From positions 1 through 64,000 of the forward strand of contig JAGXGE010000037.1 of the NCBI GenBank assembly GCA_024637015.1: a DNA stretch of 64,000 nucleotides, read 5' to 3'. The position numbers were made by a program, and so were the translations under genes. Position 1 is the stretch's first letter. Every line of letters begins with the position of its first letter. Below are positions 1-64,000 of this stretch, one piece after another. The notes under the pieces were generated by a model. That model did no database searches. It was not told the DNA's origin and saw nothing but the letters and a program-made list of their open reading frames with translations. This DNA comes from Aequorivita sp. Lineage in GTDB: Bacteria > Bacteroidota > Bacteroidia > Flavobacteriales > Flavobacteriaceae.

Positions 1-2
1 CA

Positions 3-371
3 AATACATTTGCCTATAATACCGGTAATCCAGCCGATTGGCCTGCGGAACTGGACGCGATGGTAGCCGCGCCAAAAAATCATAAAATTTTACTCGAAAA
101 CGATCAGGTAAGGGTTTTGGAAGTAACACTTTTGCCGGGCGAAAAAGAACCGCTACACCATCATCAATGGCCAAGTACGCTTTATATAATGAGTGCTGGC
201 GAATTTGTGGATTATGACAGCGATGGCAAGGTAATTCTCGATTCCCGAAAATTTCCTGAACCGCCAACGTATCCATTAACCATTTTTAAAAATCCTGAAG
301 CACCTCATCAAGCTGAAAACTTGAGTAAAACGGAAACTATAAAGCTTATTCGGGTTGAGATGAAACAATAA
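3..371 (+). CDS. Cupin-like protein, 5' truncated by window edge
   Basis: The frame is open from the first bases of the window, so the true start lies upstream; the first internal ATG is at 60. The visible part ends in a small beta-rich domain with a PLHHHQWPSTLYI segment, a histidine cluster typical of cupin metal sites, and a later PHQAE that could supply another ligand. Cupins of this kind bind a metal and small molecules, but no substrate can be assigned. The gene ends 11 bases before a secreted metallo-beta-lactamase fold hydrolase on the same strand, so the two are probably co-transcribed with the SnoaL-like and SDR genes that follow. Confidence 0.6.
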   Translation, partial: NTFAYNTGNPADWPAELDAMVAAPKNHKILLENDQVRVLEVTLLPGEKEPLHHHQWPSTLYIMSAGEFVDYDSDGKVILDSRKFPEPPTYPLTIFKNPEAPHQAENLSKTETIKLIRVEMKQ

Positions 372-382
372 AATAAATCAAA

Positions 383-1231
383 ATGAAAACATCAAAAATA
401 CTTTTAGCCATCGCTTTTTTAAGCATTACCCATATATACGGACAAGACCCACAATATGAAGTCTTTGCGTTGAAATATGCTGATATAGGCAATGAAATCC
501 CGCTTTCATTTTTAGTTAAAGACGCTCCCGAAAACCAAATGACAAAAGCCATATTTATGTTTTGGCTCGTTAAAGGAGATAATGGTAAAATTATTTTAAT
601 CGATGCAGGCTTTTTAAATGATATTGAAGAAGCAATTCCATATAACGTTACAAATTATACACAGCCAGACCAAATGCTTCAAGGCTTGGGTATTAAAGCA
701 TCTGACATCACAGATATTATAATTACCCATCCACATTGGGACCATATGGATGGTGTGGATTTGTTCCCAAATGCAGAGGTTTGGATTCAAAAGGAAGACT
801 ACAACTTTTTCGTAGGCGAAGCTTGGCAAAATAAAGAAACCAAAGAAGCCTTCAATCCGCGTGATGTACGTAAACTCATAGAACTGAACCTCAAAGGAAA
901 ACTCAAACTCATTAATGGCGATGCAAAGCAGTTGTTCCCAGGAATTACCGTTTTTACAGGATCGCGCCACACCTTTGAATCACAATATGTACAAATTATA
1001 AGTGGCACTCAAAAAACTATTATCGCATCAGATAATATATACCTGTATTACAACCTCGATCATTTAATGTCAGCACCAGAAAATTTTACATTTAGTACGC
1101 AGGGTTATATTAATTCCATGAAGCGTATGAAAACTTTGGTGTCAGATATTAAGTATGTTATTCCTGGTCATGACCCAGCTTTGTTCAAAAGGTTTACAGA
1201 AATAAGTAAAGACATTGTAAAAATTAATTAA
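383..1231 (+). CDS. Exported metallo-beta-lactamase fold hydrolase
   Basis: The protein has 282 residues with an N-terminal signal peptide ending near ITHIYGQ (about residue 21). The metal-binding signature HPHWDH lies at residues 116-121, and further ligands are likely in GSRHTF, ASDN and the C-terminal PGHDP. This is the zinc hydrolase fold of lactonases, lactamases and glyoxalase II-like enzymes; quorum-lactonase-like members look most similar in layout. Substrate is unknown. It shares a signal-peptide style (MKT..ILxIAFLSI) with the next gene, which starts 14 bases downstream, and both are probably periplasmic members of one operon. Confidence 0.8.
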   Translation: MKTSKILLAIAFLSITHIYGQDPQYEVFALKYADIGNEIPLSFLVKDAPENQMTKAIFMFWLVKGDNGKIILIDAGFLNDIEEAIPYNVTNYTQPDQMLQGLGIKASDITDIIITHPHWDHMDGVDLFPNAEVWIQKEDYNFFVGEAWQNKETKEAFNPRDVRKLIELNLKGKLKLINGDAKQLFPGITVFTGSRHTFESQYVQIISGTQKTIIASDNIYLYYNLDHLMSAPENFTFSTQGYINSMKRMKTLVSDIKYVIPGHDPALFKRFTEISKDIVKIN

Positions 1232-1244
1232 AAACCATACAAAT

Positions 1245-2126
1245 ATGAAAACAACACACACACTAATTTTAGCCATCGCTTTTTTAAGCATTTCAACAGT
1301 ATTCGCTCAAAAAAGTAACATTGAAAAAGACCTGAAAATGTACGAACAAGTTTGGGATAACATCGTAAACAAAGGTCAAATAGAGCTTATCAATGACAAA
1401 AACTTCGATCCGAATGTTGTTCAGATTAATGCTACGGGAAATCTCGTAGGCATTGCAGATTTTAAAGCCTATTACCAAAATTTCCTAACTGGTTTTTCTG
1501 ATATTAAATTCACTGTTGAAGATGCTTTTGGGCAAGGCAACAAAATTGTAAAACATTGGAGGTTTCAAGGCAAACACACCGGAGATTTCTTCGGCATTCC
1601 AGCCACTGGGAAAACGGTTGATATTGATGGCGTTACATTAGTTCTAATGAAAGATGGAAGGATTGCCCAAGAGCAGGATTTTATGGACAACACCGTGTTT
1701 ATGCAACAGTTGGGGTTAGTGTCGGATCCAAATAATTTGAGCATTATAGATGGTGCTTACAAAGCCTTTGCCGTTGGTGATATTCCTGCAGTACTTGGAG
1801 CAATGGATCCAAAAATAGTTTGGAACGAAGCTGAAGGGAATGCGTATGCAGATGGCAATCCATATATTGGTCCAGATGCTGTACTGAAGGGTGTTTTTGC
1901 AAGAATTGGAGAAGAACATGAGTATTTCAAGTTGAAAGACATTGTCCTACACGAAATGAGCAACAACCAAGTGCTTGCCACTTTGCGCTATGAGGGGAAA
2001 TACAAAAAGAATGGCGCCACTTATGATGTGCAAGCCGCACACCTTTGGACACTTAATGATCGAAAAGTCATTGCATTTCAACAGTATGTCGATACCAAGC
2101 AACTTGCAGATGCAGAGAAAAAATAA
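1245..2126 (+). CDS. Exported SnoaL/NTF2-like protein with two domains
   Basis: The 293-residue product has a signal peptide (cleavage near TVFAQ, residue 22) followed by two NTF2-like alpha+beta modules of about 130 residues each. The first carries the DFKAYYQNFL...FTVEDAFGQGNKIVKHWRFQGKH pattern of SnoaL-like polyketide cyclases and ester cyclases; the second has GNPYIGPDAVLKGVF. SnoaL-like proteins are small-ligand enzymes or binding proteins and the real substrate is not deducible. A remnant of a second copy's C-terminus lies just after the next gene, so this gene was once duplicated. Confidence 0.75.
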   Translation: MKTTHTLILAIAFLSISTVFAQKSNIEKDLKMYEQVWDNIVNKGQIELINDKNFDPNVVQINATGNLVGIADFKAYYQNFLTGFSDIKFTVEDAFGQGNKIVKHWRFQGKHTGDFFGIPATGKTVDIDGVTLVLMKDGRIAQEQDFMDNTVFMQQLGLVSDPNNLSIIDGAYKAFAVGDIPAVLGAMDPKIVWNEAEGNAYADGNPYIGPDAVLKGVFARIGEEHEYFKLKDIVLHEMSNNQVLATLRYEGKYKKNGATYDVQAAHLWTLNDRKVIAFQQYVDTKQLADAEKK

Positions 2127-2151
2127 TACCATTAACCAAAAAAAGAATAAG

Positions 2152-3006
2152 ATGAAAACAGCACTAATCACAGGAACAAGCAAAGGCATCGGCCTTGAAA
2201 CAGCATTGGTTTTCGGTCGCGCGGGTTATAAAGTATTCGCAACCATGCGTAATCCTGCAATGGCTTCAGATTTTAAACAAAAAATTAAATCCGAATCTCT
2301 AGACATTAATATTTCTGAAATGGATGTGGATTCTGATGCGTCGGTTGCCAAATGTATAAATGCCATAGTTCAGCAACACGGACAAATAGACGTGCTTGTT
2401 AACAATGCTGGCATAGAACGTCATGGTTCTATTGAAGAATTAGCAATGGACGATTTCAAAGCTATTATGGAAACCAATTATTTTGGGGTGCTGCGATGTA
2501 CAAAGTCATTGCTGCCACAAATGCGAAAGGACCGCAAGGGTTGTATTATTAATGTGGCTTCTGTTTCCGGGCATATTTCCAACAGTCCATTGGGTGCTTA
2601 TGCCGCAAGCAAATTTGCCCTCGAAGCCATTAGTGAAGCCTTGGCTGGAGAAGTAAAACCATTTAATATTAGGGTCGCCATTGTGGAACCGGGAATCACT
2701 AACACACAAATGGCCAGTGACATTTCAGTAGATGAAAAATCAATATATCCACATTCCAAACGTATGGCAGGATTATTTTCAGCATCACTTCAAACGCCAA
2801 CACCACCAACACTTGTGGCAGACAAGATTTTGGAAATCGCAGAAAGCAACACTTGGAAATTAAGACATCCTGTGGGTCCTGATGCTGAACCCTTCATTCA
2901 ATGGAGAAAGTCATTGACCGATGAAGAATGGGTAGATTGGAATGCCGCTAATGATGACGATTGGTATGAAGCTGTTCAAAACACTTTTGGATTGGATGCT
3001 AGATAG
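2152..3006 (+). CDS. Short-chain dehydrogenase/reductase
   Basis: The chosen start (ATG at 2152) gives 284 residues beginning MKTALITGTSKGIG, exactly the Rossmann dinucleotide motif TGxxxGIG. An ATG far upstream in the same frame (1975) would run through the preceding gene and is not credible. NNAG follows at about residue 84, and the catalytic Ser and YxxxK are visible in NVASVSG and YAASKFA. It is a classical SDR, probably NADP(H)-dependent, acting on an unknown alcohol or ketone. It lies 25 bases after the SnoaL-like gene and is likely in the same operon. Confidence 0.85.
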   Translation: MKTALITGTSKGIGLETALVFGRAGYKVFATMRNPAMASDFKQKIKSESLDINISEMDVDSDASVAKCINAIVQQHGQIDVLVNNAGIERHGSIEELAMDDFKAIMETNYFGVLRCTKSLLPQMRKDRKGCIINVASVSGHISNSPLGAYAASKFALEAISEALAGEVKPFNIRVAIVEPGITNTQMASDISVDEKSIYPHSKRMAGLFSASLQTPTPPTLVADKILEIAESNTWKLRHPVGPDAEPFIQWRKSLTDEEWVDWNAANDDDWYEAVQNTFGLDAR

Positions 3007-3060
3007 CTGATTTTCCCGCAATATGCAGACACTAAAAAGAACGCAAATGCGGAGAATTAA
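3007..3060 (+). pseudogene. Remnant of a second SnoaL-like gene (C-terminal tail)
   Basis: Immediately after the SDR stop the sequence reads IFPQYADTKKNANAEN followed by a stop. This mirrors the last residues of the intact SnoaL-like protein upstream (IAFQQYVDTKQLADAEKK then stop), with matching synonymous-scale divergence. No start or body of a gene remains. The following 130 bases up to the MFS gene show no intact frame. I read it as the last trace of a duplicated SnoaL-like gene. Confidence 0.5.
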
Positions 3061-3195
3061 ATAATTGCAGTTATTGATAATCACGTTCATCAATATAAAG
3101 CCGTTGAAGGAAAAGCAAAATTCCAGCAAAACAGACAGTCCCCATGTAATAAATATAAAAAAGGATTTAAGACCACAATTTTAAAAACCAAAAAC

Positions 3196-4560
3196 ATGGT
3201 AAAAGGAACAAACAATCGAAAAAAAAGATTCAGTAGAAGTTTAACGGACAACGCATTAACACGCTATGTTACTTTCTCTGCCCTCTATATAGCCCAAGGA
3301 ATACCGGAAGGTATAACCTATTTTGCCATCCCGGCTTGGTTGGCAATGAATGGTAAGTCTGCTATGGAAATTGCAGCCTATGTTGGTGTGATTGGAATTC
3401 CCTGGAGCTTCAAGATTTTGATTGCACCTTTGATGGACCGCTGGACTTTCTTGGCAATGGGCCGAAAGCGGCCGTGGGTAATTTTTGGGCAATTGGGTTT
3501 AATCATCAGTTTTTTATGTATTGGACTGGTTCCTGACCCTTTAAATAATGCATTCGGATTGATGACTGCTGGATTTTTTATCAGTTTTTTTGGAGCATTT
3601 CAGGATGTGGCAACCGATGGAATGGCTGTAGATGTGATCCCCGTAAACGAACAAGCTAGAGCCAATGGTTTAATGTGGGGAACCAAAACAATTGGCATTT
3701 CAGCATCTTTAATTATTGGCACTTGGCTTATCAATACCGTTGGTTTTTCAATTGCTATTTCCTCACTGTCCATTGCAGTGGCAATGATTATGATTGTACC
3801 TATATATTTCAGGGAACGACCAGGAGAAAAATTAATGCCATGGACATCTGGCGAAGCTTCTTCAGAATCAAAACAAACACAGTTGAGAAACTGGAAACAT
3901 ATATTTAAAAGTCTCTATAAAGTTGTGCGACTAAAATCGAGTGTGGTGTTTGGCATTGGAATTTTTGCGGTAGGTTTAATGTTCGGACTTATAGATACGC
4001 TTCTGCCAATTTTTAGTATTCAGGAATTAGGTTGGACAAATACCTCCTTTTCTAATGCGTTCTCAATTACAACGGTAATAGGAGGCTTTTTAGGAATGTT
4101 CATTGGTGGCTATTTGGTAGATTATTTCGGTAAAATCAAGATGCTCTCAGTATATTTAAGTGTACTAATTATCCTTATTGCAGTATTTGCTTTTATGACC
4201 AATTTATGGAGCAATAATCTTGTTGTTTATGCCTTTATCTTATCCTATTACACCTTATACACTTTTTTATGTATTGCAATGTTTGCGGCGGCAATGCACT
4301 TGTGCTGGAAAACCGTTGCGGCAACTCAATTTACGCTTTATATGGCACTCTCAAATATGGGACGAGCGGCTGGAGCTGCCATGCTCGGTGTTTTAAAAAC
4401 CAACTATAGTTGGGAAATCGTCTTTCTTATTATAGCCATTATGCCAGTGATTATGGTAATTCTCATTCAGTTTATAAATTTTAACAAACACAGAGTGACA
4501 GTAGATAGCTTTGTTGTTTTAAACCAAACCTTGGTGGCTCCACACGTAATTAAGGATTAA
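3196..4560 (+). CDS. MFS transporter, copy 1
   Basis: The 454-residue protein has about 12 hydrophobic helices, an N-terminal block YIAQGIPEGITYFAIPAWLA and a cytoplasmic loop APLMDRW..MGRKRPW that matches the MFS loop 2-3 signature. The helix with FQDVATDGMAVDVIP recalls the AmpG/acetyl-CoA transporter-like branch of the superfamily. A nearly collinear paralogue of identical length lies at 8929-10293. Its position next to a dipeptidase and amino-acid permease suggests uptake of peptides or cell-wall fragments, but this is inference from context. Confidence 0.8.
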   Translation: MVKGTNNRKKRFSRSLTDNALTRYVTFSALYIAQGIPEGITYFAIPAWLAMNGKSAMEIAAYVGVIGIPWSFKILIAPLMDRWTFLAMGRKRPWVIFGQLGLIISFLCIGLVPDPLNNAFGLMTAGFFISFFGAFQDVATDGMAVDVIPVNEQARANGLMWGTKTIGISASLIIGTWLINTVGFSIAISSLSIAVAMIMIVPIYFRERPGEKLMPWTSGEASSESKQTQLRNWKHIFKSLYKVVRLKSSVVFGIGIFAVGLMFGLIDTLLPIFSIQELGWTNTSFSNAFSITTVIGGFLGMFIGGYLVDYFGKIKMLSVYLSVLIILIAVFAFMTNLWSNNLVVYAFILSYYTLYTFLCIAMFAAAMHLCWKTVAATQFTLYMALSNMGRAAGAAMLGVLKTNYSWEIVFLIIAIMPVIMVILIQFINFNKHRVTVDSFVVLNQTLVAPHVIKD

Positions 4561-4569
4561 CTCTAAACA

Positions 4570-5373
4570 ATGATAAAAATTTTCCGAAACATCCGTAAAA
4601 ATCTTTTATCAGACGCGCCTTTCGAAGCTTCAGCGAAGGGAGGAGGTAAAACCACTAAGTATCTAAAATACACCATTGGCGAAATAATCCTTGTGGTCAT
4701 CGGGATTTTGATTGCGTTGCAGGTCAATAATTGGAACCAACAATCAAAAGAACGAAAATTAGGAAATAACTTATTGCAGAGGGTCCATTCAGACCTCGTT
4801 CAAGACACCATTTACTTCAGACAAAACATCAATCAAAATAAACTTATACGAGAAGATATTAAAGACTTACTATCAAAATTATACAAAGGAGTGAATAGTA
4901 TTGAGCAAGTCCAAGAAATGAGTGCGGTTTATGACATAGCTTTAGACCAAGTCTTTTCTATAAATGACAATACCTATAAAAGTATGATAAGTTCAGGAAC
5001 CTTGGGATTGATTGAAAACCAAAAACTAAAAGAAGAAATTATTGATTTATACAGTGAATATGACCAAAGAAAAGAACTGCTAGCCGCCATCAACCAGTGG
5101 ATGTTGGGCGTTGCAACTACACTGGATACCCAAACTAATTTCATTAAATTCGGGCAAGGTGTATTTGATATTTATACTTCATCTGAAATGGTAAATGAAC
5201 AGGATTTTGCATTTATAAATGAGAAAGACAATCCCCAATTTGAAATTCTTGTTAGGGCTATTTCAGCAACAGCCTTTAACCAAAGCGTAAGAACTGCTTA
5301 TTATGAGGAATTAATAGCTAGATGCCACAATGTGCTTAACGACATTGATAAAGAACTTGAAACCAGCAATTAA
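4570..5373 (+). CDS. DUF6090 family membrane-anchored protein, copy 1 (with in-frame insertion)
   Basis: The 267-residue protein begins MIKIFRNIRKNLL, continues to the conserved GEIILVVIGILIALQVNNWNQ transmembrane segment (about residues 40-60), and then has a largely helical, variable C-terminal part. This architecture is that of the Bacteroidota DUF6090 family, whose function is unknown. Compared with its three neighbours it has about 11 extra residues (roughly 15-25, DAPFEASAKGG) just before GKTTKYLKY. The extra DNA contains an imperfect palindrome centred on AAGCTT, so it looks like an inserted repeat. It is the first of four tandem paralogues. Confidence 0.75.
   Translation: MIKIFRNIRKNLLSDAPFEASAKGGGKTTKYLKYTIGEIILVVIGILIALQVNNWNQQSKERKLGNNLLQRVHSDLVQDTIYFRQNINQNKLIREDIKDLLSKLYKGVNSIEQVQEMSAVYDIALDQVFSINDNTYKSMISSGTLGLIENQKLKEEIIDLYSEYDQRKELLAAINQWMLGVATTLDTQTNFIKFGQGVFDIYTSSEMVNEQDFAFINEKDNPQFEILVRAISATAFNQSVRTAYYEELIARCHNVLNDIDKELETSN
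4612..4644 (+). repeat. Palindromic repeat-like insertion inside DUF6090 copy 1
   Basis: This stretch is absent from the three neighbouring DUF6090 genes, where the codons for LLAE run directly into GKTT. Its core reads CCTTTCG-AAGCTT-CAGCGAAGG, an imperfect inverted repeat. Its length (33 bases, a multiple of three) keeps the frame open. No second copy of this exact element is visible in the window, so the identification as a repeat rests on the palindrome and the paralogue comparison. Confidence 0.45.
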
Positions 5374-5386
5374 ATAATTCTAATAA

Positions 5387-6148
5387 ATGATAAAACTCTT
5401 TAGAAATATTAGAAAGCAACTGCTCAACGAAGGCAAAACTACCAATTACTTGAAATACGCAATCGGCGAAATAATCCTCGTAGTTATTGGGATTTTGTTT
5501 GCCCTGAGTATCAATAATTGGAACCAAAACAGAAAAGACAAAATCGAGGAAAAAGCGATATTAAAAACTTTATTGGAAAATCTAAACGCGGCAAAAAAAC
5601 AATCTGAAGACCTGATTTCTGAAGAAGACACACTAAAAATAAGACTTATACGAATTATTGGAATTAATTCTAACCAATCTAAAACGAAAGACACAATAAT
5701 TCCAGATTCAATTTTCAAAAATGCAGTCTGGGAATTGCAAAGCGACCAGCCAACGTTTAACACCTATAATAATTTGAAAAACACCAATAAGCTAAGTTTA
5801 ATAAAAAACGAAAAAATAAATGAAAAATTTACTGAATTGGAATTTCGCCAAAATAGACTCAATGATATACTTGAAGACAGATTAAGTGTACATCAAATTC
5901 GTATAGATGATATATTGGAAAACGACCTTAATTTCATTCCCTTGGTAAAAGCTCTCATACCAAATATTAATATTGAAAACGAGCCGCAAAATAATTATAA
6001 TAAAATACTTAAAGTTCAAAGAATACGAAATCTTCTGGGTATGAAATTGGCCTTTACTCAAGATGTGATTGATTTTCGAAAAAATCTAGATAAAGAAATT
6101 AAGGATTTAATTCTTTTAATAGAAACCGAATTGAATAAACCAAAATAA
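5387..6148 (+). CDS. DUF6090 family membrane-anchored protein, copy 2
   Basis: It has 253 residues and starts MIKLFRNIRKQLLNEGKTTNYLKYAIG with the TM anchor GEIILVVIGILFALSINNWNQ at residues 27-48. The rest is predicted to be helical and charged, probably extracytoplasmic, with a conserved place for a YNNLKNTNKLSLIKN-type segment seen in each paralogue. It starts 13 bases after copy 1. Function is unknown. Confidence 0.72.
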   Translation: MIKLFRNIRKQLLNEGKTTNYLKYAIGEIILVVIGILFALSINNWNQNRKDKIEEKAILKTLLENLNAAKKQSEDLISEEDTLKIRLIRIIGINSNQSKTKDTIIPDSIFKNAVWELQSDQPTFNTYNNLKNTNKLSLIKNEKINEKFTELEFRQNRLNDILEDRLSVHQIRIDDILENDLNFIPLVKALIPNINIENEPQNNYNKILKVQRIRNLLGMKLAFTQDVIDFRKNLDKEIKDLILLIETELNKPK

Positions 6149-6191
6149 CGAAAGTAAAACAACATATTTCCTTATGAGCAATTATTGATCA

Positions 6192-6959
6192 ATGATAAAA
6201 CTCTTCCGAAATATCCGCAAAAAACTATTGGCAGAAGGCAAAACCACCAACTACCTAAAATATGCCTTTGGCGAAATCATCCTTGTGGTGATTGGGATTT
6301 TAATTGCGTTGCAGATCAATAACTCTAATGAAGCCAAGAAAGATAGAACAAGGGAATTAAATTATCTTAAAAATATTAAAAACGATTTACTCTTAAACAA
6401 CACCAACATTGATAATTTCATTAAAAAAAGGGAAACCCAAATACAATCGGCAAATACAGTTTTGAAATATTACGAAGGCAAGCCCTTGATTGACCTGGCA
6501 GACTTTAGCCGTAACTGTTTAAATGTGTATATCTGGCATAAATTTTACCAAAATAACAATACGTTTTTAGAGCTTACCAACTCTGGAAACCTCGCTTTCA
6601 TATCAAATGATTCCATAAAAAATAGCCTCCTCAATTTGGATGCGCTTTACAAAGAATTGAAAGGCGAAGAAGAGCATTATCGTTTTGATACCGAAATGTT
6701 GCTTTACGAACCTTCTTTTAGGATTTTAGACATAAATCCGGTTACAAAAAAATACATTTATGACGCCAGCAATGGCCAGGCAGGAGAAGATTTAGAATTA
6801 CCCAGGGAAAACTTTGAAAATCTATTAAAAGACCTCAAACATAAAAATGGATTTGTAATGGCAGTTTATGAGTTTGGTGTTATGAATGGGCAGTTAGGAG
6901 CTATGAAAGATATGTCTGAACAGCTTATTTCCTTAATAGACAACGAAGTAAAAGAATGA
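6192..6959 (+). CDS. DUF6090 family membrane-anchored protein, copy 3
   Basis: The 255-residue product starts MIKLFRNIRKKLLAEGKTTNYLKYAFG and carries the same TM anchor. The first ~90 bases are almost identical to copy 4, while the C-terminal two thirds differ strongly. Its TGA stop overlaps the ATG of copy 4 (ATGA), so the two are translationally coupled. Function is unknown; a segment ELTNSGNLAFISND matches the position of the ISSGTLGLIEN segment of copy 1. Confidence 0.72.
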   Translation: MIKLFRNIRKKLLAEGKTTNYLKYAFGEIILVVIGILIALQINNSNEAKKDRTRELNYLKNIKNDLLLNNTNIDNFIKKRETQIQSANTVLKYYEGKPLIDLADFSRNCLNVYIWHKFYQNNNTFLELTNSGNLAFISNDSIKNSLLNLDALYKELKGEEEHYRFDTEMLLYEPSFRILDINPVTKKYIYDASNGQAGEDLELPRENFENLLKDLKHKNGFVMAVYEFGVMNGQLGAMKDMSEQLISLIDNEVKE

Positions 6960-7714
6960 TAAAACTCTTTAGAAACATCCGCAAAAAACTATTGGCAGAA
7001 GGCAAAACCACCAACTACCTAAAATATGCCATTGGCGAAATCATCCTCGTGGTTATTGGGATTTTGATTGCTTTGGCAATAAATAATTGGAATCAAAACC
7101 GAATAAAAAATTTACAAGAAAGAGATGACTTACAAAATTTAAAAGAAGAACTCCAAAGCAACATTTCAGACTTTACAAAGCTAGATTCACTTTACGCAAC
7201 CTTTGAGCGAAGTACTGCCGATGGTTTAAAATTATTCAATAATAATCCTAATGTTGCAGATTTTAGACAAATTGATACGCTTATTGTTACCCGTTTTAAA
7301 GTATTTCCATTAACAACAAGCACCTATGATGAAATGCTGAATACAGGAAAATTTTATAATCTTAAAAACAAAACACTCAAAACAAAAATAACTCAGTTTT
7401 ATTCTCAAGCAGACAACTATTCAGTAGCATTTCTTGAGATCAACAAAGAAGTATTAAAAATGATGAATCATCCCGATTTGTACACTTATGAATTACTTTT
7501 AAATAAACTAAAAAAAGAGCCGGTAAATATAAAAGATATTGACACAACTTGGGTGCACAACGTAAACGCTCCAACGTATTTGGCATTTTATAAAAAAGCA
7601 AATTACATTCAAGAATATAGCAATACAGCAAGACGTGATTTAATGGCAACTCAGATTATAGTTTGCAAAGAACTCGTCGGTTTGATTGATGAAGAATTGG
7701 AAAAAAGAAACTAA
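6956..7714 (+). CDS. DUF6090 family membrane-anchored protein, copy 4
   Basis: It is 252 residues long, overlaps copy 3 by four bases, and has the conserved head (MIKLFRNIRKKLLAEGKTTN) and TM anchor. The body contains LTTSTYDEMLNTGKFYNLKN, the family's moderately conserved central motif. It ends 17 bases before a dipeptidase gene, which suggests that the DUF6090 genes are transcribed with the peptidase cluster. Confidence 0.72.
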   Translation: MIKLFRNIRKKLLAEGKTTNYLKYAIGEIILVVIGILIALAINNWNQNRIKNLQERDDLQNLKEELQSNISDFTKLDSLYATFERSTADGLKLFNNNPNVADFRQIDTLIVTRFKVFPLTTSTYDEMLNTGKFYNLKNKTLKTKITQFYSQADNYSVAFLEINKEVLKMMNHPDLYTYELLLNKLKKEPVNIKDIDTTWVHNVNAPTYLAFYKKANYIQEYSNTARRDLMATQIIVCKELVGLIDEELEKRN

Positions 7715-7731
7715 CAATCAATAACTATACA

Positions 7732-8913
7732 ATGAAAACGAAACTACTACTCATCGGGGTATTTGCAACGTTTCAACTAAGCGCACAGGGTTATCAAAAA
7801 ATCCACAACAAAGCCATATTAGTTGATACCCACAATGATTTTCTAAGCCAAACGATGGAAAAGAATTTCGTTTTCGATACCGATTTGAAAGGCAAAACCC
7901 ATAGCGATTTGTACCGAATGAAAGAAGGCGGTGTGGATGTGCAGTTTTTTTCTGTTTTTAGCGATGGCGACCAGCCGAATCCCTATGCTTTTGCAAACCG
8001 CCAAATAGATAGCTTGGATGCCGTTATAAAACGAAATCCTGATAAAATTGTGAAAGTCACCAATTCAAAAGAACTTTTAAAAGCTGTTAAACAGAACAAA
8101 ATTGCAGCTTTGGTAGGTTTGGAAGGCGGCCATCAATTTGAAGATGATTTAGAAAAGCTTGAAGCGCTTTACAATCGCGGTGTTCGCTATATAACACTTA
8201 CCTGGAATAACTCCACCCCGTGGGCTACAAGTGCTTCCGATGAAACCAATGCAGAAGGCGCAAAAAATTCCGAAGGTAAAAATGGCCTTACCGCTTTTGG
8301 CAAACAAGTAGTCCAAAAAATGAACAGCTTGGGGATGATGGTAGATATTTCGCACGTTGGCGAACAAACATTTTACGATGTAATCGCTACGACTACAAAA
8401 CCTGTTATCGCTTCTCACAGTTCGGTTTATACGCTTTGTCCGCACAAAAGAAATTTAAAGGATGAACAAATAAAAGCCATTGCCAAAAATGGAGGCGTAA
8501 TTCAAATCAATTTTAATTCAGGATTTATTGACCCCACTGTTGAACCAAGGGAAAATTTATTTATTGAAAAACACAAAGCCGAAATAGACTCTCTCGTAAA
8601 AACCGGAATGTTTCAATATCATGCTGAGGAATCTATGTACAGAAAATATACGAATGAGTCAGAAGCACTTCGCGCGCCTTTTGATTTTGTAATTCAACAT
8701 ATAGAATACGTTGTAAATCTCGTGGGTGTAGATTACGTTGGTATCGGCTCTGATTTTGACGGCATTTTTCTCCCGCCAAAACAGTTGGACGATGTTACCG
8801 ATTATATAAAAATTACTAAAGCTTTGGTTGAAAAAGGCTACAGCGAAAAAGATATAGATAAAATCCTTGGTGAAAATCTGCTTCGGGTTTTAAAAGCGAA
8901 TGAAAACAACTAA
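7732..8913 (+). CDS. Membrane dipeptidase (peptidase family M19)
   Basis: The 393-residue protein has a short signal peptide (to LSAQ, residue 19) and the family M19 zinc-site motifs in order: VDTHND with H34 and D36, LVGLEGGH (bridging glutamate), VDISHVG, IASHSSVYTLCPHKRNL, and GSDFDG near the C-terminus. M19 enzymes cleave dipeptides, including those with a D-residue. Location is probably periplasmic. A broken copy of its ASHSSVYTLCPHKRNL region is fused to a permease fragment at 12878-13297. It sits between DUF6090 genes and a second MFS transporter. Confidence 0.9.
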   Translation: MKTKLLLIGVFATFQLSAQGYQKIHNKAILVDTHNDFLSQTMEKNFVFDTDLKGKTHSDLYRMKEGGVDVQFFSVFSDGDQPNPYAFANRQIDSLDAVIKRNPDKIVKVTNSKELLKAVKQNKIAALVGLEGGHQFEDDLEKLEALYNRGVRYITLTWNNSTPWATSASDETNAEGAKNSEGKNGLTAFGKQVVQKMNSLGMMVDISHVGEQTFYDVIATTTKPVIASHSSVYTLCPHKRNLKDEQIKAIAKNGGVIQINFNSGFIDPTVEPRENLFIEKHKAEIDSLVKTGMFQYHAEESMYRKYTNESEALRAPFDFVIQHIEYVVNLVGVDYVGIGSDFDGIFLPPKQLDDVTDYIKITKALVEKGYSEKDIDKILGENLLRVLKANENN

Positions 8914-8928
8914 CCTAAGACCAACCAC

Positions 8929-10293
8929 ATGCCAACCGATGAAAAAAGAGTACAAAAAAAATTCAGTAGATATCTTACTGAAAATTCCGTAACAAGATAT
9001 ATCACATTTTCTGCACTCTATATTGCGCAAGGAATCCCAGAGGGTATCACCTATTTTGCGATTCCGGCATGGCTGGCTATGAATGGCAAGTCTCCATTAG
9101 AAATCGCCGCTTTTCTCGGAGTGATAGGCATTCCATGGAGCTTCAAAATTTTGATTGCTCCCTTAATGGATCGTTATTCAATCTTATCGATGGGTAAAAA
9201 ACGTCCTTGGGTAATTTTTGGTCAATTAGGTTTAATAATAAGTTTTTTATGTATTGGTTTGATTCCTGACCCTTTGAACAATTCAATTGGGTTGATGACT
9301 GCTGGGTTTTTCATTAGTTTTTTTGGTGCGTTTCAAGATGTGGCAACAGATGGAATGGCTGTGGATGTTATTCCTATTGACGAACAAGCCAGAGCGAATG
9401 GATTAATGTGGGGAACTAAAATAGTAGGCACCTCATTGGCTTTAGTGGCTGGTACAGCACTTATAAATGCTTTCGGTTTTACAACAGCTATTTCTTCATT
9501 ATCGATTGCAGTCGCAATCATCATGTTTGTTCCTATTCACTTCAGAGAACGACCAGGTGAAAAATTAATGCCATGGACACTAGGTGAAGCAGCTCACGAT
9601 TCCAAACAAACACAGTTGCGAAGTTGGACACACATATTTAAAAGTCTATATAAAGTGGTTAGTCTAAAATCAAGTCTTGTATTTAGTATTGGCGTTTTGG
9701 CGACTGGTATGATGTTCGGTCTTATGGATACACTTTTGCCAATATTCACAATTCAAGAATTAGGGTGGACTAACACCTCTTTTTCAGAGGTGTTCTCCAT
9801 AACAACCATAATCGGTGGGTTTTTAGGAATGTTTTTAGGTGGTTATCTGGTAGATTATTTTGGCAAAATAAAAATGCTTACGCTCTATTTAGCAATCATC
9901 ACTTTTTTGATTGTATCCTTTGCGTTCATGACCGATTTATGGAGTAATAAAATAGTGATTTATGCTTTTATTCTAACCTACTATACTTTTTATACATTTT
10001 TATGTATTGCGGTATTTGCATCGGCAATGCATTTATGCTGGAAAACAGTTGCCGCTACACAATTCACACTTTATATGGCCATATCAAATATGGGACGTGC
10101 TGCAGGAGCAGCCTCATTGGGAATTCTAAAAACAAATTACAGTTGGGAAATTGTATTTTTAATTATAGCAATTATGCCAGTAATCATGGCAGTGTTCATA
10201 CAGTTCATACATTTTGACAACCACAGAACCAAAGTAGACAGCTTTGTAGTTTTAAACCAAACCTTGGTGGCACCACCAGTTATTAAAGACTAA
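8929..10293 (+). CDS. MFS transporter, copy 2
   Basis: This 454-residue protein is a paralogue of the 3196-4560 gene: same length, same start of the membrane domain (ITFSALYIAQGIPEGITYF), same FQDVATDGMAVDVIP helix and an almost identical C-terminus (VDSFVVLNQTLVAPPVIKD). Differences are scattered substitutions, mostly conservative. It starts 15 bases after the dipeptidase and ends 4 bases before a secreted aminopeptidase, which supports a role in uptake or efflux of peptides or amino acids. Substrate unproven. Confidence 0.8.
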   Translation: MPTDEKRVQKKFSRYLTENSVTRYITFSALYIAQGIPEGITYFAIPAWLAMNGKSPLEIAAFLGVIGIPWSFKILIAPLMDRYSILSMGKKRPWVIFGQLGLIISFLCIGLIPDPLNNSIGLMTAGFFISFFGAFQDVATDGMAVDVIPIDEQARANGLMWGTKIVGTSLALVAGTALINAFGFTTAISSLSIAVAIIMFVPIHFRERPGEKLMPWTLGEAAHDSKQTQLRSWTHIFKSLYKVVSLKSSLVFSIGVLATGMMFGLMDTLLPIFTIQELGWTNTSFSEVFSITTIIGGFLGMFLGGYLVDYFGKIKMLTLYLAIITFLIVSFAFMTDLWSNKIVIYAFILTYYTFYTFLCIAVFASAMHLCWKTVAATQFTLYMAISNMGRAAGAASLGILKTNYSWEIVFLIIAIMPVIMAVFIQFIHFDNHRTKVDSFVVLNQTLVAPPVIKD

Positions 10294-10297
10294 TATC

Positions 10298-11353
10298 ATG
10301 ATAAAAATACTTTTCTCTTTCGCAATTGTAGCCTGTTTTTTGACTAGCTGCAAAAACAATGCTGATGAAGCAAAAACGAATACTGAAGAAACGCCTACTT
10401 CTAACTATTTCGATTATTCCAATAGCGATGACCAAATTACGGGCGGCATCAAAATGATTCCCATTACAACCCCAAAAGGCACTTTTAATGTCTGGACGAA
10501 GCGTATGGGCAACAACCCAAAAATGAAGGTTTTGTTGCTTCACGGTGGTCCCGGCTTTACGCACGAGCTTTTTGAAAACTTTGACGGTTATCTTCCAAAT
10601 GCAGAAATAGAATACATCTATTACGACCAGCTTGATAGTTATTACAGTGACAAACCAAACGATTCTACCCTTTGGACAACCGAACATTTTGTGGAAGAAG
10701 TGGAGCAAGTGCGGAAAGCATTAAATCTTGACAAAGACAACTTTTACTTGCTCGGCCAATCATGGGGAGGAATTCTCGCTATGGAATATGCACTGAAGTA
10801 TCAAGACAATTTAAAAGGTTTGATTATTTCAAATATGATGGCGAGCATTCCGGAATACGAAACATATGCAGCCGAAGTTTTGGGACCACAGTTGCCACCA
10901 GAAGTTTATAAAGAAATTAAGAACTTTGAAGCAAAAGGAGATTTTGCCAATCCAAAATATGCTGAGTTAGTACAAAAATATTATTACACAGAGCATATCC
11001 TTCGCAAACCATTAGATGAATGGCCAGAGTTTATCAATCGCACTTTTTCACACCTTAACCCAAATATTTATATCTATATGCAAGGTTATAGCGAATTTGG
11101 CGTAACCGGAAATGCAAAGTTGAAAGGTTGGGATGTTTCCGATAGATTAAAGGAATTATCCATTCCAACTTTAATGATCGGCGGCAAATACGACACTATG
11201 GATCCAGAATATATGGAATGGATGAGCACCCAAGTGCAACACGGCAGAAGTCTAACTGTCAATGCAGGACACTTTTCACAATATGACGACCCCGAAACCT
11301 ATTTTCCGGGATTGATAAAATTTATTAAAGATGTAAATAATGGCTCATTTTGA
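10298..11353 (+). CDS. Proline iminopeptidase-like lipoprotein (peptidase S33, alpha/beta hydrolase)
   Basis: The 351-residue protein begins with a lipoprotein signal (lipobox LTSC, Cys about residue 20), so it is anchored to a membrane outside the cytoplasm. HGGPG at residues 82-86 is the oxyanion-hole motif of the S33 family, the nucleophile is S155 in GQSWGG, and the acid and His are likely in GGKYDTMDP and NAGHFSQYD. S33 iminopeptidases release N-terminal residues, often proline, from short peptides. Together with the M19 dipeptidase and transporters it suggests extracytoplasmic peptide trimming before uptake. Confidence 0.85.
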   Translation: MIKILFSFAIVACFLTSCKNNADEAKTNTEETPTSNYFDYSNSDDQITGGIKMIPITTPKGTFNVWTKRMGNNPKMKVLLLHGGPGFTHELFENFDGYLPNAEIEYIYYDQLDSYYSDKPNDSTLWTTEHFVEEVEQVRKALNLDKDNFYLLGQSWGGILAMEYALKYQDNLKGLIISNMMASIPEYETYAAEVLGPQLPPEVYKEIKNFEAKGDFANPKYAELVQKYYYTEHILRKPLDEWPEFINRTFSHLNPNIYIYMQGYSEFGVTGNAKLKGWDVSDRLKELSIPTLMIGGKYDTMDPEYMEWMSTQVQHGRSLTVNAGHFSQYDDPETYFPGLIKFIKDVNNGSF

Positions 11354-11378
11354 GCAATAATTAAAATACTAACCAACC

Positions 11379-12776
11379 ATGCTTACGAAACTCGGAGAAA
11401 AATGCACAGTTTTATTTCAAAAATACATGCCAAATGCATTCGTTTTTGCAATGTTACTAACACTATTAACTGGATTAATAACATTTGCTTGGTTGGAGGC
11501 TACGCCAATAAAAATTATTCAGGCTTGGTATGATGGCTTTTGGTCTTTGTTGGAGTTCGGGATGCAAATCGTATTAATTATCATCACTGGTTTTGCCATT
11601 GCATTGTCACCTCTCATTAATAAAGGCATTGATAAACTAACTAATTATATTAAAACACCACGACAGGTATATTTTTTCGTGGTTTTCCTTGGTGCTTTAT
11701 TATCACTTGTAAGTTTTGGATGGATAGTAATTACCTGTGTCTTGGCAAGGGAATTAGCTATTCGTATTAAAGGTATCAATTACCCTTTTTTAGTGGCCTG
11801 CGTCTATTTTAGCGGTGGTAGTTGGGTAACAGGTCTTTCGAGCTCCATTCCGCTGTTGTTGGGCACTGATAAAAATTATTTAATTGAAGCTGGAGTTTTA
11901 TCAGAAATTATTCCAACTTCATATACATTGGGCTCAGCTTTAAACATTGCCATAATGGTCCTGTATGTCATCTTCGCACCTTTAATGATTATTCTCCTTA
12001 TTCCGAAAACGAAAAACATAAAACAGCTGGATGATATGCTGGAGGACAAAACGGAGAAAAAAGAGCTTTCAATAAAAGATGAAGCCTTAAGCATGAACTT
12101 ATCATATAAAACCATTTCCGATAGATTAAACAATGGTGTTATTCTTCAAATTTTTATTGTGCTGATGGGGTTGACTTACATTATCTATCACTTTTACACT
12201 AATGGTTTTCAATTGAATTTTAACATCATGATTTTCATTTTCTTGATAATTGGATTGGCATTGCACAAAACACCTATGCGATACGTGATTGCGATGAAAC
12301 GCTCTAGTATTAATATTTCTGGGATTTTATATCAATATCCATTTTATGCAGGCATTATGGGTATTATGCTCTATACAGGTTTAGGCGAAAAACTTGCAGA
12401 ACTCTTAGTATCAGTTGCGACCATTAAAACCTATCCATTCTATGCATACCTCACAGGAGGAATGGTCAACTTTGCTATTCCTTCAGCTGGAGGCGAATTT
12501 GCCGTGGTCGGTCCAAGTATTATCAATGCCGTAAAAGAAATTGGTGCCGGATTACCAGCAAATGAAGTCACAGCAATGATTTCAAGAGCTTCATTATCAA
12601 TTGCGTATGGCGAAAGCCTGTCTAATATATTACAGCCCTTTTACTTATTACTTGTATTTCCGATTATGGGAAGCGGAATCAAAATTCAAGCACGCGATGT
12701 GATGGGTTATTTGGTCATTCCATTTATTGTACTCTTTATAATTCAATCCATATTAGTAACATGGATGCCGATTTAA
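11379..12776 (+). CDS. AtoE/TIGR00366-like short-chain fatty acid or carboxylate transporter
   Basis: The 465-residue polytopic protein starts MLTKLGEKCTVLFQKYMPNAFVFAMLLTLLTG and has about ten or more hydrophobic helices, with SGGSWVTGLSSSIPLLLG and the C-terminal FAIPSAGGEFAVVGPSI characteristic of the AtoE short-chain fatty acid transporter family. Family members carry small carboxylates; here the neighbours are peptidases and an amino-acid permease, so an amino-acid-derived acid is possible. It begins 25 bases after the lipoprotein peptidase. Confidence 0.75.
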   Translation: MLTKLGEKCTVLFQKYMPNAFVFAMLLTLLTGLITFAWLEATPIKIIQAWYDGFWSLLEFGMQIVLIIITGFAIALSPLINKGIDKLTNYIKTPRQVYFFVVFLGALLSLVSFGWIVITCVLARELAIRIKGINYPFLVACVYFSGGSWVTGLSSSIPLLLGTDKNYLIEAGVLSEIIPTSYTLGSALNIAIMVLYVIFAPLMIILLIPKTKNIKQLDDMLEDKTEKKELSIKDEALSMNLSYKTISDRLNNGVILQIFIVLMGLTYIIYHFYTNGFQLNFNIMIFIFLIIGLALHKTPMRYVIAMKRSSINISGILYQYPFYAGIMGIMLYTGLGEKLAELLVSVATIKTYPFYAYLTGGMVNFAIPSAGGEFAVVGPSIINAVKEIGAGLPANEVTAMISRASLSIAYGESLSNILQPFYLLLVFPIMGSGIKIQARDVMGYLVIPFIVLFIIQSILVTWMPI

Positions 12777-12811
12777 TTTTTAATAATAAAATTCTGTGCA
12801 CAAAAAAATTC

Positions 12812-12862
12812 ATGCTTTACAAAGCAAACAAAAAGGAAAAATAGTGGTTGAGCTATTTATAA
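12812..12862 (+). pseudogene. Remnant of a duplicated HGSNAT-like gene (C-terminal tail)
   Basis: This stretch reads MLYKANKKEK-stop-WLSYL-stop, matching the end of the intact gene at 13333-14514 (MIYKANNKDKWWLSYL-stop). One tryptophan codon has become TAG. In both places an APC permease start follows within about 20 bases, so the intact order acyltransferase-permease once existed twice. Confidence 0.75.
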
Positions 12863-12877
12863 TGAGAAAATAATATT

Positions 12878-13297
12878 ATGATTCAAAAAGAAGAAGGATT
12901 AAAAAGAAGTGTTGGTGGATTAGGGTTATCCGCCAATATCGTTAACATTATTATTGGCTCTGGTATATTTGTAATACCCGCAATTGTGGCCAGTTATATG
13001 GGGGCATCCAGTATAATTGCTTATGTGTATTGCGGATTGTTAATGGCAATGATAATGCTTTGTTTTGCTGAAGCTGGCCGTAAAATTACAAACATCGGCG
13101 GACCATATACATATATTGAAACAGCTTTTGGAGATTACATGGGGTTTAATGGAGGCTTTTTTGCCGTCGGAAGCAATTCGTTTGCAGATGCTGCTGTTTC
13201 TATTGCTTTAGTAAACGTTATCGCTTCGCATAGTTCCGTATATACCCTCTGCCCGCATAAGCGAAATTTAAAGCACGATCAAATAAAAGCCATTTGA
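12878..13297 (+). pseudogene. Chimeric fragment: APC permease head fused to M19 dipeptidase segment
   Basis: The open frame codes for 139 residues. Residues 1 to about 114 match the first part of the intact permease at 14530-15831 (starting MIQKEEGLKRSVGGLGLSAN, through FAVGSNSFADAAVSIALVNV). It then switches to ASHSSVYTLCPHKRNLKHDQ, which matches residues around 223-245 of the M19 dipeptidase at 7732-8913, and stops soon after. The join falls at a GTTATCGCTT-like sequence shared by both parents. Only about three helices of a twelve-helix permease remain, so neither function can be retained. A clear recombination scar. Confidence 0.85.
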
Positions 13298-13332
13298 AGT
13301 AGAAAACATTCCAATCAACTAACTAACAACCA

Positions 13333-14514
13333 ATGATACCAAAAACCAACCGAATTGAATCCATTGATGTGTTGCGTGGCGTTGTAATGGTCATCATGGC
13401 TTTAGACCATGTGCGCGATTATTTTCATTATGGAGCTTTTTTTGTAGATCCAACCAATCTGGAAACCACGACTCCAGCACTTTTTTTCACGCGCTTCATC
13501 ACACATTATTGTGCCCCGGTATTTGTTTTTTTAGCAGGAACCTCAGCATTTCTGTACGGAAGAAATAAAACAAAACCCGAGCTTTTTAAATTCCTTTTTT
13601 CTCGGGGAATCTGGCTTATTTTTTTGGAAATAGTAGTCAATAATCTAATTTGGACCTTCGATTTTAGCTTTAGCCTTCAGATTTTTCAGGTAATATGGGC
13701 CATTGGATTTAGTATGATTTGTTTATCGTTCCTAATCTATTTACCAAAAAAGATCATTCTTATAATTGGAATTATTCTGATTGCTGGACATAATTTATTG
13801 GACGGCTTTGTAATGCAAGGTCAAAGTTTTCAGGATATTGTTTGGTATGCCCTTCATCAAGAACAAATCCTGACTTTTTGCTCCAATAAATTGATTTTAT
13901 TACACTATCCTCTCATACCATGGATAGGACTGATGGCCTTGGGCTATTTGTTTGGCACATTTTATCAGAAGGACTTTGATGTAATGGTTCGCGGAAAATG
14001 GCTCTTAATTATGGGATTTGGAGCACTTATCACATTTTTTGTTTTAAGGGGACTGAATGTTTATGGCGATTTGGTTCCGTGGACAATTCAGGATACAGCA
14101 ACTAAAACGGTTCTTTCGTTATTTAATGTAACCAAATATCCACCTTCGTTATTATATCTGTGCATCACAATGGGTCCTGCATTTTTGTTCCTTTTCATTT
14201 TTGAAAATACCAAAAACAAACTGACGGATTTCTTTTTGGTCTTCGGAAGGGTTCCACTGTTTTACTATTTCCTCCACGTTTTTGTGATTCATGTTTTAGC
14301 AATTGTAGGCATGATGATTTTTGGTGGTAATTGGCATTATATGATTTTGACCGCAGAAAATTTCAGCAATGCTAGCCTCGCAACTTATGGCTATTCCCTT
14401 TTTGTAGTTTATCTGGTTTGGATTGGTGTGGTACTTCTCCTCTACCCTATTTGCAAAAAATATATGATTTATAAAGCAAACAATAAAGATAAATGGTGGT
14501 TGAGCTATTTATAA
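13333..14514 (+). CDS. HGSNAT/DUF1624-like membrane protein
   Basis: The 393-residue protein has about ten hydrophobic helices and starts RIESIDVLRGVVMVIMALDHVRDYF, the hallmark of the heparan-alpha-glucosaminide N-acetyltransferase catalytic-domain family (DUF1624), in which the Asp-His pair is proposed to take part in transmembrane acetyl transfer. The acceptor is unknown in bacteria. It is followed 15 bases later by an APC permease; the same pair, decayed, lies immediately upstream. Confidence 0.75.
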   Translation: MIPKTNRIESIDVLRGVVMVIMALDHVRDYFHYGAFFVDPTNLETTTPALFFTRFITHYCAPVFVFLAGTSAFLYGRNKTKPELFKFLFSRGIWLIFLEIVVNNLIWTFDFSFSLQIFQVIWAIGFSMICLSFLIYLPKKIILIIGIILIAGHNLLDGFVMQGQSFQDIVWYALHQEQILTFCSNKLILLHYPLIPWIGLMALGYLFGTFYQKDFDVMVRGKWLLIMGFGALITFFVLRGLNVYGDLVPWTIQDTATKTVLSLFNVTKYPPSLLYLCITMGPAFLFLFIFENTKNKLTDFFLVFGRVPLFYYFLHVFVIHVLAIVGMMIFGGNWHYMILTAENFSNASLATYGYSLFVVYLVWIGVVLLLYPICKKYMIYKANNKDKWWLSYL

Positions 14515-14529
14515 CTTAAAAATAAAATT

Positions 14530-15831
14530 ATGATTAAACAAGATGAAGGATTAAAAAGAAAAGTTGGCGCACTGGGCTTATCGGCTAACATCATTAACAT
14601 TATTATTGGCTCCGGTATTTTTGTGCTACCTGCAATTGTAGCAAGTTATATGGGAGCATCTAGCATCATTGCTTATGTTTTTTGCGGATTGTTAATGGCA
14701 ATGATAATGCTTTGTTTTGCAGAAGCCGGCAGTAAAGTAACAAACACCGGCGGACCCTACACGTATATTGAAACCGCTTTTGGTGATTATGCTGGCTTTG
14801 TTGCTGGTATTTTTGCTGTTGGAAGTAACTTGTTTGCAGATGCGGCTGTTTCTAATGCTTTAGTAAATGTTGTTGCTGCGGCATACCCCATATTTGAAAA
14901 TGGATGGCCCCGATTTTTGTTTTTATTTATTCTTTTTTACGGTTTGGTTTACATCAATGTAATTGGCTTAAAACAAGGTATCGGTTTAGTGAAATTTAAT
15001 ACTATCATTAAGTTAATACCATTGCTTTTACTAATCTTCATTGGCTTTAAAGATGTTTCCATAAGCAATTTGTATTTTCAACATATGCCGAGCATTAAAA
15101 CTTTAGGCGAAACATCACTTATTTTATTTTTTGCTTTCCAAGGTTGCGAAACGGGTATTATTGTTGGCGGAGAGGTTATTAACCCAAAACGCAATATTCC
15201 AAGGGCTATTTTAATAAGTATTGTAACTGTTGTGATTGTTTATGCATTAATTCAAACAGTTTCTCAAGGTGTTTTAGGCGATGCTTTACCAAATTTTAAG
15301 GCTGCTCCACTCGCTGAAACTGCCAGAGTAGTTTTTGGTCCTTTTGGATATATGCTATTAATTGTTGGCGCAGTTATCTCCATGTTTGGCTATATGAGTG
15401 GCACGATACTTAATAGCCCACGAATAGTCTATGCACTTGCCAGAGATAAGGTAATCCCGATAAATGCATTATCCAGAATTCACAAATCATTTGCCACGCC
15501 ACATATAGCCATTATTATATATGCAACTATCGGTTTTATTTTGGCTGTGACTGGCAGTTTTGAACAATTGGTTATTATAGCTACAAGCGCTATGTTAATT
15601 CTCTATTTAGGAGTAGCACTGTCTGTAATTAAGTTGCGCAATTCTAAAGAAGAATATCCTGGAGGATTTAAAATTCCAGGAGGATGGACTGTCCCTATTT
15701 TAGCTATTGCTATAATCCTATACTTTTTATCAAGTCTTTCGGCAAATGAAATGATTGGAACAGCAATAGTTATTGGTGTATTAACGATTATTTTTTTCGC
15801 TATTAAAATTTTTAAAAAGAAAACGGTTTGA
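14530..15831 (+). CDS. APC superfamily amino-acid permease
   Basis: The 433-residue protein has twelve likely helices. The first helix contains NIIIGSGIFVLPAIVA, the APC substrate-binding GSGIF motif, and later GGPYTYIETAFG and FFAFQGCETGIIVGGEVINPKRNIPRA are typical of this superfamily. It should import or exchange amino acids, fitting the peptidases upstream. Its TGA stop overlaps a TTGATAAAG that resembles the start of a DUF6090 gene, the same overlap arrangement seen between DUF6090 copies 3 and 4. Confidence 0.85.
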   Translation: MIKQDEGLKRKVGALGLSANIINIIIGSGIFVLPAIVASYMGASSIIAYVFCGLLMAMIMLCFAEAGSKVTNTGGPYTYIETAFGDYAGFVAGIFAVGSNLFADAAVSNALVNVVAAAYPIFENGWPRFLFLFILFYGLVYINVIGLKQGIGLVKFNTIIKLIPLLLLIFIGFKDVSISNLYFQHMPSIKTLGETSLILFFAFQGCETGIIVGGEVINPKRNIPRAILISIVTVVIVYALIQTVSQGVLGDALPNFKAAPLAETARVVFGPFGYMLLIVGAVISMFGYMSGTILNSPRIVYALARDKVIPINALSRIHKSFATPHIAIIIYATIGFILAVTGSFEQLVIIATSAMLILYLGVALSVIKLRNSKEEYPGGFKIPGGWTVPILAIAIILYFLSSLSANEMIGTAIVIGVLTIIFFAIKIFKKKTV

Positions 15832-15851
15832 TAAAGCTCTTTAGAAAAATG
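15828..15851 (+). pseudogene. Vestige of a DUF6090 gene start
   Basis: TTGATAAAGCTCTTTAGAAA matches the first 20 bases of the DUF6090 genes (ATGATAAAACTCTTTAGAAA) at 18 of 20 positions, and it overlaps the permease stop as the intact copies overlap each other. Similarity stops at about the point where a palindromic repeat begins (15856). The remaining gene is gone. Confidence 0.5.
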
Positions 15852-15855
15852 GTAT

Positions 15856-15914
15856 TGTCAGGTCGAGCGCAGTGGAGACCTATGTTTAACCTCTCGACTG
15901 CGCTCGAGGAGACA
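15856..15914. repeat. Palindromic repeat, GGTCGAGCGCAGT family, copy A
   Basis: Two inverted arms (GGTCGAGCGCAGTGGAGACC and CTCTCGACTGCGCTCGAG) flanked by TGTC/GACA surround a central AT-rich loop. The same arms occur at 48570-48629 and 51320-51392, and one arm lies inside trpF at 49701-49724. It has the size and symmetry of a REP/MITE-like element. This copy separates two DUF6090 head fragments. Confidence 0.85.
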
Positions 15915-15925
15915 AAACGAAAAAA

Positions 15926-16027
15926 ATGATTAAACTCTTTAGAAACATCCGAAAAAACTTGCTTGCAGAAGGCAAAACCTCAAAATATCTCAAATACGCC
16001 ATTGGCGAAATAGTCAATTCAATTTAA
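15926..16027 (+). pseudogene. Truncated DUF6090 gene (first ~30 codons only)
   Basis: The frame gives 33 residues: MIKLFRNIRKNLLAEGKTSK, then YLKYAIGEIV, then NSI and a stop. The first 30 match the head of the four intact DUF6090 proteins, and the match ends inside the GEIILVVIG transmembrane segment. It therefore lacks both the anchor and the body and cannot act like its relatives. Confidence 0.8.
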
Positions 16028-16091
16028 GACAAAATCAAAATATAAAACTGAGGCAAAATTATTACCTTTAAAACCATCCAATACATTTATT

Positions 16092-17612
16092 ATGAAGTAT
16101 CTATCAATTTTTTTAACATTATTCATTGTAATTTCCTGCAAACAGAAAGAACAAGAAACCAATAATCTGGGCGTAGTGGACATTACTGTTAGCGGAAAGA
16201 AAAGTGCCCTGCCACACTTTGAAAAAGGGTTGTTGTTGCTTCATTCCTTTGAATATGAGGACGCCCGCGAAGCTTTTCAAAAGGCAAAAATGGAAGATCC
16301 AGAAATGGCCATGGCCTATTGGGGCGAAGCCATGACCTACAACCACAGCTTGTGGCAGGAACAGGATTATGAAGCCGCAACCACTGTTTTGTCAAAGCTT
16401 GACAGCCTTGATATAGCAAAAAATACAAAAGAAATTGAACAGGATCTAATTGAATCTGTACACATACTTTATCAGCCAAAAACAGAAAAAAACCAACGAG
16501 ATCTTGCTTATTCAAATTTTATGGAGGGCTTGTACAAAAAATATCCTGCCAATCAAGAAGTGGCCGCATTTTATGCCTTGTCACTACTGGGCTCTGTTGA
16601 AGAAGGAAGAGATGATATTGTTTACGGAAAAGGCGCAAAAATTGCAAAAGGTATTTTGAAGGAAAATCCAAACCATCCCGGTGCCTTGCATTACCTTATC
16701 CATTCCTATGATGACCCAAACCATGCTACTCTTGCTCTGGACGCAGCCAATGCATACTCAAAAGTAGCTCCAGATGCCAGCCACGCTTTGCATATGCCTT
16801 CCCACATATTTGTTGCAATGGGCATGTGGGATAATGTAATTTCTTCCAATATTGCTTCATACCAAGCGAGTATTAATAGAATGGAAGAGAAAAATTTAGA
16901 CAACGATGCCCGTGGCTATCACGCTTTCCATTGGTTGCAGTACGGCTATACCCAAAAAGGAAATTATGAGGAAGCAAAAAAAATGGTGCTTGATATGAAA
17001 AAATATGCTGCTGAAAACCTATCAAAAAATGCACGGGTATATTTGGTATTTTTAAAAGGAACCTATTTAACCGAAACCGATGAATGGAAAGGCGAAATTG
17101 CAAATATACCTGTTAAAATAACCGATTTGAATATTTCCGTACGCTCCAAATATCATTTTCTGGAAGGGATGAAAGCTTATAAAGTAGGTAATATCCAAAG
17201 ATTAGACAGCATACTTAATACTATGGACCAAGACCATAAAAGGGAGTCGTTTGTTGTTTCGGAAGGCAGTTCCAAACTTTGTTCAGGGGTTACCCGCGAT
17301 GAAGCTACGCAAATGGATTTAAAAGGGTCTGAAATTAGGCAAAACCAATTAATGGCACTTCGTGCTGAACTTAATAATGACCCAAAACTGGCAGAAGAAC
17401 ATTTTATAAAATCAATAGATATTGAAAACAGTATCAGTTATAGTTACGGGCCACCTTCCATTCAAAAACCTACCCACGAGTTGTATGCAGATTGGTTGCT
17501 CACCCAAAACAGAAATGAAGAGGCCGCAGAACAATACGAGCTTGCCCTAAAAATTGGACCAGGTAGGTTACGTGTTTTAAAAGGAATAGAAAATACAAAC
17601 CAGGTAATGTAA
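16092..17612 (+). CDS. TPR-repeat lipoprotein
   Basis: The 506-residue protein begins with a lipoprotein signal (FIVISC, Cys about residue 16). TPR-like helical pairs are visible at about residues 40-80 (EKGLLLLHSFEYEDAREAFQKA) and near the C-terminus (NRNEEAAEQYELALKIGPG). A central segment HALHMPSHIFVAMGMWD is characteristic of a family of bacterial TPR proteins often annotated only as tetratricopeptide proteins. Likely a periplasmic or outer-membrane scaffold; partner unknown. Confidence 0.75.
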   Translation: MKYLSIFLTLFIVISCKQKEQETNNLGVVDITVSGKKSALPHFEKGLLLLHSFEYEDAREAFQKAKMEDPEMAMAYWGEAMTYNHSLWQEQDYEAATTVLSKLDSLDIAKNTKEIEQDLIESVHILYQPKTEKNQRDLAYSNFMEGLYKKYPANQEVAAFYALSLLGSVEEGRDDIVYGKGAKIAKGILKENPNHPGALHYLIHSYDDPNHATLALDAANAYSKVAPDASHALHMPSHIFVAMGMWDNVISSNIASYQASINRMEEKNLDNDARGYHAFHWLQYGYTQKGNYEEAKKMVLDMKKYAAENLSKNARVYLVFLKGTYLTETDEWKGEIANIPVKITDLNISVRSKYHFLEGMKAYKVGNIQRLDSILNTMDQDHKRESFVVSEGSSKLCSGVTRDEATQMDLKGSEIRQNQLMALRAELNNDPKLAEEHFIKSIDIENSISYSYGPPSIQKPTHELYADWLLTQNRNEEAAEQYELALKIGPGRLRVLKGIENTNQVM

Positions 17613-17659
17613 GTTTATATACTTCAAAAAAATATCGAATTTAATTTTTTAATTTCCAC

Positions 17660-17691
17660 TTTGTAGGCACAAAGGCTTTTACCTATCTTTA
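17660..17691 (+). promoter_or_regulatory. Putative Bacteroidota housekeeping promoter for carbonic anhydrase
   Basis: TTTG at 17660-17663 and TATCTTTA at 17684-17691 are separated by 20 bases and fit the Bacteroidota -33/-7 consensus (TTTG and TAnnTTTG) with one mismatch. The ATG lies 27 bases downstream. Confidence 0.5.
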
Positions 17692-17718
17692 AATTCTGAA
17701 AAAAACTTCAGAACAACC

Positions 17719-18345
17719 ATGAATATCGATCAAATTTTCAAAAACAACCAAGCTTGGGTAAATGAAAAACTAGGCAACGACCCTGATTATTTCAAAAATC
17801 TTTCTGAAGGTCAAAACCCAGAAGTACTTTATATTGGTTGTAGCGACAGTCGTGTTACCGCCGAGGAAATTATGGGTGCAAAACCGGGAGAAGCCTTCAT
17901 TCTACGGAATATTGCCAATATGGTCTCGAATTTGGATCTCAGCGCTATGAGCGTAATTAACTATGCCGTAAGCCATTTAAAGGTAAACCATATAATAGTT
18001 TGCGGCCACTATGGCTGTGGTGGTGTAAAAGCCGCTATGCAAAGCCAGGATTTGGGAATTCTGAACCCATGGTTGCGGAACATTCGCGATGTATATAGAT
18101 TGCACAATCAAGAACTCAACCAATTAAAAACCGAGGAAGAAAAATACCGCCGACTGGTAGAATTGAATGTACAGGAACAATGCGTAAACGTTATTAAAAC
18201 CGCAGATGTACAAATTGCCTACCGAAGTAGGAACCTGACAGTACACGGCTGGGTAATGGATATGACAACGGGAAAATTAATCGATTTAAAAATTGATTTT
18301 GATAAAGTTCTAAAAGGTATAATGGAGATTTATCACCTAGATTAA
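17719..18345 (+). CDS. Beta-class carbonic anhydrase
   Basis: The 208-residue cytoplasmic protein interconverts CO2 and bicarbonate. Zinc ligands are clear: C41 in GCSDSRV, H97 and C100 in CGHYGCGGV, with the D43/R45 dyad. Length and lack of a signal peptide fit the family. It stands alone between a TPR lipoprotein and a convergent fasciclin gene, with its own promoter-like sequence and a shared terminator. Confidence 0.95.
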   Translation: MNIDQIFKNNQAWVNEKLGNDPDYFKNLSEGQNPEVLYIGCSDSRVTAEEIMGAKPGEAFILRNIANMVSNLDLSAMSVINYAVSHLKVNHIIVCGHYGCGGVKAAMQSQDLGILNPWLRNIRDVYRLHNQELNQLKTEEEKYRRLVELNVQEQCVNVIKTADVQIAYRSRNLTVHGWVMDMTTGKLIDLKIDFDKVLKGIMEIYHLD

Positions 18346-18360
18346 AAATTCCCTCAAAAT

Positions 18361-18400
18361 AAAAAATGCTGTCTTCTTTAAAAGAAAGCAGCATTTTTAT
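18361..18400. terminator. Bidirectional terminator between carbonic anhydrase and fasciclin genes
   Basis: AAATGCTG and CAGCATTT form the outer stem, with TTCTT/AAGAA continuing inward, flanked by A-rich and T-rich runs on both sides. It lies between convergent genes and can serve both. Confidence 0.75.
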
Positions 18401-18415
18401 TATTAAATACCCTTT

Positions 18416-19372
18416 TTATAATTGGGGAAGTAATACTTTATCAATAGCATGTACCACGCCATTCATGGCTTGTACATTCACTACTATTATATTGCTAATA
18501 CGTCCATTTGGATCAGTTATGGTTGCATTTGGTGCATTTATAACCAAGTCATCACCTAAAGTGCTCACCGTTCCGTTCACTAGACCCTCAGCGCGAACGT
18601 TTGCTCCGGCAATAACGTGTGTATTTAGTGCAGCAGTAAGCGTCGGGCCATCAATATCAGCCAAACCGTTAATTCCCAATTCAGTAATCAAATTCTCGAA
18701 TGCATCATTGGTAGGTGCAAAAACTGTGAATGGCGCTGGACTCGTTCCCCCAGGTGTTGAAAGAATACCCACATAATCTGGCTGATCAGCGCGGGTTAAA
18801 GCAGTTACCAAGGTAGAAAAAGTTGGGTCTGCCGTTGCAAAAGTTACAACAGTTGGTAAACCAATAACTGTATTCACTGCATGAATTACACCGTTGTCAG
18901 CTGCAACGTCTGCAGTTATTACTGTAGAAATTCCATTTAATTTCACTCCTGAAGAAGTGTTAACATACAAGCTCAAATTAGAACCAGTAGATGCTTCAGT
19001 TGCTAATGTATTAATATAACCGGTAGTTAAATCAGCAGCCATAAGCTCTCCAATAACGACATGGTTTAGCAATACATTTGTAAGCAAGTCTACAGGAACT
19101 TCATCCAAAGTTGCAAATCCATTTGCTGCCAAGAATGCTGCGAAGGCATCATTATTAGGAGCAAAAACGGTAAACTGCCCTTGGCCTGCAAGCGTTGCTG
19201 TAAGACCAGCTTTGTCTAAAGCTGCTTGTAAGGAAGAGTAATCATCCGTTGATACTACAAAATCTGCAATTGTATTTGTCTGCGGATCTGGATTTGAATC
19301 GTCGTCATCACTACAAGAGGTTATACCTAATGCGATGAAAACGATAAAAGAAATTTTAAGTAAATGTTTCAT
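18416..19372 (-). CDS. Fasciclin-domain lipoprotein (two FAS1 domains)
   Basis: The 318-residue protein has a lipobox (GITSC, Cys about 20) followed by an Asp-rich linker and two FAS1 domains (about residues 35-175 and 178-318). Each shows the paired FAS1 motifs, for example FTVFAPNNDAFAAF with VIHAVNTVIGLP, and FTVFAPTNDAFENL with VVHAIDKVLLP. FAS1 proteins mediate adhesion at the cell surface. Its upstream region contains the GTAGGGTA motif shared with four other units in this part of the window, so it may belong to the ECF regulon. Confidence 0.92.
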   Translation of the reverse strand: MKHLLKISFIVFIALGITSCSDDDDSNPDPQTNTIADFVVSTDDYSSLQAALDKAGLTATLAGQGQFTVFAPNNDAFAAFLAANGFATLDEVPVDLLTNVLLNHVVIGELMAADLTTGYINTLATEASTGSNLSLYVNTSSGVKLNGISTVITADVAADNGVIHAVNTVIGLPTVVTFATADPTFSTLVTALTRADQPDYVGILSTPGGTSPAPFTVFAPTNDAFENLITELGINGLADIDGPTLTAALNTHVIAGANVRAEGLVNGTVSTLGDDLVINAPNATITDPNGRISNIIVVNVQAMNGVVHAIDKVLLPQL

Positions 19373-19405
19373 TGTTTTATTGTTTTGTTTGTTAAGTTTT
19401 TATAA

Positions 19406-19435
19406 GCTACAAATCTATCGCATGGACTACCCTAC
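19406..19435 (-). promoter_or_regulatory. Candidate ECF-sigma promoter, fasciclin gene
   Basis: On the minus strand GTAGGGTA (19435-19428) is followed by TGTAGC (19411-19406). The spacer is 16 bases, two longer than in the other four sites, so the -10 assignment is the weakest of the set. The ATG lies about 35 bases downstream. Confidence 0.5.
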
Positions 19436-19560
19436 AAAAAGAACTTTAACTTTTGTTTATATATTTATGTTAAAGGTTAAACAAGAAATTTTAAAAAGTA
19501 ATTTTGCAATCTCAATTCAAAAACTATCTTTATGCATCAATTAATCTTTCTTAATCAATT

Positions 19561-21063
19561 ATGAAATACACTCTTTTATTTATCTCGTTACTTCTAAGCA
19601 CAATAGCTCTTTATTCCCAATCTGAAAAAGAGAAAGTAGAAGCAACCATTACAAAAAATAAGATTGAAGGTCACATATACTTTTTAGCCGATGATCTTTT
19701 AAAAGGAAGGCAAACTGGAACGCCAGAAAACAAAATTGCTGCTTCTTATCTCGCAAACACTCTTAGGGGTTATGGTGTAAAACCGGTTACACAGAACGTT
19801 TTAAAAGGCTCCAATACCGAAAGTTATTTTCAAGAAATAAAATTGAATAAAATAAGCCCAATAAAACGTCTATTATTAGCAATAGACGGAAAGGAGTTTA
19901 AGAAAAAAGTGGTTATAAAACCCAACAAAATGGAGTTTACGGGCGAAGCTGTTTATTTAGGGTATGGTCTTGAAAGCGACTATAAAGATAAAGATGTTTC
20001 TGAAAAAATTGTAATTGTAAGATCTGGCGGACCTAAAGTCACTGATACCCGAGCCGCCTTTGGTTTGATTGAACAAAAGGAACAATTGGCAAAACAACAT
20101 GGAGCAGTTGCAGTAATTGAACTTGTAGATACCAATGAAACAACTTGGGGTTTTATTGACCACAATTTTAATAGTGATCGAATGGAAATTTCAGATGGGA
20201 AAGATAGCAAAGATGGAAAAAAAGGTGTCGCATATCTTTGGGTTTACGATGAAAATAACATCCAGGCCAAAATGCTCGAATCTAAAGACAACTTGAGCGC
20301 TAAACTAATGATGGGAGGTGAAGAAAAGAAAACCGTCATTTCCCAAAATGTAATTGGGATGGTTGAAGGAACGGACCCACAGCTAAAAAACGAATTCATT
20401 ATATATTCCGCACATTACGACCATTTGGGCATCGGTAAACCCGATGAAACTGGTGATGAGATATACAATGGTGCAAGAGATAATGCTGTGGGAACAACCA
20501 CCGTTTTGAGCATGGCAGAAAACATTGCAAAATACCCAACCAGGCGCTCAGCTTTATTTATTCTTTTCACTGGCGAAGAAAAAGGATTGTTAGGAAGTCA
20601 ATATTATGTTGAAAACCCTTTACTCCCATTAAACAAAATGGTGTATTGTTTCAATAGTGACAATGCTGGTTATAACGATACTTCAGTAATTTCGGTAATT
20701 GGATTGCCAAGAACCACAGCATCTGCAAACATAAAAGAAGCCGCTACAACTTTTGGCTTAAAAGCAATTGATGATGCAGCACCAGAGCAAAATCTTTTTG
20801 ACAGAAGCGATAACGTAATGTTTGCCAAAAAAGGCATCCCCGCTCCTACTTTTTCTCTGGGTTTTAAATCTTTTGATGGCGATGTAACTAAATATTATCA
20901 TCAAGCTGGTGATGAGGCAGACACACTAGATTATGACTATTTACTGAAATTTTTTGAGAGTTATGTGCTGGCTGGAAGATTAATAGCCAACGATCCCGAA
21001 ACTCCAACTTGGACAAGCGGCGATAAATATGAAAAAGCTGGAAAAGTACTTTATAGCAACTAA
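19561..21063 (+). CDS. Exported M28 family zinc aminopeptidase with PA-like insert
   Basis: The 500-residue protein has a signal peptide (to YSQ, about residue 20), an N-terminal segment, a PA-like region (about residues 120-240), and an M28 catalytic domain. Zinc and catalytic residues are visible: H285 in AHYDHLG, D307 in GARDNA, E339/E340 in TGEEKG, Asp in NSDNAG and His in YHQAGDEAD. It should remove N-terminal residues from peptides in the periplasm or outside. It is a single gene with its own downstream terminator. Confidence 0.9.
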   Translation: MKYTLLFISLLLSTIALYSQSEKEKVEATITKNKIEGHIYFLADDLLKGRQTGTPENKIAASYLANTLRGYGVKPVTQNVLKGSNTESYFQEIKLNKISPIKRLLLAIDGKEFKKKVVIKPNKMEFTGEAVYLGYGLESDYKDKDVSEKIVIVRSGGPKVTDTRAAFGLIEQKEQLAKQHGAVAVIELVDTNETTWGFIDHNFNSDRMEISDGKDSKDGKKGVAYLWVYDENNIQAKMLESKDNLSAKLMMGGEEKKTVISQNVIGMVEGTDPQLKNEFIIYSAHYDHLGIGKPDETGDEIYNGARDNAVGTTTVLSMAENIAKYPTRRSALFILFTGEEKGLLGSQYYVENPLLPLNKMVYCFNSDNAGYNDTSVISVIGLPRTTASANIKEAATTFGLKAIDDAAPEQNLFDRSDNVMFAKKGIPAPTFSLGFKSFDGDVTKYYHQAGDEADTLDYDYLLKFFESYVLAGRLIANDPETPTWTSGDKYEKAGKVLYSN

Positions 21064-21084
21064 AAAAAAATTAAATAAATAACA

Positions 21085-21114
21085 AAAAAGCCATGATTTC
21101 TCATGGCTTTTTGT
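21085..21114. terminator. Bidirectional terminator
   Basis: AAAAGCCATGA and TCATGGCTTTT form a near-perfect stem with a TTTC loop between the convergent M28 peptidase and repeat-lipoprotein genes. Confidence 0.8.
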
Positions 21115-21132
21115 GGGGATAAAAAAAGGCAA

Positions 21133-22641
21133 CTACAGTTTTTCAAAAGTTAGATAATCGGTTCCGCCATTGCCTCCGCTAATATCAAAGAGCTCAACTC
21201 GGGTGTTTGTATAGGTATCAACATCCCAATCATCATTAAATTCGTCAAAAGGCATAGCGGTTCCAAAATCCAATATTACGTCAAGACCATTGCTACTGTT
21301 TACAACACTCCAAGTTCCAGTTATTGTATTGCTACTGTTTTCTGCAATCACGCTTCCATCTAAGTTAAAAGTAAGGATATAGCCGTTGTAATCGTTTGTT
21401 TCGTTATTACCATCGTCTATATAGCTTTGAACATACCATTGTCCATCATTTAGGATATTGGTCAGCTCTGTGGTGTTTCCTCCCCCATTACAATCTTCGT
21501 ATGGGTTTCTTCCAAAATTAAGATAATCAGTACCGCCATTACCCCCGCTAACATCAATTAATTTTATGATCTGTGCGTCAAAAGTAGTAACGTCCCAATC
21601 ATCATTTAAATCATCAAAAGGATCGTCGCTGCCCGTGATTTCGAAATTCAAAACAAGGTCTATCCCACTACTGCTACTGGTAACTGCCCAAGTACCGTTA
21701 ACCGTGTTGTCCGTGCTTGTGGCGGTAACTGTCTCATTCGTGTTAAATTTAAATTCATACGCAACATAATCACAGGTTTCATTATTTCCATCGTCCTCCA
21801 ATAGGTTTACATACCACACACTATTTGTCAAATTATCTGTAAATTCAGAAGTGTTTCCACCGCCGCCACCACCGCCGTTCGAAGTGCGTTCATAAGTTAA
21901 AAAGTCAACACTGCCGTCGCCACCGCTAATGTGTTTCAATTTAATGATATCTTGGGTTGCCTCTATAATGTCCCAATCTTCATCAAGCTCATCAAAAGGA
22001 TTATTGGTTCCGAAGAAAAGATTCAGATCAGGGGTATTACTATTTGTCAGGCTCCAAGTGCCAGCAACAGTGTTGGAAGTACTTACTGCTTGGGCGGTAT
22101 TGTCTGTTGCGAATGTAAATTCATAGCCTGCAAAATCGCTAGTTTCATCTTGATCATCGAAAAAATATGTAACAAACCAAGAGCCAGTGGTCAATATGGT
22201 TTCAAAATCTGAAGGAAAACCTCCTCCATTGGATGAACAGTCGGAAATTAATGTTACTAATTCTGCATTGCTATTAACTTCCACAGTAGTACCATCCTGC
22301 AATACAACATTAATTGGAAACTGCAAGGCAATATAAGTTCCGGGATCTAAGGAAAGCAATAAAGCAAGAAGTTCGCCATCGTTGCCCACCGTTTGTGTTC
22401 CTGTTTGCTGCTGATCTGAATTGTAGATAAAGAAAGTAAGTGGATAAACAAAGTCTATACAATCGATTGAAGATGTATTGTTATTGTCTGAAGTACGAAG
22501 CAATAAATCTCCAAGTTCGGAATTTACGGCTACTATATCTGTATTCGAATCATCAAAAGGTTGTGAATCTTCTTTTGTACAAGAGCTTACCAAAAAAATT
22601 AATAAGCAAGCTAAAAATGTGAAGTTGGTTAATTTATTCAT
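21133..22641 (-). CDS. Surface lipoprotein with three copies of a ~115-residue repeat domain
   Basis: The 502-residue protein begins with a lipobox (LVSSC, Cys about 21). Residues 55-135 form a module with CIDFVYPLTFFIYNSDQQQT and a closing cysteine. Three repeats follow at about 146-255, 265-375 and 385-502, each with the pattern WYV-x(4)-DDG-x-ET, GY-x-FTF, GTW, FDDL-x-DDWD and ISGGNGGTDYLTF. The GxW start and beta-rich pattern suggest a lipocalin-like barrel, but I cannot name the family. Two more genes and one pseudogene in the next 6 kb share this domain. A GTAGGGTT/TGTTTT promoter-like pair lies upstream. Confidence 0.8.
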   Translation of the reverse strand: MNKLTNFTFLACLLIFLVSSCTKEDSQPFDDSNTDIVAVNSELGDLLLRTSDNNNTSSIDCIDFVYPLTFFIYNSDQQQTGTQTVGNDGELLALLLSLDPGTYIALQFPINVVLQDGTTVEVNSNAELVTLISDCSSNGGGFPSDFETILTTGSWFVTYFFDDQDETSDFAGYEFTFATDNTAQAVSTSNTVAGTWSLTNSNTPDLNLFFGTNNPFDELDEDWDIIEATQDIIKLKHISGGDGSVDFLTYERTSNGGGGGGGNTSEFTDNLTNSVWYVNLLEDDGNNETCDYVAYEFKFNTNETVTATSTDNTVNGTWAVTSSSSGIDLVLNFEITGSDDPFDDLNDDWDVTTFDAQIIKLIDVSGGNGGTDYLNFGRNPYEDCNGGGNTTELTNILNDGQWYVQSYIDDGNNETNDYNGYILTFNLDGSVIAENSSNTITGTWSVVNSSNGLDVILDFGTAMPFDEFNDDWDVDTYTNTRVELFDISGGNGGTDYLTFEKL

Positions 22642-22670
22642 GATTGTTTCTTTTTAGGTTATATATAAAT

Positions 22671-22698
22671 AAAACAGTCAACCTCAAGAAAACCCTAC
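22671..22698 (-). promoter_or_regulatory. Candidate ECF-sigma promoter, repeat lipoprotein 1
   Basis: GTAGGGTT (22698-22691, minus) and TGTTTT (22676-22671) have 14 intervening bases, the same spacing as three other sites in this cluster. The ATG starts 30 bases further on. Confidence 0.6.
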
Positions 22699-22753
22699 CT
22701 CCATTGATAGTTTTCAAATTAAATTAGTGCTTCAAGTATATTGAAATAAAAAA

Positions 22754-22775
22754 ACCATCCGCAAACGGGATGGTC
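22754..22775 (-). terminator. Terminator downstream of the decayed repeat-domain gene
   Basis: ACCATCC-GCAAAC-GGGATGGT forms a strong hairpin followed, on the minus strand, by a run of T. It lies just beyond the end of the pseudogene at 22800-23080 and supports that this was once an independent transcription unit. Confidence 0.75.
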
Positions 22776-22799
22776 TTAATGAGTTGGTGAAAATCAATT

Positions 22800-23080
22800 T
22801 TTAGATTTTTTCAAATGTAAAAAATTCGTTCCTCCATTGCCGCCGCTAAGGTTGGTTAATTCAATTTTTTGAATTGCTCATAGATATAATACCCCAATGG
22901 TCTGAAAGATCTTCAAAATCTGGCAGCGCACTAAATAAAATATTAATATCGTTGTCGCTGGTTCCACCAACATCATCGCTGGAATTACTGCCATCTGTAA
23001 CGGACCAAGTTCACTTAACGGTAGTGCTCACATTTACATCAATCAAGGCGCTAAGAAGCCCTGAAAAATAATTCCAAGAA
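22800..23080 (-). pseudogene. Decayed single-repeat lipoprotein gene
   Basis: On the minus strand the sequence ends with LTNLSGGNGGTNFFTFEKI and a stop, matching the end of the single-repeat protein at 26174-26665 (LTDVSGGNGGTDFLTFERI). Further upstream PDFEDLSDHWGIIS matches PDFEDLSDDWDIIS, but the frame shifts just after SNSK through an added base. No lipoprotein signal or start codon is left. It is a broken paralogue. Confidence 0.85.
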
Positions 23081-23090
23081 AATTCATAAA

Positions 23091-23133
23091 AAAAAGAGAG
23101 ACTACCTTTATTGATAATCTCTCTTTTTTAATA
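23091..23133 (-). terminator. Terminator after the cupredoxin gene
   Basis: AAAGAGAGA and TCTCTCTTT arms around a loop of about 15-20 bases, with T-rich flank on the minus strand, directly after the stop of the 23142-23720 gene. Confidence 0.6.
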
Positions 23134-23141
23134 CGAAACTC

Positions 23142-23720
23142 TTATTGCTTTGCGACTTTAAAAGTTGATTGTAGTTCTCCAGAAGTTGCATTAATAAAAT
23201 ACATTCCGCTCTCCAAGTTTGACATATCAAAATATGTGATGTTCCCAGTGGCCTTACCTTGCGCTACCAACTGACCTAAAATATTGTAGATTTTATAGTT
23301 GTCAAGTTTGTAAAGAGAAGCAACCGTTAATTTGTTATTTACGGGATTGGGATAAAAGGAAATATTCTTCCTGAATTTGTCATCTACTGACATCGTCTGT
23401 TCAACAGTAATGGTCCCCTCCATATCCGAGTGGACATCACATTTATATTCGTTAATCCCAACCTGAGTAAAGGTATAAGAAAACTGGGTTCCGCTGCCGG
23501 TAAGGATGCCACTGTCAAAATTCTCTTGGCTGCTTGATTTGCTTGTCACGGAATGTGGAACTTCGTCAGTCCAGGTCCATCTTACGGTATCGCCGGTCCC
23601 TACAGTGATACTGGCTTGGGAATTGTTTATCCCCACAAACCAGTTAAGATCAAAAGTTGTTTGTGCCGAGGCCATGTAAGCTGTTAGCATAATAATAAAA
23701 AGAAGTTTAAATTTTTTCAT
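23142..23720 (-). CDS. Secreted cupredoxin-domain protein with T9SS sorting tail
   Basis: The 192-residue protein has a signal peptide (to ASAQ, about residue 19), a plastocyanin-like domain (about 25-105) and a type IX secretion C-terminal domain (FYPNPVNNKLTV...GMYFINATSGELQSTFKVAKQ). Blue-copper ligands are visible as His in DEVPHS and the Cys-His-Met set in YKCDVHSDMEG. It should be exported through the T9SS as an electron carrier or copper-binding protein. No GTAGGG motif lies in front of it. It may be read from the upstream DUF5777 operon across a 96-base gap. Confidence 0.85.
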   Translation of the reverse strand: MKKFKLLFIIMLTAYMASAQTTFDLNWFVGINNSQASITVGTGDTVRWTWTDEVPHSVTSKSSSQENFDSGILTGSGTQFSYTFTQVGINEYKCDVHSDMEGTITVEQTMSVDDKFRKNISFYPNPVNNKLTVASLYKLDNYKIYNILGQLVAQGKATGNITYFDMSNLESGMYFINATSGELQSTFKVAKQ

Positions 23721-23816
23721 AATTTTTGATTTTAGATTAATATATAGTTATTGTTACTCTTGCTTCAAATATTTTCAATTTTGAGATTACGCCTGTTTGC
23801 AACATGCAAATGCTAC

Positions 23817-24704
23817 TCAAAACACTCGGCTTATATTAAAGCCAAAAAAGAAATCACCATCGGCCCAGTTACCTTGCCCCTGCACAATGAATCCGTCTTC
23901 AAACATATCTTGCGCATTGGTAAAGTGCATCTGGAATACGTGGCCACCCGTTTCAATATCCACTCCAACCGACAAAGGATTTCTAAAATTGGAATTTTTA
24001 TTTCGGTTTAAATGCACCCCATAATCCGCATTAATACTAACACGGGTTGATATTTTATATCTTCCGCCCAGACCCAAAGCAAATTGATTGGGTTTTTCAT
24101 CATGGTTCAAGGTGATGCCATTGTCCAGAATCTCCCGGCTACGGGTTGCCAAATTTTCATGGATAAAGGTTGGGGCAAGCAATAATGAAAATGATTCGTT
24201 GAACTTTTTCGATAATAGGAGTTGAGAAGTATAGGTAAGCCTGTCTATAAACTCCAGGTTTGCATATTGATCTTTTTCCAAGGATGTATTTATCGTGACC
24301 AAATTATAACCCACCATTGTTACTGGGAAGCCTTCCTTTTTCTGTGGCATCAATCGATATTTAACATGGATTCCATATTTTTTTTGGAAGGAGCTTCTCG
24401 CAACACCTACGTTCAACCAATCATTAAAACCATATATAAACTTTAACTGGGTCACGGCATTGTCCAGTCCGAAGAAATCCTTGAAACCATTTTTTACCGA
24501 ACCAAAGCGATGGGCCACGACAAAGTAAAAATCTTTTTTACTGGCGAGCTTTGTAGATTCAAAATTCACCACTTTCAGCCCCTTAAACCCAGCAATCACG
24601 GTTTTGTCCTCCACCACTTCACTCTCAAGGTCGTTCAGCAAATCATCCTGCGAAAAAAGAAGCAGCGGAAGTAAGAACAGTAAAAATGTCATTTTTTTTA
24701 TCAT
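23817..24704 (-). CDS. DUF5777-like outer-membrane beta-barrel protein
   Basis: I chose the ATG at 24704 (MIKKMTFLLFLLPLLLFSQ, a clear signal peptide); an ATG eight codons earlier would overlap the preceding gene by 19 bases. The 295-residue mature-type sequence alternates hydrophobic and polar residues and ends in FNISRVF, as outer-membrane barrels do. KDFYFVVAHRFGSV near the start and GGHVFQMHFTNAQDMFEDGFI near the end are family-type motifs. Genes of this family commonly sit with cytochrome c and YceI genes, as here. Confidence 0.8.
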   Translation of the reverse strand: MIKKMTFLLFLLPLLLFSQDDLLNDLESEVVEDKTVIAGFKGLKVVNFESTKLASKKDFYFVVAHRFGSVKNGFKDFFGLDNAVTQLKFIYGFNDWLNVGVARSSFQKKYGIHVKYRLMPQKKEGFPVTMVGYNLVTINTSLEKDQYANLEFIDRLTYTSQLLLSKKFNESFSLLLAPTFIHENLATRSREILDNGITLNHDEKPNQFALGLGGRYKISTRVSINADYGVHLNRNKNSNFRNPLSVGVDIETGGHVFQMHFTNAQDMFEDGFIVQGQGNWADGDFFFGFNISRVF

Positions 24705-24709
24705 TGATC

Positions 24710-25087
24710 TTATTTTATAGGTGAACATTGATCCAATTTTACGATTTCGAACAATTCATCATATCCAATACATCTGCCCTTGATCTTCACTTTTTCGTTT
24801 TTGTTCAATCTTGTACTGTTTTCAACGAAACTCGCATGTACGCTTTCATCAATGGTAACCGCTCCATCCTCCACATCGGTTATCACTCCTGTTACCGTTA
24901 GGGTCTTGTTCAACAGGGCATCGCCGTTATTTGTTTTGAATTGCTCCAGCAAGTAGGGTGCAGTAATCTCAATCTGTGAAGTTTCCGATTTAATATCCCT
25001 ATGATCTTGGTATACATAATTATAGGTTACAAAACCGCCCAGTACCAGAAACAATATCAGTAACAGAAATATTCTTTTCTTTTTCAT
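24710..25087 (-). CDS. Membrane-anchored OB-fold (tRNA_anti-like) protein
   Basis: The 125-residue protein has an N-terminal TM or signal-anchor (IFLLLILFLVLGGFVTYNYVY) and an OB-fold-like domain with NKTLTVTGVITDVEDGAVTID and VKIKGRCIGYDELFEIVKLDQC. This resembles the tRNA_anti-like family found next to YceI genes in Bacteroidota. The two cysteines could form a disulfide in the periplasm. It lies 5 bases upstream of the DUF5777 start and 8 bases after YceI, so it is part of one operon. Confidence 0.75.
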   Translation of the reverse strand: MKKKRIFLLLILFLVLGGFVTYNYVYQDHRDIKSETSQIEITAPYLLEQFKTNNGDALLNKTLTVTGVITDVEDGAVTIDESVHASFVENSTRLNKNEKVKIKGRCIGYDELFEIVKLDQCSPIK

Positions 25088-25095
25088 TGCTTTAA

Positions 25096-25644
25096 TTATT
25101 GTTTATATAGCATGAATACGGCTGAAACGTTCACCTCATCGGCTATTTTATTGCTTACAATAGATGGGATTTTTATATCAAATTCTTCCGGCCTGAGTAC
25201 AAACTGAGTATTGATATATACTGCTCCATTCTTAATGGAAATAATTGCGGGGACTTCCAAATTTTTGTCTACCCCATGAAGGCTCATAGTTCCCTTTATC
25301 AAATATTTACTTTCCCCCGACAAGTCCGAAAGGGAAAAATCTTGGATTGTACCTTTAAAAGTGGCCTTAGGATATTTGGAGGATTCTATATAGTTTTCGT
25401 TAAAGTGCTCTTCCATTAAAGCCACTTTAAACCGGAATCCCTTCATTAGCGCAAGTGCGGCAAAATTTCCTGAGACTACATCCAAAACAGCGCTTACATT
25501 GCTGTTTTCTGCCTTAACCTCTTCAAAAGAAGGAACGGAAGCTTCAAAGGCAATTTCGCCAGTTTTGGTAGCATATTTTTCTTGCCCAGTTGCCGCAGCA
25601 AGAAAAAAGAAGCTAATAATTGATAAAATGATTGTAGTTTTCAT
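25096..25644 (-). CDS. YceI family periplasmic lipid-binding protein
   Basis: The 182-residue protein has a signal peptide (to AAATGQ, about 21) and a YceI lipocalin-like barrel: TKTGEIAFEASVPSFEEVKAENSNVSAVLD, FNENYIESSKYPKATFKGTI and GTMSLHGVDKNLEVPA are recognisable family motifs. YceI proteins bind isoprenoid-like lipids. It is the second gene of a four-gene operon (cytochrome c, YceI, OB-fold, DUF5777). Confidence 0.9.
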   Translation of the reverse strand: MKTTIILSIISFFFLAAATGQEKYATKTGEIAFEASVPSFEEVKAENSNVSAVLDVVSGNFAALALMKGFRFKVALMEEHFNENYIESSKYPKATFKGTIQDFSLSDLSGESKYLIKGTMSLHGVDKNLEVPAIISIKNGAVYINTQFVLRPEEFDIKIPSIVSNKIADEVNVSAVFMLYKQ

Positions 25645-25650
25645 GTGTAT

Positions 25651-26013
25651 TTAATTTTCCAGCAGTCCATCTTGGCTCCACTTTATGATTAGATTAATTT
25701 GTTGTTGAGGCAAGCGCGGACCGCCCAAGGGCATTAGTCCTTGTTCCCCTTCATTCCTACTGACCCTGTCAATTAGCCCTCTGGTTTCAACGGCATTCTT
25801 TACTTCTGAATAATTTGTAAGCGACATTGGCGCTCCGTTTTGTGGCGGATTGCTATGACAGGCAGTACAGTTATTTTCAAAAATAAAAGCTACGTCTTGG
25901 AAGCTTACCAACCCTGTCTGATTGTCATCCTGAAGTACTTCAATATCATCATAGGTACTGGTTGTACAGCTTACTATCACGGTAGAAAAAAAGATGAGGG
26001 AAAATAGTTTCAT
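25651..26013 (-). CDS. Cytochrome c-type lipoprotein, single haem
   Basis: The 120-residue protein has a lipobox (VIVSC, Cys about 16) and one haem-attachment motif CTACH. A likely axial methionine lies in LMPLGGPRLPQQQ, the usual place in small cytochromes c. It should act in periplasmic electron transfer and heads an operon with YceI and DUF5777. Upstream lies the GTAGGGTA/TGTTCT motif pair. Confidence 0.88.
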   Translation of the reverse strand: MKLFSLIFFSTVIVSCTTSTYDDIEVLQDDNQTGLVSFQDVAFIFENNCTACHSNPPQNGAPMSLTNYSEVKNAVETRGLIDRVSRNEGEQGLMPLGGPRLPQQQINLIIKWSQDGLLEN

Positions 26014-26044
26014 AAAGCGTTTCGGTTTTCCGTTAATTATCTAT

Positions 26045-26072
26045 AGAACATTTCAAAAATGGAATACCCTAC
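26045..26072 (-). promoter_or_regulatory. Candidate ECF-sigma promoter, cytochrome c operon
   Basis: GTAGGGTA (26072-26065, minus) and TGTTCT (26050-26045) with 14 bases between, the common spacing. The start codon is 32 bases downstream. Confidence 0.65.
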
Positions 26073-26125
26073 TTTTCTTTAAAAAATATTTTCATAAATT
26101 GGTGGAAAACAGCATTTGTTTAAAC

Positions 26126-26155
26126 AATAAAGCCATGGAAAACCATGGCTTTATT
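26126..26155 (-). terminator. Terminator after repeat lipoprotein 2
   Basis: AATAAAGCCATGG and its exact complement CCATGGCTTTATT flank an AAAA loop, 18 bases after the stop of the 26174-26665 gene. The arms are almost the same as in the 21085 terminator core (AAGCCATG). Confidence 0.75.
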
Positions 26156-26173
26156 AGGAGAAAAAAAAGGATT

Positions 26174-26665
26174 CTATATTCTTTCAAATGTTAAAAAGTC
26201 TGTGCCACCATTTCCGCCACTTACATCGGTTAGTTCAATTTTTGAATTGCTCACTGAAATAATATCCCAATCATCTGATAGGTCTTCAAAATCAGGTGGT
26301 GAAGCAAAGAAAATATTGAAATCTGGACGGCTTGAACCTCCATCATCGTCACTAGAATTGCTATCCGTTACCGACCAAGTTCCTGTAATTGTAGTACTTC
26401 CGTTTACAGCTACCAAAGAACCGTTTTCATTGAAAGTAAAAGTATAACCTGTAAAATGGTTCGTTTCTTCCTGGTCCGTATCAAAGTAGTAAGTAACTTT
26501 CCAAGAGCCGGTCTGGGCAGTGGTTTCGGTCTGTTGCACCGTTGTATTCTGTTGGGAATCATTACTATTGTCGTCTTTGCTACAAGCCGCAACAGTAACA
26601 ATGTACATAATGATTGCGAACATACTTGCTATTTTCATAGTTTTCATAGTTTTCATAGTTTTCAT
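26174..26665 (-). CDS. Lipoprotein with a single copy of the ~115-residue repeat domain
   Basis: The 163-residue protein has a lipoprotein signal (VTVAAC, Cys about 28), a Gln/Thr/Asn-rich linker and one repeat domain (about 50-163: GSWKVTYYFDTDQEETNHFTGYTFTF, GTWSV, FEDLSDDWDIIS, DVSGGNGGTDFLTF). The N-terminus is MKTMKTMKTMKIAS because a 9-base unit is repeated; any of the first four ATGs could be used and the last (26638) still leaves a complete signal. It lies 34 bases after the larger paralogue and is probably co-transcribed with it. Confidence 0.75.
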   Translation of the reverse strand: MKTMKTMKTMKIASMFAIIMYIVTVAACSKDDNSNDSQQNTTVQQTETTAQTGSWKVTYYFDTDQEETNHFTGYTFTFNENGSLVAVNGSTTITGTWSVTDSNSSDDDGGSSRPDFNIFFASPPDFEDLSDDWDIISVSNSKIELTDVSGGNGGTDFLTFERI

Positions 26666-26671
26666 AGTTTT
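26634..26671 (-). repeat. 9-base tandem repeat (ATGAAAACT) at a gene start
   Basis: Four units of ATGAAAACT (the last degenerate) stand end to end at the start of the single-repeat lipoprotein. Each unit adds Met-Lys-Thr and another possible start codon. The unit is a multiple of three, so copy-number change would not shift the frame. Confidence 0.8.
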
Positions 26672-26699
26672 TAAAATTGATTTTATTATTTAAATTTTA

Positions 26700-28460
26700 T
26701 CAGTTCTTTTTAAAAATTAAGGTGTCTTCAATATTACCATCACTATTTCGTGTGATAAAGGTTACCGAGGTTGGTGAATATTGCAGGGCTTTATATTCAT
26801 CATTATCCGCACCATTTATGGGGCTGTCCATATCAAATTCAAAATTTAATTCTTGGCCGGTCACTGTTACAATCCATATTCCATCTACATTTTCTGATCC
26901 ATTTGTCGCCAAAATAGTTTCATTTCCAAAAAAGGTAAAATCATAGCCTGTATAATCTGAGGTCTCATCATCACCATCGTCCAAATACTTTTCAATATAC
27001 CAAGTTCCCGATTGCAGAATATCACGAAGTTCTTGTGGATCTGGTCCACCACCACCGCCGTTTGGTTCCCGACCGAAAGTAAGGTTGTCTGTTCCGCCAC
27101 CGCCTCCACTCACGTCAGAAAGACGAATAATGCTTTGTGTGGCTTCTATAACATCCCAATCGTCGTTCAATTCAGCAAAATTATTATTGGTGACCGTTTC
27201 AAAATTTAGAATGAAATCCAAATTGCCATTATTAACTTCCGCAGTCCAAAAACCATTGATTGTATTATTGTTGCTTACAGCAGTTGCAGAACCATTTCTT
27301 AAAAATGTAAATTCATATTCATTGAAATTTGCAGTGTGGTCAGTCCCATTTTCCTCCAGCAAGTTCACGAACCAACTTCCCGTACTCAAATTTTCTATGA
27401 AAAGATTCAGTTCAGTATTATTTCCACCGGTATTAGGATTACGACCAAAAGTTAAATAATCCGTACTACCATCACTTCCACTGATGTGTTTAAGCTTAAT
27501 GATTTCTGCGGTTGCTTCAAGTATTTCCCAATCTTCATCAAGTCCGTCCAAAGGGGAATTTGTTCCGAAGAAAATATCGAATTTAAAATCGTCTACAAGT
27601 GCCCAAGTTCCAGGCACACTTGTTCCAGAATTTACTGCTTGAGCAGTTCCGTCCAGAGCGAAGTTAAATTCATAACCAGCATAATTATCGGTTTCGTCAT
27701 AATCATCAAAAAAGTATTCAACATACCAAAGCCCAGTTGTTAAATCTTCTTCAAATTGTGAAATATCTATAGGGTCATTATTTGTATTTGCCACACAGTT
27801 TGCAATCAAAGTTTGCAACTGTTGGTTGCTGTTCACTTCCGCAGTTGAACCATCGGCGAGAATTACCGAAATTGGGAAATCCAGACTAATAAAATCATTC
27901 GGTCCCAAACCCTGCAGAAAAATGAAAAGTTCTAAATCACTATTCACAACTACAGAGCCTGTTTGCTGTTGATCTGAATTGTAGGTAAAAAAAGAAATAG
28001 GATATACAAAATCCAAACATTCAATTTCAATATCATTTACACCACAAGTTGCGGCAAGAGCATCTAGTTCTCCTTGGTTGTTTACTACTACTTGTGTAAA
28101 ATCAAATAAATCTAGGGTAATTGGGAAGGCTATTTCTAAAGTATCAGTATCGTTCGGAAATTGATTAAAAATTTGCTGTATCAATAAAATATCTTCGGGA
28201 GTATTTATTGTTAGCTGTTGTCCGTTTACAACAACAGTAATAGGGAGTACTAAAGAAGCACAACTGTTTCCGTCAATTATGTCATCATAACTACCAGGGT
28301 TTTGAGCAGTACGCAACAATAGTCCAGTTAATGGTGAACTTGCCGTTAAAGTATCCGCAGGCGTTTCGTCTATGTATTCTTTTTCCTCTTTTTGGCAAGA
28401 AAAAAGAGTTATACTTATAAAAAGTAAAACGAAAAATTGGAGAAAGTATATTTTTTTCAC
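26700..28460 (-). CDS. Surface lipoprotein with three copies of the ~115-residue repeat domain and two N-terminal modules
   Basis: The 586-residue protein has a lipobox (LFSC, Cys about 22) and two N-terminal modules of about 85 residues; the second contains CLDFVYPISFFTYNSDQQQT, as in the 21133-22641 protein. Three repeat domains follow (roughly 235-350, 355-465 and 470-586), with WYVEYFFDDYDETDNYAGYEF, GTW, LDEDWEI and ISGSDGSTDYLTF as diagnostic segments. It is divergent from the ECF sigma gene, and its GTAGGGTA promoter lies in the shared 106-base gap. Likely role: surface-exposed target of that sigma system. Function unknown. Confidence 0.8.
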   Translation of the reverse strand: MKKIYFLQFFVLLFISITLFSCQKEEKEYIDETPADTLTASSPLTGLLLRTAQNPGSYDDIIDGNSCASLVLPITVVVNGQQLTINTPEDILLIQQIFNQFPNDTDTLEIAFPITLDLFDFTQVVVNNQGELDALAATCGVNDIEIECLDFVYPISFFTYNSDQQQTGSVVVNSDLELFIFLQGLGPNDFISLDFPISVILADGSTAEVNSNQQLQTLIANCVANTNNDPIDISQFEEDLTTGLWYVEYFFDDYDETDNYAGYEFNFALDGTAQAVNSGTSVPGTWALVDDFKFDIFFGTNSPLDGLDEDWEILEATAEIIKLKHISGSDGSTDYLTFGRNPNTGGNNTELNLFIENLSTGSWFVNLLEENGTDHTANFNEYEFTFLRNGSATAVSNNNTINGFWTAEVNNGNLDFILNFETVTNNNFAELNDDWDVIEATQSIIRLSDVSGGGGGTDNLTFGREPNGGGGGPDPQELRDILQSGTWYIEKYLDDGDDETSDYTGYDFTFFGNETILATNGSENVDGIWIVTVTGQELNFEFDMDSPINGADNDEYKALQYSPTSVTFITRNSDGNIEDTLIFKKN

Positions 28461-28487
28461 ATTATATAAGTTAAGTGGTTTATATTA

Positions 28488-28515
28488 ATAACAAATAAAT
28501 TAAAATTTACCCTAC
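28488..28515 (-). promoter_or_regulatory. Candidate ECF-sigma promoter, repeat lipoprotein 3
   Basis: GTAGGGTA (28515-28508, minus) and TGTTAT (28493-28488) with 14 bases between. It faces away from the sigma gene and would drive the 26700-28460 lipoprotein and probably the 26174 gene behind it. Confidence 0.65.
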
Positions 28516-28539
28516 CCACCAACTTGAAAAAGTTTTAAA

Positions 28540-28547
28540 TATATTTG
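28540..28547 (+). promoter_or_regulatory. Putative housekeeping -7 box for the sigma gene
   Basis: TATATTTG fits the Bacteroidota -7 consensus TAnnTTTG and lies 20 bases before the sigma factor ATG. A TTTG -33 box at the right distance is not evident. Confidence 0.4.
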
Positions 28548-28566
28548 AAGCCAATCAACCACCTTT

Positions 28567-29076
28567 ATGAAAGAGCTTGAAAATGTTTGTAATGAAAATA
28601 CTTTCAACCGTCTGTATGAAGCACACGGGAAAACTATTTGGCGATTTATCTATTATAAATGTGGTAATACCGCCCAAGCTGATGATTTGGTCCAAGAGGC
28701 CTTCATAAAATTGTGGCAAAACTGTGCAAAAGTCACCAAAGAAAAAGCGAAATCATTTTTATATACCGTTTGCAACAATACTTTTTTAAATGAAGTAGCG
28801 CACAAAAAAGTTGTTTTAAAGCACGCTAAAAGACAGCCCAAAAAAACAAATTACCAATCCCCTGAGTTTTTAATGGAAGAGGCTCAATTCCACGAAAAAC
28901 TTAAAAATTCGCTTGAAAATCTTACTGAAGCACAGCGCACCGCTTTTTTGTTAAACAGAATTGAAGGAAAAAAATATGCTGAAATTGCCGAAATGCTGAA
29001 TATCTCAGTGAAAGCTGTTGAAAAGCGCATGAGTAAAGCTCTAGCAACACTTCGGAAAGAAATTGGAGATATATAA
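28567..29076 (+). CDS. ECF sigma-70 factor
   Basis: The 169-residue protein has sigma region 2 (about 10-75: FNRLYEAHGKTIWRFIYYKCGN, DLVQEAFIKLWQN) and region 4 (about 110-165: LTEAQRTAFLLNRIEGKKYAEIAEMLNISVKAVEKRMSKAL with a helix-turn-helix). No other domains are present. It is followed by a FecR anti-sigma and an STN-containing TonB receptor, the arrangement of cell-surface signalling. The gap to the next gene has a GTAGGGTA motif, so the anti-sigma/receptor pair may be a target while the sigma gene itself uses a TATATTTG box. Confidence 0.93.
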   Translation: MKELENVCNENTFNRLYEAHGKTIWRFIYYKCGNTAQADDLVQEAFIKLWQNCAKVTKEKAKSFLYTVCNNTFLNEVAHKKVVLKHAKRQPKKTNYQSPEFLMEEAQFHEKLKNSLENLTEAQRTAFLLNRIEGKKYAEIAEMLNISVKAVEKRMSKALATLRKEIGDI

Positions 29077-29084
29077 TATTTATG

Positions 29085-29112
29085 GTAGGGTAACGCGCTG
29101 TTAACCTGTTAC
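29085..29112 (+). promoter_or_regulatory. Candidate ECF-sigma promoter, fecR-receptor operon
   Basis: GTAGGGTA (29085-29092) and TGTTAC (29107-29112) with 14 intervening bases. A start of transcription 6-8 bases after the -10 would fall on the first ATG of the FecR frame (29117), so the next ATG (29132) is the better start for a message made here. Confidence 0.65.
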
Positions 29113-29131
29113 ACCTATGAACACAATAAAA

Positions 29132-30043
29132 ATGGAAAAAGACTACTTATTACACAAATGGCTCAATAATGAAGCTACTCTAGAAGAACTGGAACAATTA
29201 AAAAACAATCCAGAATATGCTTCATATCTTAAGATTGCAAGTGCCAGCGTAGGTTTTGAAATCCCTAAAATGGACAGTAAGGCAAATTTTGAAGCCATTT
29301 CAAACAAAATAAAACCCGTACGCCAACTTCAAAAAACAAATATTTTTTCAGTTGTTTTGAAAATTGCAGCGGTTTTTGCTGTTTTATTAGCTGGGTATTA
29401 TTACATTTCTACATTAGACACTTCGGTGAAAACTGAAATTGCACAGACCGAAACGTTTTCATTACCCGACAATTCAGAAGTTATGCTAAATGCAGGTTCA
29501 CAAATTAGTTATAACAAAAAAAACTGGGCAAAATCCCGCGAGCTCACTTTGGATGGCGAAGCTTATTTTAAAGTAACAAAAGGAAATAAGTTCAGCGTTA
29601 AAACTGGTGAAGGCACCGTAAGTGTTTTGGGAACACAGTTCAATATTTTTGCAAGGGATGGACTTTTTGTAGTTGCCTGTTATGAAGGCTTGGTGAGTGT
29701 TGCTTTCAACGACACACTCTTAAAAGTGCCCGCTGGAAGCAAAGTACAGGTTGAAAACGGAAAATTAGTGATAAATGAAGCTACCGAAAATCTTTCACCT
29801 GATTGGCTTGCCAAAGAAAGCAGTTTTGAAAACGCCCCGCTGTCACTTGTTCTGAAAGAAGTTGAAAGACAATACCCTATTAAGGTTGCTTTGGAAGATA
29901 TTGATTCCGAAAAAAGATTCACTGGGAGTTTCACCCACGAAAATCTGGACCTTGCATTAAAAGCCATTTGTGAGCCCCTTCAGTTAAACTATAATATAAA
30001 TAAAAACGGAGCAGTAAGCATTCATGCCAAAAATAGCAAGTAG
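29132..30043 (+). CDS. FecR-family anti-sigma factor
   Basis: I prefer the ATG at 29132 (MEKDYLLHKWLNNEATLEEL, the usual FecR start in Bacteroidota) to the one at 29117, because the promoter-like TGTTAC ends only five bases before 29117. The 303-residue protein has a cytoplasmic N-terminal part that should bind the sigma factor, one TM helix (VVLKIAAVFAVLLAGYYYI, about 68-87), a periplasmic FecR domain (ETFSLPDNSEVMLNAGSQISY to about residue 190) and a C-terminal DUF4974-type domain (FENAPLSLVLKEVERQYPIKV). It overlaps the receptor gene by 20 bases. Confidence 0.9.
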   Translation: MEKDYLLHKWLNNEATLEELEQLKNNPEYASYLKIASASVGFEIPKMDSKANFEAISNKIKPVRQLQKTNIFSVVLKIAAVFAVLLAGYYYISTLDTSVKTEIAQTETFSLPDNSEVMLNAGSQISYNKKNWAKSRELTLDGEAYFKVTKGNKFSVKTGEGTVSVLGTQFNIFARDGLFVVACYEGLVSVAFNDTLLKVPAGSKVQVENGKLVINEATENLSPDWLAKESSFENAPLSLVLKEVERQYPIKVALEDIDSEKRFTGSFTHENLDLALKAICEPLQLNYNINKNGAVSIHAKNSK

Positions 30044-32585
30044 CTACAAAGTCTTAGTTTTCTTTTTGGTTTTCTGTGCTTTTGGACCAAGATCTATAGC
30101 TCAGGAGACTAAGGAAGTTACACTTTTGACTTATTTGAAATCTTTGGAAAAGGAATACAATGTTCGGTTTTCATTCGTAAAGGAAGAAGTGGAAGTTATT
30201 ATATTAAAGCCACTTTCAGAAGGTGAAAACACCATAGAAAACATTCTTTCCTATCTTCAGAAAAATACTCCTTTGCTATACAACCGAATTAACGAACGTT
30301 ATATCACGATTACTTCCAAAGAAAATGAGGAAAGTCTTTGCGGACGAATAATTGATTTTAATACCCAATTGCCCTTGGAAGGTGCTAGTATTGTTTCAGA
30401 AAACAACTCGTTTAACACAGTTTCAAATGAAGAAGGTTTTTTTTATATTCCTGTTCAAAACGAAAAGCTAAACTTCACAGTTTCTTTTGTTGGTTTTTCC
30501 CCAATAACAAAAAACACAGCAAGCTTGTCGAAAGATTGTCCTGCACTTCTTTTAATTCCTTCTATTTCCGAATTGGAGCCAGTAATGATCCAGAATATTT
30601 TCACTAAAGGAATCGATAAAAATTTAGACGGCTCCATTTTACTTTCAACAGAACATTTTGGGCTCCTTCCAGGGCAAGCAGAAAACGATGTACTGCAAAT
30701 TGTACAAGCCCTTCCTGGCGTGGAAAGTGTAGATGAAACCATTTCAAACATAAACATTCGTGGCGGAACGCATGATGAAAACTTATTACTTTGGGATGAT
30801 ATAAAAATGTATCAAAGCGGACATTTTTTTGGGCTCATTTCTGCCCTCAATCCAGACATCACCAAAAATGTAATTATCTATAAAAACGGAACTAACGCCC
30901 GTTATGGCGAAGGGGTTTCGGGCGTTATCGATATGCGTTCAAAAAATACAATTTCATCAGAAACCGAAGCTGGAATTGGTTTTAATTTGATAAACGGAAA
31001 CGGGTTTTTGGATATTCCCATTTCAAAAAAACTCGGTATTCAAGTTGCTGCTAGAAAATCAATTAACCATCTCTGGGAATCTCCTATTTATACTAGTTAC
31101 ACCAAACGTATCTTTCAGGACAGCGAAATTTCAAACATTGGAAACACTGAGAATAATATCGCAATCGCTACAGATGAAAATTTCAGTTTTTATGATTTCA
31201 GCACCAAATTGTTGTGGGATATCTCAGCAAAGGACAAAGTGCGAATCAACTTTTTGACGATTGACAATTCATTGGATTTTACTGAAACTTTGGAAGTCAA
31301 TTCCCAATCAAAAACCAGTGAATTGGACCAAAGTAGTTTGTTGGGAGGCGTTTCCTGGAACCATCTATGGAATGAAAATATTGAAACTACTGCTTTGCTT
31401 TACGGCACCTATTATTTACTGGACGCCATAAACAAAGACATTTTTACAACTCAAGAGCAAATCCAAAAAAATGAGGTTTTGGAAACTGGCGTTAAAATCG
31501 ATGCGAACATTACACTTTCAGAAGTTTTAAAACTTCAAACAGGCTACCAGTTTTCAGAAATTGGAATTGCAAATACCCAGGACATCAACCTTCCAAGATT
31601 TCGCGATTATGAAAAAAATGTACTTAGAGCGCAAGTGCTTCTAGCAGGATTAAATTATGTTTCAAATAATAAAAAAACCTTTATTACTGCGGGTGTACGT
31701 GGGAATTATTTTTCGAAGTTTGACGAGATTTTAATTGAGCCGCGTTTAAGTTTCCATCAAAAAATTAGTAATGGCTTTTCATTTGAAGCCTTGGGAGAAT
31801 ATAAAAGTCAAAGTACAACTCAGCGAATTGACTTTGAAAGTGATTTTCTCGGCATTGAAAAAAGACGATGGATTTTGGCTGATGGGGAAAACACCCCGAT
31901 CATAAAAAGCAAGCAAGCTTCTGTTGGTTTTGTTTACAGTAAAAGTGGGCTTTTTATTAATGCTGAAGGGTTTTATAAAATAGTGGAGGATATAAATAGT
32001 AATACCCAAGGGCTTCAAAATCAATTTCAATTTTCAAGAGAGATTGGAAATTATACTGTAAAAGGCGCTGAATTTGTAGTAAATAAAAAAACAAAATCGT
32101 TCAGTACGTGGCTAAGTTATATGTTCAGTAAAAACGATTATGAATTTAAAAATCTTGAACCATCAACCTTTCCGAACAATCTAGATATTCAACATTCCGC
32201 AACGCTTGCAGGTAGTTATTCGCGGAATAATTTAAAAATTGCTTTAGGACTTAATTGGCACAGTGGAAAACCCTATACAATTCCTTTGGAAAATTTTGAA
32301 ACAACCACAGAAGGGGGCATAGCAACTATACAATTTGACACTCCTAATAACCAGCGATTGCCAGATTATTTTCGTGCAGATCTTTCTGCGGAATATCTTT
32401 GGAAACTCTCTCCATCCATAAATGCCAAAATAAACTTTGCGCTTTTAAACCTTTTGGATATTGAAAACACGATTAACATCCGCTATGCTTTGGCACGAGA
32501 CGAAAACAATGAAATAACCGTAAACCAAATTGAGGAAGTTTCTTTGGGAATTACGCCAAACTTTTCGTTTCAGCTTTTGTTTTAA
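30024..32585 (+). CDS. TonB-dependent receptor with STN signalling domain
   Basis: The 853-residue protein has a signal peptide (to RSIAQ, about 27), an STN domain (about 28-100: LLTYLKSLEKEYNVRFSF, ENTIENILSYL), a carboxypeptidase-regulatory-like domain (about 105-180: LCGRIIDFNTQLPLEGASIV), a plug (about 200-320, with VLQIVQALPGVESV and NIRGGTHDENLLLWDDI) and a beta barrel ending ISFQLLF-like, LGITPNFSFQLLF. The STN domain should touch the FecR C-terminus and release the sigma factor when ligand arrives. No SusD partner lies next to it. Ligand unknown. Confidence 0.9.
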   Translation: MPKIASSYKVLVFFLVFCAFGPRSIAQETKEVTLLTYLKSLEKEYNVRFSFVKEEVEVIILKPLSEGENTIENILSYLQKNTPLLYNRINERYITITSKENEESLCGRIIDFNTQLPLEGASIVSENNSFNTVSNEEGFFYIPVQNEKLNFTVSFVGFSPITKNTASLSKDCPALLLIPSISELEPVMIQNIFTKGIDKNLDGSILLSTEHFGLLPGQAENDVLQIVQALPGVESVDETISNINIRGGTHDENLLLWDDIKMYQSGHFFGLISALNPDITKNVIIYKNGTNARYGEGVSGVIDMRSKNTISSETEAGIGFNLINGNGFLDIPISKKLGIQVAARKSINHLWESPIYTSYTKRIFQDSEISNIGNTENNIAIATDENFSFYDFSTKLLWDISAKDKVRINFLTIDNSLDFTETLEVNSQSKTSELDQSSLLGGVSWNHLWNENIETTALLYGTYYLLDAINKDIFTTQEQIQKNEVLETGVKIDANITLSEVLKLQTGYQFSEIGIANTQDINLPRFRDYEKNVLRAQVLLAGLNYVSNNKKTFITAGVRGNYFSKFDEILIEPRLSFHQKISNGFSFEALGEYKSQSTTQRIDFESDFLGIEKRRWILADGENTPIIKSKQASVGFVYSKSGLFINAEGFYKIVEDINSNTQGLQNQFQFSREIGNYTVKGAEFVVNKKTKSFSTWLSYMFSKNDYEFKNLEPSTFPNNLDIQHSATLAGSYSRNNLKIALGLNWHSGKPYTIPLENFETTTEGGIATIQFDTPNNQRLPDYFRADLSAEYLWKLSPSINAKINFALLNLLDIENTINIRYALARDENNEITVNQIEEVSLGITPNFSFQLLF

Positions 32586-32588
32586 AAA

Positions 32589-34382
32589 TTACATACGCTC
32601 CGGAACCTCAATTCCCAAAAGCGCAAAAGCACTTTTGATAACTTCGCCAACGGCTCTTGAAATTTTTACCCGGAATGCTTTTTCAGTTTCGTTATCCGTT
32701 GCCAAAATGGGCACGTTTTGGTAAAAACTGTTGAATTCCTTAACCAAATCGTATGTATAGTTTGCAACCAGCGCCGGACTGTAATTTTCGGCAGCTAATT
32801 GAATCGTTTCGGGATATTGCTGAATTATTTTAATGAGTTCTTTTTCTTTAGGCTGTAAGATAATATCGGAAGCAATGTGCTTCGACAAGCTCAGCATGAC
32901 ATTCTCATTCTCATTAGCTTTTCGGAGAATAGATTGTATACGCGCATAGGTATATTGAATGAACGGCCCTGTATTGCCTTGAAAATCGACGCTTTCTTCT
33001 GGGTTGAAAAGGATTCGTTTTTTAGGGTCCACTTTTAAAATATAATACTTCAAAGCTCCCAAGCCAATCATTCTGTAAAGTGCTTCTTTTTCTTCTTTTG
33101 AAAAATTGTCAATCTTCCCGAGTTCTTCAGAAATAGTTCGAGCGGTATCGGTCATTTGTGCAATTAAATCGTCAGCATCAACAACTGTTCCCTCACGACT
33201 TTTCATCTTTCCGGAAGGTAAATCCACCATTCCATAACTTAAATGAAATAGATTTTTGGCCCAAGAATAACCTAGTTTCTTCAGAATTAAAAACAATACT
33301 TTAAAATGGTAATCCTGCTCATTACCAACCGTATAAATCATTCCACCTACATCGGGATGATCTTTTACGCGCTGCACGGCAGTGCCAATATCCTGCGTCA
33401 TATAAACTGCCGTGCCGTCACTTCGTAAAACCAGCTTTTCATCTAGGCCATCTTCGGTAAGGTCACACCATACGGAGCCGTCGTCTTTCATAAAAAAGAC
33501 ATCTTTTTTAATACCTTCCTCAATTATATCCTTTCCTAAGAGATACGTATCGCTTTCGTAATAATAAAAATCAAAATCTACGCCGATAGACTTATAAGTT
33601 TCCTCAAAACCTTTGTAAACCCAACCGTTCATTTTGTTCCAAAGCGCAACAGTTTCTGCATCGCCAGCTTCCCATTTACGGAGCATTTTTTGTGCTTCAA
33701 CAATAAGTGGCGCTTGTGCTTTTGCCTCTTCTTCTGTTTTTCCTTCCGCTTTTAGAGCTTCTATTTGCTTCTTATATTCTTTGTCAAATTTTACATAATA
33801 ATTACCAACGAGTTTATCGCCTTTCAAATCAGCAGAATCAGGTGTTTCACCATTTCCGAATTTTTCCCAAGCCAGCATACTTTTACAAATATGAATCCCA
33901 CGATCGTTGATGATTTGAGTTTTGTACACTTTATTCCCGGCGGCCTTTTCAATTTCGGCAACGGAATATCCGAGTAAAACATTTCGAACGTGACCCAAAT
34001 GCAAAGGTTTGTTTGTGTTTGGAGAAGAGTATTCTACCATCACAGCTTTTCCATTTTGATCACCTTTTCCGAAGGAAGAAAAATCGGCTACTGAATTAAA
34101 GAAATTCAAATAATAGGAATCACTCAACACAATATTCAAAAAACCTTGAACTACGTTGAATTTTTTAATTTCTGAAACATTTTCAACCAAATAGTTTCCT
34201 ATAGCTTCCCCAATTTGCACGGGATTTCCTTTTACCACGCGCAACATCGGAAAAACAACGGCAGTAATATCACCCTCAAAATCCTTGCGGGTGGGCTGCA
34301 ATTCTACCGATTCAAGTTTTGCGCCGTACAGATTTTCGACTGCATTTTTAATTTGGGTTTCCAATGTTTGCTGAAGTGTCAT
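32589..34382 (-). CDS. argS: Arginyl-tRNA synthetase
   Basis: The 597-residue class I enzyme charges tRNA-Arg. The HIGH-type motif is HLGH in SSPNTNKPLHLGH, and the KMSK-type loop is KMKSREGT. The C-terminal anticodon-binding DALR domain ends with VGEVIKSAFALLGIEVPERM. Around residues 495-502 the enzyme contains VMLSLSKH within NENENVMLSLSKHIASD; this is the translation of a palindromic repeat common in Bacteroidota intergenic DNA, and it sits at the junction between catalytic core and DALR domain, where length variation is tolerated. A TATCTTTG -7 box lies upstream. Confidence 0.95.
   Translation of the reverse strand: MTLQQTLETQIKNAVENLYGAKLESVELQPTRKDFEGDITAVVFPMLRVVKGNPVQIGEAIGNYLVENVSEIKKFNVVQGFLNIVLSDSYYLNFFNSVADFSSFGKGDQNGKAVMVEYSSPNTNKPLHLGHVRNVLLGYSVAEIEKAAGNKVYKTQIINDRGIHICKSMLAWEKFGNGETPDSADLKGDKLVGNYYVKFDKEYKKQIEALKAEGKTEEEAKAQAPLIVEAQKMLRKWEAGDAETVALWNKMNGWVYKGFEETYKSIGVDFDFYYYESDTYLLGKDIIEEGIKKDVFFMKDDGSVWCDLTEDGLDEKLVLRSDGTAVYMTQDIGTAVQRVKDHPDVGGMIYTVGNEQDYHFKVLFLILKKLGYSWAKNLFHLSYGMVDLPSGKMKSREGTVVDADDLIAQMTDTARTISEELGKIDNFSKEEKEALYRMIGLGALKYYILKVDPKKRILFNPEESVDFQGNTGPFIQYTYARIQSILRKANENENVMLSLSKHIASDIILQPKEKELIKIIQQYPETIQLAAENYSPALVANYTYDLVKEFNSFYQNVPILATDNETEKAFRVKISRAVGEVIKSAFALLGIEVPERM
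32879..32900. repeat. Short palindromic repeat inside argS (GTCATGCTGAGCTTGTCGAAGC)
   Basis: On the argS coding strand the core reads CATGCTGAGCTTGTCGAAG, an element I recognise from many Bacteroidota genomes, where it is normally intergenic. Here it is read as MLSLSK. The adjoining AATGAGAATGAGAATG stretch may be part of the insertion. Confidence 0.75.
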
Positions 34383-34399
34383 ACTAAAATTTTAAAGTG

Positions 34400-34407
34400 C
34401 AAAGATA
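34400..34407 (-). promoter_or_regulatory. Putative -7 box for argS
   Basis: TATCTTTG on the minus strand (34407-34400) matches TAnnTTTG and lies 17 bases before the argS start codon. No clear -33 box. Confidence 0.45.
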
Positions 34408-34530
34408 CTTTTTTTGATTTCTTAATTCTGTATTCAATTTTCTGAATTTTTAGAAGGCATCTAATAACTTTCTTTTAAAGTTTTGGTAAACTTCACATCC
34501 CGAAACAAAACGTCCTTTGCCGAAAAAACT

Positions 34531-35163
34531 ATGGACATTTTTTTATATGTTTTTGCAGCGCTATTTTCGGTGATAAACCCTTTGGGAACGGTGCCTGTAT
34601 TTGTAGGTTTAACTAGTGATGAAAGCCCACAGGAGCGCAACAAAACTTCACTTTTGACCACGATAAACGTGATTGTTATTTTAATCATTTCCTTCTTCGC
34701 TGGAACGTATTTATTGGCTTTCTTCGGAATAAGTTTGAATGCGCTTCGAATTGCGGGTGGGATGATCATTGTTACTTCTGGTTTTGCCTTGTTGACAGGA
34801 ACTTTTTCCAAACACAAAGGGATGAAGAACAAAAGGGTTCAAAAAGATTTGGACAAGCGGGAAAAATTTTCATTGACCCCACTTGCAATCCCAATGCTTG
34901 CAGGTCCGGGCTCTATTTCATTGTTAATTACCTTTAATCAAAAGTACCAGAATACTAATGATATTTTATGGACTGTATTAGCGGTATTAGCAGTGGGGTT
35001 GGCAACTTTTATCATTTTGAGAAGCTCGCACTACATCAGCAAATTTTTGGGTGCTTCTGGTATTAACGCTATTTCGCGCATTGTTGGGTTTATAGTAATT
35101 TCCATAGGTGTGGAATACATCAGTGCAGCTGTGATTTCTATTTTTAAAACAATAAATCTTTAA
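34531..35163 (+). CDS. MarC family integral membrane protein
   Basis: I use ATG 34531 (MDIFLYVFAALFSVINPLG), 210 residues, the usual MarC start; an earlier ATG at 34483 adds sixteen polar residues not expected in the family. Six hydrophobic helices are visible, with NPLGTVPVF in the first and LAIPMLAGPGSIS in the middle, both MarC hallmarks. Substrate is unknown, and the old link with antibiotic resistance in the family was not upheld. Confidence 0.88.
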   Translation: MDIFLYVFAALFSVINPLGTVPVFVGLTSDESPQERNKTSLLTTINVIVILIISFFAGTYLLAFFGISLNALRIAGGMIIVTSGFALLTGTFSKHKGMKNKRVQKDLDKREKFSLTPLAIPMLAGPGSISLLITFNQKYQNTNDILWTVLAVLAVGLATFIILRSSHYISKFLGASGINAISRIVGFIVISIGVEYISAAVISIFKTINL

Positions 35164-35166
35164 AAA

Positions 35167-35373
35167 TTAACGACGATTTTTAAGAAGTGCGCCAGCTATC
35201 AATGCCAAAACCCCAATGCCAATCATCCCTAAAGTTTGGTTAGTCAGGCCTTCTTTGGCGTTAACTTCCAAGGGGCCGATATCCAAAACTTGCTGGGGCA
35301 CGAAAGCATTGTAAAGCCCAAAAACAATTAGAACTACTCCCACAATTAGCAATACGATTTTTAAGATTTTCAT
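35167..35373 (-). CDS. Small two-helix membrane protein
   Basis: The 68-residue protein has two hydrophobic helices (IVLLIVGVVLIVFGLYNAF and GMIGIGVLALIAGALL) around a short polar loop and ends in NRR. It resembles the DUF3185-like small membrane proteins, whose function is not known. It is convergent with marC, 3 bases apart. Confidence 0.65.
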   Translation of the reverse strand: MKILKIVLLIVGVVLIVFGLYNAFVPQQVLDIGPLEVNAKEGLTNQTLGMIGIGVLALIAGALLKNRR

Positions 35374-35498
35374 GGATTTTGGATTTGCTTGGTTGAAGTT
35401 CTAAAGATACCGTTTTGAAAAATAATGGAAGCCATAACTTAACGGGTTTTTAACTACTGTATAATTATTATAAATTATCTTTAAACAAAACTATAAAA

Positions 35499-36932
35499 TT
35501 GAAAATTCTACTCACAGGTGCCAACGGATATATAGGAATGCGATTGCTTCCCCAGCTTTTAGAGAACGGACATGAAATAATCTGTGCGGTTCGTGATAGG
35601 AACCGGCTTCCGCTGGATCCAGAAACCACAAAAAAAATAACCGTATTTGAGGTTGATTTCGCAGAAGAAGTGAACACCGAATCTTTTCCGAAAGATATAG
35701 ATGCTGCGTATTATTTGATTCATTCCATGAGCGGTGCCGACAATAATTTTGATGAAATTGAAGCGCGTGCAGCAGAAAATTTCAATAAATATATGGCAGT
35801 AACTTCCGTGAAGCAGGTTATATATTTAAGCGGAATTGTAAATGAAGAACAACTTTCCAAACACTTGGCATCAAGAAAAAAAGTGGAAGATATTTTATTT
35901 AAGGGAAATTATCATTTAACAGCATTGCGCGCTGGTATTGTGGTGGGCAGCGGTAGTTCTTCTTTTGAAATTATCAGGGATTTATGTGAAAAACTGCCAG
36001 TAATGATCGCTCCAAAATGGTTAAAAACCAAGATTCAGCCCATAGCTATTAGAGACGTGATTGCATTTCTTTATGGTGTTTTGAACAATGAGAAATGTTT
36101 CGATCAATCATTTGATATTGGCGGTCCCGACGTTTTAACCTATAAAGAAATGCTGCTGAAATATTCTGAAATTCGCGGTTTAAAACTTTGGATTATTTCC
36201 GTGCCGATTATGTCGCCCCGCCTTTCTTCATATTGGCTTTATTTCGTAACCTCAACTTCCTATAAACTTGCCGTAAACCTTGTGGACAGCATGAAAATGG
36301 AAGTTGTTGCCAGAGACAATAAACTGCAGGAAATTTTAAACATTCAACCCATTTCTTATGAAGAAGCCATCAAATTGGCTTTTATTAAAATTGAGCAAAA
36401 CCTTGTTATTTCAAGCTGGAAAGATTCTTTGGCGGCAGGTAGAATTTCGAATTTGAAAGAATACATTCAAGTGCCAACATTCGGATGTTTAAAAGACAGA
36501 AAAGTGTTGAAAATTGACAATCCTGAAAAGGTTTTGGACAACATTTGGGCTATTGGCGGAAATCGAGGTTGGTATTACGGGAATTCACTTTGGAAAATTC
36601 GCGGTTTTATGGATAAAATTGTTGGCGGGGTTGGATTACGTCGTGGCAGGACACATCCCGATCAAATTTACACTGGGGACGTATTGGATTTTTGGCGCGT
36701 ACTTTACGCAGACAGGGAAAGTAAAAGGCTCTTGCTTTTTGCTGAAATGAAGTTGCCAGGCGAGGCCTGGCTTGAATTCTGTATTAACGATAAAAATGAA
36801 TTGATACAAACAGCCACGTTCCGACCAAAAGGATTATGGGGAAGATTATATTGGTATTTAATGCTTCCCTTCCACTACTTTATCTTTGGCGGAATGATTC
36901 GTAACATCACAAAAAAAGAAATTGTGACCTAA
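35499..36932 (+). CDS. NAD(P)-binding SDR-type protein with C-terminal DUF2867 domain
   Basis: The start codon is TTG at 35499, giving MKILLTGANGYIGMRLLPQLL, an extended-SDR Rossmann start (TGxxGxxG). There is no ATG that keeps this motif. Residues up to about 290 are the NmrA/atypical SDR part; residues about 330-477 (SWKDSLAAGRIS, GRTHPDQIYTGDVLDFWRVL, EMKLPGEAWLEF, GRLYWYLMLPFHYFIFGGM) match the DUF2867 domain usually fused to it. The fused pair is common in Bacteroidota; substrate unknown. Confidence 0.85.
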   Translation: MKILLTGANGYIGMRLLPQLLENGHEIICAVRDRNRLPLDPETTKKITVFEVDFAEEVNTESFPKDIDAAYYLIHSMSGADNNFDEIEARAAENFNKYMAVTSVKQVIYLSGIVNEEQLSKHLASRKKVEDILFKGNYHLTALRAGIVVGSGSSSFEIIRDLCEKLPVMIAPKWLKTKIQPIAIRDVIAFLYGVLNNEKCFDQSFDIGGPDVLTYKEMLLKYSEIRGLKLWIISVPIMSPRLSSYWLYFVTSTSYKLAVNLVDSMKMEVVARDNKLQEILNIQPISYEEAIKLAFIKIEQNLVISSWKDSLAAGRISNLKEYIQVPTFGCLKDRKVLKIDNPEKVLDNIWAIGGNRGWYYGNSLWKIRGFMDKIVGGVGLRRGRTHPDQIYTGDVLDFWRVLYADRESKRLLLFAEMKLPGEAWLEFCINDKNELIQTATFRPKGLWGRLYWYLMLPFHYFIFGGMIRNITKKEIVT

Positions 36933-36936
36933 ATAT

Positions 36937-37869
36937 TTAGGCCTTAGGAAGAAAAACCTCTGCCATCATACAGCGGGCGCTTCCGCCTCCACAGGTTTCA
37001 ATGGTTGTAAGATCGCTGCTAAGGATTTCGCAATGTTTCTCGATAGCTGCAATTTGTTCTTGGTTTAAGCTATTATGGGCCGCTTCGCTCATAACCAAAT
37101 ATTTCTTGTCCTTCCCTTGAACCTGGAGCATATTACCAGCAAAGTGGTGCATCTGAGCTTCGGTTATTTTGATGATTTCTTTTCTGTCCGCTTTTAAATG
37201 TTGAATTACATTTTTCTTTTCCTTGGCATCGTCAATAGTGTCTAGACAAATAACGCAGAATTCTTCCGCAAGACACATCATAACATTGGTGTGATAGATT
37301 GGCATCCGTTTACCATCTACGGTTTGGTTTGCGGTAAAAATTACTGGCAAGTATTCAAAATCTTCACAGAATTCAATGAGCAATTCTTCATCGGCACGAG
37401 GTGAAAGGGCACAGTATGACTTTTTGTGCACACGGTCCAGCAATAAGCTTCCAGTGGCTTCCAAAAAAAAGCCTTCATCTTCAGCTGGGGAGTAATCGTA
37501 TATATTGTTGATTATAAAACCTTCGTTTTCCAAACGTATCAAAATCTCCTCGCGCCTTTCGCGGCGACGATTTTCGGCAAACATTGGATATAGACCAATA
37601 TCGCCATTTTCGTGAAAACTGATCCAATTGTTCGGAAAAATAGAATCTGGTGTATCCATTCGCAAATCATCGTTTTCAACAATTACGTTTATGCCTACCC
37701 TACGCAATTTTTCAACAAAAGCATCAAATTCTGTCTGTGCCTTGGTGTTGATTTCTGCATTTTTAAGCGCTATGTCTTCCTGAAAATAATTGTTTACCGC
37801 CGTTTGTTCGTTCATGCGGAAAGCAACCGGGCGAATCATTAAGATTGTATCTGTGATTTGTTTTGCCAA
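36937..37869 (-). CDS. ctlX: Citrulline utilization hydrolase, CtlX type (guanidine-modifying superfamily)
   Basis: The 310-residue protein belongs to the arginine deiminase/amidinotransferase fold. Diagnostic features are IRPVAFRMNEQTAVNNYFQ at the start, DTPDSIFPNNWISFH, the GEN-type acidic residues in DEGFFLEATGS, and the catalytic cysteine C300 in GGGSARCMM. The start MAKQITDTILMIRP fits the family. Probably acts on citrulline or arginine. It is a lone gene, convergent with the SDR-DUF2867 gene. Confidence 0.85.
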   Translation of the reverse strand: MAKQITDTILMIRPVAFRMNEQTAVNNYFQEDIALKNAEINTKAQTEFDAFVEKLRRVGINVIVENDDLRMDTPDSIFPNNWISFHENGDIGLYPMFAENRRRERREEILIRLENEGFIINNIYDYSPAEDEGFFLEATGSLLLDRVHKKSYCALSPRADEELLIEFCEDFEYLPVIFTANQTVDGKRMPIYHTNVMMCLAEEFCVICLDTIDDAKEKKNVIQHLKADRKEIIKITEAQMHHFAGNMLQVQGKDKKYLVMSEAAHNSLNQEQIAAIEKHCEILSSDLTTIETCGGGSARCMMAEVFLPKA

Positions 37870-37964
37870 TTGAAAAAATTTTAGGCTGCAAATTTAAAGG
37901 AATTTCCTCTTGAAAAAATGCTTTTAAATAAGTAAATTGTATAATCAAAAAAAAACATTGACTT

Positions 37965-39533
37965 ATGGTGAAAATCAAATCAATATTATTTTTAATGCTA
38001 TTCCTGTTCTTTGAACTTTCTTTCGCACAAGAAGGAATATTGGATTTAGATTTTGGCGACCAAGGAACAACAAGATTTGCATATACGGATAAAGGTGCCA
38101 GGGCAAAGGACTTACTTCTTTTGGAGGACAATTCAATAATTTTAGGAGTAAATAGTGAATTTAGACAGAATGGGGCTACATATAATCGTGGGTTTTACAT
38201 TTATAAGTTAACACCCGATGGGGAAATTGATATATCATTTGGACAAGATGGTCAGTTATACTTCCCAAATAACAATAATAATTCTTCCTATTTTTTTTCT
38301 ATGTTATTACAAATTGATGGAAAAATATTGATTTGTGGTTCTATTGAAAGTGAGGCGAAATTAATAAGGATTGACCAAACTGGCACTTTTGACCCAACAT
38401 TTGGAAATGACGGAATTCAAACTATTTTGGGAGGCAGTAATATTGGCCAACAATCTACAGGCAAAATAATTGTCCAAAGTCAGTACTTTGATGGCTACAA
38501 CAATATGTATAGTTTTTCAAGGCGAAACACAGATGGATCATTGGATACAACATTCGGAAATAATGGCATCCAAATTACTGATGTTACCAATTATCGTTTT
38601 GATCTTTGTTTCGCAATTAAAATAGATTGGGAAGACAAAATACTGGCTGGAGGTCCTTCCTATAATAATGGGGATGACTACCATCCCGTTATAACTCGTT
38701 TCAACGAGAATGGAACCCTAGACACTTCATTTGGAAATAATGGCACTGTGATTACTACTTTCGGTCCTGGATCAAATTTGGGAGAGATAGATGATATCGC
38801 TGTTTTGGGTGATAAAATAATTCTCGGAGGAAACTACCAGTATTACGGCGGAACCGGAGGTTTTGGTGGAATTAAACCAGCAGTTGCAAAATTCAATAAT
38901 GACGGCACACTGGACCAAACCTTCGGCCAAGGAGGCAAAGTAGTTATGGATACTTATTTAGATGCTAATGATCGTCTTAGAAGTATTGCTATTCAACGGG
39001 ACGGAAAAATAATATTGGGTGGCGGAGCTTCTTCACCTTTTCCGATTGTGCATTCGTTTTTTTTTATACATAAGTTGAATATTGACGGAAGCATCTATTC
39101 AGATTTTGGAGATAGTGGAACTTTTGTAACCGACTTTGGCGGTTCAGAGACAAATTATGTTACCGATTTGGTATTGCAACCAGACAATAAAGTTTTAGCT
39201 TTTGGCGTCACCCAAGACGCGAACAATGAATTTAGAAATGCAATTATTTGCCGTTTGGACAATGAATATTTAGGCCTTAATGATTTATCCTCGGGGAGCA
39301 ATATTCAAGTTTATCCCAATCCAACAAATGGTTATTTCAAAATAAAAAGTAAAGTTGCTATCCAAAAGTCAGAAATTTATAACGTCTTGGGACAACTTAT
39401 GGAACTTGAAATATATAGTGATAATCCTTTTATAATTGATTATGATCTAAATAAATTCGGAACAGGAGTTTACACTATTTTGATTTCAACAACAGATAAC
39501 AGATATTTTCTAAAAAAGATAATAAAGCACTAG
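37965..39533 (+). CDS. Secreted delta-60-repeat protein with T9SS sorting tail
   Basis: The 522-residue protein has a signal peptide (to SFAQ, about 21), then about seven delta-60 repeats of the form LDxxFGxxGxxxT...DGKIxxxG spread over residues 25-430 and a type IX secretion tail (VYPNPTNGYFKIKSK...GVYTILISTTDNRYFLKKIIKH). The repeats should fold as a beta-propeller-like surface domain. Single gene; ligand unknown. Confidence 0.88.
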   Translation: MVKIKSILFLMLFLFFELSFAQEGILDLDFGDQGTTRFAYTDKGARAKDLLLLEDNSIILGVNSEFRQNGATYNRGFYIYKLTPDGEIDISFGQDGQLYFPNNNNNSSYFFSMLLQIDGKILICGSIESEAKLIRIDQTGTFDPTFGNDGIQTILGGSNIGQQSTGKIIVQSQYFDGYNNMYSFSRRNTDGSLDTTFGNNGIQITDVTNYRFDLCFAIKIDWEDKILAGGPSYNNGDDYHPVITRFNENGTLDTSFGNNGTVITTFGPGSNLGEIDDIAVLGDKIILGGNYQYYGGTGGFGGIKPAVAKFNNDGTLDQTFGQGGKVVMDTYLDANDRLRSIAIQRDGKIILGGGASSPFPIVHSFFFIHKLNIDGSIYSDFGDSGTFVTDFGGSETNYVTDLVLQPDNKVLAFGVTQDANNEFRNAIICRLDNEYLGLNDLSSGSNIQVYPNPTNGYFKIKSKVAIQKSEIYNVLGQLMELEIYSDNPFIIDYDLNKFGTGVYTILISTTDNRYFLKKIIKH

Positions 39534-39702
39534 TCTTTCTAATTTTTCAACTACTAACTAAAATTGAATTTACTATGTTATTAAAAAATAATGGTCCCGA
39601 ATGAATGAATAATTTTCACAATGTAAGTTTATGAAAAGTTTAAGGACTACAACCGTACTAATTGTTAACCTATAACGTTCTCAAATAATACTTAACTACC
39701 CA

Positions 39703-40140
39703 ATGAAAAAAGTAATTTTATTATTTGCTGTTATAGTATTCTCAATAACACTTTCAGCACAAGAATGGCAGACCGATTTTGAAACCGCAGAAAAATTAGC
39801 TTCAGAGGAAAACCGACCAATTATACTCGTTTTTCAGGGAAGCGATTGGTGCGCACCTTGTATAAAATTGGATCGGGAAATATGGCGTTCAGACGAATTT
39901 AAATCTTACTCTAAAGATCATTTCGTAATGCTTCAGGCAGATTTTCCACGTAGAAAGGCAAACGCACTCAGTGATGAGCAACAAGAAAAAAACAATCAAC
40001 TTGCTGAAAAATATAACAAACAAGGCTATTTTCCTTTTGTAGTAGTTCTTGATAAAGAAGGTAATGTTTTGGGGGAAGCAGGTTATGAAAAAACCACACC
40101 TACGGCATACATTGATAAACTTGAATCTTTTGTAAAATAG
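39703..40140 (+). CDS. Exported thioredoxin-fold protein
   Basis: The 145-residue protein has a signal peptide (to LSAQ, about 20) and a thioredoxin-like domain with the active site WCAPC in GSDWCAPCIKLD, and FPFVVVLDKEGNVLG further on. It is probably a periplasmic thiol-disulfide protein. It begins a four-gene cluster with ApbE, DUF4266 and DUF3570, only one base before the ApbE start, so translation is probably coupled. Confidence 0.85.
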   Translation: MKKVILLFAVIVFSITLSAQEWQTDFETAEKLASEENRPIILVFQGSDWCAPCIKLDREIWRSDEFKSYSKDHFVMLQADFPRRKANALSDEQQEKNNQLAEKYNKQGYFPFVVVLDKEGNVLGEAGYEKTTPTAYIDKLESFVK

Positions 40141-40141
40141 T

Positions 40142-41131
40142 TTGAAAAGAGCAGCCCTAATATGCATCGCACTTCTTTGTGCGAATACCATTTTTGCACA
40201 GGAAATCTTTAAACGCACCCTAAAATTAATGGGCAGCCGTTTTGAAATTACTGTAGTTGCAACTGATTCAACCGAAGCCAACAATTATATTGATTTGGCG
40301 GTTAGTGAAATAACTCGCATTGAAAAACTCATTTCCTCTTGGGATCCAGCTTCGCAAACTTCAGAAATAAATAGAAATGCAGGCATTAAACCCGTAAAGG
40401 TTGATGAGGAACTTTACAATTTAATTAGACGTTCTATTGAGATTTCGAAATTGACTGAAGGTGCTTTCGACATCAGTTATGCATCAATGGATAAAATATG
40501 GAAGTTTGACGGCAGTATGACCGAGATGCCTTCCAAAGAAGCCATAAGTCAATCCGTTTCAAAAGTGGGCTATCAAAATATTATTCTCGATCCTGAAAAC
40601 CTTACCGTTTTTTTGAAATTGGAAGGAATGAAAATAGGTTTTGGTGGCATTGGCAAAGGGTATGCGGCTGACATCGCTAAAAAACTATTGATGCAAAAAG
40701 GTGTTAGTGCAGGTATCATAAACGCTTCTGGTGATATGAATACTTGGGGAAAGCAACCTGACGGAGAGTTTTGGAAAGTGGCCATCACTAACCCGATGGA
40801 CAAAAATAAAGCATTTGCATTACTACCGTTAAAAGATAATGCCGTAGTTACCTCCGGTAATTATGAAAAATACGTTACTTTTAATGGTGTGCGTTACACG
40901 CATATAATTGACCCACTTTCGGGCTATCCTGCCACAGGGATTATCAGCGCCACAGTATTTGCTCCAAAAGCCGAAATTGCCGATGCATTGGCAACTTCCA
41001 TTTTTGTTATGGGAAAAGATGTTGGGATTGATTTTGTAAATCAATTGCCAAAAATAGAATGCATTGTTATTGATGAAAAAGGTGAGATTTTTACTTCAAA
41101 AAATATTGAGATTGAAACTTTAAAAAACTAG
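40142..41131 (+). CDS. apbE: FAD:protein FMN transferase
   Basis: The 329-residue protein starts at a TTG just after the thioredoxin stop, giving the signal peptide KRAALICIALLCANTIFAQ. ApbE motifs are FGGIGKGYAADIA, INASGDMNTWG, and YTHIIDPLSGYPATG. ApbE enzymes attach FMN to Thr/Ser of exported redox proteins. No obvious flavinylation target lies in this cluster, although DUF4266 and DUF3570 proteins are regular neighbours of ApbE. Confidence 0.92.
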   Translation: MKRAALICIALLCANTIFAQEIFKRTLKLMGSRFEITVVATDSTEANNYIDLAVSEITRIEKLISSWDPASQTSEINRNAGIKPVKVDEELYNLIRRSIEISKLTEGAFDISYASMDKIWKFDGSMTEMPSKEAISQSVSKVGYQNIILDPENLTVFLKLEGMKIGFGGIGKGYAADIAKKLLMQKGVSAGIINASGDMNTWGKQPDGEFWKVAITNPMDKNKAFALLPLKDNAVVTSGNYEKYVTFNGVRYTHIIDPLSGYPATGIISATVFAPKAEIADALATSIFVMGKDVGIDFVNQLPKIECIVIDEKGEIFTSKNIEIETLKN

Positions 41132-41148
41132 ACACCATTATAAATATT

Positions 41149-41364
41149 ATGAAAAAGTCACTATTGGTTTTATCGCTTATAGCCTTAGGAAGCTTAAATT
41201 CCTGTACTGTTGTAAAGGAATATGAAAAAATAAATATTAACGACCCCGATATGGTTTTAGGAGACAAACCCGTTAATAGATTTGAAACTAATGCACAAGC
41301 TTATCGTGAAGCAGCGGTGGGTGCTAACGGAGGTAAAACAGGTGGCGGTTGCGGTTGTAACTAA
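41149..41364 (+). CDS. DUF4266 small lipoprotein with Cys-Gly-Cys tail
   Basis: The 71-residue precursor has a lipobox (LNSC, Cys about 19), a conserved middle (INDPDMVLGDKPVNRFETNAQAYREAAVGANGG) and a C-terminus GGGCGCN. After processing it has about 53 residues. The two terminal cysteines could bind a metal or form a cross-link. It lies between apbE and the DUF3570 gene; function not established. Confidence 0.88.
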   Translation: MKKSLLVLSLIALGSLNSCTVVKEYEKININDPDMVLGDKPVNRFETNAQAYREAAVGANGGKTGGGCGCN

Positions 41365-41374
41365 TTAAGATATA

Positions 41375-42610
41375 ATGAAGAAGATATTTGGTTTATTTAT
41401 CATTCTGTTTTCAGCAACAGTATTTGCACAAGACTCTACTTCCACATACAAAAAACGAGTACTTGAAGCTCCCGAAGTAGATTTTCTAGCAAGCTATTAC
41501 AGCCAAGATGGCGATAATGCTGCTGTGAGTGGCGGTATAGGCTCAGAAAAACTTACAGATTTTACCCCAACAATAGTAGTTGCAATTCCTTTAAATGACG
41601 ATGATGTTTTAACTATTGATGCGGGCGTTTCTGCCTACACCTCTGCTTCTTCAAGTAATATCGATCCTTTTGACAGTAATAGCCCTGCTGATCCTTTTGT
41701 AGCATCTTCGGGTGCGTCTGCAAGTGATCTTTGGGCGGGTGGGAATATAAACTATTCGCACAGTAGTGATGATAGAAATGATATAGTGAGCGCTAAAGTT
41801 TCCGTTTCATCAGAATTCGATTATTTTTCTTTCGGTTTTGGAGGAAGCTATACAAAACTTTTTAATGAAAAAAACACAGAACTAAGTGTACACGCAAACG
41901 TTTACTTAGATACATGGAAATTATTATACCCAATTGAACTGCGCCAGTCCTCTAATTTTAATGGATTGGATAAGAAAAACAGGAACTCTTATTCTGTAGG
42001 TTTTGGATTTTCACAAATACTTTCAAAAAAACTTCAAGGAGCGCTTTCTTTAGATTTAGTGCAACAGCAAGGTTTGCTCTCAACCCCTTTTCAAAGAGTT
42101 TATTTTAGTGACCTTCCAGATCGTTTTAGTGAAAACTTCCAGCTAGCAGATGATATTGAAAGATTGCCAGACACGCGTTTCAAAACCGCAATTGGGGGAA
42201 GGCTTAATTATTTTATTAATGAAATGTTTGTAGTGAGAACCTATTATCGCTATTACTTTGATGATTGGGGTATAAAATCGCACACAGCTAGTGTTGAAGT
42301 TCCCATAAAAATTACTGATAAATTCACGCTGTATCCAAGTTATCGTTATTACAACCAAACCGCGGCAGACTATTTTTATCCCTACAACGTAGCGCTATCT
42401 ACCGATGAATTTTATACTTCAGATTATGATTTATCTGAATTTTCCGCAAACCAATACGGCTTTGGAATAGGTTATACCGATGTTTTCACAAAGTTTAGGG
42501 TATTGAAGTTTGGCCTGAAAAGTGTAGATTTAAAATATGATTATTATAAACGGGACACCGGTCTGAATTACAGCCTTATTTCGGCAGGATTTAAGTTTAT
42601 TGGAAATTAA
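41375..42610 (+). CDS. DUF3570 outer-membrane beta-barrel protein
   Basis: The 411-residue protein has a signal peptide (to VFAQ, about 19) and long amphipathic beta-strands, ending SLISAGFKFIGN, a typical barrel terminus. RVLEAPEVDFLASYYSQDGDNAAVSGGIGSEKLTDF is the family's start motif and KSHTASVEVPIKITDKFTLYPSYRYYNQTAADYF its later motif. It starts 11 bases after DUF4266. Likely an outer-membrane partner for the small lipoprotein. Confidence 0.88.
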   Translation: MKKIFGLFIILFSATVFAQDSTSTYKKRVLEAPEVDFLASYYSQDGDNAAVSGGIGSEKLTDFTPTIVVAIPLNDDDVLTIDAGVSAYTSASSSNIDPFDSNSPADPFVASSGASASDLWAGGNINYSHSSDDRNDIVSAKVSVSSEFDYFSFGFGGSYTKLFNEKNTELSVHANVYLDTWKLLYPIELRQSSNFNGLDKKNRNSYSVGFGFSQILSKKLQGALSLDLVQQQGLLSTPFQRVYFSDLPDRFSENFQLADDIERLPDTRFKTAIGGRLNYFINEMFVVRTYYRYYFDDWGIKSHTASVEVPIKITDKFTLYPSYRYYNQTAADYFYPYNVALSTDEFYTSDYDLSEFSANQYGFGIGYTDVFTKFRVLKFGLKSVDLKYDYYKRDTGLNYSLISAGFKFIGN

Positions 42611-42611
42611 T

Positions 42612-43019
42612 TTAGGCGCTTAAAACATCTCCATTGTTTTGGGGATAATCTCCAAATTCAAAGAGCATTTTTTTATAAAAACTGTGTTGAAGCTTTCCTT
42701 CTTCAACACATCCTGTAAGTGTTTCTTCTAAATTTGAATACGATAAATTGTCTGCTACCGCTTCATTTAAATCAAAAAGCCTAACGGGGTCTGTGGTCAA
42801 AGGTTTAGAATTCCAAATGGAAATAAACTTTTCATCGTAATCAATATTAATATCGACCGCGTTAAAAAAAAATTTAAAAAACATTTTATGAAAAGTGCGA
42901 AATTCTCTGGTAGGATACCTGTCAAATTTGCAACTAATAGTTATAAGATTTCTTATTTGATTTTGTACTATCTCTCCTCTATTTTCCATATCTCCCATTT
43001 TTACATATGGAAGATACAT
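42612..43019 (-). CDS. Hypothetical protein, 135 residues
   Basis: No signal peptide or membrane segment is visible. The protein is rich in aromatic and acidic residues (FHKMFFKFFFNAVDINIDYDEKF). A later ATG at residue 8 (KMGDMENRG region) gives a shorter form. It is convergent with the DUF3570 gene, with stops one base apart. I do not recognise a family. Confidence 0.5.
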   Translation of the reverse strand: MYLPYVKMGDMENRGEIVQNQIRNLITISCKFDRYPTREFRTFHKMFFKFFFNAVDINIDYDEKFISIWNSKPLTTDPVRLFDLNEAVADNLSYSNLEETLTGCVEEGKLQHSFYKKMLFEFGDYPQNNGDVLSA

Positions 43020-43109
43020 GGTGTTTTAATGAAAAGCTTTTTTAAAACAGTAATTTAGCGCCAGTTTAACTTCTAGGATTTCAATTCGTTAAAAAATTAA
43101 GAAGAAAAT

Positions 43110-43508
43110 TTAGTCTTTATTTTGAAATCCTTCACTTTCCCAAAGTAGATAACCGCCTTGCATATCATAAATTTCCTTGAAACCAAGATCTTTTAAAATC
43201 AAGGCTGCTTTGGCGCTTCTTTTTCCACTCCGGCAATAAACATACACGGGGTTTTCCAAATTCAATTTTTCAGCCTCAGTACTAAAATCTGCTTCCATAA
43301 CATCCATATTCAAAGCATCTTGAAGATGTCCTTCTTCAAACTCTGCATCTGTACGGACATCTACCAGTTGAATATCCTTTTTTGTTATGATTGAATCGTG
43401 AAATTCCTGAGGTGTTAAAACTTTTATTTCTTGTGCAGTACTGTTGTCTTTACAGGCTGTAAAAAAAAGTAATGCGGTAAGTCCAAAAAGAAATACTGTT
43501 TTTTTCAT
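43110..43508 (-). CDS. Rhodanese-domain lipoprotein
   Basis: I use ATG 43508 (MKKTVFLFGLTALLFFTAC), which gives a lipobox with Cys about 19 and 132 residues; the longer frame from 43544 would overlap the next gene by 25 bases. The rhodanese domain (about 30-130) has the CRSGKRS active-site loop with the catalytic cysteine, VDVRTDAEFEEGHL at the start. It transfers sulfane sulfur or acts in thiol redox outside the cytoplasm. The second rhodanese lies 11 bases upstream. Confidence 0.88.
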   Translation of the reverse strand: MKKTVFLFGLTALLFFTACKDNSTAQEIKVLTPQEFHDSIITKKDIQLVDVRTDAEFEEGHLQDALNMDVMEADFSTEAEKLNLENPVYVYCRSGKRSAKAALILKDLGFKEIYDMQGGYLLWESEGFQNKD

Positions 43509-43519
43509 AATCAAATTTT

Positions 43520-43831
43520 TTAATTGTTTAATTGTCCTTTCCACTCCATAATTCCGCCTTTTAAATTATAGGCGTTTTTTACTCCAACGGAATTAAGCAA
43601 CATACAGGCCTGCCCACTTCTAGCACCGGAACGGCAATAGAGATAATAGTTTTTTTCGGGATTTAATTCTTTGGCACGTTTTAGGAATTCCGCCCCATTA
43701 AAAATATCCATCTGCAATGCCCCCGGAATGTATCCTGCCTCAAATTCAGCATCTGTACGAACATCTATTATTACTGCCTTATCATCGTTTTCAAGTTGTT
43801 CACTCCACTGTTGTTGAGTCAAATCTGCCAT
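43520..43831 (-). CDS. Cytoplasmic rhodanese
   Basis: The 103-residue single-domain protein has IIDVRTDAEFEAGYIPGALQMDIF and the active-site loop CRSGARSGQA. No signal peptide, so it is probably cytoplasmic. The pair of rhodaneses (one cytoplasmic, one lipoprotein) is followed by redox proteins, which suggests a thiosulfate/polysulfide or thiol-handling unit. Confidence 0.9.
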   Translation of the reverse strand: MADLTQQQWSEQLENDDKAVIIDVRTDAEFEAGYIPGALQMDIFNGAEFLKRAKELNPEKNYYLYCRSGARSGQACMLLNSVGVKNAYNLKGGIMEWKGQLNN

Positions 43832-43932
43832 AGTTTAATTTTTTTTTTGTAAAAATAGTAAATGCATTACGTATAAAAATAAAAAACCGAAAACAAAAGG
43901 TTCCCGGCTTTGAAGTTTTATTCTTATGTCAT

Positions 43933-44643
43933 CTACTGCTTCACTGAACACCCAATAGCCTTGGTTTCTTTAACCGAAATTTCTTTTCCTTCCAAAAGCT
44001 CATTCACGGCATTCGCCAAAAACTGTTCTTTCACTGCTGAAGCGTTGCGAACATTGTCATCAATAGCACCAATGTATTTCACTATATTTTTTCCTGCTGA
44101 ACCTGCCGAAGCATCTTTCTGCAATAAATATACATGGGGTGTTTTGGCTGCACCATATTTTGCGTAAACCGTTTGGCTATCATCATATAAATAGGGAAAT
44201 GTAAACCCCGCTTCTTTCGCCTTTGCCTGCATCAATTCATAGCTATCATCCTCTTGGACTTCTGGATTATTGGGGTTGATGGCAATTACTGGATAGCCTT
44301 TTGGTTTAAATTCCTTGTCTAAAGCAACAATCCTTTCTTCGCTTGCCACAGCAAATGGGCAGGTATTACACGTGAAAATTACAATAAATCCTTTGGCATC
44401 TTTGTAATCTGAAAGGGAAACCATTTTTCCACTTACATCTTTCAATTTAAAATCTGTTGCTTCGTCACCAATTTTATACCCAACCGCACCCGTTTCTAAA
44501 TTGGCTATGGTACTGTTTGCTTCAACATCTTCATTAATTGCAACTTCTTCTGAGCTCTTTTTTTGTTCATTTTTACAACTGGCAAAAACCGTTATCGCAA
44601 AAACTACAAATGCTAAACCGGAAAGTATTTTTCTTGTTTTCAT
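43933..44643 (-). CDS. Redoxin-type thioredoxin lipoprotein
   Basis: The 236-residue protein has a lipobox (TVFASC, Cys about 22) and an AhpC/TSA-redoxin fold: YKIGDEATDFKLKDVSGKMVSLSDYKDAKGFIVIFTCNTCPFA carries the CNTCP active site. KAKEAGFTFPYLYDDSQTVYAKYGAAKTPHVYLL is the peroxiredoxin-like end of the fold. Likely a membrane-anchored thiol protein; function in the cluster unknown. Confidence 0.88.
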   Translation of the reverse strand: MKTRKILSGLAFVVFAITVFASCKNEQKKSSEEVAINEDVEANSTIANLETGAVGYKIGDEATDFKLKDVSGKMVSLSDYKDAKGFIVIFTCNTCPFAVASEERIVALDKEFKPKGYPVIAINPNNPEVQEDDSYELMQAKAKEAGFTFPYLYDDSQTVYAKYGAAKTPHVYLLQKDASAGSAGKNIVKYIGAIDDNVRNASAVKEQFLANAVNELLEGKEISVKETKAIGCSVKQ

Positions 44644-44654
44644 AATATATCTTT

Positions 44655-45215
44655 TTATAGGAATTTTTTTAATTCAGTTTCAAGTTCTTCAAAAGTAAAA
44701 GATTGTTCGTAAAATTTTCGGTTGTCATTCTTGTAAATAACCGTCGCAGGAATTGCACCGCTCCACTCCTCTGAAACTTTTGGAATCCAACTATTGGCAT
44801 CGGGGTCGTCCAGCAAAACAACTTCAGAGTTTATTTTATTCTTTTTAATGAATGGAATTACTTGTGAATCAATTTTATCAGGAAAATCAAGACTCACTAA
44901 AAGTACTTTTACTTTTTTATCGGAAAAATTTAAAGTTAATTTCTCAAAAGCCGGAAGTTCTTTCACACAGGGTTTGCACCAAGTGGCCCAAAAGTTTATG
45001 ATGTAAATTGAATCATTTTTCTTCTGAAAATAATTCTTTTCAAGTTCTTCAAAATTGAGGGAAACCACTCTTTTTGTATCAAAATTTTCTTTTTCAATTT
45101 GAAGATTTTCTTTCATCGCAACCTCAGAGGTTATTCCACTGGCTTTAGTTTCAGATTTTTTATCTGAACAGCTTTGAAGCATTATAAAAAAAAGAAAAAC
45201 TGAAAGTAATTTCAT
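44655..45215 (-). CDS. TlpA-like thiol-disulfide oxidoreductase lipoprotein
   Basis: The 186-residue protein has a lipobox (LQSC, Cys about 16) and a TlpA/ResA-type thioredoxin domain with the active site WATWCKPCVKELPAF. It should reduce or oxidise disulfides in the periplasm. It lies 11 bases upstream of the redoxin gene and is likely in one operon. Confidence 0.88.
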   Translation of the reverse strand: MKLLSVFLFFIMLQSCSDKKSETKASGITSEVAMKENLQIEKENFDTKRVVSLNFEELEKNYFQKKNDSIYIINFWATWCKPCVKELPAFEKLTLNFSDKKVKVLLVSLDFPDKIDSQVIPFIKKNKINSEVVLLDDPDANSWIPKVSEEWSGAIPATVIYKNDNRKFYEQSFTFEELETELKKFL

Positions 45216-45336
45216 TTGCTAAAAATATTGAAAATCAATCTATTTGCAATTTAAATTAACGAATCATTAATAAGTTTAAAGAAACTACAAATTCTTAAAA
45301 TTTTCATTAAACAAAATCATTATAATAAAAATATTA

Positions 45337-45344
45337 TATATTTG
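45337..45344 (+). promoter_or_regulatory. -7 box of the trp operon promoter
   Basis: TATATTTG matches TAnnTTTG and lies 12 bases before the leader ATG, so transcription would start at about 45350 with the leader peptide as first reading frame. Confidence 0.5.
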
Positions 45345-45355
45345 AACCCGAAACA

Positions 45356-45412
45356 ATGAACACAATTACAACAAATACTTGGTGGTGGAAAAACTTACGA
45401 AAAACCTCGTGA
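45356..45412 (+). CDS. trpL: trp leader peptide (attenuation)
   Basis: The 18-codon frame MNTITTNTWWWKNLRKTS ends in TGA and contains three consecutive TGG codons. It lies 86 bases before trpE and 32 bases before a Rho-independent terminator. Stalling at the Trp codons during tryptophan shortage should prevent terminator formation, as in classical trp attenuation. Not in any general frame list because of its length. Confidence 0.85.
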   Translation: MNTITTNTWWWKNLRKTS

Positions 45413-45444
45413 GCTGAACACCTATAGTATAAAACATATACGAA

Positions 45445-45475
45445 AAGGCTTGTCAATCACGACAAGCCTTTTTTT
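45445..45475 (+). terminator. trp attenuator terminator
   Basis: AAGGCTTGTC and GACAAGCCTT form a perfect 10-base stem with loop AATCAC, followed by a run of T. It precedes trpE by 24 bases, so readthrough is required to transcribe the operon. Confidence 0.88.
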
Positions 45476-45498
45476 ATTGCATAAATTGAAATTTTAAA

Positions 45499-46896
45499 AT
45501 GAAATACAACTTAAAAACACATTCAAAAAAACTATTGGCGGATACGCTCACGCCAGTTTCGGTATATTTGCGGTTGCGCGACAAATTCCCCAATAGCCTT
45601 CTGCTGGAAAGTAGTGACTATCATGCTAATGATAATAGCTTCAGCTATATCTGTTTCAATCCTATTGCTTCAATAAAAGTTGAAAACGAAATCATTTTTC
45701 AGCATTTTCCCGATGGGAAAACTCTTGAAACTAAAATTACTGAAAACATAAATGTCCCTAGAGTTTTAGATGAATTTGCTTCTTCTTTTTCTTCAGAAGC
45801 GGGTAATTTCAAATTTATAAACAAGGGTCTTTTCGGATATATGGCTTTTGATGCAGTGCGGTATTTTGAAGATATTGAACTTCACAAAAAAGAAGAGAAT
45901 CTTGAAATGCCGGATTTGTATTATGCAGTTTATCAAAATATTATTGCCATAAACCATTTCAATAACGAAGCCTATATTTTTGCGCACTGTTTTGATTCCG
46001 AAAACAACATTCCGCAAATTGAACAAATCTTGAAATCGAAGAGTTTTGCTGAATTTCCTTTTAAAAGAAATGGCGAGCGAACAACAAATTTGAACGATGA
46101 AGATTTTAAAATTTTAGTGCGAAAATGCAAGGAACATTGTCAGCGCGGCGATGTGTTTCAAATTGTTCCAAGCAAACGATTTTCGCAAAAATTTACAGGT
46201 GATGAATTCAACGTTTACAGAGCCTTGCGAAGTGTAAACCCTTCACCCTATCTTTTCTATTTTGATTACGGAAATTTTAAAATCTTCGGAAGTTCTCCCG
46301 AAGCGCAATTGATTGTAAAAGGAGATAGAGCCGAAATCCATCCAATAGCCGGAACTTTCAAACGCACCGGAAATGATGAACAGGATGCCGAGCTTGCCAA
46401 AAAACTTTCAGAGGACAAAAAGGAAAACAGCGAACACGTCATGCTTGTTGATTTGGCTAGAAACGATTTAAGCCGTCACGGAACCAATGTAAAAGTGGAA
46501 ACCTATCGCGAAGTTCAATTTTTTTCACACGTTATTCATTTGGTGAGCAAGGTTACGGCCACAAAAAATATAGAAACTTCAACAATGCAAATAGTTGCGG
46601 ATACTTTTCCTGCAGGAACTTTAAGTGGCGCTCCAAAACATAAAGCCTTACAACTGCTGGAAAAATATGAAAATAGAAGTCGTGAATTTTACGGTGGCGC
46701 AATCGGTTTTATGGATTTCAGAGGAAATTTTAACCACGCGATTATCATTCGTTCTTTTGTAAGCAAAAACCACACATTACATTATCAAGCCGGTGCTGGC
46801 GTAGTTTCGGAAAGTAATGAAGAAAATGAATTGCAGGAAGTTTATAACAAATTGGGCGCACTCACCAAAGCGCTGGAATTAGCTGAAAGTATATAA
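45499..46896 (+). CDS. trpE: Anthranilate synthase component I
   Basis: The 465-residue chorismate-using enzyme makes anthranilate with the TrpG amidotransferase. Chorismate-binding motifs are visible: GDVFQIVPSKRF, YLFYFDYGNFKIFGSSPEA, HPIAGTFKRTG, DLARNDLSRHG and the C-terminal YQAGAGVVSESNEENE. The N-terminal LLLESSDYHANDNSFSY resembles the Trp-binding LLES element of feedback-inhibited TrpE. First structural gene of the operon after the attenuator. Confidence 0.95.
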   Translation: MKYNLKTHSKKLLADTLTPVSVYLRLRDKFPNSLLLESSDYHANDNSFSYICFNPIASIKVENEIIFQHFPDGKTLETKITENINVPRVLDEFASSFSSEAGNFKFINKGLFGYMAFDAVRYFEDIELHKKEENLEMPDLYYAVYQNIIAINHFNNEAYIFAHCFDSENNIPQIEQILKSKSFAEFPFKRNGERTTNLNDEDFKILVRKCKEHCQRGDVFQIVPSKRFSQKFTGDEFNVYRALRSVNPSPYLFYFDYGNFKIFGSSPEAQLIVKGDRAEIHPIAGTFKRTGNDEQDAELAKKLSEDKKENSEHVMLVDLARNDLSRHGTNVKVETYREVQFFSHVIHLVSKVTATKNIETSTMQIVADTFPAGTLSGAPKHKALQLLEKYENRSREFYGGAIGFMDFRGNFNHAIIIRSFVSKNHTLHYQAGAGVVSESNEENELQEVYNKLGALTKALELAESI

Positions 46897-46932
46897 GTCC
46901 CCCGACGCCAAAGGGGAGAAAATATTACAACA

Positions 46933-47565
46933 ATGAAAGAAAAAAATAAATTTGACAAACAAACTCCCTTCCCCTCAGGGGAAGGGCTGGGGATGGGGAC
47001 AAAGATTCTCGTCATCGATAATTACGACAGTTTCGTGTACAATTTGGTTCACTATTTAGAGGAATTAGATTGCGAAGTAACCGTAAAACGAAACGATAAG
47101 TTTTATTTGGAAGAAGTTGAAAATTACGACAAAATCCTGCTTTCACCCGGTCCGGGAATTCCAGATGAAGCCGGTTTGCTAAAAGCAGTGATTCAACAAT
47201 ACGCAACTTCAAAGCCTATTCTGGGGGTGTGTTTGGGACAACAAGCCATCGGTGAAGTTTTTGGCGGAAGCCTGGAGAATTTAAGCAAAGTGTTTCACGG
47301 TGTTGCAACAAAAGCAACCATTATCTCTGAAAATGAGCCTCTTTTTAAAGGAATTGAAAAGGAATTCGAAATTGGCCGTTACCATAGCTGGGTGGTTTCA
47401 AAAGAAGGTTTTCCAGAAGTTCTGGAAATTACTTCCGTAGATGAAAATGGACAGATCATGTCTCTTCGCCATAAATTCTATGATGTTTGCGGCGTACAGT
47501 TTCATCCTGAAAGTGTACTTACGCCAATGGGGAAACAGATTATTAAAAATTGGATTGAAAGCTAA
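46933..47565 (+). CDS. trpG: Anthranilate synthase component II (glutamine amidotransferase)
   Basis: Class I glutamine amidotransferase giving ammonia to TrpE. The triad is Cys in LGVCLGQQA and His/Glu in GVQFHPESVL. The frame opens at 46933 and reads through a 35-base repeat as TPFPSGEGLGMG before reaching the normal TrpG start ILVIDNYDSFVYNL. A second in-frame ATG at 46993 lies inside the repeat and yields 190 residues (MGTKILVIDNYDSF), the usual TrpG size, so it may be the real start. Stop is immediately followed by trpD. Confidence 0.9.
   Translation: MKEKNKFDKQTPFPSGEGLGMGTKILVIDNYDSFVYNLVHYLEELDCEVTVKRNDKFYLEEVENYDKILLSPGPGIPDEAGLLKAVIQQYATSKPILGVCLGQQAIGEVFGGSLENLSKVFHGVATKATIISENEPLFKGIEKEFEIGRYHSWVVSKEGFPEVLEITSVDENGQIMSLRHKFYDVCGVQFHPESVLTPMGKQIIKNWIES
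46964..46998. repeat. GC-rich repeat at the 5' end of trpG
   Basis: CCCTTCCCCTCAGGGGAAGG-type hairpin followed by GCTGGGGATGGG. It is the kind of repeat found between genes in many Bacteroidota genomes, but here it is within the trpG frame and contains a possible start codon. A related GC-rich stretch (CCCCCGACGCCAAAGGGG) lies just after trpE at 46898-46916. Confidence 0.7.
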
Positions 47566-48558
47566 ATGAAACAGATTTTAAACAGATTAATAAACCACGA
47601 ACAACTCACCAAAAGTGAGGCGCAAACTGTTTTGGTGAATATTTCCGAGGGAAAATACAACCAAAACCAGATTGCTGCTTTTTTGACGGTTTTCATGATG
47701 CGAAACGTAAGTTTGGAAGAATTGGAAGGTTTCCGGGACGCTTTGTTAGATTTATGTTTAGCTGTAGATTTCACCGAATATAAGACCATCGATTTATGCG
47801 GAACTGGCGGTGACGGAAAAAACACTTTTAATATTTCAACCTTGGCATCTTTCGTTACGGCTGGCGCAGGAATTAATGTCACAAAGCATGGCAATTATGG
47901 AGTTTCCTCAGTGAGCGGAAGCAGTAACGTAATGGAAGCTTTGGGCATAAAATTCAGCAACGAAAAGAATTTTTTAAAACGTTGTTTGGACGAAGCTGGA
48001 ATTTGCGTTTTGCATGCGCCCCTCTTCCACCCCGCAATGAAAAACGTGGCGCCAATAAGAAAGGAATTAGGTGTAAAAACCTTCTTCAATATGCTCGGGC
48101 CAATGGTAAATCCGGCATTTCCAAAAAACCAATTAGTTGGAGTTTTCGATTTGGAATTGGCGCGAATGTATGGGTATCTCTATCAAAAAAGCGAAAAGAA
48201 TTATGCCGTGCTCCACGCAATGGATGGATATGACGAAATTTCGCTGACCGGCCCTGTAAAAGTGATTTCGAAAAATTCAGAAAATATTTTGAATGCAGAA
48301 GATTTCGGTATTAAACAAATCGAGGAGTCCGAAATATTTGGTGGGGAAACCGTAAAAGAATCCGCTACAATATTTATGGATATCCTAAACGGAGAAGGTG
48401 CCGAAGCTCAGAATAACGTAGTCTGCGCAAATGCTGGAATGGCAATTTCAGTAGTTGAAAATTGTACGATAAAAGAAGGTTTTGAAAAAGCGAAGGAATC
48501 GCTGCATTCGGGAAAAGCTCTGAATTCGTTGAAGAAATTGCAGCATCTATCAAAATAA
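47566..48558 (+). CDS. trpD: Anthranilate phosphoribosyltransferase
   Basis: The 330-residue enzyme attaches phosphoribose to anthranilate. Motifs are DLCGTGGDGKNTFNIST (PRPP loop), KHGNYGVSSVSGSSNVMEALG, and FNMLGPMVNPA. It starts directly at the base following the trpG stop, so translation is probably coupled. Confidence 0.96.
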   Translation: MKQILNRLINHEQLTKSEAQTVLVNISEGKYNQNQIAAFLTVFMMRNVSLEELEGFRDALLDLCLAVDFTEYKTIDLCGTGGDGKNTFNISTLASFVTAGAGINVTKHGNYGVSSVSGSSNVMEALGIKFSNEKNFLKRCLDEAGICVLHAPLFHPAMKNVAPIRKELGVKTFFNMLGPMVNPAFPKNQLVGVFDLELARMYGYLYQKSEKNYAVLHAMDGYDEISLTGPVKVISKNSENILNAEDFGIKQIEESEIFGGETVKESATIFMDILNGEGAEAQNNVVCANAGMAISVVENCTIKEGFEKAKESLHSGKALNSLKKLQHLSK

Positions 48559-48569
48559 AAAATTAAGAA

Positions 48570-48629
48570 TGTCTGGTCGAGCGCAGTCGAGACCTTTATA
48601 AACAGTTCTCGAATGCGCTCGAACTGACA
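48570..48629. repeat. Palindromic repeat, GGTCGAGCGCAGT family, copy B (trpD-trpC gap)
   Basis: Arms TGGTCGAGCGCAGTCGAGAC and TTCTCGAATGCGCTCGAACT flanked by TGTC/GACA. 48571-48594 is the exact reverse complement of 49701-49724 in trpF. It fills most of the gap between trpD and trpC, a break in an otherwise tight operon. Confidence 0.88.
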
Positions 48630-48648
48630 ATAAATAAGAATTAATAAA

Positions 48649-49431
48649 ATGACAATTTTAGATAAAATAACTGCCTACAAATTCAAAGAAGTTGCGGCAA
48701 AAAAGGAAGCCATCCCTACTCGTTTACTTGAAAAGTTTCCGCTATTCGCAAAAGAAACAAAATCTTTAGCGGAAGCGTTGCGAATTTCTACCACGGGTAT
48801 TATCGCCGAACACAAACGTCGCTCGCCCAGCAAAGCGGTCATAAACGATAAAGTTTTGTTGCACGAAGTGGTTTCGGGTTATGAACTTGCTGGCGCAAAA
48901 GGAATTTCTGTATTGACAGACTCGAACTTTTTTGGCGGTTCACTGGACGATTTACTTGTGGTTGAGAAAACAGTTTCCATCCCCATTCTTCGGAAGGAAT
49001 TTATAATTGATCCCTACCAAATTTATGAGGCAAGAGCCTATGGAGCCGACGCAATTTTATTGATTGCCACTTGCCTTTCTGCGGAAGAGCTTAAGCAGTT
49101 TTCACATTTGGCAAAAAGCTTAAAACTCGATGTTTTGCTAGAAGTCCACAATTTCGAAGAGCTTCAAAAATCATTATTGCCGAATGTAGATATGATTGGC
49201 GTGAACAATCGGAATCTGAAAAATTTTAAAGTGAATATTGAAACGAGTAAAAAGCTATCTCAAGAAATTCCAACCGATTTTGTAAAAATATCCGAAAGTG
49301 GAATCAGTGATGTTGAAACTATAAAAGACTTGAAAACATACGGTTTTGAAGGATTTCTGATAGGCGAAAATTTTATGAAGACAGAAAATCCGGGCGAAAC
49401 TGCAAAGCGATTTATTGAAAAATTAAGATGA
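48649..49431 (+). CDS. trpC: Indole-3-glycerol phosphate synthase
   Basis: The 260-residue TIM-barrel enzyme closes the indole ring. It shows IIAEHKRRSPSKAVI, ISVLTDSNFFGGS, PILRKEFIIDPYQIYEARAYGADAILLI, VNNRNLKNF and KISESGI, the conserved strand ends of the family with catalytic Lys and Glu. ATGA overlaps trpF by four bases. Confidence 0.96.
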   Translation: MTILDKITAYKFKEVAAKKEAIPTRLLEKFPLFAKETKSLAEALRISTTGIIAEHKRRSPSKAVINDKVLLHEVVSGYELAGAKGISVLTDSNFFGGSLDDLLVVEKTVSIPILRKEFIIDPYQIYEARAYGADAILLIATCLSAEELKQFSHLAKSLKLDVLLEVHNFEELQKSLLPNVDMIGVNNRNLKNFKVNIETSKKLSQEIPTDFVKISESGISDVETIKDLKTYGFEGFLIGENFMKTENPGETAKRFIEKLR

Positions 49432-50078
49432 AACCATTATTAAAAATCTGTGGAATGAAAAACAATGTCGCTGAAGTTGCAGCACTTCAGCCAGATTATT
49501 TGGGTTTTATTTTTTATGAAAAAAGTCCAAGGTTTTTTGACCGTGAAGAGATTCCTGAATTGCCGGCTGGAATTAAAAAAGTTGGCGTTTTTGTAGATGC
49601 TTCATTGGAAAATATATTAGAGAAAGTCAGGAAATATAAGTTGAATATAATTCAATTGCATGGGGATGAAAGTGTGGATTTCTGTAAAAAATTAAAAGAA
49701 GGTCTCGACTGCGCTCGACCAGACAAAAGTGATACTGTCGAGATTTGGAAAGTTTTTTCAATAAGAGATAAATTCGATTTCGAAATTTTAAAACCCTACG
49801 AAAAGATTGTGGACAAATTTCTTTTCGACACAAAAGGAAGAGAAAAAGGCGGAAATGGCTTCACTTTCAATTGGGATACCCTCAAAAATTATCCTTCAAA
49901 AAAACCTTTCATTTTAAGCGGCGGAATTGGTTTGGAAGAAATTAATTCCCTTAAAGAATTACTAAAAACAGATCTTCCTATCCACGATATTGATGTGAAC
50001 AGTAAGTTTGAAATTGAACCGGGGTTGAAGAATATTTCGACTTTGCAGAAATTCATTTCTACTATGAAACAAGACTAA
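49428..50078 (+). CDS. trpF: Phosphoribosylanthranilate isomerase with repeat-derived insertion
   Basis: The 216-residue TIM-barrel enzyme has the catalytic cysteine at LKICGMKN (residue 8) and VQLHG-type segment IIQLHGDESVDFC and DINSKFE-like DVNSKFEIEPG end. Residues 92-100 (GLDCARPDK) come from an arm of the GGTCGAGCGCAGT palindrome and lie in a surface loop before VEIWKVF. The frame is kept. Whether activity is affected is not known. Confidence 0.93.
   Translation: MKPLLKICGMKNNVAEVAALQPDYLGFIFYEKSPRFFDREEIPELPAGIKKVGVFVDASLENILEKVRKYKLNIIQLHGDESVDFCKKLKEGLDCARPDKSDTVEIWKVFSIRDKFDFEILKPYEKIVDKFLFDTKGREKGGNGFTFNWDTLKNYPSKKPFILSGGIGLEEINSLKELLKTDLPIHDIDVNSKFEIEPGLKNISTLQKFISTMKQD
49701..49724. 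repeat. Half palindromic repeat inside trpF
   Basis: These 24 bases are a perfect inverted match to 48571-48594 in the trpD-trpC gap. The arm is read in frame from codon 92. No second arm follows, so it is a half element or a decayed element. Confidence 0.88.
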
Positions 50079-50105
50079 AGGGAAACACGACTCAATACTT
50101 AAAAA

Positions 50106-51287
50106 ATGAATTATAACGTAAACAAAAAAGGCTATTACGGTGAATTTGGAGGAGCTTACATTCCCGAAATGCTGTACCCAAACGTGGAAGAGCTACGGCA
50201 AAATTATTTGGAGGTAATGGCAGAAGAGTCTTTCCAAAAAGAATTCCGCGAATTGCTGAAAGATTATGTGGGACGACCTACTCCGCTTTATTTTGCGAAG
50301 CGCCTTTCGGAAAAATACAAAACCAAAATTTATTTAAAACGCGAAGATCTTTGTCATACTGGAGCACATAAAATAAACAACACCATTGGTCAGATTTTAA
50401 TGGCAAAGCGATTGGGAAAAACCCGAATCATTGCCGAAACCGGTGCTGGGCAGCACGGCGTTGCAACTGCCACTGTTTGCGCATTGATGGGCTTGGAGTG
50501 CATTGTTTTTATGGGAGAAATTGACATTAAACGTCAAGCACCAAATGTTGCCCGAATGAAAATGCTTGGTGCAAAAGTAGTTCCTGCAATTAGTGGCAGC
50601 AAAACCTTAAAAGATGCTACAAACGAAACCATTCGCGATTGGATAAACAATCCTGTTGACACGCATTATATAATAGGTAGCGTGGTTGGTCCGCACCCCT
50701 ACCCTGATATGGTGGCGCGTTTTCAAAGTGTAGTTTCCGAAGAAATAAAATCGCAGCTCAATGAAAAAGAAGGACGCGAAAATCCTGATTTCGTAGTGGC
50801 TTGTGTAGGCGGAGGAAGCAATGCTGCTGGTGCTTTTTATCATTATTTGGACAAGCCGGAAGTGGGTATAATTGCCGTGGAAGCTGCTGGAAAAGGAATA
50901 TATAGCGGGGAAAGTGCCGCAACATCGGCTTTGGGAAAAGTCGGTATCATTCACGGTAGTAAAACGTTATTAATGCAAACGGCTGATGGGCAAATCACCG
51001 AACCCTATTCTATTTCAGCAGGGTTGGATTATCCTGGGGTTGGACCTATGCACGCCAATCTTTTTGCAAGCGGCCGAGGAGAATTCATTTCAATAACGGA
51101 TGACGAAGCTATGCAGGCTGGACTGGAACTTTGCAAATTGGAAGGTATTATTCCAGCTATTGAATCCAGCCATGCACTTGCAATTTTTGAAACTAGGAAA
51201 TTCAAAAAAGATGACGTGGTAGTTGTTAATTTAAGCGGGCGGGGGGATAAAGATTTAGAAACGTATATCAAACATTTCAATTTATGA
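50106..51287 (+). CDS. trpB: Tryptophan synthase beta subunit
   Basis: The 393-residue PLP enzyme joins indole and serine. The PLP lysine is in HTGAHKINN, and the phosphate loop in [24 protein letters not shown]-like start ([15 protein letters not shown]) and [10 protein letters not shown] are usual TrpB motifs. Length is normal. Confidence 0.97.
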
Positions 51288-51319
51288 ATCATAGTTTGAT
51301 TTAATAATAATAACCTGTT

Positions 51320-51392
51320 TGTCCGGTCGAGCGCCGTCGAGAACTCGTTTTGAAGTCTAGGTTTTTAGTTCTCGACTGCGCTCGAACAGACA
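51320..51392. repeat. Palindromic repeat, GGTCGAGCGCAGT family, copy C (trpB-trpA gap)
   Basis: Arms TGTCCGGTCGAGCGCCGTCG and TTCTCGACTGCGCTCGAACA enclose a longer loop. It sits in the 140-base gap between trpB and trpA, the second break in the operon that is occupied by this family. Confidence 0.85.
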
Positions 51393-51427
51393 TTAAAACA
51401 TACTTTTAGATAATACAATTATTCACT

Positions 51428-52195
51428 ATGAATAGAATTCAAATTGAGCTTTCAGAAAACAAAAAGCTGCTCTCCATCTACTTCACCGCAGGTTATCCGA
51501 AATTGGATGATACGGTTGAAATACTTCAGCAATTGGAAAAAAGTGGAGTTAACATGGTTGAAATTGGCTTGCCCTTCAGCGATCCTTTGGCAGATGGACC
51601 AACTATTCAAGAAAGTTCACAAGAAGCTTTAAAAAATGGAATGACCACCGATTTACTTTTTCAACAATTGAAAGACGTTCGAGCAACTGTTTCCATTCCA
51701 ATGATAATTATGGGCTATTTCAATCCCGTACTTCAGTTTGGCGTGGAAAATTTCTGTAAAAAATGTGCAGAAGTCGGTATTGATGGATTGATTCTTCCAG
51801 ACCTTCCCTTGGCAGAATTTGAGGAGCATTATTCTGAAATCTTCAAAAAGCATGGCTTGATCAATATCTTTTTGATTACGCCACAAACATCCGAAGAACG
51901 GATTCGGCAGATTGATTCAGCTTCCGAAGGCTTTATATATATGGTGAGCAGTGCAAGCGTTACGGGAAGTTCCGATGGTTTCGGAACGGTACAGGAAAAT
52001 TATTTTGAAAGAATAGCTTCGCTTTCGCTTACCAATCCACAAATCGTTGGCTTCGGAATAAATAATTCTGAAACATTTCTGCAAGCAACAAAAAACACAA
52101 ATGGAGCAATTATTGGCAGTGCCTTTATAAAAATGCTTTCGGTAAAAGGGTTGTGTGGAATTTCAGAATTTATCGATTCCATTAGGAAGGTTTAA
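51428..52195 (+). CDS. trpA: Tryptophan synthase alpha subunit
   Basis: The 255-residue TIM-barrel protein cleaves indole-glycerol phosphate. The catalytic Glu lies in MVEIGLPFSDPLADGP and the Asp in GLILPDLPLAEFEE; VSSASVTGSSDGFG is the phosphate-binding loop. Last gene of the operon. Confidence 0.97.
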   Translation: MNRIQIELSENKKLLSIYFTAGYPKLDDTVEILQQLEKSGVNMVEIGLPFSDPLADGPTIQESSQEALKNGMTTDLLFQQLKDVRATVSIPMIIMGYFNPVLQFGVENFCKKCAEVGIDGLILPDLPLAEFEEHYSEIFKKHGLINIFLITPQTSEERIRQIDSASEGFIYMVSSASVTGSSDGFGTVQENYFERIASLSLTNPQIVGFGINNSETFLQATKNTNGAIIGSAFIKMLSVKGLCGISEFIDSIRKV

Positions 52196-52280
52196 CCATT
52201 TTTTAGCAAGGGTTTAGGAGAATTTGTGATTTAAGTTTCTTATTTTTAATGTTCAATTATAAACAAAAAGAGAAAGAATT

Positions 52281-52409
52281 ATGGAAAAGAAATTTGAAAG
52301 AAAAAAAGAACAAAAAACTCCAACAAATCCAACGGGGAACAGAAACATAAAGACAAATGATTTTGACATAGATGAAAAAACCATTAAGAAACAACAAAAC
52401 AAAAAATAA
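52281..52409 (+). CDS. Small basic protein, 42 residues, overlapping the bTHX gene
   Basis: The frame MEKKFERKKEQKTPTNPTGN... ends KKQQNKK with a TAA that shares its last base with the ATG of the next gene (TAATG). It is highly charged and lysine-rich. The tight overlap with a ribosomal-type protein suggests it is truly translated. I know of no function. Confidence 0.6.
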   Translation: MEKKFERKKEQKTPTNPTGNRNIKTNDFDIDEKTIKKQQNKK

Positions 52410-52540
52410 TGGGGAAAGGTGATAGAAAAACAAAACGCGGTAAGATAAATATCGGCAGTTTTGGAAAATTGAGACCGAGACGAAAAAAGTTCAGCGTCCG
52501 TCCAAAACCGACCAAAGACGCACAGAAAAAAGAAGCTTAA
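52409..52540 (+). CDS. 30S ribosomal protein bTHX-like
   Basis: The 43-residue protein starts MGKGDRKTKRGKINIGSFGK and continues LRPRRKK. The MGKGDxxTxRGKIxxGxxGxxRPRK pattern is the bTHX (Thx) signature of a small basic protein in the 30S head. It has a C-terminal tail (FSVRPKPTKDAQKKEA) longer than the Thermus protein. Its start overlaps the upstream 42-residue gene. Confidence 0.85.
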   Translation: MGKGDRKTKRGKINIGSFGKLRPRRKKFSVRPKPTKDAQKKEA

Positions 52541-52569
52541 AATAGATTGATTTTCGTTTTAAGTTGAAT

Positions 52570-52618
52570 GGAAAAGGATTTTAAGAACACAATTTAGTTT
52601 TTAAAATCCTTTTCTTTT
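52570..52618 (+). terminator. Terminator after the bTHX pair
   Basis: GAAAAGGATTTTAA and TTAAAATCCTTTTC form a perfect 14-base stem with an AT-rich loop of about 16 bases and a T tail. Confidence 0.8.
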
Positions 52619-52651
52619 TTAAATGATTCAGAAGAAACTACACTGAAACAC

Positions 52652-52659
52652 TATCTTTG
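52652..52659 (+). promoter_or_regulatory. -7 box for the HMG-CoA reductase gene
   Basis: TATCTTTG matches TAnnTTTG and lies 22 bases before the start codon. A -33 TTTG is not evident. Confidence 0.5.
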
Positions 52660-52681
52660 CGACCTAATGATATTTACTTAA

Positions 52682-53995
52682 ATGAATCAACCCGTCACCG
52701 GATTTTCAAAAAAATCCAAAGCTGAAAAAATTGAATGGATTGCCGAAAATTACTTGCAAAGCAATCCAAACTCCGTTCAAATTTTAAAAAATTACTGGAA
52801 TGACGACCCGTCCTTGCAGCAACTTCACGATGATTTTATAGAAAACACGCTCTCCAATTATTATTTGCCTTTCGGCATAGCTCCTAACTTTTTGATAAAC
52901 GGAAAGTTGTTCGCTTTGCCCATGGTTACCGAAGAAAGTTCAGTTGTGGCCGCAGCCAGCAACGCTGCCAAATTTTGGTTGGAACGCGGAGGATTTAAAG
53001 CTGAAGTTATTTCCACTGAAAAAAATGGTCAAATTCACTTTAATTTTTTTGGCCAAGAAAAAGACATCGAAGATTTTTTTGAAATAGTAAAACCGAAACT
53101 TCGCGATAGTATTCAAACAATCGAAAAAAACATGAAAGCCCGTGGCGGCGGACTTTTGGAGCTTTCATTAGTAGACAAATCGCACATTTTGGAAGGCTAT
53201 TTTTACATTCACGCTACTTTTGAAACGCTTGATGCGATGGGTGCCAATTTCATCAATAGTTGCTTAGAACAAATGGTGCATACCTTTGAGGAAGAAGCAA
53301 GAAATTTTGAAACATTTCAAAAAGACGAAACCTATCCAGAAGTAGTAATGAGCATTCTTTCCAATTACGTTCCCGAATGCTTGGTGCGCGCCGAAGTGAG
53401 CTGTAAAGTTGAAGAACTCACTACAAAACATTACGAAGGAAAACATTTTGCAGAAAAATTTGTCCGTGCAATAGAAATTGCAAAAACCGAGACAAGACGT
53501 GCCGTAACGCATAATAAAGGAATTATGAATGGGGTTGATGCGGTTGTTTTGGCAACAGGCAATGATTTCCGTGCCGTAGAAGCTGGCGTACACGCTTATG
53601 CTGCCCGAAACAGTTACTACGGAAGCCTGACACACGCAAAAATTGAAGATGGTTTTTTTACTTTTTGGATTGAGTTGCCTTTAGCCGTTGGCACTGTTGG
53701 CGGCTTAACGTCACTTCATCCATTGACGAAATTGGCTTTTGAGATTCTTCAAAAACCGGATGCGAAAGAATTGATGAAGATTATGGCGGTTGCGGGACTT
53801 GCACAAAACTTTGCAGCAGTTCGTTCTTTGGTAACCACCGGAATTCAAAAGGGACATATGAAAATGCATTTGATGAATATTTTGAACCAGCTAGAAGCTT
53901 CAACAGATGAAAAAAATGAGGCGATGGAATATTATAAGGAGAATGCTGTTTCGCATAGTTCAGTAGTTTCTTTTTTGGAGAATCTTAGACAGTAG
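52682..53995 (+). CDS. Class II (degradative-type) hydroxymethylglutaryl-CoA reductase
   Basis: The 437-residue enzyme converts HMG-CoA to mevalonate or the reverse. Motifs of class II enzymes are ENTLSNYYLPFGIAPNFLING, VTEESSVVAAASNAAKFW and LPLAVGTVGGLTSLHPL; MGANFINSCLEQM and ATGNDFRAVEAG are the nucleotide-side segments. With the kinase that follows 2 bases later it probably serves the mevalonate route to isoprenoids in this lineage. Confidence 0.93.
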   Translation: MNQPVTGFSKKSKAEKIEWIAENYLQSNPNSVQILKNYWNDDPSLQQLHDDFIENTLSNYYLPFGIAPNFLINGKLFALPMVTEESSVVAAASNAAKFWLERGGFKAEVISTEKNGQIHFNFFGQEKDIEDFFEIVKPKLRDSIQTIEKNMKARGGGLLELSLVDKSHILEGYFYIHATFETLDAMGANFINSCLEQMVHTFEEEARNFETFQKDETYPEVVMSILSNYVPECLVRAEVSCKVEELTTKHYEGKHFAEKFVRAIEIAKTETRRAVTHNKGIMNGVDAVVLATGNDFRAVEAGVHAYAARNSYYGSLTHAKIEDGFFTFWIELPLAVGTVGGLTSLHPLTKLAFEILQKPDAKELMKIMAVAGLAQNFAAVRSLVTTGIQKGHMKMHLMNILNQLEASTDEKNEAMEYYKENAVSHSSVVSFLENLRQ

Positions 53996-53997
53996 TC

Positions 53998-54897
53998 ATG
54001 CAGAAGTTCCACAGCAACGGAAAATTATTGCTCACGGGGGAATATTTAGTCCTTGATGGTGCTACGGCTTTGGCTATTCCCACAAAATACGGTCAATCTT
54101 TAGAAGTTGCAGTTTCAGAAAAAGAAGGCGTTCACTGGAAGAGTTATGATGAAAAAGACACTGTTTGGTTTGAGGAAATTTTTAATTTGAAAAATTTAGA
54201 AGCTTCAAAACCTGAAAACATTTTTTCAAACACATTATCAAAAATACTACGGCAAGCAAAAAACTTAAACCCTTTATTTCTTTCTGAAGATAAAGGGTTT
54301 ACTATTTCAACAAAGTTAGATTTTTCTCGCAATTGGGGTTTGGGTTCTTCTTCAACCTTAATAAATAATATTGCACAATGGGCAAATGTGGATGCTTTTG
54401 AGCTTCTGAAAACCAGCTTCGGGGGAAGTGGTTATGATATTGCTGCCGCGCAAAGTGACTCTCCTATTTTATATGAATTGGTAAATAACAATCCACAATT
54501 CAGAAAAATTCATCTTTCATGGGATTTTACAGATTCTATATTTTTTGTGCATTTGAATAGAAAACAGGATAGCAAAGAAGGAATTACTAAATACAGAAAT
54601 GCTTCGGTTGATCAAAAATCTATTCAAAGAATTTCAGATATCAGTAATAAACTTTTAATATGTTATTCACTTCCAGACTTTGAAAAGCTGATGAATGCAC
54701 ACGAGGAAATTATTTCAGAAATTATAAAACTACCCACAATCAAAGAACAACTTTTCAGCGATTACCCCAACACAATCAAAAGTTTGGGCGCATGGGGCGG
54801 GGATTTTGCTTTAGTTACAGGAGATGCTTTAGATATGAGATATTTTAGAAAAAAAGGGTTTGAAACTATTGTTCCTTATAAAGATATGTTACTTTAA
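53998..54897 (+). CDS. GYDIA-family GHMP kinase
   Basis: The 299-residue protein has the GHMP ATP loop NWGLGSSSTLINNIAQ and the segment GGSGYDIAAAQS that names the family. GKLLLTGEYLVLDGATALAIPTKYG is the N-terminal substrate-side motif. It probably phosphorylates mevalonate or phosphomevalonate, based on the HMG-CoA reductase immediately upstream. Confidence 0.9.
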   Translation: MQKFHSNGKLLLTGEYLVLDGATALAIPTKYGQSLEVAVSEKEGVHWKSYDEKDTVWFEEIFNLKNLEASKPENIFSNTLSKILRQAKNLNPLFLSEDKGFTISTKLDFSRNWGLGSSSTLINNIAQWANVDAFELLKTSFGGSGYDIAAAQSDSPILYELVNNNPQFRKIHLSWDFTDSIFFVHLNRKQDSKEGITKYRNASVDQKSIQRISDISNKLLICYSLPDFEKLMNAHEEIISEIIKLPTIKEQLFSDYPNTIKSLGAWGGDFALVTGDALDMRYFRKKGFETIVPYKDMLL

Positions 54898-54958
54898 AGA
54901 CTTAAACAGAAACAATTTAAAAACAAAAAATCCCCAAACAAATTGTCTAGGGATTATG

Positions 54959-55031
<73 letters not shown>

Positions 55032-55176
55032 ATTATTGAGACGGCAAATATAAAGCTATTTTCGTTTTCGCAAAACATTAATTCAAAAAATAAACTAAGA
55101 ATATTTAACCAATTTAATATCATCTTAACAAAGAGTTGGTTAACCAAGTTGTATTTTTAACGCCTTATATAAAAAA

Positions 55177-55905
55177 ATGAACCTTGTAATTGATGTAGGG
55201 AACACACTGGTAAAGCTTGGCGTGTTCGATGATGGAAAGCTCAAGTTAAAAAAAACGTGCATCAAGAATGATTTTTTGCGGGTGCTTGCCGAAATTTCAG
55301 AAGCTTTTCCAGCCATTTCAAATACCATTGTATCTTCAGTTGGGAATTTTACAGAACACCAAATTTCAAAATTGCATCAACGTTACGAGGTTTTTCTTCT
55401 TAATCACCAAACCAAAGTGCCATTTATTAATAAATACGAAACCCCCCAGACTTTGGGTGTAGATCGCATTGCATTAATTAGTGCTGCTGCTGAGCAATAT
55501 ACTGGTAAGAATATTTTGGTTATAGATGCTGGGACGTGCATTACGTATGATTTTTTATCTTCGGAAAACGAATATTTAGGCGGGGCTATCTCACCTGGTA
55601 TTTCTTTACGGTATAAATCTTTACATACGTTTACCGAAAAATTACCGTTACTGGATGCAAACAACCCAAAATTATTGATAGGAAATACCACAACAACCTG
55701 CATGCATTCTGGAGTGATAAATGGAGTATTGTACGAAATAGATGGCTTTATTGATGCCTATAAAAAAAATCATGACAATTTAACAGTTATTTTAACAGGA
55801 GGTGATGCACATTTTTTGCTAGATAGTATAAAAAATGACATCTTTGCCAACTCAAATTTTTTATTAGAAGGATTAAACCATATTTTAGAATATAACAAAC
55901 ATTGA
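55177..55905 (+). CDS. coaX: Type III pantothenate kinase
   Basis: The 242-residue enzyme phosphorylates pantothenate in CoA synthesis. Motifs are LVIDVGNTLVKLGVF (phosphate 1), TLGVDRIALI, IDAGTCITYDFL and YLGGAISPGISLRYKSL, with ILTGGDAHFL at the end. It overlaps the next gene's ATG by one base at TGATG (55905). Confidence 0.95.
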   Translation: MNLVIDVGNTLVKLGVFDDGKLKLKKTCIKNDFLRVLAEISEAFPAISNTIVSSVGNFTEHQISKLHQRYEVFLLNHQTKVPFINKYETPQTLGVDRIALISAAAEQYTGKNILVIDAGTCITYDFLSSENEYLGGAISPGISLRYKSLHTFTEKLPLLDANNPKLLIGNTTTTCMHSGVINGVLYEIDGFIDAYKKNHDNLTVILTGGDAHFLLDSIKNDIFANSNFLLEGLNHILEYNKH

Positions 55906-57140
55906 TGTTTAGACAAATAATAGTAGGTTTATTTATACTTATTGCAGGTGTTGCAGTGGCTCAAGAAGGAACCACATCTCCGTATTCTTTTTATGGTATC
56001 GGAACCTTAAAATTCCATGGAACCGTGGAAAACAGACTGATGGGAGGTCTTGGCGTTTTCTCTGATAGCATACACCTTAACCTTCAAAACCCTGCATCAT
56101 ATGCAGGATTGCGCTTGGTGAACTTTTCTGTTGGTGGAAGCCATAAAGCCTCTACGCAAAAAACCGAAACGGAAAGTCAAAATACTTCAGCAACAACCCT
56201 AGATTATATTTCTATGGGAATTCCTATGGGAAAATTAGGTATGGGCTTTGGTGTTATTCCTTATACTTCTGTTGGTTATGATTTTTATTCTGAAGTACCA
56301 GATGGACTAACACAATATTCTGGAAGCGGTGGTTTGAACAAAGCTTATCTCTCTGCTGGATATCAAGTGACCCCAGAATTAAGCGTGGGTATAGATGCCA
56401 ATTATAACTTTGGGAAAATAGAAAATACAACAACGACCCAAAAAGATATTGAATTGGGAACCGAAACCTACAACCGATCCGAGATTTTAGGTTTCAGTTT
56501 CAACTTTGGCGCTCTCTATAAAAAAATGATTTCCGAAAATTTGGAACTCACAGGATCTGTAAGTTTTACACCGGGAACCAGTTTCACCTCAGCAAATTCG
56601 AGAAAAATATCAACCGTGCGTATAATTCCCGCAGGTATCTTCACAGTAGATGAAAGAGATGTTCCTGTTGCGGATACAAATTTTACTTTCCCATCACAAT
56701 TAACTATTGGTGCCGGTATTGGAAAACCAAAATATTGGGGGTTTGGCGCCGAATATACGAACCAAAAAACAAGTAATTTTACAAACAGATCCTTTGATAT
56801 TGATAATGTAGTCTATAAAAACGCTTCCAAATATCGACTTGGGGGTTATTATATACCTAATTATAATTCTTTTGGAAATTACTTTAAAAGAGTGGTTTAC
56901 AGAGCTGGTGCTCGATATGAACAAACAGGCCTTAATGTAGATGGACAAGACATTAACGAGTTTGGCATATCTTTTGGAGTTGGTTTACCCGTAGGCCGAT
57001 TATTCTCTAACATGAATTTAGGTATTGAAATAGGAAGCCGCGGAACAACCGATTTTGGTTTGATTAAGGAAAACTTTTTCAATACATTTTTAAGTTTCTC
57101 ATTAAACGACCGTTGGTTCGAAAAAAGATTATACGATTAA
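55905..57140 (+). CDS. Outer-membrane beta-barrel protein
   Basis: I use ATG 55905 (MFRQIIVGLFILIAGVAVAQ), which forms TGATG with the coaX stop; a TTG three bases earlier is possible. The 411 residues have a signal peptide and alternate strands (SVGGSHKASTQKT, LSVGIDANYNFGKIEN, GISFGVGLPVGRLFSNMNLGIEIGSRG). The protein ends FLSFSLNDRWFEKRLYD. It belongs to the set of barrel proteins regularly found between coaX and lptC in this family. Confidence 0.8.
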   Translation: MFRQIIVGLFILIAGVAVAQEGTTSPYSFYGIGTLKFHGTVENRLMGGLGVFSDSIHLNLQNPASYAGLRLVNFSVGGSHKASTQKTETESQNTSATTLDYISMGIPMGKLGMGFGVIPYTSVGYDFYSEVPDGLTQYSGSGGLNKAYLSAGYQVTPELSVGIDANYNFGKIENTTTTQKDIELGTETYNRSEILGFSFNFGALYKKMISENLELTGSVSFTPGTSFTSANSRKISTVRIIPAGIFTVDERDVPVADTNFTFPSQLTIGAGIGKPKYWGFGAEYTNQKTSNFTNRSFDIDNVVYKNASKYRLGGYYIPNYNSFGNYFKRVVYRAGARYEQTGLNVDGQDINEFGISFGVGLPVGRLFSNMNLGIEIGSRGTTDFGLIKENFFNTFLSFSLNDRWFEKRLYD

Positions 57141-57159
57141 TACCATTAACATAAATACC

Positions 57160-58524
57160 ATGAAAACAAAATTTGTTCTATTATTTACAATTCTACTACT
57201 TTCATTCTCTGGAAAATCTTTTGCGCAAGCACCAGATGACTGTGCAATTTCATTATCCTATTTTACGGAGCCAGCCAAAATAAAAAACTATGAGGCTGCT
57301 CTTCCGTATTATGAAAAACTTATAAAAGAATGCCCAAATTATAATTTAGCCATTTACCAATATGGCGTGAAAATGTTTGAGTATTTCATCGAAGAGAAAG
57401 GTGATAAAAGCAAAATAAATGACCTCATTCAGGCATACCAATTACGTTTGCAAAACTTCCCAGAGCAAACCAAAGAAGGCGATGTCCTTTTAACAATTGC
57501 GCAAATAAAATTTGACAATAACATTGGTTCAAAAGCAGAACAATTTAAGGCTTTTGATGAAGCTTTCACTAAATATCCTGAAGACTTCACTAGTGGAAAA
57601 AGCCTATATACTTACTTTTCTTTGGCTGTAGATTTACACAATAGTGGTGAAAAAGATCTTCAAGAAATTTTTAATCTCTATGATGTTGTAATTTCAAAAA
57701 TAGACACAGAGAAAAACAGTCTTGCCGCGAAACTTACTACTTTAATGGACAAAGAAGAAGCAGGCACAACACTTACTGATAAAGAACAACGCGCAAAAGA
57801 TGTTTACGATAACAATCTTGGTGTATATGCAACTGTTGAAGAAAGCGTGAATGGTAAATTAGGCCAATTGGCAGATTGTCCTAACCTTATTCCTCTTTAT
57901 GAAAAAGACTACGAAGAGAAAAAGAATGATATTGATTGGATAAAAGCAGCCAGTAACAGGCTTGATGCTAAAGACTGTGACAGCCCATTGTCAAATAAAT
58001 TAGCTGTACGTCTTCACGAGTTGGAACCAAGTTCTACTTCTGCTTACCTATTGGGTAAACAAGCTGAGGCTGAAGGCAAATCTTCAAAAGCTTTGGAATA
58101 CTTTAACCAAGCGGCTGACCTAGAAAAAGATAATTCTAAAAAAGCAAGAATCTATTACAGTATTGCTGAAAACTACCGTAAAAAAGGAAGTTTTGGAACT
58201 GCAAGAAATTATTACAATAAAATGCTTGGTGTTAAACCATCTGCTGGAATCGCTTATTATAAAATTGGTGCAATGTACGCTGAAAGTGCCAACAACTGCG
58301 GAAACACTGTTTTTGAAAAAAGAGCAATGTATTGGTTAGCTGCAGACATGATGGATAAAGCTGCCCGTGTTGATGGTACTGTTGCAGGAAACGCAAGAGC
58401 TGCTGCTGCTTCATATAGAGGCCGAGCACCTCAACCTAGTGATATCTTTGCTGAAGGAATGGCCGGAAAAACCATTACCTTTAAATGTTGGGTTGGCGGA
58501 AGCGTAAAAGTTCCTAACTTATAA
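57160..58524 (+). CDS. Exported TPR-repeat protein
   Basis: The 454-residue protein has a signal peptide (to SFAQ, about 22) and TPR-like motifs, most clearly at about 290-370 (AYLLGKQAEAEGKSSKALEYFNQAADLEKD, KKGSFGTARNYYNKMLGVKPS). It is acidic and mostly helical. Its place between the barrel protein and lptC suggests a periplasmic scaffold in envelope assembly. Confidence 0.8.
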   Translation: MKTKFVLLFTILLLSFSGKSFAQAPDDCAISLSYFTEPAKIKNYEAALPYYEKLIKECPNYNLAIYQYGVKMFEYFIEEKGDKSKINDLIQAYQLRLQNFPEQTKEGDVLLTIAQIKFDNNIGSKAEQFKAFDEAFTKYPEDFTSGKSLYTYFSLAVDLHNSGEKDLQEIFNLYDVVISKIDTEKNSLAAKLTTLMDKEEAGTTLTDKEQRAKDVYDNNLGVYATVEESVNGKLGQLADCPNLIPLYEKDYEEKKNDIDWIKAASNRLDAKDCDSPLSNKLAVRLHELEPSSTSAYLLGKQAEAEGKSSKALEYFNQAADLEKDNSKKARIYYSIAENYRKKGSFGTARNYYNKMLGVKPSAGIAYYKIGAMYAESANNCGNTVFEKRAMYWLAADMMDKAARVDGTVAGNARAAAASYRGRAPQPSDIFAEGMAGKTITFKCWVGGSVKVPNL

Positions 58525-58526
58525 GA

Positions 58527-59102
58527 ATGCACACAACAATAAATATGTTTAAAAGCGTGATGGCTCTGGTATTAGCCATCACGCTTTTTGCATGTGAAAG
58601 CAATTATCAAAACGTAAAAAAACTCAGCCTTTCCGATGGAGCGCCCATTGCAGAAGGCAAAGACATCAATTTTAAATACACAGATTCCGGAAAATTGGTT
58701 ACCAACCTCTTGGCTGCCAAATTGCTCGATTATTCAAATTTGGAGTTTCCATACAAAGAGTTTCCAAAAGGAATAGAAGTATTTTTTTGGGATGAAAATG
58801 GAAAGAAAAGTACTGTTAATTCAGATTACGCCATTCAGTATGACAATACAGGTTTGGTCGATTTGAGAGACAATGTGGTTTTGATAACTGCAGATAGCGT
58901 TGTTCTAAAAGCCAATCAGCTCTACTGGGATCAAAAAAATAAATGGGTATTTACAGACCAGCCTTACCAAATTAAATTTAAGGACGGTTCCTATAATGAT
59001 GGCGCTAGGTTTGATAGCAACCAAGATTTTACTATCTTTTTGTCCAGAAAAAACCAAGGAGTCCAACTAATTGATAAAAATAAAATAGACGATGTTAAGT
59101 AA
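58527..59102 (+). CDS. lptC: LPS export protein LptC-like lipoprotein
   Basis: The 191-residue frame starts at 58527; ATG 58545 (MFKSVMALVLAITLFACES) gives a standard lipobox with Cys near residue 17 and may be the true start. The beta-jellyroll pattern (GIEVFFWDENGKKSTVNSDYAIQYDNTGLVDLRDNVVLITADSVVLKANQLYWDQKNKWVFT) is that of LptC, the periplasmic bridge of the LPS transport machine. It overlaps the next gene by 11 bases. Confidence 0.85.
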   Translation: MHTTINMFKSVMALVLAITLFACESNYQNVKKLSLSDGAPIAEGKDINFKYTDSGKLVTNLLAAKLLDYSNLEFPYKEFPKGIEVFFWDENGKKSTVNSDYAIQYDNTGLVDLRDNVVLITADSVVLKANQLYWDQKNKWVFTDQPYQIKFKDGSYNDGARFDSNQDFTIFLSRKNQGVQLIDKNKIDDVK

Positions 59103-59286
59103 AGTGTACCGTTTTTTTGAATATGCGTATCTGGTTATTGCAGTATTTTTCGCTTATGAAGCAGTAAACAACTGGACTTCTGAAAGAAATAGAGCCTATT
59201 TATTCATCTTTTTTGTAGTTGTTGCTATCTTTATGTTTTTCTTTAAAAGAAATTTCAGAAAGAAAATAGAAGAACGGAATAAGTAG
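59092..59286 (+). CDS. Small two-helix membrane protein
   Basis: The 64-residue protein has two hydrophobic helices (YAYLVIAVFFAYEAV and AYLFIFFVVVAIFMFFF) and a basic end (KRNFRKKIEERNK). It overlaps lptC by 11 bases in another frame, which indicates real translation in an operon. Function unknown. Confidence 0.75.
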   Translation: MLSKVYRFFEYAYLVIAVFFAYEAVNNWTSERNRAYLFIFFVVVAIFMFFFKRNFRKKIEERNK

Positions 59287-59287
59287 T

Positions 59288-59341
59288 TTAAGGTTCAAGG
59301 TTGATTAAGATACCTCAACTTGGAACTTGGAACTTTGAATA
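59288..59341. repeat. Short imperfect inverted repeat (AAGGTTCAAGG / CTTGGAACTTTG)
   Basis: The gap before the CNNM gene contains TTTAAGGTTCAAGGTTG and, after a short loop, AACTTGGAACTTGGAACTTT. Repeats of this type are common between genes in Bacteroidota. Confidence 0.6.
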
Positions 59342-59347
59342 TTTTAA

Positions 59348-60601
59348 ATGGATTACAGCATCATCATCATATTAACAATGCTCATTCTCTCCGCCTTTTT
59401 CTCGGGGATGGAGATTGCGTATGTTTCTTCAAATAAAATACATATTGAAATTGAAAAGAAGCAAAACAACTTCTTGTCAGGCATTCTTAAAAAAATAACC
59501 AAACGCCCTTCAAAATTTATTGCAACTATGCTTGTGGGCAACAATATTGCCCTTGTTATTTATGGTTTTTTTATGGGCGACCTCTTAATGGAATACATCC
59601 CATTAGCTGGTTTTAGTGGCCTTTTGGTGCAAACCATAATTTCTACACTAATAATATTGATGACTGCGGAATTCCTTCCAAAGGTTTTCTTTCAAATCTA
59701 CGCCAACAGTTTGGTGAAAATATTTGCCGTTCCTGCCTATTTTTTCTACGTACTTTTTTCATTGATTTCAGAATTTATTATTTGGATCTCTGATTTGGTT
59801 CTAAAACTTATTTTTAAATCTGAAGGCGATACCGTTCAGCTTACTTTCAGTAAACTAGAACTTGGAAACTATATTTCGGAACAAATGGAAATTGCCGAAA
59901 CCAAAGAGGAAATGGATTCGGAAATACAAATATTTCAAAACGCATTAGATTTTTCTGAAGTGAAATCACGCGAAGCCATGATTCCTCGGACTGAAGTTGT
60001 AGCAGTAGATATTGACACCACACCAAAAGAACTGGCCAAAATTTTCACCGAGACCGGCCTTTCAAAAATATTGATCTATAACGAAAACATAGACGACATT
60101 CTTGGCTATGTTCATTCGTTTGAGCTTTTCAAAAAACCCGCAAACCTTAAAAAAGTTTTAATGCCCGTGGTTTTCGTTCCTGAAACTATGTTGGCAAAAG
60201 ATGTGCTGAATATCCTCAGTAAAAAAAGAAAAAGCATCGCCGTGGTGATTGATGAATATGGTGGAACCAGCGGTATTATAACCGTTGAAGACATTATTGA
60301 AGAACTTTTTGGAGATATTGAAGACGAGCACGATAGCATCGCGCTTATTGAAGAAGAATTAGGAAACGGACACTATAAATTTTCTGCGCGCTTGGAAGTA
60401 GATTACCTTAACGAAACCTACAAACTTAATCTTAAAGAAAGTGAAAACTACGAAACTCTTGGCGGACTTATCGTAAATCACACCGAGGAAATTCCAGATC
60501 AGGGCGAAACTGTTGAAATTGAGGATTATCTATTTACAATTCTTGAGGTTTCTAGCACAAAAATTGAACTTGTTGAAGTAAAAAACATCTCTGAAGATTA
60601 G
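59348..60601 (+). CDS. CNNM/CBS-domain membrane protein (hemolysin/CorC-like)
   Basis: The 417-residue protein has a CNNM (DUF21) membrane domain with about four helices (residues 1-180, start LSAFFSGMEIAYVSSNKIHIE), two CBS domains (about 200-320: MIPRTEVVAVDIDTTPKELAK, SIAVVIDEYGGTSGIITVEDIIEELFGDIEDEHD) and a CorC/HlyC C-terminal domain (YKFSARLEVDYLNETY to the end). Members transport divalent cations; in Bacteroidota the GldE protein of the gliding machinery has this architecture. Confidence 0.85.
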   Translation: MDYSIIIILTMLILSAFFSGMEIAYVSSNKIHIEIEKKQNNFLSGILKKITKRPSKFIATMLVGNNIALVIYGFFMGDLLMEYIPLAGFSGLLVQTIISTLIILMTAEFLPKVFFQIYANSLVKIFAVPAYFFYVLFSLISEFIIWISDLVLKLIFKSEGDTVQLTFSKLELGNYISEQMEIAETKEEMDSEIQIFQNALDFSEVKSREAMIPRTEVVAVDIDTTPKELAKIFTETGLSKILIYNENIDDILGYVHSFELFKKPANLKKVLMPVVFVPETMLAKDVLNILSKKRKSIAVVIDEYGGTSGIITVEDIIEELFGDIEDEHDSIALIEEELGNGHYKFSARLEVDYLNETYKLNLKESENYETLGGLIVNHTEEIPDQGETVEIEDYLFTILEVSSTKIELVEVKNISED

Positions 60602-60674
60602 ATTTTCAATTATTCCTCACTTTTTTCGATTTACTTTTTTATTAATGGGATGAAAATGCTATTTTCGCCACCTA

Positions 60675-60682
60675 TAAATTTG
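60675..60682 (+). promoter_or_regulatory. -7 box for the PPIase gene
   Basis: TAAATTTG fits TAnnTTTG and lies 8 bases before the start codon, so the message would have almost no leader. Confidence 0.35.
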
Positions 60683-60690
60683 AACATCAA

Positions 60691-62808
60691 ATGGCAATTT
60701 TAAACAGTATTAGAAAAAGAGGGATATTTCTTATCCTAATTATAGCAATGGCTCTTTTCGCCTTTATTTTAAGCGACGTCTTAACCAAAGGCAGTAGTGG
60801 CCCAAAAGGACAGGATAACATTGCCACTGTAAATGGCACAGATATTTCCAGACAAAGCTTTATGGAAGAAGTAGAAGCCACTCAGCGAAACATGGGACCA
60901 AATTCCAATGCCACACAGGCCATGAATATGGTTTGGGACAGAGAGTTGCGCCGTGTAATTATGGAAGAGCAGATTGAAAAGGCTGGCATCACTGTTGAAA
61001 AAGCACAAATAGACAACGCTCTTAAATCTTCTTTAGCCAACAATCCAACATTCCTAAATGATGCTGGACAAGTTGATGATGGCAAAATCCAAGAATATAT
61101 CGCCAGCATCAAAGCCTCTTCTCCAGAAATGTACATGCAATGGCTAACATTTGAAGAACAAACCGCAAATGGCGTTCTTCAAACCACTTATTACAATATG
61201 ATAAAAGGGGGGTTGCGTACCACAATTCTTGAAGGAGAACAAGAATATCATTTTCAGAATGACAACATAAACTTCAACTTTGTTTTGATTCCTTACGGTA
61301 AAATTTCCGATGAAGACGTAAAGGTTTCCGACGAAGAAATTAAAAAATATGTAGCCGCACACCCCAACGATTTTCAAGTAGAAGCTCAGGCAGATATGCA
61401 GTATGTTTTTTTCTCAGAAAAACCTTCTGAATCTGATGTTGAGGAGGCCAGAACAGCTACTAATGTTTTACTTGACAATAAATTAGAATTCAACCAAGAC
61501 ACAAAAAGCAACGACACTATTTTAGGTTTCAGAAATACAAAGAACTACGAAGAGTTCGTAAATGCCAACTCAGATGTACCTTACTACGATCGTTGGATGT
61601 TTAAAAAAGAACTTCCCCAAACCTTTGCAGACACGCTTATCAATCTTAACCAAGGTGACATTTACGGACCTTTCAAAGTAGATAATTCCTTTTATATTTC
61701 TAAAGTACTTGACACTAAAAAAATGCCAGATTCTGCCGAGTCAAAACACATTTTAATCCGTTATGTTGGCACTATGCGTGCTCCTGAAACGGTAACCAGA
61801 ACTAAGGAAGAAGCTCAAAAATTGGCTGATAGCATTTTGGGCGTTGTTAAAAAGGACAAATCTAAGTTTGCTGCACTTGCAACAGAATTTTCTGATGACA
61901 GCTCCAAAGACAATGGTGGTGATCTTGGAAGTTCAACTCCTGGAAGAATGGTACCTCCATTTGACAAATTCATTTTCAATAACTCAGAAGGCACTATCGG
62001 CGTTGTAGAAACCGATTTTGGATTTCACGTTGTTGAAGTTGGCAAACAGTCTGAACCCAAAAAAGCAATTAAACTCGCTACAGTTGTAAAAACAATTGAA
62101 CCTTCAGAGAAGACAATCAACCAAGTATTTTCAGATGCTTCAAAATTTGAAGTTGCCGTTGATAAAGGCGACTTTGAAGAATTGGCAAAAGCTCAAAACC
62201 TTGAGATAAAACCCGTTAATAAGCTAGGGAATATGGACGCAAATATTCCTGGAATAGGCGCTAATCGCACCATTGTTAACTGGGTCTTCAATGAAGATAC
62301 TAAGATAGGTGACACTAAGCGTTTCAGCGTGACTGACGGTTATGTTATTGCTCAGGTTACCGATAAAAACCCCAAAGGTTTAATGAGCGTTGCTGATGCT
62401 TCCGCAACGGTAACCCCTATTTTACGTAATGAGAAAAAAGCTAAAAAAATTCGAGAATCGATTTCTGGAACAACTCTTGAAGAAATTGCAAAGAATCAGA
62501 ATGTAACCGTACAAACTGCTTCTGGTGTAAGTATGGCAAACCCAGTTATTGCAGGTGCTAACAACGAACCTAAAGTTGTTGGTATCGCTTTTGGAACAAA
62601 ACCTGGAGAAACCACAGAGTTAATTGACGGAAAAAGTGGTGTATATAAAGTGAAAACGACTGCTTTCAATCCAGCACCAAAACTTGAATCGTACGTTAAT
62701 TATGCGAACCAAATGAGCACCAAAGCGATCCCATCAGCTCAAAGTGCAGTTTATAACGCATTAAAAAAGCAAGCCGATATTGAAGATAACCGCGCTACTT
62801 TCTATTAA
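60691..62808 (+). CDS. SurA/PpiD-type peptidylprolyl isomerase
   Basis: The 705-residue protein has one N-terminal TM helix (GIFLILIIAMALFAFILSDVL, about 11-31), a SurA-N-like helical domain (about 45-230) and a parvulin domain (about 345-450: SKHILIRYVG, DKSKFAALATEFSDDSSKDNGGDLG, FIFNNSEGTIGVVETDFGFHVVEV). It should help outer-membrane protein folding from the inner membrane. A second partial parvulin-like part follows without motifs. Confidence 0.9.
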   Translation: MAILNSIRKRGIFLILIIAMALFAFILSDVLTKGSSGPKGQDNIATVNGTDISRQSFMEEVEATQRNMGPNSNATQAMNMVWDRELRRVIMEEQIEKAGITVEKAQIDNALKSSLANNPTFLNDAGQVDDGKIQEYIASIKASSPEMYMQWLTFEEQTANGVLQTTYYNMIKGGLRTTILEGEQEYHFQNDNINFNFVLIPYGKISDEDVKVSDEEIKKYVAAHPNDFQVEAQADMQYVFFSEKPSESDVEEARTATNVLLDNKLEFNQDTKSNDTILGFRNTKNYEEFVNANSDVPYYDRWMFKKELPQTFADTLINLNQGDIYGPFKVDNSFYISKVLDTKKMPDSAESKHILIRYVGTMRAPETVTRTKEEAQKLADSILGVVKKDKSKFAALATEFSDDSSKDNGGDLGSSTPGRMVPPFDKFIFNNSEGTIGVVETDFGFHVVEVGKQSEPKKAIKLATVVKTIEPSEKTINQVFSDASKFEVAVDKGDFEELAKAQNLEIKPVNKLGNMDANIPGIGANRTIVNWVFNEDTKIGDTKRFSVTDGYVIAQVTDKNPKGLMSVADASATVTPILRNEKKAKKIRESISGTTLEEIAKNQNVTVQTASGVSMANPVIAGANNEPKVVGIAFGTKPGETTELIDGKSGVYKVKTTAFNPAPKLESYVNYANQMSTKAIPSAQSAVYNALKKQADIEDNRATFY

Positions 62809-62829
62809 TAGTTCAGAAAACCTTTCATT

Positions 62830-62868
62830 AAAGCCTTGTTATAAATTTATAACAAGGCTTTTTCTTTG
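62830..62868 (+). terminator. Terminator after the PPIase gene
   Basis: AAAGCCTTGTTATAAA and TTTATAACAAGGCTTT are perfectly complementary, followed by TTTCTTT. Confidence 0.85.
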
Positions 62869-62942
62869 AAACTCATTTCAGAATACTTTAGAAAACAGAA
62901 AATATCCCTTATTTTTAAAGGATATTTTTTAAATAAAATAAA

Positions 62943-63848
62943 ATGATCAACGACGAAATAATAAAAGCACTTGAAGACAAATATACCAACCTTGGCGAAA
63001 ACCCAGAGACTTATCTCAACGGGCTTTTACAAGCCAAACCAATAACCTATTGGGACTATATTCAAGTGGACACCTTGCTTAGCCTTCAGAAAACCCGGAC
63101 TGATTTTAAGGATGAAGAAATATTTGTGATGTACCATCAAGTTACTGAGCTAACCTTGAAAATGATGATTCACGAAATAAAACAACTTTCTGAAGGAGAA
63201 AACATTTCCGAAGAAATTTGGTTGACAAAATTAGACCGATTAAAAAGATACACTCGAATGCTCATTACCAGTTTCGATATAATGAAAGACGGTATGAGCT
63301 ATGAAGACTATAACATTTTTCGCGCTACCCTCACACCTGCCAGTGGTTTCCAAAGTGCACAGTTCAGAATTTTGGAACTCTACAGCACGAGACTTGAAAA
63401 TCTCATAAATTCCGAAGGAAATGAAAGATTACCCCAAAATCCAACTACTGATGATTATTTTAAACATATTTATTGGAAAGACGCCGGATTGAATCGCAAA
63501 ACCGGAAAGATGACGCTTACGCTAAAGCTTTTCATTGAAAAATATGAAAATGATTTCAAGAATCTATCAGAAAAAGTAAAAGGGAAAACTCTTGAAGAAC
63601 GGGTTGCGCAAATGGAAAACCCCTCAAAAGAACTTAAAGAAAAACTACAACAATTTGATCATTTTTACAATGTAGCGTGGCCTTTGGTACATTTAGACAC
63701 TGCAAATCATTATTTAAACAGCAAAGGAGAAAACAAAACTGCTACGGGTGGTTCTGAATGGAAAAAATACCTGCATCCAAAATATCAGCAGCGCAAATTT
63801 TTCCCAGAGTTATGGACGGATGAAGAAATCGCGAATTGGGGAGAATAA
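62943..63848 (+). CDS. Tryptophan 2,3-dioxygenase family protein
   Basis: The 301-residue haem enzyme should open the indole ring to N-formylkynurenine. Family motifs are ITYWDYIQVDTLLSLQ, FVMYHQVTELTLKMMIHEI, RATLTPASGFQSAQFR and VHLDTANHYLNSKGENKTATGGSEWKKYL. No signal peptide. It lies 10 kb from the trp synthesis operon; the rest of the kynurenine route is not in the window. Confidence 0.93.
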   Translation: MINDEIIKALEDKYTNLGENPETYLNGLLQAKPITYWDYIQVDTLLSLQKTRTDFKDEEIFVMYHQVTELTLKMMIHEIKQLSEGENISEEIWLTKLDRLKRYTRMLITSFDIMKDGMSYEDYNIFRATLTPASGFQSAQFRILELYSTRLENLINSEGNERLPQNPTTDDYFKHIYWKDAGLNRKTGKMTLTLKLFIEKYENDFKNLSEKVKGKTLEERVAQMENPSKELKEKLQQFDHFYNVAWPLVHLDTANHYLNSKGENKTATGGSEWKKYLHPKYQQRKFFPELWTDEEIANWGE

Positions 63849-63867
63849 CCAATCAGTCTTTAAAAAA

Positions 63868-64000
63868 ATGAAATATATCTCCGCACTTTTTCTAATTTTT
63901 GCTTCCTTTACTGCACAATCTCAAATTCTGAATGCCGAATCCTTAAGAAAAGTAACCGATACTTCTGGTTTTTCAGGTTCTGCTAGTCTTAATTTTTCTG
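63868..64000 (+). CDS. Exported protein, 3' truncated by window edge (possible DUF481-like)
   Basis: The frame starts MKYISALFLIFASFTAQSQI, a signal peptide, and continues NAESLRKVTDTSGFSGSASLNFS to the edge of the window. The pattern resembles the start of DUF481-type outer-membrane barrel proteins, but too little is visible to be sure. Confidence 0.5.
   Translation, partial: MKYISALFLIFASFTAQSQILNAESLRKVTDTSGFSGSASLNFS

Follow-up and report, generated by a model that had tools for sequence, protein, structure and literature searches.

In-frame insertion of a REP-like palindromic repeat in a TrpF surface loop of Aequorivita, and re-use of the same loop across the Flavobacteriaceae

Introduction

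Paired inverted hairpins are miniature mobile units in REPIN/RAYT systems and BIMEs, and REPtrons have a hairpin-gene-hairpin layout. REP/RAYT systems are characterized by a GTAG tag on the repeat and an HUH transposase.

A second class of REPs carries a CGTC or TGTC tag. In the portion of the 2013 survey on which we draw (PMC3733652), these are short tagged hairpins in head-to-head dimers, mostly intergenic with some inside genes, reported in five phyla including the Bacteroidetes. Families 1-4 have a CGTC/TGTC tag, an 8-9 bp stem with complementary A/T at the first and second position, a loop of 4-5 nt, a CCA tail, and predominantly head-to-head dimers, with other loop lengths in a few species. 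The same portion notes that, in one instance, two Xanthomonas carry different REPs at roughly the same position in recB. The Rickettsia palindromic elements (RPEs), as presented in excerpts of two further papers, are about 150 bp long with a conserved peptide (PMC10969869), and lie in frame in unrelated metabolic genes where they are read through in translation (PMC10969869, PMC2635572); those excerpts make no mention of one loop being re-used by several families.

Here we describe a stretch of trpF from Aequorivita in which a REP-like mobile palindrome has inserted in frame, as with intragenic REPs and RPEs. The repeat, R1, resembles RPEs in its insertion into unrelated protein genes (trpF, leuS, hisA, and 3-hydroxyacyl-CoA dehydrogenase) but differs in having a 26-nt unit that is read in different frames and in occurring in another phylum. 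Two points are new: the family-wide re-use of one enzyme loop, and a candidate nuclease cassette. Neither the loop re-use nor a nuclease gene between the repeats is a feature of the CGTC REPs in the consulted parts of PMC3733652.

Results

A dispersed repeat in the trp operon

The window is the whole 64,000-nucleotide stretch of DNA analyzed. It is contig C12 of a 3.22-Mb genome of the genus Aequorivita (G000; other G numbers are the other genomes compared), and it contains the following features.

45499..52195, + strand: trp operon (trpE, G, D, C, F, B, A), from ORFs, NCBIfam for F, C, D, and G, and operon comparison; E, B, and A named from sequence
49428..50078, + strand: trpF, phosphoribosylanthranilate isomerase, 216 aa (ORF; Pfam PF00697, 1.7e-30; best PDB folds TrpF 1dl3/1lbm/1nsj)
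49700..49725, - strand: single R1 unit in trpF, coding for GLDCARPD (covariance-model match, 45.2 bits)
48570..48629: R1 head-to-head dimer in the trpD-trpC gap (48570-48595 +, 48604-48629 -; inverted-pair search, covariance model)
51320..51392: R1 head-to-head dimer in the trpB-trpA gap (51320-51345 +, 51367-51392 -; inverted-pair search, covariance model)
15856..15914: further R1 dimer, outside the trp operon (covariance model)

The first-pass annotation had reported that 24 bases of trpF are an exact inverted copy of an arm in the trpD-trpC gap. We confirmed this identity, and it is longer: 48570-48596 and 49699-49725 are 100% complementary over 27 nt, of which the 24 are the inner part. 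Codon 92 of trpF does start at 49701, and the ORF translation of the 24 bases reads GLDCARPD. The claim that chance is an insufficient explanation was also borne out, as a 27-nt perfect inverted pair is expected about 7e-7 times in the window given its base composition. The window has five places within three mismatches of the arm, and 100 shuffles have none. A special relation of the two arms to one another was not supported. The first arm of the trpD-trpC dimer is indeed an exact inverted copy of the trpF unit, but both carry the consensus of a dispersed family, and the exact 25-mer occurs five times in the genome, also on two contigs other than that of the window.

The annotation had further stated that the arms can pair in the trp mRNA. 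This is physically possible: in an equilibrium fold of 48560-49760 as naked RNA, which takes no account of ribosomes or of the local dimer folding during transcription, the trpD-trpC arm pairs with the trpF arm at a mean probability of 0.99, and the duplex reaches -56.4 kcal/mol versus -31.7 when the arm pairs within its dimer. A conserved partnership did not hold up. G004, a close relative, keeps the trpF unit, yet its trpD and trpC abut and no repeat separates them. The dimer is likewise absent from G027 and G019, where the genes also abut, and only G000 among the 20 operons examined has R1 in both trpF and the trpD-trpC gap. The trpB-trpA gap holds an R1 dimer in G005 as well as in G000. 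The 6.7-kb operon contains 5 of the 49 R1 matches in the genome, corresponding to 3 of 38 insertions (Poisson chance of at least three, about 8e-5). As the operon was looked at on account of the trpF finding, this richness is to be taken as a lead.

Other elements were observed in and around the operon. The Rfam Bacteroid-trp leader RF01692 lies at 45336-45454 (66.9 bits), upstream of trpE. The trpE-trpG junction holds a CCCCT-type palindrome (CTTCCCCTCAGGGGAAGGGCTGGGGATGGGG, 46963-47000), which the long trpG ORF takes in as its N-terminus; most family matches to TrpG begin at residue 23-27, so the true start is probably an ATG within the palindrome repeat. Short tandem CTCAATA repeats of varying number occupy the trpF-trpB gap of G004, G027, G018, and G020 (L107, L108, L109, and L111).

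Anatomy and distribution of R1

R1 is a dispersed family with a 26-nt unit made up of a TGTC tag and a hairpin. The covariance model finds 49 matches in G000 at E<=0.01 (three of them longer, loose alignments), 56 at E<=1, and 48 with stricter filters. In plain searches of the same genome, 24 places lie within three mismatches of one R1 25-mer, with none for the reversed control, and the 14-nt core is found at 41 places with at most one mismatch. The family is present in 33 of 59 genomes, comprising all 28 from the genus Aequorivita and 5 of the 31 others. Two arrangements were seen in passing. In G002 (L358:580-1405), nine units of one orientation form a near-regular array with a spacing of about 100 bp, and G000 has two copies of one R1-bearing stretch, in inverse orientation and separated by 32 kb (C1:8773-8870 and C1:40813-40910).

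In order, the unit has the TGTC tag, a single free base, two stem positions whose pairs covary, TCGA, a loop of six bases, a second TCGA, a bulged GA, the partners of the two stem positions, and a T, which gives the hairpin scheme GG-TCGA/TCGA-(GA)-CC with six pairs, a 2-nt bulge, and a loop of 6. The tag is present in 20 of 21 distinct unit sequences, across which 92.1% of cells pair. Changes on both sides of the stem are those of the two outer pairs, seen as GG/CC, GT/AC, CC/GG, and CT/AG. There are 16 double-change cells versus 6.0 in shuffles, and the covariation score is reached by none of 500 shuffles. Two other counts are not above shuffles: 398 of 500 reach the observed 2 pairs with a double change, and 405 of 500 reach the observed 4 further pair types. 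Since the sequences are related copies, the covariation supports a constraint on the hairpin in a DNA or RNA strand rather than any particular function. Single units fold little or no better than shuffles; dimers do fold better.

R1 shares a tag at one end, short hairpins, head-to-head dimers, and a mostly intergenic location with some copies in genes with the CGTC/TGTC REPs as characterized in the part of PMC3733652 used here. It departs from families 1-4 of that account in its stem (six pairs, a 2-nt bulge, and outer pairs GC/CG and UA/GC/CG), in its loop of 6, and in having no CCA tail. Those families are predominantly head-to-head dimers; the 49 matches in G000 group into 11 inverted dimers, in 9 of which TGTC faces outward, plus 27 units that stand alone. 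By the criteria tested, and to the extent that they are set out in this part of the survey, R1 is outside the described CGTC families and outside REP/RAYT.

R1 units inside enzymes and the TrpF structure

One common form of R1 is open in all six frames, which makes read-through possible; a second form has a stop in one frame. We inspected 43 of the 49 matches in G000 for ORFs, counting as intragenic neither overlaps with short ORFs nor those at ORF ends, and 4 of the 43 are in frame inside recognizable enzymes: trpF, leuS, hisA, and 3-hydroxyacyl-CoA dehydrogenase. The leuS unit (TIGR00396, E 2.1e-224) is near the start of the editing domain PF13603. The hisA unit (TIGR00007; L385:3902-4687, G000 C27:50784) is a partly decayed R1, in frame, at 26.0 bits; HisA is another barrel isomerase with an in-frame copy.

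The AlphaFold2 model of TrpF has a mean pLDDT of 88.4, and 74 over residues 91-100. It places the insert in an alpha-beta loop between helix 83-93 and strand 105-112, and aligned Thermotoga TrpF chains are about 11 aa shorter at this site. Alpha-beta loops lie on the barrel face without the catalytic loops, where extra residues are tolerated. A six-sequence alignment shows no variation at Cys8 and Asp134, which we take to correspond to the catalytic pair of Thermotoga.

One TrpF loop, many insertions

We aligned 174 Flavobacteriaceae TrpF sequences from 173 genomes (29 + 28 loci and 117 fetched stretches; 195 core columns). The sample draws on 232 genomes matched in one search, of which only those with coordinates were used; it therefore favors TrpF resembling that of G000, and it is restricted to matches from within the Flavobacteriaceae. 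The TrpF of G010 (contains N) was left out, and that of G226 (internal stop) was aligned as its longest open piece only. Inserts of at least 8 aa occur in 38 of the 174, all after G000 residue 92; elsewhere, inserts do not exceed 5 aa.

Recognizable repeats are present in the loop DNA of 27 of the 174 trpF genes, and they belong to several families, in both orientations and different frames. R1 is forward in four (G000, G004, G005, and, weakly, G030), reverse in four (G020, G078, G180, and G267), and a dimer in G278. The LVEA type is found in three (G027, G018, and G019), the HAEL type in nine, among them G228, which also has an R1 unit, and the EER type in six. Some of the 38 long loops have no recognizable repeat. 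In the remainder of all 174 genes, the loop motifs match only three times, with none for R1, LVEA, or HAEL, although only R1 was defined independently of the trpF loops, the LVEA, HAEL, and EER motifs having been derived from the loops themselves. Across the family, palindromic repeats have re-used one enzyme loop.

In most of the genomes that have them, the R1 and HAEL inserts belong to dispersed repeats. The first-pass annotation had named GLDCARPD residues in TrpF of species without the repeat family as the observation that would count against it. This check went in its favor: among the 11 genomes with an R1-type match in the loop, 10 carry R1 elsewhere, with 10 to 132 matches each. The exception is G030, which has a weak loop match, 0 genome-wide matches, and a genome that is 80% complete. 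HAEL is dispersed in 9 of 13 genomes tested (none in G027, G018, G019, and G195), and the EER core is found in 7 of 7 genomes at 1 to 7 copies each, in G258 as the trpF copy only.

On the TrpF tree, built with the loop left out, at least 18 changes are needed for repeat presence and 23 for repeat kind, with gains and losses indistinguishable. A single clade of the 27 repeat-bearing TrpF, a group named by its inserts, is rejected (p-AU 0.0025). Within the genus, a clade of G004 with the pair G027+G018 is supported (100/98), and their inserts differ. Most of the operon tree of the genus lacks resolution, with 13 of 17 inner branches open. G000, G004, and G005, whose TrpF are 74-85% identical to that of G000, have one R1 unit at one place in common, and the G004 unit is the G000 unit with three base changes. 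We also looked for an exact target sequence for R1, and saw none that is base-precise: the G000 and G020 units start at different offsets from the same codon.

Nuclease genes between the repeats

A GIY-YIG ORF of G000 (C35, L053:1065-1421; PF01541, 2.4e-18) is situated among R1 units, between genes that we read from their translations as purK- and purE-like. The same gene, at 72-98% identity, is present in 7 of 20 further R1 regions and not in the other 13, a non-random sample because the regions were mostly picked for closely spaced R1 units. R1 units lie on both sides of the gene in eight genomes, G000 included, these also being chosen partly for close R1 pairs. Five of the cassettes have intact units on both sides with TGTC outward; one unit is decayed in G012, and G000 and G024 have a flipped unit before the gene. 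In G013, the nuclease gene itself is broken. There are at least four contexts: purK/purE, purE/peptidase, and two unrelated places in other genera. The layout and paired inverted hairpins are like those of REPINs and REPtrons. The small GIY-YIG domain and mobile appearance recall GIY-YIG homing endonucleases (PF01541), but no intron or intein was seen around the gene, and the brackets also exist as many nuclease-free copies.

We scored the inverted repeats that bracket such genes. A score of 16 is reached by 1 of 400 random 300-bp segments of Flavobacteriaceae loci and by 4 of 159 random segments of plasmid loci, and two of the eight R1-chosen cassettes fall below it. Blind to the repeats, we found two GIY genes in 78 trpF-centered control loci, both between trpB and trpA. 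That of G117 is bracketed by HAEL-type palindromes (18.0 versus a shuffle maximum of 12.0). That of G255 is bracketed by another palindrome type (22.5 versus 9.5) once the upstream window is moved to the start codon, compared with 7.5 versus 10.5 before the move. As these genes come from trpF-centered loci, their placement in the trp operon is partly ascertainment. Within the trpF-centered loci scanned, the trpB-trpA gap is the site both of the R1 dimers of G000 and G005 and of these two nuclease genes between palindromes.

GIY homologs are also found on plasmids, in 29 PLSDB records. Of 14 that were fetched (same-species or same-genus duplicates, Proteus, Xanthomonas, Bacillus, Enterobacter, Legionella, Salmonella, and Klebsiella being left out), 5 are bracketed by palindromes and 9 are not. 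The bracketed ones, all from other phyla, are from Sphingomonas parapaucimobilis, Methylobacterium bullatum, two Sinorhizobium that are close relatives, and Planktothrix. Brackets accompany 5 of the 6 homologs with at least 37% identity to the query and 0 of the 8 below (Fisher p 0.003, with the cut set after seeing the data). From a search with the Sphingomonas gene, one new record was taken, Listeria being left out; this additional Methylobacterium (H33) is also bracketed, at 51.5 versus 10.5. Five 20-kb stretches of the repeat-rich G180 contained no GIY gene, and viral contigs scanned with the GIY protein yielded no relative.

Genes of DUF559 (PF04480) resemble the GIY cassette in that a nuclease-like domain has palindromic ends, here of the CCCC...CCCTTTAGGG type. 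They differ in domain, in repeat family, and in having weaker brackets. Among DUF559 loci picked by family alone (25 scored of 30), the inverted repeat across the gene exceeds the maximum of 30 shuffles in 16 of 25, and the score is at least 16 in 6 of 25. A DUF559 domain is also in frame in leuS, at the R1 site of G000, in 7 of 27 loci, with CCCC-type palindromes near its ends. LeuRS loops were looked at in 27 of the 39 genomes with a match. The seven (L304-L310: G018, G011, G020, G002, G015, G012, and G019) have the domain at the start of the editing domain, in a loop of 152-187 aa versus 19-35 aa in the other 20 loci. Of four DUF559 leuS loci scored, two are above their shuffles and two are not. 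The palindrome at the trpE-trpG junction of the window resembles the repeats beside DUF559 genes.

Among the matches listed in a search of the open-licence literature, no paper connects palindromic repeats with GIY-YIG or DUF559 genes, and none reports repeats in TrpF. The words "nuclease" and "transposase" do not appear in the portion of the RepRanger paper covered here (PMC12306157).

Discussion

How the repeat may have reached trpF

We are fairly confident in the following reading as a whole: the trpF bases are an R1 unit that landed in frame in a surface loop of TrpF, one re-hit across the Flavobacteriaceae, and R1 would stem from a proposed GIY-YIG cassette. The repeat family, its covariation, the in-frame position, the re-use of the loop, and relatives devoid of the units we regard as shown; the cassette is inferred. 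It would have the layout TGTC-hairpin, GIY-YIG nuclease, hairpin-GACA, and R1 units would be either its ends or miniatures left by internal deletion. Full cassettes, dimers, and single units would be spread by the nuclease, or through repair of the breaks that it makes at hairpins, and intragenic landings would mostly be purged, with survivors mainly in loops. No R1 copy was seen to move in the genomes compared, and for the cassette as the source of R1, a candidate with putative mobilization, we put the chances at about even.

A classical REP/RAYT system would instead have an HUH tyrosine (Y1) transposase moving the repeats, with the nuclease association incidental. The terminal tag, bulged hairpin, and dimers of R1 are REP-like, and G000 has two Y1_Tnp genes, but neither is flanked by R1 within 1.5 kb (for the C5 copy, which is at a contig end, on one side only), and the R1 cassette has a TGTC tag, not GTAG, and a GIY-YIG nuclease. 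In addition, CGTC-tagged REPs were reported without a dedicated transposase in the section of the survey at hand (Di Nocera 2013, PMC3733652). Altogether, this makes a REP/RAYT origin unlikely.

Gene conversion could have copied the trpF unit from the neighboring operon copies, or kept it identical to them, with no transposition. Consistent with this, the trpF unit is identical over 27 bp to a copy 1.1 kb away, whereas the G004 unit differs by three bases. However, the same 25-mer is found on two other contigs, G004 and G020 have R1 in trpF and none in the rest of the fetched operon, and conversion presupposes a unit already in place. We consider it quite improbable.

It is similarly doubtful that the loop insert is selected at the protein level, e.g., for a contact or for stability, with repeats as raw material only. 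The single insert site in TrpF and the unit common to G000, G004, and G005, whose TrpF are 74-85% identical to that of G000, would fit such selection, but the inserts vary in sequence, frame, length, and orientation, and 147 of the 174 loops have no recognized repeat.

A single ancient insertion with later divergence and no repeated events would account for the shared unit of G000, G004, and G005, and the seven Aequorivita TrpF with inserts do branch close to the base of the genus on the TrpF tree. Within those seven, one insertion with later turnover could hold. For the whole Flavobacteriaceae set, a single ancestral insertion is rejected on the TrpF tree (at least 18 changes; p-AU 0.0025 against a single clade), and the same loop holds different families in opposite orientations, so we judge this reading very unlikely overall.

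Finally, the first-pass idea of a functional pair, here taken as regulation of the trp mRNA by a long-range helix of the trpF and trpD-trpC arms, is the least credible and hardly to be entertained: the 27 perfect pairs are stable in the naked fold, but the empty trpD-trpC gap of G004 leads us to reject the helix as a conserved feature, both R1 sites occur only in G000 of 20 operons, and the operon already has a known leader, RF01692.

Implications

The insertion of an R1 unit in the TrpF loop may be part of a wider pattern. It is an evenly balanced proposition that TGTC/CGTC-tagged repeats represent the ends, and miniature forms, of a mobile element with a GIY-YIG nuclease in Bacteroidota, Alphaproteobacteria, and Cyanobacteria, with a parallel DUF559-nuclease system. 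Both systems would add short peptides in frame to surface loops of essential enzymes, or, as in LeuRS, an entire nuclease domain, and TrpF would be a landing site used throughout the family.

The mover of the CGTC-class REPs was left open in the part of the 2013 survey that we cite (PMC3733652). A nuclease gene that lies repeatedly between such repeats makes the question of the mover directly testable. In the trpF loop, palindromic DNA has rewritten the same enzyme surface repeatedly in nature, and the resulting inserts are ready natural insertion variants for studying how proteins tolerate or adopt new peptides.
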